32,970 bases of DNA from Acetobacter sp. AN02 (GTDB taxonomy: Bacteria > Pseudomonadota > Alphaproteobacteria > Acetobacterales > Acetobacteraceae). The notes beneath the pieces are model-generated. The model made no database searches, was not told where the DNA came from, and saw nothing but the letters and a program-made list of their open reading frames with translations. The position numbers and the translations under genes were made by a program. Positions within the stretch are counted from its first letter, which is position 1. Each line of letters starts with the position of its first letter. Shown piece by piece: positions 1 to 32,970 of this stretch. Location of the stretch: positions 1 to 32,970 of the forward strand of contig NZ_JAJJND010000021.1 of assembly GCF_029759835.1 (NCBI RefSeq), given 5' to 3'.

Positions 1-414
1 ATCCACAGGTCTCCGTAAAGACCAGCGTTGAATCACGTCCAAGCCAGTCTGAGAAGATCTTTTGTCAACAGAACCTAGTGTTTCTTTTGTATCTCCGAAA
101 AAGACGTGGAATTCAGGAGGAAGGGGAATTTTGGTATTTAGTTGATCCAGTAGCTGGCCCAAAACTTGTCCTTGTGTTTCAAGAGATGGGTAGCCAACAT
201 TCTCCAGCTTAAAAACAATTGCCGTATTGAGGAGGGGAGGTTCTCCGGCTGGAGTGGGTGAAGGAGGAATGAACGTAAGACTGTACCTGACACCATCTTT
301 GTTAAGGGTGATTTTAGTCATCCCGTCAGTCAGCATACGAGAAGAATCCGCTCTCGCCTGCACTGCCCACAGAGACAGAAAACACACCATGACCTGAAAA
401 AAAATACGATACAT
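1..414 (-). CDS. Secreted protein of unknown function, 5' part only (runs off the left edge)
   Basis: Reading the minus strand from the ATG at 414-412 gives 138 codons without a stop, still open at base 1, so the C-terminus is missing. Residues 1-22 form a credible Sec signal peptide: a short basic start (MYR), a hydrophobic stretch and an AxA-type site ending ARA before DSS. The mature part (TDGMTKITLNKDG...) is soluble-looking with no motif I recognise. A GGGGAG Shine-Dalgarno lies about 7 bases upstream. By hand count bases 1-240 are about 45% G+C, clearly lower than the rest of the window, and codons ending in A or T are common. That hints at acquired DNA, but the fragment is short. The reading frame is secure; the function is unknown. 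Confidence 0.7.
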   Translation of the reverse strand, partial: MYRIFFQVMVCFLSLWAVQARADSSRMLTDGMTKITLNKDGVRYSLTFIPPSPTPAGEPPLLNTAIVFKLENVGYPSLETQGQVLGQLLDQLNTKIPLPPEFHVFFGDTKETLGSVDKRSSQTGLDVIQRWSLRRPVD

Positions 415-489
415 GAAGAATACTCCCCACCAGACAGGGCAGACATAATCACTCTGCAGTGCCACAATATTTTCCGGTCAGGAAGCATT

Positions 490-509
490 CTGTATGGTTT
501 TCTATACAG
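490..509. repeat. Short inverted repeat upstream of the truncated secreted gene
   Basis: CTGTAT and ATACAG form perfect 6-base arms around an 8-base AT-rich spacer. The element sits between the end of the metallophosphoesterase gene and the start of the truncated gene, both on the minus strand. No T-run follows on either strand, so it is more like an operator or a weak hairpin than a terminator. I see no other clear signal in the 119-base gap. Confidence 0.3.
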
Positions 510-533
510 GACTGCGGACTGTTTTCGAAAAAA

Positions 534-1649
534 TCAGCCCGCCAGCAGATGAAACCGGGTAATTTCCGAAGGAACGCCAAGACGCAGTGCAAAACCCGGC
601 CAGAGACCGGTTCCGTTACTGACATAAAGCGTCATATCACCAATACTGTAGCGCCCGGAGACAAACCCGTTATTGGCGCGCGCAACAATACGGTCGAGCC
701 CCCGGACCATGCCCCCGTGCGTATGCCCTGAAAGCTGCAGGGCAACGCCATACGCCGGAGCAGCCCGGGCATTGCGGGGCTGATGATCCAGAAGCACGAC
801 AGCCGCATTGTCCGGACGGCCCGCCAGCGCGGCCGCCAGATCAGGCGGAGCCTCATGATGGCGCGCGGCAGAAAGATCGGTAACGCCCGCAATCACCAGA
901 CGAGCCTCACCCCGCGTAATGGTCTCATGCGCGTTCAGGAGCAGATGCAGGCCCAGACCGGAAAGATGCTGTATCCATGAACCATAACCGGACAGATATT
1001 CATGATTTCCCGGTATGGCGAGAACACCGTCCGGGGCCGTCAGGTTCTTCAGAGGCGCAACAGCCTCTGCCCGTGCGCTCACGGGGCCATCGATAAAGTC
1101 GCCGGTGATGACAATAAGATCCGCCCCGGCCGCATTCGTACGCTCCACGACCTTCCGGGCCCAGGAAGCAGTAAACAGACGCGAGAGATGCAGATCCGTA
1201 AGCTGGATCAGACGATATCCGTCAAAGGCGAGATCAAGACCGGGGATCGTAATGCTGACGTCGCGAACCGGCGGAACACGGATGGCTGACCTCACGCTCA
1301 CCGCCGCGATCAGCCCGGCCAGCAGACCCGCAGCTTCACGCAGGACGGAGGGAATGAAGACCGGTCTCCATTCCGCCAGCGCGACAGGAAGAACTGCGAT
1401 ATCAAGACAAATCTGCAGCAGCGTAAGGGTAAAGATCCATCCCAGCGCCCAGTTGAAAAAAATGATGAGCAGCCGGGGAAGTTCCGGATTGAGCATGGAG
1501 CCGGAAGAAAGCCTGCTCCAGAAATAATATTGTGAGGCGGCCAGCATCACAACGGCTGCGGGCAGCGCAACGGCCATAGGAAACGACAGTGGCAGGAGCC
1601 AGTCGAGAATCAGGAACAGACAGGGCAGTGTAAAGATCAGTCGCCGCAT
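534..1649 (-). CDS. Membrane-anchored calcineurin-like metallophosphoesterase (YkuE/YaeI type)
   Basis: 371 residues. The N-terminal ~120 residues hold about four hydrophobic segments, so the catalytic domain is tethered to the inner membrane. The phosphoesterase motifs follow in order: DLH at 152-154, GD at 183-184, GNHE at 214-217, a conserved His at 289 and GHTHGG at 308-313. These are the ligands for a two-metal centre. Relatives of this layout hydrolyse phosphodiesters or lipid pyrophosphates such as UDP-diacylglucosamine, but the substrate here cannot be read from sequence. The ATG lies 1 base after the stop of the upstream antiporter gene, so the two are probably cotranscribed and coupled. 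Family assignment is firm; substrate is unknown. Confidence 0.88.
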   Translation of the reverse strand: MRRLIFTLPCLFLILDWLLPLSFPMAVALPAAVVMLAASQYYFWSRLSSGSMLNPELPRLLIIFFNWALGWIFTLTLLQICLDIAVLPVALAEWRPVFIPSVLREAAGLLAGLIAAVSVRSAIRVPPVRDVSITIPGLDLAFDGYRLIQLTDLHLSRLFTASWARKVVERTNAAGADLIVITGDFIDGPVSARAEAVAPLKNLTAPDGVLAIPGNHEYLSGYGSWIQHLSGLGLHLLLNAHETITRGEARLVIAGVTDLSAARHHEAPPDLAAALAGRPDNAAVVLLDHQPRNARAAPAYGVALQLSGHTHGGMVRGLDRIVARANNGFVSGRYSIGDMTLYVSNGTGLWPGFALRLGVPSEITRFHLLAG

Positions 1650-1650
1650 A

Positions 1651-3357
1651 TCATGCGTTTTTCAGGTTCGTATCCGATGCGTGCAGACCGTCGGGCGTGC
1701 GCGGCATGGCAGAAACCTCGTTTTTCAGTTCCTGCTCGTGCAGATCGAGCTGCAGGGAAAGAAGACGCTCGGTCTCATCATTGATCTCCCTGTCATGCAG
1801 AAGATCCCGCAGGACACGACGCTGGACACGAAGCAGGCGCAGACGGATGGCAAGCTCCGCCCGCTTGTTCCGGATGGCGCCGGAACGCTGGTGATCCATA
1901 TCGTCCGCCTGATTGTCCAGAGCCTGAAGCGCCTCCTGATATTCCTGCAGAAGCAGCGGAATGGCATGGGCATGCGCCTTATCGGCCTCGTCCGGCGTCT
2001 CCTCGTTCTGCTGCCGCGCGGCTTCCTCCTGAAGGGCTGAGATGGCGGATCTGACAAGCACGATACGGGTGTTGTCCAGCTCCTTCTGGGCATCGCTGGT
2101 GCCGTTCTCCATCGGGATCAGCCGGAGCACGACAGGAAGGGTGACGCTGGCAAACACCAGGGAGCAGATGATCACACCCGCAGCCAGCGTGACGAGCAGC
2201 GTGCGCGTCGGAAACTCCGTGGCCGGCGGCAGGGTCAGAATGGCGGCCAGCGTGATGGTTCCGTGCGGCCCGGCCAGAGCTAGGATCAGCTTCTCGCGCC
2301 AGGTCGGCAGAATGGCAGGCCGGTGACGCATATGGGCGTAAAGATGCCGGACGACGGAAGAACCGCTGACCCAGATAAGACGGATCAGGATCAGCACGAC
2401 CTGCAGGGCCACCATGGCAACCGGCAGCACCCACGGGCCCATGCCATAGGAATGGGAAACCTCCTGGGCTTCCCGCACCATCTCCGGAAGCTGCAGACCA
2501 AGCATCAGGAAAACAAGGCCGTTGAGCGTAAAGGAGACCATGTCCCAGATGACGGTGGCGCGCATCCGCGTCTCGATCTGCGTCTCGTTCATCACGCCTG
2601 AAAGCCGCAGCGTGGCACCTCCGGCAACAACGGCAAGAATGCCGGACGTCCCGACCGATTCAGCAGCAAGATAGATGGCAAAGGGAATCATCAGGGCCAG
2701 CAGGGAGTGGCTGGACGGGTCATCATAGCCATGATGAAGCATCCAGACCTCGATGCGCGAGATGACCCAGCATACGATGATGCCAACCGCGATCCCGCCA
2801 AGCGCAACCCAGAGAAAATTACCGGACGCCTCCCGCAGCGAGAAGACGCCGGTCGTGGCGGCCGCCACGGCAAATTTGAAGCAGACAAGGCCGGAGGCAT
2901 CGTTCAGAAGAGCCTCCCCGCGCAGGATATGCGTCAGCCGTGCCGGTGCACGCCCGCCCAGAATCCCGCCGACAGAAACGGCATCCGTCGGAGAGATGGC
3001 ACTGCTCAGCGCAACGGCCGCGGCCAGGGAAACGGGAGGCATCAGCCAGTGGAGGAAATACCCGCCGCCGATGGCACTGAGAATGACAAGCCCCACGGCC
3101 ATGGTGATGATGATGCCGCGCAGCTCCCCGAACTCACGCATGGGAATACGATAGGCATCAAGAAACAGAAGCGGAGGGATGAAGAGAAGCAGGAACAGTT
3201 CGCTGTCGAGCCCCACATGCAGCCCCGCCAGACTCGCGACAGTCCCCGCCGCGATCTGCAGCAGAGGCATCGGAACCCGCAGCTTCAGAAGCCGGGCCGC
3301 AACGCCCGTCAGCCCGGTGACAGCCAGGAGGGAGAGCGCCAGAAGCGTTTCGTTCAT
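1651..3357 (-). CDS. CPA1-family Na+/H+ antiporter (YjcE/NhaP-like)
   Basis: 568 residues. The first ~410 form about 12 membrane segments. Family signatures are ISPTDAVS at 121-128, with the conserved Asp at 125, and GEALLNDASGLV near 147-158, whose Asn-Asp pair (152-153) binds cation and proton in NhaP-type carriers. The last ~150 residues are a charged, helical, probably cytoplasmic tail rich in Glu, Gln and Arg, as in YjcE-like proteins. Expected role is exchange of Na+ or K+ for H+ across the inner membrane, relevant to pH and salt tolerance. GGAAAAAG precedes the ATG. It is the first gene of a two-gene minus-strand unit with the metallophosphoesterase. Ion specificity is not predictable. 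Confidence 0.92.
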   Translation of the reverse strand: MNETLLALSLLAVTGLTGVAARLLKLRVPMPLLQIAAGTVASLAGLHVGLDSELFLLLFIPPLLFLDAYRIPMREFGELRGIIITMAVGLVILSAIGGGYFLHWLMPPVSLAAAVALSSAISPTDAVSVGGILGGRAPARLTHILRGEALLNDASGLVCFKFAVAAATTGVFSLREASGNFLWVALGGIAVGIIVCWVISRIEVWMLHHGYDDPSSHSLLALMIPFAIYLAAESVGTSGILAVVAGGATLRLSGVMNETQIETRMRATVIWDMVSFTLNGLVFLMLGLQLPEMVREAQEVSHSYGMGPWVLPVAMVALQVVLILIRLIWVSGSSVVRHLYAHMRHRPAILPTWREKLILALAGPHGTITLAAILTLPPATEFPTRTLLVTLAAGVIICSLVFASVTLPVVLRLIPMENGTSDAQKELDNTRIVLVRSAISALQEEAARQQNEETPDEADKAHAHAIPLLLQEYQEALQALDNQADDMDHQRSGAIRNKRAELAIRLRLLRVQRRVLRDLLHDREINDETERLLSLQLDLHEQELKNEVSAMPRTPDGLHASDTNLKNA

Positions 3358-3399
3358 CTTTTTCCGTCTTCCTGCGTCATATTCCCCGGACCCGTCTCA

Positions 3400-3428
3400 T
3401 TGAACCGTTTCGTCCGGGTTCCTATTAT
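3400..3428 (+). promoter_or_regulatory. Sigma70-type promoter for the J-protein operon
   Basis: TTGAAC at 3400-3405 and TATTAT at 3423-3428 are separated by exactly 17 bases, close to the sigma70 consensus, in the divergent gap between the antiporter gene (-) and the 58-residue gene (+). Transcription would begin near 3435, leaving a leader of about 75 bases. It does not resemble a heat-shock promoter, although the operon encodes a J-domain protein. Confidence 0.6.
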
Positions 3429-3509
3429 TTATAGAACGCGTGCTCAACGTAAAAAATCGGACCGGCCCTGCACGACAGTCAGCCATGCCGGTCCAGAGGA
3501 GTAACATTT

Positions 3510-3686
3510 ATGACAGCAACACCGGCAGAAGATTTTCTGAAACCGGGCCTGAAAAAGCTGGTCAGCGACGCCGCAGCCGCCGGAATTACCCCGGACGTCT
3601 CCGTCGCCGTCCTGCTCTCGCTTCTTGATACGATGGATTTCGGACCGCAGGTCGCAGCCGAGAGCGTGCCGGGAGACGAAGGATGA
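3510..3686 (+). CDS. Small protein of unknown function, 58 residues, coupled to the J-domain gene
   Basis: The ATG at 3510 is preceded by a strong AGAGGAG ribosome site. The frame encodes MTATPAEDFLKPGLKKLVSD... and ends in GDEG. Its TGA (3684-3686) overlaps the ATG of the J-protein gene in an ATGA junction. The peptide is mostly helical with an amphipathic or hydrophobic stretch around residues 18-42 (AAAAGITPDVSVAVLLSLLD). It has no signal peptide or known motif that I can name. A promoter lies just upstream and the codon use matches the neighbours, so I judge it a real gene. A role connected to the chaperone is only inferred from position. Confidence 0.72.
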   Translation: MTATPAEDFLKPGLKKLVSDAAAAGITPDVSVAVLLSLLDTMDFGPQVAAESVPGDEG

Positions 3687-4594
3687 GCGCCCGGAATCCG
3701 TACGACATTCTCGGTGTCGGACGATCGGCCAGTCAGGACGAGATTCGTAAGGCCTACCGTAATCAGGCCAGGAAATGGCACCCGGATCTCAATCCGGGCA
3801 ACAAGGAGGCAGAGGAAAAATTCAAGGAACTGAACACCGCGAATGATATCCTGTCCGATGAGGAACGCCGGGGGCGGTTCGACCGTGGAGAGATCGATGA
3901 ATCCGGCCAGGAACGCGGTCCTTTCGCCGGAGCGGGCACAGGCGGTTTCGGGGGCGGGTTCGGCGGCTTCCGCGCCGGAGGCGGCAGCTCGGGTGGCGGA
4001 TTTTCCCAGGACGATCTGAGCGATATCCTCAACGGCATGTTCGGACGCAACGCAGGACGCCGTCAGGGCGGACCGGAGCGCGGCGCGGACCGACCGTATC
4101 AGATCAGCATCAGCTTCATGGACGCCGTCAACGGCACCACGACAAGGGTCAGCCTGCCCGGCGGCGCCACGCTGGATGTGAAAATTCCGCCCGGCACGGA
4201 AGACGGCAGAACCCTGCGCCTGCGCGGGAAAGGAGAGCCGGGGATGCGCGGCGGCCCGGCCGGAGACGCGCTGATCACCGTCACGGTCATGCCGGACCGG
4301 AACTGGACACGCGAAGGCCAGGATCTGCGGACCCGTCTGCCCGTCGGACTGAAAACAGCGGTACTGGGCGGGCCGATCACGGTTCCCACGCCCTCGGGTG
4401 CCGTGAAGATGAATGTTCCGGAAGGATCGGACACCGGCTCCGTGCTGCGCCTGCGCGGCAAGGGCGTCCCGGCACACGGGAAGCATGAGGCCGGAAACCT
4501 GTACGTCACGCTGGAAGTAACACTCGGCAGACCGGATGAAGCCCTCAGAGCGTTCCTGAAGACCTGGGATCCCGCCGGAGAGAAAACCGCCTGA
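3683..4594 (+). CDS. J-domain co-chaperone, CbpA-like (DnaJ without zinc finger)
   Basis: 303 residues. Residues 5-68 are a J domain with the HPD tripeptide at 33-35, which stimulates DnaK ATPase. A Gly/Phe-rich linker spans about residues 78-115. The DnaJ C-terminal beta-sandwich domains follow (SISFMDAVNGTTTRVSLPGG onward, then a second half with VPTPSGAVKMNVPEGS). The four CxxCxGxG zinc repeats of true DnaJ are absent, placing it with type II J-proteins such as CbpA. Cytoplasmic, expected to feed substrates to DnaK. It overlaps the preceding 58-residue gene by 4 bases. Confidence 0.9.
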   Translation: MSARNPYDILGVGRSASQDEIRKAYRNQARKWHPDLNPGNKEAEEKFKELNTANDILSDEERRGRFDRGEIDESGQERGPFAGAGTGGFGGGFGGFRAGGGSSGGGFSQDDLSDILNGMFGRNAGRRQGGPERGADRPYQISISFMDAVNGTTTRVSLPGGATLDVKIPPGTEDGRTLRLRGKGEPGMRGGPAGDALITVTVMPDRNWTREGQDLRTRLPVGLKTAVLGGPITVPTPSGAVKMNVPEGSDTGSVLRLRGKGVPAHGKHEAGNLYVTLEVTLGRPDEALRAFLKTWDPAGEKTA

Positions 4595-4607
4595 AGAAGG
4601 ACGGAAG

Positions 4608-4628
4608 GGAGGGCCGCCTCCCGTTCCT
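4608..4628. terminator. GC-rich hairpin between converging genes (weak terminator candidate)
   Basis: GGAAGGGAGG and CCTCCCGTTCC can pair around GCCG, 14 bases after the J-protein stop codon. No run of T follows on the plus strand, so it is at best a weak or atypical terminator. Position between convergent genes is the main support. Confidence 0.3.
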
Positions 4629-4632
4629 CAAT

Positions 4633-4668
4633 ATAAAACGGCCATACTCCATAAAACGGCCATACTCC
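4633..4668. repeat. Perfect 18-bp tandem duplication
   Basis: The 18-mer ATAAAACGGCCATACTCC occurs twice back to back (4633-4650 and 4651-4668) in the convergent intergenic region between the J-protein gene and the LysR regulator. There are no further copies alongside and no spacer. It looks like a simple slippage duplication. Confidence 0.9.
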
Positions 4669-4716
4669 CGGTGCCGGTCTGCCCGGCAGCGCAGGAAGTA
4701 TGAGATCCGTTTCAGA

Positions 4717-5628
4717 TCAGCTGCGCAGACCCATTTCCGCAGTCAGGAAATCCCGGAAAACGGAAACCCGCTTGGAACTCCGCAGCTCCTCCGGATAGAC
4801 GAAATAGGCCTCTACGGACGGCGGCGGAACCGTGTCGAGGATTTTGACCAGCTCCGGATATTCCTGTGCGGCATAACCGGGAATCGAACCGATCCCCAGA
4901 CCGGCAGCGATGGCATCGGCCATGGCGGCCATGCTGTTCACCTCAAGACGCGCAGCACGGCGCGTATTTTCCGGCATCCCGGTCTCGAGCAGCCAGTTGA
5001 TATGCGGTACCGGAGGGTGATAGCCGCCGAACGCCACGAACGTATGGCCCTCCAGCTCCTCACAGCTCTGCGGCGCACCGTGTTTCTCAATGTAGGACGG
5101 CGCGGCATAGACCGCGAGCGGGAAGTCCGACAGATGGCGCTGGATCAGATCCGGCTGGCGCGGTGCATGCATCCGCACGGCAACATCCGCCTCGCGCATG
5201 CTCAGATCAAGATCATTGTCTTCCAGGATCAGTGTGATCGAGATGTCCGGATGCATATCCATGAATTTGTGCATCCGGGGCATCAGCCAGCAGCTTCCGA
5301 AACCCGTCGTGGTCGTGACACGAAGCCGCCCCGCCGCGCGCTCCTTGCTCTCCGTCAGAAGAGTCTGCGTCACTTCCAGCTTGGCAAAGACTTCCCGGAC
5401 CGTCTGGTTCAGGGTCTCTCCCTGCTCCGTCAGGATAAGCCCGCGGGCATGACGGTGGAAAAGAGGCACCTGAAGCGCGTCTTCCAGCGCGGAAATCTGC
5501 CGGGAGACGGCAGACTGGCTCAGATTGAGTGAGTCACCGGCATGCGTGAAGGAGCCCGCTTCGGCAACGGCGTGAAAAATACGCAGCTTATCCCAGTCCA
5601 CCTGATGACCATCCCCCGATGCACCCAT
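4717..5628 (-). CDS. LysR-family transcriptional regulator
   Basis: 303 residues from the chosen start. The N-terminal winged helix-turn-helix is typical (WDKLRIFHAVAEAGSFTHAG, then SQSAVSRQISALE), followed by the periplasmic-binding-protein-like effector domain from about residue 90. The start MGASGDG at 5628 is preferred because GGGGGA sits 6 bases upstream. Longer ATG starts up to 5715 add Cys- and Arg-rich residues unlike the family. The effector is unknown. The gene to its right is trxB, in the same orientation, separated by 180 bases and a possible terminator, so the regulator is probably transcribed on its own. It likely autoregulates, as many LysR proteins do, but no site is clear. 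Confidence 0.88.
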   Translation of the reverse strand: MGASGDGHQVDWDKLRIFHAVAEAGSFTHAGDSLNLSQSAVSRQISALEDALQVPLFHRHARGLILTEQGETLNQTVREVFAKLEVTQTLLTESKERAAGRLRVTTTTGFGSCWLMPRMHKFMDMHPDISITLILEDNDLDLSMREADVAVRMHAPRQPDLIQRHLSDFPLAVYAAPSYIEKHGAPQSCEELEGHTFVAFGGYHPPVPHINWLLETGMPENTRRAARLEVNSMAAMADAIAAGLGIGSIPGYAAQEYPELVKILDTVPPPSVEAYFVYPEELRSSKRVSVFRDFLTAEMGLRS

Positions 5629-5785
5629 GTTACTTCCCCCGGACATGCCATGCAGCAGATGCATCCGGACGGGCTCCCGACATGCACGTAACGCGGTGGC
5701 ACAGAACTTCTGCAAGACGTGCAGGATGTCTTGATTCAGGTCAAGTTACCCTGACCCGGTAAAGCGCAGATAAGCGATATAAACT

Positions 5786-5803
5786 GTGCGGAATGACCCG
5801 CAC
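5786..5803 (-). terminator. Possible intrinsic terminator of trxB
   Basis: GTGCGG and CCGCAC form a perfect 6-bp stem with a 6-base loop just beyond the trxB stop codon. On the minus strand it is followed by AGTTTATAT, an imperfect T-rich tail, so termination strength is doubtful. Confidence 0.4.
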
Positions 5804-5808
5804 CCGGC

Positions 5809-6762
5809 TCAGCCGTGCAGAAGCCCGGCGAGGAAACGCTCCGCATCAAGCGCGGCCATGCACCCGGTTCCGGCCGCCGTGACAGCCTGACGATACACCT
5901 TGTCCTGCACGTCTCCCGCGGCAAAAACACCCGGAACGGATGTGCGCGGGGTCCCGGGCTGCGTCACGATATACCCCTCCGCATCCAGGGTGATCTGTCC
6001 GCGGAAAAGCTCCGTCGTGGGAGCATGGCCGATCGCGACGAACACGCCGTCGGTCTCCAGCACGGAACTTTCTCCCGTGACGGTATCGCGCAGCTCCACA
6101 CCGGTCACGGCCTCAGGCGTCCCGCCGGACAGTACATCCGTCACAACCTTGTTCCACAGCACGGACGCTTTCGGATTGGCCGCAAGACGGTCCTGCAGGA
6201 TTTTTTCCGAACGCAGCGTGTCACGGCGATGGATCAGCGTGACATGATCCGCGTGATGCGTAAGGTAAAGCGCCTCCTCAACGGCTGTATTACCACCGCC
6301 GATCACGACCACCTTTTTGCCACGGAAAAAGAACCCGTCGCAGGTCGCGCAGGCGGACACGCCCGCACCCTGAAGCCGCTTCTCGTTCGGCAGACCAAGC
6401 CAGCGGGCCTGCGCGCCGGTGGCAATGATCACCGAACGGGCCATCCAGGTATCCCCGCCATCGGTTTCGATCCGGAACGGCGCCCCGGAGGTGAAATCCA
6501 CCGTTGTCACCAGATCATAGACGATTTTCGTGCCGACATGCTCCGCCTGGGCCGACATCTGCTCCATCAGCCACGGCCCCTGCACGGCGCTGGCAAAACC
6601 CGGATAGTTCTCGACATCGGTGGTGATCATCAGCTGCCCGCCCGGCTGCATTCCGGCAATCAGAACAGGGGAGAGATTAGCGCGCGCGGCATAGATCGCA
6701 GCGGTATATCCGGCCGGACCCGCGCCGATAATCAGAAGATCGGTTGTATGTGTCTGGCCCAT
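5809..6762 (-). CDS. trxB: Thioredoxin-disulfide reductase
   Basis: 317 residues, the usual low-molecular-weight TrxB length. Contains the FAD-binding GAGPAG near residues 13-18, the redox CATC at 138-141 (SACATCDGFFF), the NADPH-binding GGGNTA near 155-160 and a C-terminal FAD motif (GVFAAGDV). It passes electrons from NADPH through FAD to thioredoxin in the cytoplasm. The start at 6762 (MGQTHTTD) is chosen because GGGAGGG lies 7 bases upstream; the longer ATG frame to 6831 adds a basic stretch absent from the family and overlaps the probable promoter. Divergent from the hydrolase gene. Confidence 0.95.
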   Translation of the reverse strand: MGQTHTTDLLIIGAGPAGYTAAIYAARANLSPVLIAGMQPGGQLMITTDVENYPGFASAVQGPWLMEQMSAQAEHVGTKIVYDLVTTVDFTSGAPFRIETDGGDTWMARSVIIATGAQARWLGLPNEKRLQGAGVSACATCDGFFFRGKKVVVIGGGNTAVEEALYLTHHADHVTLIHRRDTLRSEKILQDRLAANPKASVLWNKVVTDVLSGGTPEAVTGVELRDTVTGESSVLETDGVFVAIGHAPTTELFRGQITLDAEGYIVTQPGTPRTSVPGVFAAGDVQDKVYRQAVTAAGTGCMAALDAERFLAGLLHG

Positions 6763-6804
6763 CCGGCGGCCCTCCCGTGATCTGAAACATATGATGTGAG
6801 TGCG

Positions 6805-6833
6805 GATATGACGCCGCAGGGGAGTTTGCACAA
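6805..6833 (-). promoter_or_regulatory. Candidate sigma70 promoter of trxB
   Basis: On the minus strand TTGTGC (6833-6828) and CATATC (6810-6805) are 17 bases apart, giving a start near 6798 and a short leader before the ATG at 6762. The match is moderate. Confidence 0.4.
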
Positions 6834-7041
6834 GGGAGAGGCCTGATCCGCCGCCCGGAAGAACGTGGACCTGAAAGCCGCGGATATACCTCAGCGCGAA
6901 CGGACATACATATTCCTCCGCCCCGCCCGTCAGCCCGCTCTCCGTCGCCAGAGAGGGAATAAAATCCCCCCCCTGAATCCGAACTTTCCTTTCGGGACAG
7001 CGTCTGAATCATACCCCTGCCGACAGATAAGGAGACATGAG

Positions 7042-7878
7042 ATGCCATTCATCACGACATCCGACGGAACGGAGATTTTCTACAAGGACTGGGGCCCGGA
7101 AGAGGCCCGCCCGATCGTCTTCCATCACGGATGGCCGCTCAGCGCCGATGACTGGGACGCGCAGATGCTGTTCTTCCTGGATAAGGGCTACCGCGTGATC
7201 GCGCATGACCGCAGAGGCCACGGACGCTCCGCCCAGGTGAGCGAAGGGCACGATATGGATCATTATGCAGCCGATGCATCCGCCGTCGCCGAACATCTGG
7301 ATCTCAGGAATGCAGTTCATATCGGGCACTCCACCGGAGGCGGACAGGTCGCCCGCTACGTCGCGCAGTACGGGCAGCCACAGGGACGCGTGGCCATGGC
7401 CGTTCTGATCAGCTCGGTCCCGCCGCTGATGGTCCGCACGGAACGCAGCCCTGAAGGAGCCCCGATTGAAATACTCGACGGACTGCGCGCCGGTCTGGCC
7501 GACAGCCGCGCGCAGTTCTTCCTCGATGTCGCCAGCGGTCCCTTCTACGGCTTCAACCGCAAGGACGCGGACGTGTCCGAAGGGACGATCCGCAACTGGT
7601 GGCGTCAGGGCATGGCCGGCAGCGCAAAGGCACAGTACGAAGGTATCCGCGCCTTCTCGGAAACCGATCAGACAGAAGATCTGAAAGCCATCACGGTGCC
7701 GGTGCTGGTCCTGCAGGGAGATGACGACCAGGTCGTGCCCTATAAAAACGCGGCCCTTCTGCAGGACAGGCTGCTCAGCAACAGCACGCTGAAGATATAT
7801 CCCGGATATCCCCACGGAATGCACACGACACATGCCGATGTCATCAACCGGGATATCCTCGCCTTCATCACCGGCTGA
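7042..7878 (+). CDS. Alpha/beta hydrolase, non-heme chloroperoxidase-like
   Basis: 278 residues, the normal size for cofactor-free haloperoxidase/esterase proteins. Motifs include the oxyanion region FHHGWPLSADDWD (27-39), HDRRGHGRS (55-63), nucleophile elbow GHSTGGG with Ser97, acid Asp229 in GDDDQVVP and His258 in YPGYPHGMH. The family hydrolyses esters and can make peracids with peroxide; the natural substrate is unknown. The start at 7042 has GGAGA about 8 bases upstream; an upstream in-frame ATG at 6865 would add 59 residues of non-family sequence and is rejected. Stands alone, divergent from trxB. Confidence 0.9.
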   Translation: MPFITTSDGTEIFYKDWGPEEARPIVFHHGWPLSADDWDAQMLFFLDKGYRVIAHDRRGHGRSAQVSEGHDMDHYAADASAVAEHLDLRNAVHIGHSTGGGQVARYVAQYGQPQGRVAMAVLISSVPPLMVRTERSPEGAPIEILDGLRAGLADSRAQFFLDVASGPFYGFNRKDADVSEGTIRNWWRQGMAGSAKAQYEGIRAFSETDQTEDLKAITVPVLVLQGDDDQVVPYKNAALLQDRLLSNSTLKIYPGYPHGMHTTHADVINRDILAFITG

Positions 7879-8004
7879 TTCCACCCCGCGGAGTGCGGCA
7901 GCCCGCTCCCCGGAGCAGGCGCCGCGCCCCTTTTGCACGCCGTCTGCGATTGCCCTATATCTCCGCAGGTACGGACCGGCCGGTGTGATATCCCGGGATC
8001 GTGC

Positions 8005-8484
8005 ATGTCAGAACAGAGGTCGGACGTGACGGAACTGGACGCGGTTGACCGGCGGATTCTTGCGGAACTGCAGGAAGATGGCCGTATAACGAATGTGGAG
8101 CTTGCCCGGCGGGCGGGGATTTCTCCGCCGCCCTGCCTGCGTCGTGTCCGTCGCCTGGAAGAAGCGGGCGTCATCCGCGGCTGCCACGCCGATATCGATC
8201 CCGCAGCACTCGGGATGCCGATCACGCTTTTCGCGCTGATCGGACTGGAAAGTCAGAAGGAAGGCGTGCTGTCCGCGTTCGAGCAGATGGTCGCCTCCTG
8301 GCCGGAAACCATCGAATGCCACATGATCAGAGGCGGCGGAGATTTTCTCGTCCGCCTCGCCGCGCGGGATTCGGCTCAGGAAAATGAACTGACCCGCCGC
8401 CTGACCGAAGCGGCACACGTGGTGCGTGTCCAGACACTGCAGACCATCCGCACCAGCCTGCAGCGCCCCGGCCCGCTGCCGTGA
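8005..8484 (+). CDS. Lrp/AsnC-family transcriptional regulator
   Basis: 159 residues. An N-terminal helix-turn-helix (LDAVDRRILAELQEDGRITN, then LARRAGISPPPCLRRVRRLE) precedes the RAM/AsnC ligand-binding domain from about residue 65 (DIDPAALGMPITLFALIGLE...). Such proteins form octamer-like assemblies and respond to amino acids. The ATG at 8005 is the first start adjoining the conserved domain; a GTG at 8026 is possible. Its TGA overlaps the GTG start of the following glycosyltransferase in a GTGA junction, so the regulator is coupled to two glycosyltransferase genes, an unusual partnership. Ligand unknown. Confidence 0.9.
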   Translation: MSEQRSDVTELDAVDRRILAELQEDGRITNVELARRAGISPPPCLRRVRRLEEAGVIRGCHADIDPAALGMPITLFALIGLESQKEGVLSAFEQMVASWPETIECHMIRGGGDFLVRLAARDSAQENELTRRLTEAAHVVRVQTLQTIRTSLQRPGPLP

Positions 8485-9587
8485 ACGGGACGGAGGCCGT
8501 CTCTCCTCAGATCACGATCGTCGTGCCCGTCTTCCGGGAGGCCGTGAACATACGGCCTCTCGTGCAGGAGCTTGAGAAGGCGCTGGACGGCCGCTCCTGG
8601 GAGGTGGTGTTCGTCGATGACAACTCCCCGGACGGGACAATCTCTGAAATCCGGGATCTGGCGCGGTCGGATGCACGCGTGCGCGGCCTCCGGCGTATCG
8701 GACGCCGGGGGCTGTCCGGCGCCGTGATCGAAGGCGCGCTGTCTTCCTCGGCAGAGTTCATCGCCGTGATGGACGGAGATCTCCAGCACGACGAAACCCG
8801 GCTCGGGACGATGATCGACGCGGTCGCCTCGGGAAGCTGTGATATCGCAGTCGGCAGCCGCCATGTCGAAGGCGGGGATAATGCGGGCCTCGCCGGAGCC
8901 TGGCGGCACATGCTCTCCGACTCAGGCATCCGGCTCGCACGGTTTTTCCTCCCGGTGCAGCTCAATGATCCGATGAGCGGATTCTTCGTGCTGCGGCAGT
9001 CCTTTTTCGACGCGGTCGCCCCGCGCCTGTCCGGCCAGGGATTCAAGATTCTCCTGGACGTGATCCTCTCCGCCCCGGCCGCTCCCGCCGTGAGGGAAAT
9101 TCCCTGCGTGTTCCGGCCGCGCCTCGCCGGAGAGAGCAAACTGGATATTCTGGTGCTGTTCCAGTTCCTCGGACTCTTCACGGACCGGATCTTCAGGGGC
9201 TGGCTGCCGGTCCGCTTCCTGACCTTCGCCACGGTCGGCGCGGTCGGAATCGGCGTGAACCTGGGCGTGATGTCATGCCTGAACGCGGCAGGCATGGCAC
9301 TGGCACCGGCGCGGCTGTGCGGCACGCTCACGGCAATGGTGAGCAATTACCTGCTGGACAACACCTTCACCTTCCGGGACCGGCGGCTCAAAGGCGTGAG
9401 ATTTCTCGCCGGTCTGGCCGGCTTCATGCTGGTCTCCGCCCTGGGCCTGGCCTCCGATATCGGCGTCTCCCGACTGCTCTACACGGAAGAGGCAGGACAC
9501 TGGCACCGTGCACGGGCCGCAGGCGCACTGGCGGGCGTCGTGTGGAACTATGCCGTCTCCTCCGTCCTGATCTGGCGCATGAAATGA
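8481..9587 (+). CDS. GT2 polyprenyl-phosphate glycosyltransferase fused to a GtrA-like membrane domain
   Basis: 368 residues starting at GTG 8481. Residues ~10-225 are a family 2 glycosyltransferase of the dolichol-phosphate mannose synthase type: VVPVFREAVNI at 14-24, VDDNSPDGT near 45-53 and the metal-binding DGD at 98-100 followed by LQHDE. Residues ~230-365 hold four hydrophobic segments beginning RFLTFATVGAVGIGVN, matching GtrA. Expected reaction: transfer of a sugar from a nucleotide donor to a lipid phosphate at the inner face of the membrane, perhaps with help of the GtrA part in flipping. The next gene, a GT39-like transferase, would use such a lipid-linked sugar. It overlaps both neighbours by 4 bases. 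Confidence 0.9.
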   Translation: MNGTEAVSPQITIVVPVFREAVNIRPLVQELEKALDGRSWEVVFVDDNSPDGTISEIRDLARSDARVRGLRRIGRRGLSGAVIEGALSSSAEFIAVMDGDLQHDETRLGTMIDAVASGSCDIAVGSRHVEGGDNAGLAGAWRHMLSDSGIRLARFFLPVQLNDPMSGFFVLRQSFFDAVAPRLSGQGFKILLDVILSAPAAPAVREIPCVFRPRLAGESKLDILVLFQFLGLFTDRIFRGWLPVRFLTFATVGAVGIGVNLGVMSCLNAAGMALAPARLCGTLTAMVSNYLLDNTFTFRDRRLKGVRFLAGLAGFMLVSALGLASDIGVSRLLYTEEAGHWHRARAAGALAGVVWNYAVSSVLIWRMK

Positions 9588-11056
9588 ACGGCAGGACATC
9601 TCCGCGCCCTTCTCCGGACCGCGCGGTCCTGATGATCCTGACGGGCCTGCTGCTGGCGCGGCTCCTGGCCGCCGCCGTCCTGCCGCTCACGCCGGATGAG
9701 GCATATTACCGCACCTGGGCACAGTCTCTGCAGGGCGGATATCAGGACCATCCCTTCATGGTGGCCCTGTGGATCCGAGCCGGAAGCCTGCTCTGCGGCG
9801 ATACGGCGCTCGGCGTGCGCCTGGGCGGTCCGCTCTCGGCCTTTGCCGGAACATTACTGGTCATGGCCGCCGTCAGGAGATTCTTCCCCGGCACGGGGCA
9901 GGAGGAGCGGAGTATCCGGGCCGCAGCCCTGCTGAACGGCACGCTGGCTCTCGGACTGGGCAGCACGCTGATGACGCCCGATACGCCGCTGCTGTTTTTC
10001 GTCACGCTGTTCGCGCTTGCCTGTGCACATATCGCAACAACGGAACGCTCCCGCTGGTGGCTGCTAGCCGGTCTGGCCGCAGGCGCAGGTTTCGACAGCA
10101 AATATACAATGCTGCTGCCCGTGGCGGGGCTTGGTCTGTGGGCGCTGATCACCCGGACAGGACGAAAGCATCTCTGCACGGTCTGGCCCTGGGCCGGACT
10201 GGGGCTTGCCGCCCTCCTGACAGCGCCGGTGCTCCTGTGGAACGCAGGGCATGGCTGGGTCAGCTTCCTCAAGCAGGGCGGCCGGGCAGGGGACTGGCAT
10301 CCGGCACGGGCGGGACAGTTCCTGTCCGAACTGGCCGGAGGACAGATCGGCCTCGCAACCCCCCTGATCTTTGTCTTTTTCGTCGCAGGCCTCGTGGCGA
10401 TGATCCGCACGCGGACGGATGTATCGCGGCTGCTCCTGTGCGTGACGCTGCTGCCGCTGCTTGTCTTCGTGCAGCATGCCCTCGGGGACAGGGTGCAGGC
10501 CAACTGGCCGGTCCTGCTCTATCCCTTCCTCGCCATAGCCGCAGTCCGCGCGGGTCTGTCCTGGTGGCGCACGGCGGCCCTCTCCGGATTCGCGCTCGGC
10601 GTGCTCGTGCTGCTGCAGGCCGCAACCGGCATGCTTCCCCTGAACAGGCATTTCGATATCACCCTGCGCCAGGGCGGCGGCTGGGCCGGGCTCGCCTCGG
10701 ATCTGAACCGCCTTGTCCCCGATCCGGAGGCCGTCATCGTGGCAGATGAATACGGTCTGGCCTCGGAACTGGCCTTCAGACTGCCGGGCAGACATATCGC
10801 AGGTATCGATCCCCGCTGGGAATATCTGCAGTTTCCGGCATTCATCTGCCGTCCTGCCACTCCGGTCTATCTTCTGCGCAGCACGCGGCGGCGTGATGCC
10901 CCGGAGGTTTCCCCGGCCCGGGTCGTGACGGAACCGCAGGAGATAACCCGGGCCAGAGGCGGCAGGGAGGCGGAAAAATACCGGCTGTACCGCCTGATCT
11001 GCCCGGCCGCAGAGCAGCGAATTCCGCAGGGAGTGATTTTGCCCCCCGGATATTAA
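9584..11056 (+). CDS. GT39/ArnT-like integral membrane glycosyltransferase
   Basis: 490 residues with about 10-12 hydrophobic segments. The start ATG at 9584 overlaps the preceding TGA (ATGA). Near the N-terminus LPLTPDEAYYRTW carries the periplasmic acidic residue typical of ArnT/PMT proteins, followed by the short loop YQDHPFMV and later LMTPDTPLLFFV, both typical of this family. A soluble C-terminal part follows from about residue 375. Expected role: moving a sugar from polyprenyl phosphate to a lipid A, protein or glycan acceptor at the periplasmic face. The adjacent GT2-GtrA enzyme is the likely maker of the donor. Acceptor and sugar are unknown. Confidence 0.82.
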   Translation: MNGRTSPRPSPDRAVLMILTGLLLARLLAAAVLPLTPDEAYYRTWAQSLQGGYQDHPFMVALWIRAGSLLCGDTALGVRLGGPLSAFAGTLLVMAAVRRFFPGTGQEERSIRAAALLNGTLALGLGSTLMTPDTPLLFFVTLFALACAHIATTERSRWWLLAGLAAGAGFDSKYTMLLPVAGLGLWALITRTGRKHLCTVWPWAGLGLAALLTAPVLLWNAGHGWVSFLKQGGRAGDWHPARAGQFLSELAGGQIGLATPLIFVFFVAGLVAMIRTRTDVSRLLLCVTLLPLLVFVQHALGDRVQANWPVLLYPFLAIAAVRAGLSWWRTAALSGFALGVLVLLQAATGMLPLNRHFDITLRQGGGWAGLASDLNRLVPDPEAVIVADEYGLASELAFRLPGRHIAGIDPRWEYLQFPAFICRPATPVYLLRSTRRRDAPEVSPARVVTEPQEITRARGGREAEKYRLYRLICPAAEQRIPQGVILPPGY

Positions 11057-11106
11057 GCGGGTTTTAAGGTGCTTCGCGGACGATAGGCCTGTCTTTGGAG
11101 AGGTCG

Positions 11107-12219
11107 ATGGCGAAGAAAAACGGCGATAACGCACGGAAAATCGTGATTGTCCGCCGCTCAGGCGGAGAGGGTGGCGGGCATCACGGCGGTGCGTGGAAGA
11201 TCGCATATGCTGATTTCGTGACGGCAATGATGGCGTTCTTCCTGGTGATGTGGCTGATCAACGCCACCACGGAAGAGCGGCGCAAGGGAATCGCGAAATT
11301 CTTCAACCCCATGGAGAACTCGCTCTTCGCGCCGGTTGCCTCCCCGGTCATCCCGTCGGTCTCGAACAGACCCGCCACGACGGAATCCGGCGTCGCGAAA
11401 CAGATGGGTGACAACAAGCAGTTTTCCGATACCGGAAGCACGCTCCTCTCCCCCTATCACAAGGTCGGCGGCTTCGGTCCGGATGTCGCGGCTCTGTCGG
11501 ATCAGAAACAGGGCGGCAGCGGAGATGACACCAGCCTGTCCGGCATCTACCGCACGCCCGATCCGGCCTATCCGGACCGGTCCCCGGGCCGGGAGGTGAC
11601 GGAACAGCCGGATGTCGCCCGCATCGTGCCCGTCGGCGGAGACAAGGAATCCTCGCAGAAACTGATCGGAGAGGGCAGTCATGAAGCCGCTCTCAAGGAA
11701 CAGGAAAATCTGATCCGTCAGAAAGATGCGATCGAGAAAGCCGCAGGAAATTCAGGCAATGTTTCCGTGCAGGTCATACCGGAGGGGCTTGAGATTTCGC
11801 TGGCGGAAAGCGACGCGCAGCCGATGTTCGAGAACGGATCATCCCGCCTCAACACGCGTGCCCAGGCGCTGATGAAGGTGATCGTGCCCTATCTCATGGC
11901 GCTCCCGGGAAAGCTGTCCATCGACGGCTATACCGACAGCGCAACCTGGAAAAAGAACCGCTCCTCCAACTGGACCCTGTCCTCCCAGCGCGCGGATGCC
12001 GCACGCGCGGAACTGTCCGGTCAGGGCTTTCCCGAAGACCGGCTGCAGAGCGTGTCCGGCAAGGCCGACACGTCGCTTGCCGTGCCCGACAATCCGGCCG
12101 CCGCAGGAAATCGCCGGATCGTTCTCGTTCTTCACAGAAAATTTCCACCTCCGGCTGCACAGAATACCGCGAAGGATGAAACGGATGCCAGGAAGGCGGA
12201 AAAAAATGAATCGCATTGA
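11107..12219 (+). CDS. motB: Flagellar motor stator protein MotB
   Basis: 370 residues. The conserved segment AWKIAYADFVTAMMAFFLVM (29-48) is the single transmembrane helix of MotB with the ion-carrying Asp36. A ~170-residue periplasmic linker follows, then an OmpA-like peptidoglycan-binding domain (about 225-345; SIDGYTDSATW, SSQRADAARAEL, NRRIVLVL). Together with MotA it forms the stator that drives flagellar rotation. The ATG at 11107 has GGAGAGG upstream; a TTG at 11095 in frame is less likely. The Lys/Glu-rich C-terminal tail is low complexity. motB precedes motA here, the reverse of the common order. Confidence 0.92.
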   Translation: MAKKNGDNARKIVIVRRSGGEGGGHHGGAWKIAYADFVTAMMAFFLVMWLINATTEERRKGIAKFFNPMENSLFAPVASPVIPSVSNRPATTESGVAKQMGDNKQFSDTGSTLLSPYHKVGGFGPDVAALSDQKQGGSGDDTSLSGIYRTPDPAYPDRSPGREVTEQPDVARIVPVGGDKESSQKLIGEGSHEAALKEQENLIRQKDAIEKAAGNSGNVSVQVIPEGLEISLAESDAQPMFENGSSRLNTRAQALMKVIVPYLMALPGKLSIDGYTDSATWKKNRSSNWTLSSQRADAARAELSGQGFPEDRLQSVSGKADTSLAVPDNPAAAGNRRIVLVLHRKFPPPAAQNTAKDETDARKAEKNESH

Positions 12220-12246
12220 CACGATCTTTAACGGAGAAAATATCTG

Positions 12247-13113
12247 ATGCTGGTTATTGGTGGTTTCGGGTTTCTTCTGGTCTGTGTGTTCGGCTGCTTC
12301 GTGGCGTCGGGCGGTGCGATCGGACCGCTGATCATTTCCATGCCGTTCGAGCTGATCACCATTCTGGGCGCCGGTATCGGCACCTTTCTGATGGCGAACT
12401 CGAAAGACGATCTCAAGCATGTTGGCGGAGCCTTCAAGACGGCGCTCAAGGGGCCGGAATTCAGCAAGTCGGACTATACCGATCTGCTCTGCCTGCTGTT
12501 CTTCCTGTCCCGGCTCTGCCAGACCCAGGGCGCCACGGCTCTGGAGCCGCATGTCGAGACCCCGATGGAAAGCCCGGCTTTTGCCGCCTATCCGAAGATC
12601 CGCGATAATGAGCGCGTCCGCTCCCTGATCTGCGACTATTTCCGCATGGTGTCCATGAATGCGGATGACGCCTTCCAGATGGATGAGGTGATGAGCAGGG
12701 AACTCAGGAAGAACCTGCACGAGGATCTGCATATCGCACACGGCCTGCAGTCCCTCGCCGATGGTCTCCCGGCTCTGGGAATCGTGGCCGCCGTTCTGGG
12801 CGTGATCAAGACGATGGGATCCATCTCCAAACCGCCCGAAGTGCTGGGTGAGATGATCTCCGGCGCTCTGGTCGGAACATTTCTCGGCGTGCTGCTCGCC
12901 TATGGTCTCGTCGGACCGATCGCCACACGCATCAGAACAGTGGTCGAGGAAGACGCGCATTATTACGATCTGATCCGCGCCGTGCTCGTGGCGCATCTGC
13001 AGGGCAACGTGCCGCAGGTCAGCGTGGAAATCGGACGGAAGGACATTCCCGGACACATCATGCCAAGCTTCGAGGACGTTGACACCGCGATCAGCCAGCT
13101 GGCAATAGGCTGA
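12247..13113 (+). CDS. motA: Flagellar motor stator protein MotA
   Basis: 288 residues with the four-helix MotA layout: two N-terminal helices (LVIGGFGFLLVCVFGCF, LITILGAGIGTFLM), a large cytoplasmic loop that contacts the rotor, and two C-terminal helices (GLPALGIVAAVLGVIKTMG, MISGALVGTFLGVLLAYGLV). The conserved Pro of helix 3 is in GLPALG. Size and sequence fit the MotA class with long C-terminus found in alphaproteobacteria. GGAGAAAATATCTG precedes the ATG, 27 bases after motB, so the two form one operon. Its presence implies a flagellated cell, although no other flagellar gene is in the window. Confidence 0.94.
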   Translation: MLVIGGFGFLLVCVFGCFVASGGAIGPLIISMPFELITILGAGIGTFLMANSKDDLKHVGGAFKTALKGPEFSKSDYTDLLCLLFFLSRLCQTQGATALEPHVETPMESPAFAAYPKIRDNERVRSLICDYFRMVSMNADDAFQMDEVMSRELRKNLHEDLHIAHGLQSLADGLPALGIVAAVLGVIKTMGSISKPPEVLGEMISGALVGTFLGVLLAYGLVGPIATRIRTVVEEDAHYYDLIRAVLVAHLQGNVPQVSVEIGRKDIPGHIMPSFEDVDTAISQLAIG

Positions 13114-13146
13114 TCCCCCCACAGCCTGAACGGTCAGCGTATCTCC

Positions 13147-13641
13147 ATGACGGGTGCTCCGGATCTGCACAGATACATCACCCCGACCGGGCTTCAGGCC
13201 ATGCGGGAGGAACTGCAGGAGCTTCTGAAAAAGACGCGCCCGGTCGTCGTCGAAATCGTCTCCTGGGCCGCAGGCAACGGAGACCGCTCGGAAAACGGTG
13301 ATTATATCTACGGAAAAAAGCGCCTGCGGGAGATCGACAGGCGCATCCGCTTCCTGACCGGACGCATCGAACAGGCCATCGAGGTCAGACCGGCAGACCA
13401 GCCCCGGCGCAATCAGGTCTTCTTCGGTGCAACCGTCACCTATGCGGACGAGGACGACCGGGAAACAACCGTAACGATCATCGGCGCGGATGAGGCCGAT
13501 ATCAGCCGCGGAGAGATCAGCCTCCTGGCCCCGGCCGCCCGTGCCCTGATGGGCCGTCGCGTGGGTGAGGAACTTCATCTGGTGACGCCCGGGGGCAATA
13601 CAGCGGTTGAAATCCTGAAGATTTCCTATCCGGAAGCCTGA
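13147..13641 (+). CDS. greB: Transcription elongation factor GreB
   Basis: 164 residues. The N-terminal coiled coil contains the GreB hallmark NGDRSENGDYIYGKKRLREI (about 44-63), whose acidic tip enters the RNA polymerase secondary channel and promotes cleavage of backtracked RNA. The C-terminal FKBP-like domain follows (about residues 80-162). The IYGKK/LREIDRR wording separates it from GreA. The gene lies 33 bases after motA and may be cotranscribed; a clear ribosome site is not obvious before the ATG. Confidence 0.93.
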   Translation: MTGAPDLHRYITPTGLQAMREELQELLKKTRPVVVEIVSWAAGNGDRSENGDYIYGKKRLREIDRRIRFLTGRIEQAIEVRPADQPRRNQVFFGATVTYADEDDRETTVTIIGADEADISRGEISLLAPAARALMGRRVGEELHLVTPGGNTAVEILKISYPEA

Positions 13642-13737
13642 GCATCCCCTTCGCGTTTGCCATGACGTGAAACTGCTTTAAAACCCTGAGATCTCTTTCC
13701 GGAACCAGACCGGACAGGCAGTGTCAGGAGTGTTCAC

Positions 13738-14724
13738 ATGGCTTCTTCCATCCGTGTCGCGGTTCAGATGGATCCGCTTGAGGGAATCAGCATCAGCGGA
13801 GATTCAACCTTCGCCATGATGCTCGAGGCACAGGAGCGCGGACACAGCCTGTTCGTCTATCAGGTCGAGAGCCTCGCCCTCAGGGAAGGCACGCAGCAGC
13901 CTGACGGCGGACGGCGCCAGCGCCTGACCGCACAGGTCCGCCCCGTAAAAGTGCAGCGCGTCCAGGGTAATCACGCATTGTTCGGAGAGCCCGAGCGCGT
14001 CGATCTGGGCGATATGGACGTGATCCTGATGCGCCAGGACCCGCCCTTCGACATGGCCTACATCACCGGCACCCATCTCCTGGAGCATGTTCATGGCACG
14101 GGACCGGGCCGGGCACTGGTGGTCAACAACCCCCGTGCAGTGCGTGACGCGCCGGAAAAACTTCTGGTCACCCACTATCCCGAACTGATGCCGCCCACCC
14201 TGGTCACCTGGGATGTGCGGGAGATCGGAGAATTCCGCCGTCAGTGGAAAGATATCGTCATCAAGCCGCTTTTCGGAAACGGCGGCAGCGGCGTGTTCCG
14301 CATCCGGGAAGACGACCCGAACTTCAACGCCCTGCTGGAAATGCATTTCGCCCGCTCCCGCGAGCCGCTGATGATCCAGAAATTTGAACCGGCCGTGCAG
14401 ACTGGCGATAAACGGATCATCCTCAGCGACGGCCGCCCGATCGGTGCGATCAACCGCGTCCCGGCCGCAGGAGAAGCCCGCTCCAACATGCATGTCGGAG
14501 GACGCGCGGAAAAGGCAGGACTGACAAAGCGCGATCAGGAGATATGCGAGGCCATCGCACCGGCCCTGCGTGATAACGGCCTGATTTTTGTGGGAATCGA
14601 CGTCATCGGAGACTGGCTGACCGAAATCAACGTCACCTCACCGACCGGTCTGCAGGAACTGGCCCGCTTTGACGGTTCCAGACCGGCTGCGGAACTGTGG
14701 GACGCAATCGAGGGACATCTCTGA
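13738..14724 (+). CDS. gshB: Glutathione synthetase
   Basis: 328 residues. It matches prokaryotic GshB: an N-terminal domain beginning RVAVQMDPLEGISISGDSTF, the RQDPPFDMAYI segment, and an ATP-grasp fold with glycine-rich loop GNGGSGVFRI (about 180-189) and C-terminal metal site (EINVTSPTG). It joins gamma-glutamylcysteine and glycine using ATP in the cytoplasm. AGGAG lies 7 bases before the ATG. A possible promoter (TTGCCA, 17 bases, AAAACC) lies in the 96-base gap after greB. gshA is not in the window. Confidence 0.95.
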   Translation: MASSIRVAVQMDPLEGISISGDSTFAMMLEAQERGHSLFVYQVESLALREGTQQPDGGRRQRLTAQVRPVKVQRVQGNHALFGEPERVDLGDMDVILMRQDPPFDMAYITGTHLLEHVHGTGPGRALVVNNPRAVRDAPEKLLVTHYPELMPPTLVTWDVREIGEFRRQWKDIVIKPLFGNGGSGVFRIREDDPNFNALLEMHFARSREPLMIQKFEPAVQTGDKRIILSDGRPIGAINRVPAAGEARSNMHVGGRAEKAGLTKRDQEICEAIAPALRDNGLIFVGIDVIGDWLTEINVTSPTGLQELARFDGSRPAAELWDAIEGHL

Positions 14725-14736
14725 GCCGGGCGCGGC

Positions 14737-14946
14737 TCAGTCCTGCGTCTTTTTTGGCGGAGGACGGCGGAAAAGATCCTCCGGGGTGATGGTTTCGGGA
14801 GGCATGTTCTCCGGCGGCGGCATGGAGTTATGCTTCCGGAAACGGTTGGCAAACCACCCGTTTATCTCCGCCCGCCAGAAGAAGAACGGGATGGCCGGCC
14901 ACACGATAATGCACAGCAGGATGAGAAGGAGCTCGAGCCAGGACAT
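14737..14946 (-). CDS. Small single-pass membrane protein of unknown function
   Basis: 69 residues from the ATG at 14946: one strong N-terminal hydrophobic helix (SWLELLLILLCIIVWPAIPF), an aromatic/basic boundary (FFWRAEINGWFANRFRKHN) and a Pro-rich, charged tail (PPPENMPPETITPEDLF). Topology is probably N-out or signal-anchor with a cytoplasmic tail. A longer frame to 15069 adds Cys-rich residues without membrane character and would cover the pmtA promoter region. It converges on gshB with 12 bases between stops and diverges from pmtA. No function can be assigned. Confidence 0.65.
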   Translation of the reverse strand: MSWLELLLILLCIIVWPAIPFFFWRAEINGWFANRFRKHNSMPPPENMPPETITPEDLFRRPPPKKTQD

Positions 14947-15067
14947 TTTTTCCGTTGCGCTGATTGCCTTGTGAAAATAGAGGAAGGCATGGTGTCTGCC
15001 AAGCAGGGCAAGGTTTTTGCTGCACAGGCATCTTGCCCGGGAAGTCTGCCGGAGGCAGAAAGGACAC

Positions 15068-15808
15068 ATGAGCGAAGTTCTGGACCGTAAGTCGACCCCC
15101 TCAGCGCCCGAGGCCGCCCCTCCGGTCGCAGAGGAAGAAACCGCGCATCAGAGGCCGAAAGTCGCGCTGGACGCGGATGCCGTCCGGGCGGCCTACCGCC
15201 GATGGGCCGCCGTCTACGATACCGTGTTCGGCGGAATCTCGGCATTCGGACGCAAGCGTGCCGTGAGCGCGGTCAACCGCCTGCCCGGCTCGCGGGTGCT
15301 GGAAGTCGGAGTCGGAACCGGCCTCGCCCTGCCGCATTACACACATAACAAACGCATCACCGGGATCGATCTGTCCTCCGACATGCTCAGCCGCGCCCGG
15401 CAGCGCGTACGCCGCGACGGCCTGTCCGGCGTGGATGCGCTCCTGGAAATGGATGCGGAAGAGACGCGGTTCGCCGATAATTCCTTCGATATCGCCGTGG
15501 CGATGTTCGTGGCATCCGTCGTGCCGAATCCGCGCCGCCTTCTGGCCGAACTCAAGCGCGTCGTCTCCCCGGGCGGACATATCCTGTTCGTGAACCATTT
15601 CCAGACACCCGACGGAATCCGCGGCGCAATCGAGCGCGGCATGGCCCGCGCCTCCCACTCGCTCGGATGGCACCCCGATTTTGCCATGGAGGCCCTTCTG
15701 CCGCCGGAAGACCTCTCCCGCGCGATCATCCAGCCGGTCCCCCCGGCAGGGCTGTTCACCCTGGTGACTCTGGAAAACACGGAAGATAAAGCCGAAAAAG
15801 CAGCCTGA
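15068..15808 (+). CDS. pmtA: Phospholipid N-methyltransferase (phosphatidylethanolamine, PmtA-type)
   Basis: 246 residues, class I SAM-dependent methyltransferase. After a ~35-residue Pro/Glu-rich N-terminus come RAAYRRWAAVYDTVFGGI, typical of PmtA, and the SAM motif LEVGVGTGLALPHY, then GIDLSSDML and a later FVNHF segment. The family converts phosphatidylethanolamine stepwise to phosphatidylcholine at the inner membrane, common in alphaproteobacteria including acetic acid bacteria. AAAGGA sits before the ATG at 15068; upstream starts are not supported. The family level is firm; the exact lipid product is inferred. Confidence 0.85.
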   Translation: MSEVLDRKSTPSAPEAAPPVAEEETAHQRPKVALDADAVRAAYRRWAAVYDTVFGGISAFGRKRAVSAVNRLPGSRVLEVGVGTGLALPHYTHNKRITGIDLSSDMLSRARQRVRRDGLSGVDALLEMDAEETRFADNSFDIAVAMFVASVVPNPRRLLAELKRVVSPGGHILFVNHFQTPDGIRGAIERGMARASHSLGWHPDFAMEALLPPEDLSRAIIQPVPPAGLFTLVTLENTEDKAEKAA

Positions 15809-15846
15809 GCAGAGCCGGGGGCAGGGCAGAATGCATCCCGTCATGC

Positions 15847-15891
15847 GCGTATCTGATGTGTGCAGACAGATACGCCCGCAGGACGGTTTTT
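15847..15891 (+). terminator. Inverted repeat after pmtA, candidate terminator
   Basis: GCGTATCTG (15847-15855) and CAGATACGC (15867-15875) form a perfect 9-bp stem with an 11-base loop, 39 bases after the pmtA stop. A TTTTT run occurs at 15887-15891, 11 bases beyond the stem, too far for a classical intrinsic terminator unless the stem is extended. An operator role ahead of the next gene is the alternative. Confidence 0.4.
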
Positions 15892-15946
15892 CTGCTAGAC
15901 CCGTCCGGATCAGCAGATAACATACGGGCGGAAGGCGATTTCTCAG

Positions 15947-17158
15947 ATGACGGGTAAGATCGTTCAGATGTCATCCCCTGCGATGCGTTCCACAAAAACC
16001 GGAGGCGTCGTACCTGCGGTTTACCTCATCCTTTCCCTGCTGGCCGGAACGGCAGGAGCGGGAAGGGGGATCGCCCTCGCCCTGTCCGGCGCCTCCCCAG
16101 CAGATCAGGGCGGTGCCGCCGGTCTGCACGGGCTGGTCATGGTTTGTCTCGTCGCACTCCCCGCCCTGATCGGCGGTTTCGGCGGCCTGCTCCTTCCGTC
16201 CTCCCTCGGACTGCCCGGACTGCGGCTGCCGCGCGTTTCGCTGGCCGGAGCAGGATGCCTGGCCCTCTCAGCTCTTTTGCTTGCCACAGGCGGATCTCCG
16301 CTGGCCTCGGGTCTGATCTGGTGCGCCGGGGTGCTGTGCATGGTCCTCCCCGTCGCGGTGTCCGTCATGGACAGCCGCGCAGCCGCCGGACCGGAGCGCC
16401 CGCCGCTGGATTTCCTCGCATGGTCCCAGATGATCGCAGCCACCGCCCTGCTGCTCTGCATCCCCGCCGCAGCGGGTGAACTCTGCCGCGGCACGGCAGC
16501 GGCGGACATTGCCCGCTCCCTCATGGCCCCTCTGTCCGCAGCGATGATGACCGCCGCGGCAGGCGTGGCCTCTCTCGTTCTGAAATCACGACAGGCACAG
16601 TTTTCCTTCCGCCCGATGGCCGCCGTCATGGGTACGGTGGTGACCGGAAGCGCACTGGCCTGGGTGCATCTGCGGACACAGGGCAGTCTTTCGGATGCTG
16701 CCGTCACGGACAGCCTGATCCTGCGCGCCACGCTCCTCACCGGCGCAGCCTTTGCACTGGTCTGGGGCTATGGCCTGTGGCGGCAGAAACTCCCGCTGAG
16801 CCCCTCAGTGCTGTGGAGCGGCAGCTTTCTGGTCACGCTGCTTGCCGGACAGGCAGGCGGAGAGAGCGCGACACACGCCGTCATCATGAGCGGCACGCTG
16901 TTCGCCCTGTTCGCAGGGCTTTACCTCCAGGCTGAACGTCTGACGGGACAGCCGCTGAAGGGACCGGCCCCGATGACACATGTCGCACTGGTCATGCTGG
17001 GCACGGTCCTGTGCGCTGCAGGCGGCCCCGTGCTGACGATGGCAGGCGGCGCGGCATTCGTCCTTTCCATCCCGGTCGCAGGCCTGGTGCTGTATTCCGT
17101 CTGCCGGGATACAAAAGCCGCCCGTGGTCAGGTCACGCCCCTGAGGGCAGCCCGGTGA
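15947..17158 (+). CDS. Degenerate heme-copper oxidase subunit I-like membrane protein (pseudoenzyme)
   Basis: 403 residues, about 12 hydrophobic segments; true subunit I is ~530. Residues 60-97 (LHGLVMVCLVALPALIGGFG, then LPSSLGLPGLRLPRV) match the helix II-III region of CtaD (HGxxM, PALxGGFGN, GAPDMAFPR). Residues 310-325 (HAVIMSGTLFALFAGLY) match helix X. By this alignment His61 and His310 correspond to the two low-spin heme ligands. Of the CuB/high-spin heme site, HPEVY reads APLSA (194-198), the HH pair reads HL (241-242) and the first His of HFH reads Ala308. It cannot reduce oxygen by the known mechanism. The stop overlaps the GTG of ctaB. The frame is intact and coding-like, so this is not a pseudogene; a role in heme O/A handling is inference only. 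Confidence 0.72.
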   Translation: MTGKIVQMSSPAMRSTKTGGVVPAVYLILSLLAGTAGAGRGIALALSGASPADQGGAAGLHGLVMVCLVALPALIGGFGGLLLPSSLGLPGLRLPRVSLAGAGCLALSALLLATGGSPLASGLIWCAGVLCMVLPVAVSVMDSRAAAGPERPPLDFLAWSQMIAATALLLCIPAAAGELCRGTAAADIARSLMAPLSAAMMTAAAGVASLVLKSRQAQFSFRPMAAVMGTVVTGSALAWVHLRTQGSLSDAAVTDSLILRATLLTGAAFALVWGYGLWRQKLPLSPSVLWSGSFLVTLLAGQAGGESATHAVIMSGTLFALFAGLYLQAERLTGQPLKGPAPMTHVALVMLGTVLCAAGGPVLTMAGGAAFVLSIPVAGLVLYSVCRDTKAARGQVTPLRAAR

Positions 17159-18114
17159 GCGCGTCAGTCACGCAGGCACGCCGGGAAACGCGCCTGCGTT
17201 TTTCCGTAGCCGAAGCCGGAACACAGGCAAGGGACTGGATCGCCCTGCTCAAACCGCGCGTGATCTCGCTGGTGGTCTTCACAGGTGCAACGGGCCTGTT
17301 CCTTGCCCCGGGACATATCGGCATCTGGCGCTCGGCCATCGCCATCCTGTGCATCTGCCTCGCCTCAGGCGCCGCCGGTGCGATCAACATGTGGTATGAC
17401 CGCGATATCGACGCCGTCATGCGGCGTACGATCACACGTCCCGTCCCCGCCGGACGCATCCCCGAGGACGAGGCTCTGGCCTATGGCGTCGGCCTGTCCG
17501 CCCTGTCCGTCGCCCTGATGTGGCTTGCGACCAATACGCTCGCCGCCGGAATTCTCGCCTTCTCGATCTTTTTCTACGCCGTGATCTACACGATGTGGCT
17601 CAAGCGCTCGACGCCGCAGAATATCGTGATCGGCGGCGCGGCAGGTGCATTCCCGCCGATGATCGGCTGGGCCGCGGTCACGGGCTCCATGTCCGTCCTC
17701 CCGGTCGTCCTGTTCCTGATCGTGTTCCTGTGGACCCCGCCGCATTTCTGGTCCCTGTCCCTGTACGCCTGCAAGGATTACGGCCGGGCCGGCATCCCGA
17801 TGCTGCCCGTCGTCCGGGGCGCACGCCACACACGCCGGCAGATCTTCGCCTATACGCCTGTGCTGCTGGCCGTCTCGCTGGTGCCGTCCCTGCTGCATGA
17901 ATGCGGAGCGCTCTACACCGTGGCCGCCGTCGTGCTCGGACTGGGCTTCATGGCCTGCGCCGTGGCCGTCCTGAGGGAGGCGCAGACACAGGACGGCGTC
18001 AGCCTCAACGGAGACAAGGCCGCCCGCCGCTCCTTCCGTTTCTCCCTGCTCTATCTCTCGCTGCTGTTCATGGCCCTCATCGCAGACCATCTCGTGACGC
18101 TGTGGCTGGCATGA
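17155..18114 (+). CDS. ctaB: Heme O synthase (protoheme IX farnesyltransferase)
   Basis: 319 residues, about nine transmembrane helices, UbiA superfamily. Diagnostic segments are LLKPRVISLVVFTGATGL, the prenyl-diphosphate site NMWYDRDIDAVMRRT with following RPVPAG, and HFWSLSLYACKDYGRAGIPM. It farnesylates heme b to heme O for heme-copper oxidases, in this kind of organism probably a bo3 ubiquinol oxidase encoded elsewhere. The start is GTG 17155, overlapping the previous stop (GTGA). The stop overlaps the next ATG (ATGA). The arrangement recalls the alphaproteobacterial ctaD/C-ctaB-coxF operon. cyoE would be an equally valid symbol. Confidence 0.93.
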   Translation: MSASVTQARRETRLRFSVAEAGTQARDWIALLKPRVISLVVFTGATGLFLAPGHIGIWRSAIAILCICLASGAAGAINMWYDRDIDAVMRRTITRPVPAGRIPEDEALAYGVGLSALSVALMWLATNTLAAGILAFSIFFYAVIYTMWLKRSTPQNIVIGGAAGAFPPMIGWAAVTGSMSVLPVVLFLIVFLWTPPHFWSLSLYACKDYGRAGIPMLPVVRGARHTRRQIFAYTPVLLAVSLVPSLLHECGALYTVAAVVLGLGFMACAVAVLREAQTQDGVSLNGDKAARRSFRFSLLYLSLLFMALIADHLVTLWLA

Positions 18115-18254
18115 CAGAAGATCTGACGGAAACGCAGCGTCTGCAGGCCCTGTCGGCCGAGATCGGAAAAAGACAGCGCATGCGGGTCATGGCCCTCACC
18201 GCTGTGCTGCTGAGCCTCGCAGGCGTAATCTTCATCCTCACCCTGATCCGCTGA
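18111..18254 (+). CDS. Small CoxF-like membrane protein, 47 residues
   Basis: Starts at ATG 18111 inside the ctaB stop (ATGA). It has a charged N-terminus (MTEDLTETQRLQALSAEIGK, then RQRMR) and one C-terminal transmembrane helix (VMALTAVLLSLAGVIFILTL) ending IR. Alphaproteobacterial cox operons commonly carry such a short protein after ctaB, ending in a similar hydrophobic T-I/L-(V/I)-R/K motif; its function there is poorly known. The assignment rests on position, size and topology, not on a strong motif. It overlaps the end of the convergent DUF3293 gene by 17 bases. Confidence 0.6.
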   Translation: MTEDLTETQRLQALSAEIGKRQRMRVMALTAVLLSLAGVIFILTLIR

Positions 18255-18648
18255 TCGGCTCACAGCCGGGCAGGAACAGCAGCCGCGCCTTCTGCGTCCC
18301 GCGCAGAAGCACTACGGCATTCTGCCGGTAACGCGCCGCCAGCCGCAACGCACGCGCAAGCGGCATACGCACGGCAATCAGAGGCTCGGCAACACGGCCC
18401 AGGCGCCCCTCGCCCTCGCAGCTCTCTGCGCCCGCCAGATCCCTGCGAAGCTGCCACATCATCCGCTCGTTCCAGCCATCAGCCTTCCTGCGTCCGCCCG
18501 GATTGCACGCGCTGAGCATGACGATATCCGCATGACGGGAGCACATCCCGCGCGGCGGCCGCCCGATCCGGACCGTAATGCTTCCGGCCGTGTAGGTGCT
18601 GAGACAATAGGCCCGCAGGATGGAAGGCGTGGGGCGCAGCCCGCCCAT
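18238..18648 (-). CDS. DUF3293 family protein
   Basis: 136 residues. Segments resemble DUF3293: a beta-rich start ending in an RIGR/P stretch (TVRIGRPP), a core with ADIVMLSACNPGG and GWNERMMWQLRRDL, then LARALRLAARYRQNAVVLLRG, the family's conserved xxFGQNAixw-like ending. The function of the family is unknown. The ATG follows the rodA stop with no gap, and CGGAG in the end of rodA serves as ribosome site, so it is coupled to rodA and is the last gene of the mre cluster. No signal peptide; probably cytoplasmic. Confidence 0.72.
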   Translation of the reverse strand: MGGLRPTPSILRAYCLSTYTAGSITVRIGRPPRGMCSRHADIVMLSACNPGGRRKADGWNERMMWQLRRDLAGAESCEGEGRLGRVAEPLIAVRMPLARALRLAARYRQNAVVLLRGTQKARLLFLPGCEPISGSG

Positions 18649-19839
18649 CTACGGCTCCGATGCCTCGCCGTTATCGGCAGACTCCCCCGAACGCACGTCA
18701 CGATTGACCCAGGACGACATCAGAAACCCGAAGCCAAGCATGACGGTCAGCATCGAGGAACCGCCATAGGACACAAGAGGCAAAGGCACACCCCCGACCG
18801 GAATCGCCCCCATCACCATGGACAGATTGACGAGGCAGTACAGAAAGAAATTGACCGAAATCCCCAGCGCCAGCAGCCGCCCGAAACGGTTGCGACTGCG
18901 GATCGCCATGGCCATTCCGCCAAGAATCAGCAGCAGAAGAAGACCCATCACGACAATCCCGCCGACAAACCCCCATTCCTCGGCAATGGTCGTGAAAATG
19001 AAGTCCGTCTGCTTTTCAGGCAGGAAGTTGAGCTGCCCCTGGGTGCCCTGAAGATAGCCCTTGCCCCACATCCCGCCGGAACCCAGCGCGATCTTGGACT
19101 GGATGATGTTATAGCCCGCCCCCAGAGGATCGCTCTCGGGGTGCAGGAAGGTGGTGATCCGGGCCCGCTGATAATCATGCAGATGGGCATAGGCGATCTT
19201 GAGCAGCGCCGGAACGGGCAGACAGAGCAGAACGATCTGCCACAGCCGCATCCCGGCCGCAAAGAACAGCGCCGCCCCGATCCCGCCGATAATCACCGCC
19301 GTCCCCAGATTGGGCTCCTTGAGCACAAGCCCGACCGGAAGAAGCGTCATGACGGCAGGAATGATCAGCCGCAGCGGATTCCCCATCCTGGCGTAGCTGA
19401 TCCGGCTGAACCACGTGGCCAGCATCAGAACCAGCGCAACCTTGGCAAATTCAGAAGGCTGGATCTGCACCCCGCCGACAATGATCCAGCGCTCGGCTCC
19501 CTTGCCCACATGCCCCATACGCAGCACCGCCACGAGCAGCCCGAGAGACGCAAGATAGGTCGGAAAGGCCAGCCGCATCAGCAGCCTGAGCGGAAGCATC
19601 CCGACCGTCACCATCAGGATCAGACCAAAACCGAAGCGCATCGCCTGCGGCCCGGCATAGGGACGGGCAGAACCGCCCCCGGCCGAGCACAGCGCGACAT
19701 ATCCCACACCGGCCAGCGCGCAGATCAGCAGCACATACAGCCAGTTGACCCGCCACAGCCGCGAGGCCAGCGAAAATCCCGGCTCCTCACGCAGGAGACG
19801 TCTGTGAAAGCGCGAACCGGACGGACGTAGAGCAGACAT
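18649..19839 (-). CDS. rodA: Rod shape-determining peptidoglycan glycosyltransferase RodA
   Basis: 396 residues, SEDS family, about ten transmembrane helices. Recognisable segments include GNPLRLIIPAVMTLLPVGLV, LKEPNLGTAVIIG (Lys-Glu-Pro-(N/D)-xGT with the essential acidic residue region), FLPEKQTDFIFTTIAEEWGF and the C-terminal GGVPLPLVSYGGSSML. RodA polymerises lipid II glycan strands during side-wall growth, paired with PBP2. It follows mrdA by 11 bases, the normal pairing. GAGG lies about 10 bases before the ATG. Confidence 0.95.
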   Translation of the reverse strand: MSALRPSGSRFHRRLLREEPGFSLASRLWRVNWLYVLLICALAGVGYVALCSAGGGSARPYAGPQAMRFGFGLILMVTVGMLPLRLLMRLAFPTYLASLGLLVAVLRMGHVGKGAERWIIVGGVQIQPSEFAKVALVLMLATWFSRISYARMGNPLRLIIPAVMTLLPVGLVLKEPNLGTAVIIGGIGAALFFAAGMRLWQIVLLCLPVPALLKIAYAHLHDYQRARITTFLHPESDPLGAGYNIIQSKIALGSGGMWGKGYLQGTQGQLNFLPEKQTDFIFTTIAEEWGFVGGIVVMGLLLLLILGGMAMAIRSRNRFGRLLALGISVNFFLYCLVNLSMVMGAIPVGGVPLPLVSYGGSSMLTVMLGFGFLMSSWVNRDVRSGESADNGEASEP

Positions 19840-19850
19840 GATCGCAGACC

Positions 19851-21794
19851 TCAGAGCGCATCCGCCACGGTCTGACCGGGCGGCGTCCTGCGATTGGCGG
19901 GGTCACGCAGCAGAGCATCCGTCATGATGTTGCGGGCCAGCGGCGCCGCAAACTCGGCCCCCGCATTGCCATGCTCGATCACGACAGACACCGCATAGCG
20001 CGGCGCATCATACGGCGCGAAACAGATGAACAGCGCGTGCGGACGATACTCCCAGGGCAGACGCGCGGAATTGAAATGCCCGCTCTCACGCAGGGCACGG
20101 GAGACACGCCGGACCTGAGCCGAACCGGTCTTGCCCGCCATCTCGATCCCGGGGATGGGCAGACGGGCCTTGGGCGCGGTCCCGTGCGCCTCGTTGACCA
20201 CGGCAAACATGCCCTCACGAATGGCCTTGAACGCCTGCTCAGGCATGTCCAGAACCGGCCAGTGCTCCGGATCGGATTCCGGCGTCAGCTTGCCGTTGAT
20301 GGCACGGACCAGATGCGGCCCGATGGCCCGCCCGGTCGCGATGCGGGAGGTGTAGGTGGCAAGCTGGAGCGGCGTCACCTGCACGAAGCCCTGACCGATC
20401 CCACTGACGATCGTGTCACCGCCGTTCCAGTGATGATTGTGCTTCTGCCGCCATTCCGGCGTGGGAATCAGCCCCGCCCGGGTATGCGGCAGCTCGATAT
20501 CCAGCTTCGTGCCAAGACCAAGCTCATGAGAGGTCGCGGCAATACGGTCCATGCCGATACGACGGGCCACCTCATAGAAATAGACATCGCAGGAATATTT
20601 CAGACCAAGATGCAGATTGACCGAACCATGCCCGTGCCGCGCCCAGCAGTGGAAGCGGGCGCCGCCCACATCAATGTAGCCACGGCAGACAAAACAGTCG
20701 GCAGGAGAGATCATCTTATTCTGCAGCGCGGCCATCGCCACGGCAGGCTTGAAGGTCGAACCCGGAGGATAGACACCCGCAACCGCCTTGTTGATCAGCG
20801 GCGTCCGCTCGTCATTGGTCCAGGCAATCCACTGCGCCTTGCTCACACCGCTGTCGAACAGGGACGGATCAAAGGACGGCGTGCTGACCATCGCCAGAAC
20901 CTCGCCGTTGCGGCAGTCCATCACAACGGCAGAGGCTGCCGTATCCCCGATCCGGTTCTGCACGGCCTGCTGCAGCCCGGCATCCAGAGACAGCGTGATC
21001 TCCCGGCCCGGCGTGCCGTCCACACGGTCCAGCTCCGCCAGAACACGCCCGACGGAATTCACCTCCATCTCCACGGCCCCGGCCTCACCGCGCAGAAGAT
21101 CATCCTGGCTCTGCTCGATCCCCGAACGGCCCATCCGCATGCCCGGCAGCGCCAGCAGCGCGGATCGCGCAACATCCTGCTCGTTGGGCGGCGCGACATA
21201 ACCGACGATATGCGCGGTCAGCGGCCCCTCGGGATAGGTGCGGGTGGTGCCGACATCAATCAGAACCCCGGGCAGCCCCGGAGCATTGAGCTCGATCCGC
21301 GCCATCTCGTTCCAGGACAGAAACTCCCGGAGCATGACAGGAACGAACTTGCGCTGATGCCGCATCTCACGGGCAATACGGGTGCGGTCATGATCCTCCA
21401 GCGGCACGATGGCGGCAAACCGCTCGATCGTCCCGGGAACATCCGTCGTCTCCTCCGGCAGTAAAAGTGCCCGCCAGTTGGTCTGATTGCTGGCAAGCGC
21501 CTTGCCGAACCGGTCAATGATCCGCCCGCGTGGCGGAGCCAGCAGCCGCTTGCTGATCTGATTGCGCGTCGCAAGCTTCGCGAAATGCTCGCCGCTGGTG
21601 ATCTGCAGATCATACAGCTTGCGCCCGAGTAGACCCAGAGTGGCCGTCTGCGCCGCCATCAGCAGCAGGGCACGCCGCGTAAAGACACCCCGCCCCCGGT
21701 CACGAAGCTCCTGATCCCGGTTCTGACGCTTCCCCTGTCTCCCCCTGTGGCGCCCCCCGGAACGCCCGAATATCTTCCTGCCTGAAAATTTCAT
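19851..21794 (-). CDS. mrdA: Penicillin-binding protein 2, elongasome transpeptidase
   Basis: 647 residues. After a basic N-terminus and one membrane helix (about 40-60) comes the dimerisation/pedestal region with APPRGRIIDRFGKALASN (87-103). The transpeptidase domain follows, with the catalytic Ser346 in STFK, SCD at 401-403 and KTG at 555-557. It crosslinks peptidoglycan in the periplasm with RodA. Order mreD-mrdA-rodA on one strand, with 15 and 11 bases between genes, shows a single operon. The unusually basic start (~40 residues rich in Arg, Gly, Gln) is longer than in many homologues. Confidence 0.95.
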   Translation of the reverse strand: MKFSGRKIFGRSGGRHRGRQGKRQNRDQELRDRGRGVFTRRALLLMAAQTATLGLLGRKLYDLQITSGEHFAKLATRNQISKRLLAPPRGRIIDRFGKALASNQTNWRALLLPEETTDVPGTIERFAAIVPLEDHDRTRIAREMRHQRKFVPVMLREFLSWNEMARIELNAPGLPGVLIDVGTTRTYPEGPLTAHIVGYVAPPNEQDVARSALLALPGMRMGRSGIEQSQDDLLRGEAGAVEMEVNSVGRVLAELDRVDGTPGREITLSLDAGLQQAVQNRIGDTAASAVVMDCRNGEVLAMVSTPSFDPSLFDSGVSKAQWIAWTNDERTPLINKAVAGVYPPGSTFKPAVAMAALQNKMISPADCFVCRGYIDVGGARFHCWARHGHGSVNLHLGLKYSCDVYFYEVARRIGMDRIAATSHELGLGTKLDIELPHTRAGLIPTPEWRQKHNHHWNGGDTIVSGIGQGFVQVTPLQLATYTSRIATGRAIGPHLVRAINGKLTPESDPEHWPVLDMPEQAFKAIREGMFAVVNEAHGTAPKARLPIPGIEMAGKTGSAQVRRVSRALRESGHFNSARLPWEYRPHALFICFAPYDAPRYAVSVVIEHGNAGAEFAAPLARNIMTDALLRDPANRRTPPGQTVADAL

Positions 21795-21809
21795 CTCATG
21801 CCGCCGGGA

Positions 21810-22418
21810 TCAGTATCTCTGGTCCGGCACGTATTCCGCCGGTCTCTGCCTGCCCTTCGGATCCTGCCCGCTGAGCCACCGGCACACGTGAATGCTCCCG
21901 GCCGCAAGCGGCGGATAAAGACCGGCCGCCAGCAGCGTCTCGAACAGGGACGGAGACAGCGGAAGAATGCTCAGGGACAGGGCCGATGTCACAAACCACT
22001 GGAACAGACAGGCACACAGGGCGCAGAAGGCAAACACGATCCACAGCGCCGCAAAGCTCATGCGCATGAAGCTGAAGCGGAACCGCATGGCCGCCCCGTG
22101 CAGAAGCAGCAGCGTCAGCGCGCTCACGCCCGGCGGGCTGAAACCGATCAGATCCAGCAGAAGACCCAGCATGAACACACCCGGCGGCGGCATGGCCTGC
22201 GGCATCCAGACCGACCAGAAAAACACCGAGGCCAGTACAAACGAGGGAAGAAGCGCTGTCACCGCGGGCAGACCGGTCGGCGCGGACAGGAACAGCACGA
22301 CCAGACAGATGAACATGCCCGGAGCCAGACGCCGCGCCCAGCCGTCGACACGCTGTATGAATGCAGGACGCGGAGACAGCCCGGTCTCCCGGAAGCCCGC
22401 AAGAGGATCGCCGCTCAT
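21810..22418 (-). CDS. mreD: Rod shape-determining protein MreD
   Basis: 202 residues with five or six hydrophobic segments. Typical MreD features are the LPSFVLASVFFWSVWMPQAM stretch and GVFMLGLLLDLIGFSPPGVSALTLLL, where the Asp in LLLD and the following PxG are conserved. It is an inner-membrane scaffold linking MreC, PBP2 and RodA. It is placed 12 bases after mreC with GAGAGG as ribosome site. An alternative overlapping frame 21796-22434 on the same strand is rejected for lack of membrane-protein character. Confidence 0.88.
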   Translation of the reverse strand: MSGDPLAGFRETGLSPRPAFIQRVDGWARRLAPGMFICLVVLFLSAPTGLPAVTALLPSFVLASVFFWSVWMPQAMPPPGVFMLGLLLDLIGFSPPGVSALTLLLLHGAAMRFRFSFMRMSFAALWIVFAFCALCACLFQWFVTSALSLSILPLSPSLFETLLAAGLYPPLAAGSIHVCRWLSGQDPKGRQRPAEYVPDQRY

Positions 22419-22430
22419 ACGCGCCGCCTC

Positions 22431-23357
22431 TCACCCGCCACCCGCAGGGGCAAACGGCCCGGGCGGCATCCCCGCCCGCAGGGACGGACCCGTCCGGGGA
22501 GAGGGAATATAGGGAATCCGGCCCGGCGCGTCAGGAGGCTCAATCGTCGTCGTCCCGAAATTGAAGATGCGCAGGATACGGATATGATCGAGATGTGCAT
22601 AGGGCACGACAACCGGCTGGCCCGGACGCAGATAATGCACCGTGCCGACAGGCAGACCCGCAGGCAGCAGACTGATCTGCCCGCCCGTCACGACTCGCTC
22701 TCCTTCTGCGGGATAATGATCCTGCGGATAGTACATCAGCCGCGGCGTCGGACTGCGATCCCCCGTCATGATGGCAGACGTGCCGGATTTTTCCATGGTC
22801 ACGGGAATCCGGCTGGCCACGTCATCAATCAGCAGAACCCGCGCGGAATGCTCCCCGACCTCCGTCACGCGCCCCGCAAACCCGTCAGCCGCCAGAGCAA
22901 TATTGCCAAGCCTGATCCCGCTCGAAGGCCCGGCCCCGATCAGAACCGCATGACCATAAACCCCCCCGGCATCCGCCACCACGCGCCCGGTGACAAAAGA
23001 CGGAGCCGGATCAGGCATCCAGTGCAGATTGTGCTTGAGCGTCTGGTTTTCCTGGGCAAGGGAAAGCGCGACATCATACCAGCCGCGCAGCTTCTCGTTC
23101 TCAGCCCGCAGCGCCGCATTTTCTCCGGCAAGACGCACCGCGCCCCGCAGCTGCTGCCCCGCATCGGACAGAACCATGCCGGGCTGCGCGGTCAGACTGC
23201 GGAAAGGCGTCATCAGATCGGCAAAGAGCATCCGCCCCTTGTCCGCCAGTTTCCTGTCCGCCTGACCAAGCAGTATGGTGGCAATGGCAACAAGGATCGT
23301 CAGCGGAAGGACCAGCTTCTCAAGCGCCTGCCTGTTCTGGATCGACAGACGGATCAT
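22431..23357 (-). CDS. mreC: Rod shape-determining protein MreC
   Basis: 308 residues: one N-terminal membrane helix (about 16-31, LVLPLTILVAIATILLG), a coiled coil (about 75-107, VRLAGENAALRAENEKLRGW), then the periplasmic double beta-barrel (VTGRVVADAGGVYGHAVLIG, GFAGRVTEVGEHSARVLLIDD, VVTGGQISLLPAGLPVGTV). It organises the elongation complex in the periplasm. The C-terminal ~40 residues are Pro/Gly-rich and probably disordered. It is downstream of mreB across a 291-base gap. Confidence 0.94.
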   Translation of the reverse strand: MIRLSIQNRQALEKLVLPLTILVAIATILLGQADRKLADKGRMLFADLMTPFRSLTAQPGMVLSDAGQQLRGAVRLAGENAALRAENEKLRGWYDVALSLAQENQTLKHNLHWMPDPAPSFVTGRVVADAGGVYGHAVLIGAGPSSGIRLGNIALAADGFAGRVTEVGEHSARVLLIDDVASRIPVTMEKSGTSAIMTGDRSPTPRLMYYPQDHYPAEGERVVTGGQISLLPAGLPVGTVHYLRPGQPVVVPYAHLDHIRILRIFNFGTTTIEPPDAPGRIPYIPSPRTGPSLRAGMPPGPFAPAGGG

Positions 23358-23648
23358 ACGCAGCCCCCGGAACGGACAGACAGGGTTCGGCGCCCTTCCG
23401 GCAGGAAAACAGCCTCCGCAGAGGAAAGGAAGGCGCAGGCTGGGATCTGAATTCGGTTCATCACTGCCCTGGTTATGCCAGATGCGCGGAGATCGGCTCT
23501 GTCCTGACGATATCGATAAAGGGAGACCGGGACAGCCTCCTCCGGTGCCCGCTGTTCTGACAGAAAACCGCCCCGGGGCACCATGAATTTTTTTTCAGAA
23601 AAGCACCAGGCCCGCCCGGAAACAGAAGCGGCGCCCGGCACACGGCAC
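23358..23648. other. mreB-mreC intergenic region, no convincing gene
   Basis: A 291-base gap, long for this operon. A 95-codon GTG-initiated open frame on the minus strand (23641-23354) ends in an ATGA overlap with mreC but has weak third-position G/C bias and no recognisable protein. A T-rich tract (23589-23595) and GC-rich self-complementary GCCCCGGGGC near 23573-23582 are present. The region may separate mreB expression from mreCD or carry a secondary promoter; no clear -35/-10 pair was found. Confidence 0.45.
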
Positions 23649-25026
<1,378 letters not shown>

Positions 25027-25305
25027 ATGATCAGAAAGTCTGCTTCCGCGTCCTCCGGAATCACGGTGGTCCGCCGCTCTCTTGCCGGTACGGTACTGGC
25101 AGGATGCTTTTTGCTTGCAGGATGCGGCGATCCGTATGATTCCGGTTCACGTGCAGGCAGCGGCGCGCTGATCGGCGGCGGCTCCGGCGCGGCCATCGGT
25201 GCGCTCGCGGGCGGCGGCACGGGAGCCGCAATCGGCGCGCTGGCCGGAGCAGGAACGGGCGCGGCTGTCGGCGCGGCAACGACTCCGAACCGGCGGACCC
25301 GCTGA
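25027..25305 (+). CDS. Small glycine-zipper lipoprotein (first of two paralogues)
   Basis: 92 residues. A basic start and hydrophobic segment lead to two possible lipoboxes, VLAGC (Cys27) and LLAGC (Cys33), indicating export and lipidation. The rest is a glycine zipper ([20 protein letters not shown], repeated GxxxG-type spacing) that can pack as paired helices in membrane, ending NRRTR. Similar short zipper proteins are found in the outer membrane or envelope stress context, with no defined activity. GGGAG precedes the ATG. It is followed 30 bases later by a longer paralogue that shares its zipper almost exactly. Confidence 0.75.
   Translation: MIRKSASASSGITVVRRSLAGTVLAGCFLLAGCGDPYDSGSRAGSGALIGGGSGAAIGALAGGGTGAAIGALAGAGTGAAVGAATTPNRRTR
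25153..25247 (+). repeat. Copy 1 of a 95-bp glycine-zipper-coding repeat
   Basis: By hand alignment this stretch matches 25441-25535 at 87 of 95 positions, with the first 35 bases identical. The offset is 288 bases. It encodes the zipper core of both lipoproteins. Confidence 0.85.
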
Positions 25306-25335
25306 CGGTCCACCGCATGACAGACAGGAAAACGG

Positions 25336-25788
25336 ATGATCAACAGTAAACTGATGCGTCGCGGCAGCGCGGCAGCCGCCCTCATCGGAACCGCACTGAC
25401 CCTGACGGCCTGCGGCAGCCCCTACAGCACGACCGACCGCGCAGGCAGCGGCGCGCTGATCGGCGGCGGCTCCGGTGCGGCGATCGGTGCGCTGGCCGGC
25501 GGCGGCAGAGGAGCCGCCATCGGTGCGCTGGCCGGCGGTCTGCTGGGAGCAGGCGTCGGAGCCGTCACGACACCGAACGCGCCGAACACACCGACAAGCG
25601 GCTATCAGCAGGCCACCCCGCAGGGAGCCTACGGCGCGCAGCATGCCTATCCGCAGGGCCAGTATCCCCAGGGACAGTACACCCAGGGTCAGGTCCGGCA
25701 GATACAGCAGACCCCCCAGGGCACGTATCCCAACACCTACTCATACCCGTCAGGGTATCAGAGCCAGGGATACAGCGGCGGATACTGA
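25336..25788 (+). CDS. Glycine-zipper lipoprotein with Gln/Tyr/Pro-rich repeat tail (second paralogue)
   Basis: 150 residues. Lipobox LTAC with Cys26 ([12 protein letters not shown]) predicts a lipoprotein. Residues ~37-77 are a glycine zipper nearly identical to the previous gene. From about residue 85 the tail is low complexity: [20 protein letters not shown] with tandem (Y/T)PQGQ units, ending YSGGY. The tail is probably disordered and adhesive or scaffold-like in the periplasm or on the outer membrane. AGGAAAACGG precedes the ATG. A tandem duplication followed by tail gain or loss explains the pair. Confidence 0.75.
25441..25535 (+). repeat. Copy 2 of the 95-bp glycine-zipper-coding repeat
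   Basis: Partner of 25153-25247 (see that entry). The differences are scattered and mostly preserve Gly/Ala, consistent with duplication followed by selection on the zipper. Confidence 0.85.
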
Positions 25789-25800
25789 GGCTGCGGACCC

Positions 25801-25849
25801 CCCATACCGAAGTCGCCGTCTTGCACGGGACAGCGATTTCCGGTATGGG
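25801..25849 (+). promoter_or_regulatory. Long inverted repeat in the leader of rplY/ctc
   Basis: CCCATACCG (25801-25809) pairs perfectly with CGGTATGGG (25841-25849), extended inward by TCGC/GCGA with a small internal mismatch and outward by imperfect GCGG/CCGC pairing. It ends about 60 bases before the rplY start and has no T-run. It could be an mRNA leader structure used in control of the ribosomal protein gene, or a processing site. Confidence 0.5.
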
Positions 25850-25909
25850 ACCGCCTCCTCGCCGGGCACCCCTGGAGGTCCGGCGTGTACTGATTTTCAG
25901 GAGCTGACT

Positions 25910-26524
25910 GTGACGAAATTTGTAACGATTGAAGCTTCATCGCGCGCGAAGGCTGGTAAGGGGGCAGCGCGTGCGACGAGGCGTTCCGGTCTGGTGCCGG
26001 CTGTTGTCTATGGCGCAAAGGCCGAGCCGACCCTGGTGGCCATCGATCCGCGTATCATCATGCGCGAGCTGCACAGCGCAGGCTGGCGCTCACGCGTCTA
26101 TGAAATCAAGGCCGACGGCAAGTCCGAGCGCGGCCTGATGCGCGACATCCAGTTCCACCCGGTCACCGACATGCCGCTGCACGTCGATTTCCAGCGTCTG
26201 GCCCCCGGCCAGCGCGTGAATGTCGAGATCGCTGTGCACATCGAGGGAGAGGAAAACTCCCCCGGCGTGAAGCGCGGCGGCGTTCTCAACGTCGTGCGCC
26301 ACACGATCGAGGTCCATGCAGACCCGGAAAACATCCCCGAGACGTTCACCGTCGACGTGTCCGCACTGGACATTCACGACAACGTCCGCTGGGACGACCT
26401 CAAGGGCACGGAGAACGTCACCCCCGTTCTGCAGATCCCCAACTTCGTCGTCGCCACGGTGGCCCCGCCGACCGTCGATGCCGAGGCCGAGGCTGAAGAG
26501 GCTCCGGCTGAAGAAGAGAAGTAA
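25910..26524 (+). CDS. rplY: 50S ribosomal protein L25/general stress protein Ctc
   Basis: 204 residues from GTG 25910, with AGGAG 7 bases upstream. It has the two-domain CTC/TL5 form: an N-terminal 5S rRNA-binding L25 domain (about 1-95; [27 protein letters not shown]) and a C-terminal beta domain ([20 protein letters not shown], then [11 protein letters not shown]), followed by an Ala/Glu-rich acidic tail. It binds 5S rRNA in the large subunit. A longer ATG frame starting at 25475 lies inside the lipoprotein gene and is rejected. pth follows after 60 bases, a common pairing. Confidence 0.95.
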
Positions 26525-26531
26525 GGAAGGT

Positions 26532-26573
26532 CCGGAAGCCGCCCCTGTCCCCGCGGACAGGGAGGGCATCCGG
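26532..26573 (+). repeat. Intercistronic hairpin between rplY and pth
   Basis: CCCTGTCC (26543-26550) and GGACAGGG (26555-26562) form a perfect 8-bp stem with a CCGC loop. An outer CCGGA/TCCGG pair closes the structure. No T-run follows, so full termination is unlikely; mRNA stabilisation or partial attenuation before pth is more plausible. Confidence 0.55.
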
Positions 26574-26584
26574 GAGAAGCTGCT

Positions 26585-27187
26585 ATGCAGAGCGCCATGC
26601 AGCTCTGGGCAGGCCTGGGAAATCCCGAGCCGTCCATGAGCCGACAGAGGCACAATATCGGCTTTATGGCCGCAGATGCCATCGCCCGCCGCCACGGTTT
26701 CCAGCCGTGGCGTAAGCGTTTCCGGGGGGAGGTGGCGGAAGGCCGGATCGGCGGGGTGAAAATCCTGCTGATCAAGCCCATGACCTATATGAACCTGTCC
26801 GGAGAAAGCATCCGGGAGGCCGCAACGTTCTATAAGCTGCCCCCCGCCGCCGTGACGGTTTTCCATGACGAACTCGATCTCGTTCCCGGCAAGGTGCGGA
26901 TAAAGACCGGCGGCGGTGCAGCCGGGCATAACGGCCTGCGCTCAACCGACAGATGCCTCGGCACGCCGGAATACCGCCGCGTGCGCCTTGGAATCGGCCA
27001 TCCCGGCGTGAAAGAGCGCGTGCATGGCTGGGTGCTGGGCGATTTCTCTAAAAACGAACAGCCCGGGCTGGAGCGCCTGCTGGATGTGGTGGCTGATGAC
27101 GCCGCCCTGCTGGCCGAAGGGCGGGATGCCGATTTCATGACACGTATTGCGCTGCAGACAGGACAGGCAGCAGGAGAGACAGGCTGA
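26585..27187 (+). CDS. pth: Peptidyl-tRNA hydrolase
   Basis: 200 residues. Shows GLGNP (10-14), the catalytic His at 23 in QRHNIGF, LIKPMTYMNLSGES, the FHDELDL motif and GGGAAGHNGLRS, all conserved in bacterial Pth. It releases peptides from peptidyl-tRNA lost from ribosomes. GGGAG is 11 bases from the ATG; a second ATG at residue 5 is possible. The TGA shares one base with the ATG of ychF (TGATG). Confidence 0.96.
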   Translation: MQSAMQLWAGLGNPEPSMSRQRHNIGFMAADAIARRHGFQPWRKRFRGEVAEGRIGGVKILLIKPMTYMNLSGESIREAATFYKLPPAAVTVFHDELDLVPGKVRIKTGGGAAGHNGLRSTDRCLGTPEYRRVRLGIGHPGVKERVHGWVLGDFSKNEQPGLERLLDVVADDAALLAEGRDADFMTRIALQTGQAAGETG

Positions 27188-28281
27188 TGGGCTTTAACTG
27201 CGGGATTGTCGGACTGCCGAATGTCGGCAAATCAACCCTGTTCAACGCTCTGACGGCAACAGCCTCAGCGCAGGCAGCAAACTATCCGTTCTGCACGATC
27301 GAGCCGAATGTCGGACGCGTGGCCGTGCCGGACCCGCGCATGGACGCCCTGGCCCGGATCGGCAAATCCCAGCGCATCCTGCCGACCAGCCTCGAATTCG
27401 TGGATATCGCAGGCCTCGTGCGCGGTGCCTCGAAAGGGGAGGGGCTCGGCAATCAGTTCCTGGCCAATATCCGGGAAGTGGACGCAATCATCCATGTCCT
27501 CCGCTGCTTCGAGGATGACGACATCACGCATGTCGAGGGCGGCGTCGATCCGGTCCGCGACGCGGAAATCATCGAAACCGAACTGATGCTCGCGGATCTG
27601 GATTCGCTGGAAAAGCGCATCGTGGCCCTGCAGAAAAAGGCAAAAGGCAACGACAGGGAAGCCGCCGCCCAGGTCGAGCTGATGCAGCCGCTGATCGAAG
27701 CCCTGCGCGACGGACGCCCGGCCCGCTCCGCCGTCCCGGCAGGACAGGAAGATGCCGCAGCCCGGCTGCAGCTCATGACGACCAAGCCGATTCTCTATGT
27801 CTGCAACGTGGAAGAATCCAGTGCCGCGACCGGCAATGCCTTCTCGGCAGCAGTGCAGGCACGCGCCGATGCCGAAGGCGCCGCCTGCGTGGTCGTCTCC
27901 GCGGCGATCGAGGCCGAGGTCAGTCAGCTCCCGGCGGAAGATCAGAAGGAATTCCTGGAAGGTCTCGGCCTGTCCGACAGCGGCCTCGACCGCGTGATCG
28001 CGGCAGGATACCGCCTGCTCGGCCTGCAGACCTATTTCACGGTAGGACCGAAAGAGACCCGCGCCTGGACGATCACGGCCGGCACGAAGGCCCCGCAGGC
28101 CGCCGCCGTCATCCATAACGACTTCGAACGCGGCTTCATCGCCTGCGAAACAGTCGCATATGACGATTATGTGAAATATAACGGAGAGGCAGGGGCCAAA
28201 GAGGCCGGTAAGCTGCGGATCGAAGGACGGGATTACATCGTGCAGGACGGAGATGTCCTGCTGTTCCGTTTCAACGTCTGA
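27187..28281 (+). CDS. ychF: Redox-regulated ATPase/GTPase YchF (OLA1 family)
   Basis: 364 residues, the standard length. P-loop GLPNVGKS at 9-16, G3-like [17 protein letters not shown], the family's altered G4 motif NVEE (instead of NKxD), explaining ATP preference, and the C-terminal TGS domain ([37 protein letters not shown]). It associates with ribosomes and stress responses in the cytoplasm. One-base overlap with pth indicates coupled translation. Confidence 0.96.
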
Positions 28282-28319
28282 CCACAGACACACAGATAAA
28301 AGAGGGCAGGGCAGGAAAG

Positions 28320-29591
28320 ATGAGCGCCACAGCAGAGGCGGACCGGGTAACGGAAGCGGAGATTCCCGCCATGGCGCGCGAGGCGCGACAGGCAGTCCGG
28401 GATCTTGCGCAGAGCCCGTCCGCCGCACGTGACAGGGCGCTCTGGGCCGCGGCGGCTGCCCTGCGGGAGCAGCAGGACACGATTCTCGCCGCCAATGCCC
28501 GCGATCTGGAAAGCTTTTCCGGAACCGATGCCTTCCGGGACCGCCTGGTCCTGACCCCGGAACGGATCGAGGTCATGGCCACGGGGCTTGAGAACATCGC
28601 AGACCTGCCGGATCCGGTCGGGCGCGTGCTGGCCGAATGGTCCCGCCCGAACGGGCTGAAAATCCGCCGCGTGGCCGCTCCCGTCGGCGTGATCGGCGTG
28701 ATCTACGAAAGCCGCCCCAATGTCGGAGCCGATGCCGCCGGACTGGCCATCAAGTCCGGAAACGCCGTCATCCTCCGCGGCGGCTCGGAAAGCATCCACA
28801 GCGCAACCGCGATCAACTCCGCCATGAAGGCCGGTCTGAGCGCGGCAGGCCTGCCTGAGGCCTGCGTGCAGATGGCACCGGATGCGGACCGTCGCCACGT
28901 CGCGGATATGCTCGCAGCTTCCGGACTGATCGATCTGCTCATCCCCCGCGGCGGCAAGTCACTGGTCGAGCGCGTGCAGCGCGAGGCCCGCGTGCCCGTG
29001 CTGGCCCATGCCGAAGGCCTCTGCCACACCTATATCCATGCAGCCGCAGAACCCCCCATGGCCCGCAGGATCATCGCCAACGCCAAGATGCGCCGCACGG
29101 GCATCTGCGGCGCGACCGAAACCCTGCTGATTGATGCGGAAATCGCACCGTCACTGCTGCCGCTGATCGTGGAAGACCTCCGCGCGCTGGGCTGCGATTT
29201 CCGCGCGGATGAACGCGCACGGAATATCGTCCCCGGGCTGTCCGCCGCAACAGAAGCCGATTTCGCAACGGAGTGGCTGGACGCGACATTATCCGTCGCC
29301 GTCGTGGACGGTATCGATGCCGCCCTCGATCACATCGTAAAATACGGCAGCGCCCACACAGAGGCGATCATCACCTCCGATGAAGCCGCCGCCGCCCGTT
29401 TCCTCAACGGAACCGACAGCGCGGTCGTGATGTGGAACGCCTCCACACAGTTCTGCGACGGCGGGGAATTCGGCTTCGGCGCGGAAATCGGCATCGCCAC
29501 AGGACGCTTCCACGCACGCGGCCCGGTCGGCCTGGAGCAGCTCACCACGTTCCGGTACGAGGTCATCGGCACCGGACAGGTGCGTTCCTGA
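28320..29591 (+). CDS. proA: Gamma-glutamyl phosphate reductase
   Basis: 423 residues, usual for ProA. Conserved stretches are PVGVIGVIYESRPNVGADAA, LIIPRGG-like LLIPRGGKSLVERV, HAEGLCHTYIHAAA, and the catalytic cysteine in KMRRTGICGATETLLID. It reduces gamma-glutamyl phosphate to the semialdehyde with NADPH, the second step of proline synthesis. proB is not in the window. It is followed by nadD after 6 bases, a common alphaproteobacterial order. AGGAAAG lies very close to the ATG. Confidence 0.96.
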   Translation: MSATAEADRVTEAEIPAMAREARQAVRDLAQSPSAARDRALWAAAAALREQQDTILAANARDLESFSGTDAFRDRLVLTPERIEVMATGLENIADLPDPVGRVLAEWSRPNGLKIRRVAAPVGVIGVIYESRPNVGADAAGLAIKSGNAVILRGGSESIHSATAINSAMKAGLSAAGLPEACVQMAPDADRRHVADMLAASGLIDLLIPRGGKSLVERVQREARVPVLAHAEGLCHTYIHAAAEPPMARRIIANAKMRRTGICGATETLLIDAEIAPSLLPLIVEDLRALGCDFRADERARNIVPGLSAATEADFATEWLDATLSVAVVDGIDAALDHIVKYGSAHTEAIITSDEAAAARFLNGTDSAVVMWNASTQFCDGGEFGFGAEIGIATGRFHARGPVGLEQLTTFRYEVIGTGQVRS

Positions 29592-29597
29592 TCCCGG

Positions 29598-30239
29598 ATG
29601 CTGCGTGATGCGATCCCGCGCTCCGGCGACAGACGACGGACCGGAATCGGCCTGCTGGGCGGCTCGTTCAACCCCGCCCATCAGGGACATCTCGCGATCG
29701 CACTCCGCGGACTCCACGCGCTGCGCCTTGATGAGGTCTGGTTTCTCGTCTCCCCCGGCAATCCGCTCAAGACCGGGCAGGACATGGCGCTGCAGGACAG
29801 ACGCCGGGACAGCGTCTCTGCCCTGTCCTCAGACGTCCGCCTCAGAGCCAGCACAATCGAATCGCAGCTCGGCACGCGCTATGCCATCGATACCGTGCGC
29901 AGGCTGCGCAGACTGTTCCCTCGGGCCCGCTTCGTCTGGCTGATGGGCGCGGACGTCTTTGCAGAGCTGCCACGCTGGCGGCGCTGGCGGCAGTTCCTGC
30001 GGGAAATCGCAGTCGCGGTCATCCCCCGGCCCGGCAGCAGCACAGCCGCCCTGCACGGACAGACACAGTCGGTCATGCGCCGCTTCAGACTGCCCCCGTC
30101 CCGCGCTCGGCGCCTTTCTTACCTTCCTCCCCCGGTATGGGCTTTCCTTCCGGGGCGTCAGAACGATATATCGGCAACAGAACTCCGGCGCAGGCAGAAT
30201 CCCTCCGGCCGGTTCCGGACACAGGAGAATCAGCCATAG
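29598..30239 (+). CDS. nadD: Nicotinate-nucleotide adenylyltransferase
   Basis: 213 residues. The nucleotidyltransferase signature GLLGGSFNPAHQGHLAIA (about 19-36) contains the conserved GGSFNPxHxGH. VSPGNPLK and FVWLMGADVFAELPRW are also NadD-specific. It adenylates nicotinate mononucleotide in NAD synthesis. The C-terminal segment (SYLPPPVWAFLPGRQNDISA) corresponds to the ISSTxIR region, though the usual IR is LR here. Ends TAG at 30237-30239, which overlaps the proposed ATA start of rsfS. Confidence 0.93.
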   Translation: MLRDAIPRSGDRRRTGIGLLGGSFNPAHQGHLAIALRGLHALRLDEVWFLVSPGNPLKTGQDMALQDRRRDSVSALSSDVRLRASTIESQLGTRYAIDTVRRLRRLFPRARFVWLMGADVFAELPRWRRWRQFLREIAVAVIPRPGSSTAALHGQTQSVMRRFRLPPSRARRLSYLPPPVWAFLPGRQNDISATELRRRQNPSGRFRTQENQP

Positions 30240-30802
30240 CCAGGAAGCCTTCCGCCGAGACGGACCCCGCACGCCGTCCGGCCGCCGCCAGAACGACCAG
30301 GACCGCCTCAGCCACGCGCGCCGCAAAGAAGCCCGCCGACCCGCAGCTTGCGGACACGGCGCGTGCTCCGGGTTCGCCCCGCAAGAAAGCCGTCGCGGCC
30401 GGACCGCAGGGGGGCGCGAAAAAACGTCCTCACGCACCGGCAGAGCAGCTTGAGCAGTATCTGAAGATCATCGTGGACAGCATTGAGGACGATAAGGGCG
30501 AGGATATCGTCGTCATCGACCTCACGGGCCGCGCCTCCTTCGCAGACCGGATGGTGATCGCCACCGGCCTCGCCGATCGCCAGATCGCCGCCATGGCGCA
30601 GCATCTCGACCGCCACCTGAAAGATGCAGGCCTCAAGCGCGTGACCATCGAAGGCGCGAACGGCACGGACTGGGTGCTGATCGACGCCGGAGATATCGTG
30701 ATCCACCTGTTCAAGGCGGAAGCGCGCGCGCTGTACGGGCTCGAGCAGATGTGGGGTGCGGATCTGGACGAGGCAGAAGAGGGAGAGGTCACCTCCCTCT
30801 GA
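30236..30802 (+). CDS. rsfS: Ribosomal silencing factor RsfS, proposed ATA start
   Basis: The C-terminal ~110 residues are a clear RsfS/YbeB domain (EQLEQYLKIIVDSIEDDKGE, VVIDLTGRASFADRMVIATG, NGTDWVLIDAGDIVIHLF, then YGLEQMW). It binds L14 and blocks subunit joining when nutrients are short. Ahead lies a ~70-residue Ala/Arg/Lys/Pro-rich, probably disordered extension. The only ATG in frame (30137) is 100 bases inside nadD and has no ribosome site. ATA at 30236 has AGGAG 8 bases upstream and overlaps the nadD stop as ATAG, so I place the start there: 188 residues. No ATG, GTG or TTG occurs between 30137 and the domain. If ATA is wrong the gene is 30137-30802. Confidence 0.85.
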   Translation: MARKPSAETDPARRPAAARTTRTASATRAAKKPADPQLADTARAPGSPRKKAVAAGPQGGAKKRPHAPAEQLEQYLKIIVDSIEDDKGEDIVVIDLTGRASFADRMVIATGLADRQIAAMAQHLDRHLKDAGLKRVTIEGANGTDWVLIDAGDIVIHLFKAEARALYGLEQMWGADLDEAEEGEVTSL

Positions 30803-30812
30803 GGATCATACC

Positions 30813-31274
30813 GTGCGTCTGATCGCTGTCGGCAGAATGAAGGACGCGGCGGAAAAAGCCCTCACGGAGCGCTATCTCCGCCGTCTCTCTCCCCCTCTCG
30901 TCATCACCGAACTGCCCGACGGAAAAGGCTCCCCCGCCGAAATCAAGCGGCGGGAGGGCGAAGCCCTGCTGAAGGCCCTGCCATCACGGGCCTTCGTCAT
31001 CGCCCTGGACCAGGGAGGGCGCAGCCTCACAAGCACCGCATTCGCATCCGCGCTGTCGGAGTGGCAGAGCGGGGGCAGGGAGATCTGTTTCCTGATCGGC
31101 GGAGCGGAAGGGCTGGACGCAGCCGTCATCGGACGCGCCGATCAGCTCCTGAACTTCGGACAGATGACCTGGCCGCATATGCTGGTGAGAATCATGCTGA
31201 CGGAGCAGATCTACCGCGCCCGCGCCATCCTCGCAGGCCACCCCTATCACCGCTCGGGCCGCCCGGAAGACTGA
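30813..31274 (+). CDS. rlmH: 23S rRNA (pseudouridine1915-N3)-methyltransferase
   Basis: 153 residues, SPOUT-class methyltransferase of standard size. Conserved parts are LIAVGRMKD at the start, FVIALDQGGRSLTS, the SAM-knot FLIGGAEGLD and the C-terminal WPHMLVRIMLTEQIYRA with HPYHR. It methylates the pseudouridine at position 1915 of 23S rRNA on the 70S ribosome. The GTG at 30813 has GAGG 8 bases upstream; the ATG frame at 30756 overlaps rsfS and adds non-family residues. Last gene of the plus-strand run. Confidence 0.95.
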   Translation: MRLIAVGRMKDAAEKALTERYLRRLSPPLVITELPDGKGSPAEIKRREGEALLKALPSRAFVIALDQGGRSLTSTAFASALSEWQSGGREICFLIGGAEGLDAAVIGRADQLLNFGQMTWPHMLVRIMLTEQIYRARAILAGHPYHRSGRPED

Positions 31275-31297
31275 ACCGGGCTCCCGAAAACGCAGAC

Positions 31298-31326
31298 ATA
31301 AAAAAAGCCGGGATCATGTCCCGGCT
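31298..31326 (-). terminator. Intrinsic terminator of the CHAP protein gene
   Basis: On the minus strand AGCCGGGA (31326-31319) and TCCCGGCT (31313-31306) form an 8-bp stem with a 5-base loop, followed at once by a run of T (the A tract 31300-31306). It starts 6 bases after the stop codon. In the plus direction no T-run follows, so rlmH does not share it. Confidence 0.9.
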
Positions 31327-31331
31327 CTGTC

Positions 31332-32138
31332 TCAGTGGCGGCGCTTGCCGTGATGCGATGTCCCGTGATGGCGGAACATGCCGTGCCTGCGGCTGGTCCG
31401 GGCAACAGGCTCCGAAGCCTGATAGTCTTCCTCGATCGTCCCGGCCGTTTCCGGAGCCTCGGCAAGCTGCGGCGCCGCAACCTGAGACGCACGTGCGGTC
31501 ATGACACCGGACGCCTGCTCACCACGCGGATAGATAAACCCGTAAATCGGATAGATCGAACCGTACCGGCTGCTGTCTCCGTTAAGAGCGACGCGAACCT
31601 GAGACCAGTCATTATCCGGAGACACGTCAATCACGCGGACATCACGGCTGATCCCGCTCTGCCCCCAGTGAGACTGATCGATAATAACGGTGCGGCTGTC
31701 TTCAATCCCGGTCACGAGCGCAACATGCCCGAGCGGCATGCGGCGGATCGGACGGAAATTCATCACACTGCCAACCTCGGGAGCAGCCCCGCGGGCATAG
31801 ACACCCTCGGCATTATACCACCAGTCGCGGGCATTGCCGTGGAGCTGAACCTCGGACTCGTTCTGCACGAACGCAACGCACTGGATGACATGCGCGTGGC
31901 TTCTGTAGCTGTGATAGCCGTGTGAACGGTGATAGCTGGCGTGATGCGCATATCCGCCGATCCCGGACGCGGACATGCGGAAGCTGTGCATCCCGCCGTA
32001 ACCCGTGGCCGAAAGAAAGATCGGACGATGCTGCGTCCCCGCATGGTGGCTGTGGCGGGACGCCGCATGAGCCGCCGGAGAGGAGGCCCAGGACACGGCA
32101 GAAGACACGAGAGTCAGGGCTGCAATCTTCAGCTTCAT
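31332..32138 (-). CDS. Secreted His-rich CHAP-domain protein (putative peptidoglycan amidase/endopeptidase)
   Basis: 268 residues from ATG 32138. Residues 1-26 are a signal peptide (MKLKIAALTLVSSAVSW... ending AHA). A His/Ser/Tyr-rich segment follows (SRHSHHAGTQH, HHASYHRSHGYHSYRSHAH). The CHAP domain shows catalytic Cys in QCVAFVQ, GSVMNF, GHVALVTGI with the active-site His, and SHWGQSG. The tail is again His/Arg-rich (HGMFRHHGTSHHGKRRH). It probably cleaves peptidoglycan peptides in the periplasm. The ATG at 32162 would put Asp and Glu at the front of the signal peptide, so I prefer 32138, although ribosome site spacing favours neither strongly. Metal binding by the His stretches is inference. 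Confidence 0.8.
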   Translation of the reverse strand: MKLKIAALTLVSSAVSWASSPAAHAASRHSHHAGTQHRPIFLSATGYGGMHSFRMSASGIGGYAHHASYHRSHGYHSYRSHAHVIQCVAFVQNESEVQLHGNARDWWYNAEGVYARGAAPEVGSVMNFRPIRRMPLGHVALVTGIEDSRTVIIDQSHWGQSGISRDVRVIDVSPDNDWSQVRVALNGDSSRYGSIYPIYGFIYPRGEQASGVMTARASQVAAPQLAEAPETAGTIEEDYQASEPVARTSRRHGMFRHHGTSHHGKRRH

Positions 32139-32162
32139 CCTGTTCGCGCCCTCATCGTGCAT

Positions 32163-32471
32163 AATCCCCTGTCCTTATCCGTCTGCTTCTGAATGGCAGA
32201 CAATGTCCTACCCGCTGCAATGCTGTCCTGACAAGTTTGCGGGGCCGGGATACGGCATTTCCCGATCATGTTTCATCAAAAAAGCATCTTAAAACGCAGA
32301 AAAAAGGAAAATATTCCTATTAAGTGATAATTCATTCACTTTCAGGCCGATTCTTCCCGCCCTGATCGTGAATCGTCCCCGCTTTGTCTCATAAAAAACC
32401 GGCGAATGTGATGTTAATGCCACATTTACCGGTTCGGGAAGATCACGCTGCCGGAAGCCCCGGCACCGGCC
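32163..32471. other. Intergenic region with AT-rich core between RidA and CHAP genes
   Basis: No gene seen. It holds the RidA terminator (annotated separately), an AT-rich core (about 32275-32345) unlike the surroundings, and two small palindromes: GGAAAATATTCC near 32307-32318, and AAGTGA/TCACTT arms at 32322-32327 and 32336-32341. The promoter for the minus-strand CHAP gene should lie between the core and 32163, but I could not pick a convincing -35/-10 pair. The palindromes could be regulator sites. Confidence 0.5.
32391..32434 (-). terminator. Intrinsic terminator of the RidA gene
   Basis: AACCGG and CCGGTT outer arms plus AATGTG and CACATT inner arms form a 12-bp stem broken by a 2-base internal loop, with a 10-base apical loop. 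On the minus strand the stem is followed by TTTTTTAT. It lies 37 bases beyond the stop of the RidA gene. Confidence 0.88.
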
Positions 32472-32822
32472 TTATTTTGTCGTGATCAGCATGATCTCGA
32501 CCAGCATACGCGGATCGGCAAGAACCGCCTGCACGCAGGCGCGCGCGGGTGCCCCGTTCTCGGGAAGCCAGGCGCTCCAGACGGCATTGAGCGCATCACG
32601 GTCCGAAATATCCTTCAGCCAGATCTGCGCCTGCAGAATGCGAGTCTTGTCGGTCCCGTGCTCCTCCAGAAGCGCATCAAGCTGGTCCAGAATGTCCTTC
32701 GTCTGCGCCGTGGCATCCTGCGACAGATCCCGGGCAACAACGCCCTGCGTGAAAATGAAGCCATGATACTCCACGGCCTTGGAAAGAATCTTGTTCGGTT
32801 CGGTGCGCAGGATTCTGCTCAT
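32472..32822 (-). CDS. RidA/YjgF-family protein (Rid)
   Basis: 116 residues from ATG 32822 with GGAG 8 bases upstream; a longer frame to 32873 is not supported. It has the YjgF/chorismate mutase-like fold pattern: GFIFTQGVVARDLSQDATAQ, TKDILDQLDALLEEHGTDKT, LKDISDRDALNAVW and the closing ARACVQAVLADPRMLVEI with the conserved Arg that binds imine substrates in RidA. Members with a DRDALNAVW-W motif belong to a Rid subgroup other than archetypal RidA, so enamine/imine deaminase activity is probable but not certain. Confidence 0.85.
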   Translation of the reverse strand: MSRILRTEPNKILSKAVEYHGFIFTQGVVARDLSQDATAQTKDILDQLDALLEEHGTDKTRILQAQIWLKDISDRDALNAVWSAWLPENGAPARACVQAVLADPRMLVEIMLITTK

Positions 32823-32891
32823 TGCTGAACTCCGGTCAGAAAAGGATGCCGGCCACGGCCGGGATGTCTGCATTGTCAGGCAGAATGCCCC

Positions 32892-32970
<79 letters not shown>

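Follow-up and report, generated by a model that had tools for sequence, protein, structure and literature searches.

A ctaD relic beside the heme O synthase gene of acetic acid bacteria keeps the low-spin heme histidine positions after loss of the oxygen-reducing site

We analysed a stretch of 32,970 nucleotides from Acetobacter sp. AN02 (the window), in which a degenerate relative of ctaD, the gene for oxidase subunit I, lies directly before ctaB, the gene for heme O synthase. The gene is already known from the literature; the new point is a heme site, predicted from the ligand positions, that has been retained across at least 21 genera. The two positions that carry the low-spin heme ligands in subunit I are histidine in every full-length orthologue that we compared, and the oxygen-reducing site has been lost. 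The relic is probably a selected, heme-binding, non-catalytic protein. Given that much, the prospects of a role in handling heme O together with CtaB are about evenly balanced. The best explanation that we can offer, with confidence slightly short of even, is that the relic is a partner of CtaB which binds a b- or o-type heme and takes up, holds or regulates the heme O destined for the quinol oxidase.

Results

The initial annotation had placed the motifs HGLVM at residues 61-65, PALIGGFGG at 72-80, LPGLRLPR at 89-96 and HAVIMSGTLFALFAGLY at 310-326 of the relic, and had read its catalytic motifs as altered to APLSA, HL and Ala308. The motifs stand in the translation where it had put them, with APLSA at 194-198, WVHL at 239-242 and Ala308-Thr-His310, and the assignment to the oxidase subunit I family was borne out by an above-chance phmmer match and by the predicted fold. 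Among all PDB chains the top phmmer match of the relic is R. sphaeroides subunit I (E 1.4e-6). In this alignment H61 falls on the helix II histidine and H310 on the second histidine of helix X, which we take, as textbook knowledge, to be the low-spin heme ligands in oxidases; the helix X piece of the alignment, taken alone, scores only 4.8 bits. The Pfam family PF00115 (COX1) matches the relic with E 1.1e-7; the score of 31.6 bits narrowly misses the curated cut-off of 34.8. At E 0.001 or better the family matches 62 of 68 orthologues, leaving six without a match. It is the sole Pfam match, and the SURF1 domain PF02104 gave none in the relic and its relatives. Against the CtaD equivalog TIGR02891 the relic scores 32.7 bits, far under the cut-off of 670.75, and so falls outside that equivalog.

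Structure prediction, which had been suggested as a check on this assignment, gave the subunit I fold. The AlphaFold2 model, made from an alignment of 68 sequences, has a mean pLDDT of 89.9 and twelve helices. A Foldseek search with the model ranks oxidase subunit I entries first (best E 1.3e-8), and comparison with subunit I by VIA aligns 371 residues with a Z of 31.4 and an rmsd of 3.6. By prediction, then, the relic folds as a 12-helix heme-copper oxidase subunit I. On the phmmer, Foldseek and VIA matches we rejected a chance resemblance to subunit I.

Table 1. Positions of the relic, its predicted heme ligand codons and the neighbouring features in the window
Feature	Position	Strand	Remarks
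110-aa frame	14737-15069	-	opposite the gshB-pmtA gap; no Pfam match
pmtA-like methyltransferase	15101..15808	+	start codon provisional; conserved left neighbour, upstream and outside the relic
ctaD-like gene (relic)	15947..17158	+	403-aa, 12-helix (predicted) subunit I relic; of the ligands, keeps the low-spin heme pair only
codon of His61	16127..16129	+	helix II low-spin heme ligand position; H in 75/75 full-length orthologues; coordinate computed from 15947
codon of His310	16874..16876	+	helix X low-spin heme ligand position; H in 75/75 full-length orthologues; coordinate computed from 15947
GTGA overlap of relic stop and ctaB start	17155..17158	+	stop TGA 17156-17158, start GTG 17155-17157
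ctaB, heme O synthase (UbiA family)	17155..18114	+	NF003349, TIGR01473, PF01040
47-aa protein	18111..18254	+	probably one membrane helix; overlaps the ctaB stop (ATGA)
cell-shape cluster	18649-24695	-	FtsW/RodA family, penicillin-binding protein, MreC, MreB; right of the locus, opposite strand

The ligand positions were compared by aligning 74 distinct relics with 11 true CtaD sequences; the relic of genome G056 (L139) was added later, bringing the orthologues to 75. The initial annotation had claimed H61 and H310 as the low-spin ligands and had proposed to check their conservation: both are histidine in all 75. Neither outcome that it had named as refuting its claim, a predicted structure unlike subunit I or orthologues without these histidines, came about. 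Among the 74 distinct relics five of 386 well-filled columns are invariant, namely H61, W159, W239, H310 and Y326. The L139 relic keeps H61, W159, G206, W239 and H310 and has phenylalanine at Y326. It was unmatched by the query search and was reached through its place beside ctaB; as it keeps both histidines, we rejected the view that their conservation is a by-product of similarity-based sampling. The branch lengths within the relic clade sum to 50.3 substitutions per column, with zero change at H61 or H310.

The loss of the oxygen-reducing site, the other half of the original claim, is borne out: the catalytic positions are kept in none to two of the 75 orthologues with the exception of the H241 position. 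The first CuB ligand position is histidine in 0, the second in 17 and the third in 2 of them. The active-site tyrosine, the K-channel lysine and each of the two propionate arginines are kept in 0/75, and the high-spin heme histidine in one orthologue (L082); all four CuB and high-spin histidines occur together in none. The AN02 relic has A194, H241 and L242 at the CuB sites, A198 in place of the tyrosine, A308 in place of the high-spin histidine and F269 in place of the K-channel lysine. H241, the first histidine of the old HH pair, had been named along with His61 and His310 for the conservation check; with histidine in 17 of 75 it did not hold up, and we rejected it as a functional ligand. 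Judged from sequence, the relic is thus without the features that mark an active heme-copper oxidase: three CuB histidines with the cross-linked tyrosine, the high-spin histidine and the K-channel lysine.

In aa3 oxidases an arginine contacts the formyl group of heme a, and its equivalent is kept in 4/75 orthologues. The propionate arginine pair and the loops holding the propionates are deleted in 72 of 74 relics, so that the heme affinity of the relic could be low. CtaD-conserved columns are best preserved in relic helices V, II and X (0.43, 0.41 and 0.37) and least in helices VIII, VII, IV, III and VI (0.16-0.26).

No relative came up when genome contigs were scanned with the single query sequence; a scan with an alignment of the Acetobacter relatives gave 25 named loci. 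The short set was picked by a frame length below 500 aa, together with L131-L136 from a profile search, and the ligands were not a criterion; L005 was trimmed to its last 440 aa. Left out of the counts were L010 and L068 (cut by contig ends), L102 and L127 (broken frame), L025 (a CtaD fragment) and duplicates, with L102 retained for the ctaB linkage and dN/dS. The relic has a match in 47 of 49 Acetobacter genomes, and in 46 the frame reaches at least 419 aa. Among the matches listed for 150 genomes sampled across the family it occurs, by our own reading, in at least 33 genomes from at least 21 genera; the rest of those listed have frames as long as full-length oxidase subunits or run into a contig end.

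All 74 relics fall on one branch of the tree (SH-aLRT 100), beside true CtaD, in a quick tree with long branches where the grouping could be helped by long-branch attraction. The early-branching relics of G071 (L136:5456-7033) and G013 (L135:4086-5531) are longer and more CtaD-like; they are already without the catalytic ligands, keep both low-spin histidines and are useful intermediates. One relic-bearing genome carries a second, full-length heme-copper oxidase subunit I of 577 aa (L105, G159:C34), with the ligand motifs present as judged by eye.

The CtaB of the window scores 333.3 bits with NF003349 (cut-off 246) and 326.1 bits with TIGR01473 (cut-off 210.3), and matches PF01040. The description of the relic as an open frame coupled to ctaB is confirmed by the 4-nt stop/start overlap (Table 1). 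Relic and ctaB share a strand in all 75 loci, with the ctaB start codon between -60 and +120 nt from the relic stop, and in 61 of these the two genes have an NTGA stop/start overlap. A pmtA-like gene lies upstream of the relic in every relic locus inspected, and gshB lies further upstream, at a distance of up to 3 kb (L077), except in the short loci L038, L049, L058 and L120. A small ORF of fitting size follows ctaB in 73 of 74 loci, or in 72 by eye, L014 being unlike the others.

The 47-aa protein that this ORF encodes in the window had no family match in Pfam and NCBIfam. Its relatives also follow ctaB in the full oxidase operons of two family members (L137 and L138), which show the ancestral order pmtA-ctaC-ctaD-ctaB-small ORF-ctaE-surf1; gshB is visible in L137 but not in L138. 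The relic therefore still occupies the old site of ctaD and descends, in place, from the subunit I gene of an operon for aa3-type cytochrome c oxidase, which acetic acid bacteria have otherwise lost. The gene ctaC has been lost on one side and ctaE and surf1 on the other; ctaD, ctaB and the small ORF remain, the 47-aa protein being the third product that the old oxidase operon has kept.

Two related genomes, G001 and G053, are natural deletions. In both the pmtA-like gene adjoins ctaB, and neither ctaD nor a relic intervenes (L140:4640-6986 and L142:3620-5603), and the 10-11 kb around ctaB holds no subunit I of any kind; other subunit I profile matches lie elsewhere in the genome, and SURF1 is absent. 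These genomes have ctaB without the relic, so ctaB can do without it, and a quinol oxidase probably can as well. True CtaD stands beside ctaB, cut by contig ends, in G038, G064, G110 and G019, and the stretch examined in G007, G012 and G031, where ctaB is at the contig end, contains no subunit I. In G077 a full-length subunit I of 598 aa, which scores better by the CtaD profile, lies ~2.3 kb downstream of ctaB (L143:7830-9623) in an order unlike that of the other loci.

Relic and ctaB are also absent together. The reduced Acetobacter genomes G186 and G187 (1.5-1.7 Mb) are without the relic, ctaB and any COX1 match; all three are likewise absent from G070, and none was seen in the incomplete genome G034. 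G066 is without relic and ctaB, and its single protein of the COX1 family measures 833 aa. G029 and G116 show only weak ctaB matches and each carry a single COX1-family protein, of 785-794 aa and by its size perhaps a nitric oxide reductase.

SURF1 is absent from all 34 relic-bearing genomes tested (20 + 14) and present in 6/6 genomes with full-length CtaD; its absence may go back to one ancestral loss. E. coli bo3 assembles without SURF1. CtaG_Cox11 is absent from 20/20 genomes, which is a weak point since the search covered relic-bearing genomes only. CtaA is present in 11 of the 24 genomes tested; among the 20 relic-bearing ones 11 have it and 9 do not, so heme A is not required in the latter, and we rejected it as a necessary cofactor of the relic. 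A second, stronger COX2 match occurs elsewhere in the genome in 5 of 20 relic-bearing genomes. The AN02 genome has a single COX2 match, beside CyoB, and none beside the relic, where pmtA lies directly upstream instead; the CtaC gene that accompanies subunit I in a cytochrome c oxidase complex is thus missing from the relic locus.

The median dN/dS of the relic is 0.127, and that of ctaB 0.050 for the same pairs (Nei-Gojobori; 95 of 103 close pairs, with dS between 0.05 and 1.5), in a set of pairs that share branches, and so are not independent, and of which two involve the broken L102. The nearest relative of the relic, in G185, has 43% identity over the matched part, and the CtaB of G185 has 84%. 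By these estimates the relic is under purifying selection, yet evolving faster than its neighbour ctaB; dN/dS, also suggested as a check in the initial annotation, thus points to selection on the protein.

The only broken relic frame seen is that of A. papayae (G175; L102:4142-4960 and L127:2905-4234), which is split over three frames with a longest piece of 273 aa, and 46 of the 47 matched genomes of the genus have an unbroken full-length frame. The break could be a sequencing or draft-assembly error rather than real decay, because gshB likewise looks split in two other drafts (L115 and L124). On the median dN/dS and this sole broken frame, we rejected a pseudogene reading of the relic.

Discussion

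In A. pasteurianus, Matsutani et al. (2014) reportedly found ctaB and ctaA to be functional and held that ctaD had lost its function through accumulated mutations. The part of PMC6915089 that concerns these genes has ctaB and ctaA as still functional, and according to a passage of PMC5158111 both ctaD (APT_01775) and ctaB (APT_01774) are conserved among three strains of A. pasteurianus. The relevant section of PMC10715153, citing Matsutani et al. 2014, describes a "deranged COX1-like protein", or ctaD relic, beside ctaB in Acetobacter as being without all cofactor-binding residues, and proposes that it serves structurally, to stabilise CtaB. The predicted ligand pair in 75 of 75 orthologues contradicts the loss of every such residue. 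According to a table footnote in PMC4596401, which again refers to Matsutani et al. 2014, A. pasteurianus has a cytochrome c oxidase; the sequences analysed here do not support one for the relic. In the open-access literature we found no paper reporting the conserved low-spin ligands, which does not prove that there is none, and nothing useful on precedent for the relic or on its essentiality. The central proposal of the initial annotation, a protein that has shed catalysis and kept a bis-His pocket, is supported by the sequences, and better so than the published description; the specific new functions that it went on to suggest are candidates.

We infer from these observations that the relic binds a heme, that the heme is B or O, and that the protein has a handover or regulatory role. 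The relic would keep one metal site, the bis-His low-spin site, with the heme-copper oxygen centre and the K-channel lysine gone. It would be a membrane heme protein, co-translated with the heme O synthase CtaB, and would bind heme B or O through H61 and H310. Its place beside CtaB would let it take over, hold or regulate heme O fresh from synthesis, which would then be delivered to the bo3/ba3 quinol oxidase; alternatively, it might report the heme O level to CtaB. Either activity, receiving and holding heme O or reporting its level, could be imagined by analogy with CtaA-CtaB and Surf1, for a protein made along with CtaB in bacteria that have no SURF1 and often no CtaA. In the parts of the literature that treat these proteins, CtaA-CtaB complexes presumably hand on heme O (PMC9145763), Surf1 is a heme-binding helper of subunit I (PMC9145763, PMC5249081), and heme insertion into cytochrome c oxidase is called unresolved (PMC5249081).

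Readings as a heme O carrier or an assembly factor fit because the linkage to ctaB is fixed; that linkage is inherited from the old operon and by itself is no proof of joint function. Counted against a heme O partner are the fast evolution, the deletion of the arginines and loops, G001 and G053, and the broken A. papayae copy. A more specific course of events, in which the oxygen-reducing enzyme became a dedicated heme carrier from CtaB to the quinol oxidase and replaced the lost SURF1 helper, seems rather unlikely to us.

It is unlikely that the relic binds no heme now and that its fold is kept to stabilise CtaB or its insertion, as suggested for it in the section of PMC10715153 cited above. 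Such a role would agree with the fixed adjacency to and overlap with ctaB, with the CtaB-stabilising function proposed there and with the preservation of the predicted fold. It leaves unexplained why the low-spin ligands are invariant while other ligand positions drift, and its published premise of complete cofactor-residue loss fails for these sequences.

More unlikely still is a stand-alone b-type cytochrome, acting as a membrane electron carrier or as a redox, oxygen or NO sensor unrelated to heme O supply. Retention of the bis-His site with loss of the high-spin site would suit it, as would the invariance of W159, W239 and Y326 in 74/74 relics (with phenylalanine for Y326 in L139), and the second COX2 match in five of the 20 genomes could belong to another oxidase or donor. 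A free-standing electron carrier would have no visible partner in the locus, however, with the only COX2 match of AN02 beside CyoB and no CtaC by the relic; and the gene is always beside ctaB in the 75 loci and is absent jointly with ctaB from reduced genomes.

A dying gene, that is a decaying ctaD kept open solely as a leader for the coupled translation of ctaB, we regard as quite improbable. A leader requires neither the preserved 12-helix model nor the invariant histidine, tryptophan and tyrosine columns; ctaB stands without the relic in G001 and G053; and the low median dN/dS and the full-length frames throughout most of the genus also speak against decay. In favour are the NTGA overlap in 61 loci, the fast divergence with one frame-broken copy, and a dN/dS above that of ctaB. 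Least probable of all is a CyoB assembly factor, a subunit I mimic that would bind quinol oxidase subunits or chaperones with heme as a structural element, for although the predicted subunit I fold and the absence of SURF1 and CtaG_Cox11 from relic-bearing genomes would suit it, other subunit I matches occur in G001 and G053, where no relic lies beside ctaB.

The reading that we prefer, a heme-binding partner of CtaB, differs from the published view for acetic acid bacteria, in which ctaD is a deranged leftover: the relic is more probably a working heme-binding protein, as far as prediction goes. If this is true, a respiratory enzyme would, unusually, have been pared down to a protein that binds heme, and the much-studied subunit I fold would occur in nature in a form with a single heme. 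It makes a concrete prediction in industrially important bacteria, namely a bis-His heme in the relic and an effect on heme O supply. Other "degenerate" respiratory genes would be worth checking site by site.

Comparison with known systems

The relic shares with CtaD/CoxA (PF00115, TIGR02891) homology, the predicted 12-helix fold, both low-spin histidines and the operon position, pmtA-[ctaC]-ctaD-ctaB-small ORF. Unlike CtaD/CoxA it has no CuB ligand set, active-site tyrosine, high-spin ligand or K-channel lysine; the propionate arginine loop is deleted, no ctaC or ctaE lies beside it, and it scores far under the CtaD cut-off. The "deranged COX1-like protein" of PMC10715153 is the same gene by genus, position and neighbour, and the ligand description in that section differs from ours. 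To Surf1, as the passages cited above describe it, the likeness is in proposed role only, that of a helper in the membrane which binds heme on its way from heme synthase to oxidase; Surf1 belongs to another family, is reported there to bind heme A and is absent from the relic-bearing genomes tested. CtaA acting with CtaB, again as portrayed in the part of PMC9145763 cited, resembles the relic likewise in proposed role only, as a multi-helix heme protein that would take heme O from CtaB; it differs in being an enzyme of another family, encoded by a separate gene that is found in 11 of 20 relic-bearing genomes.
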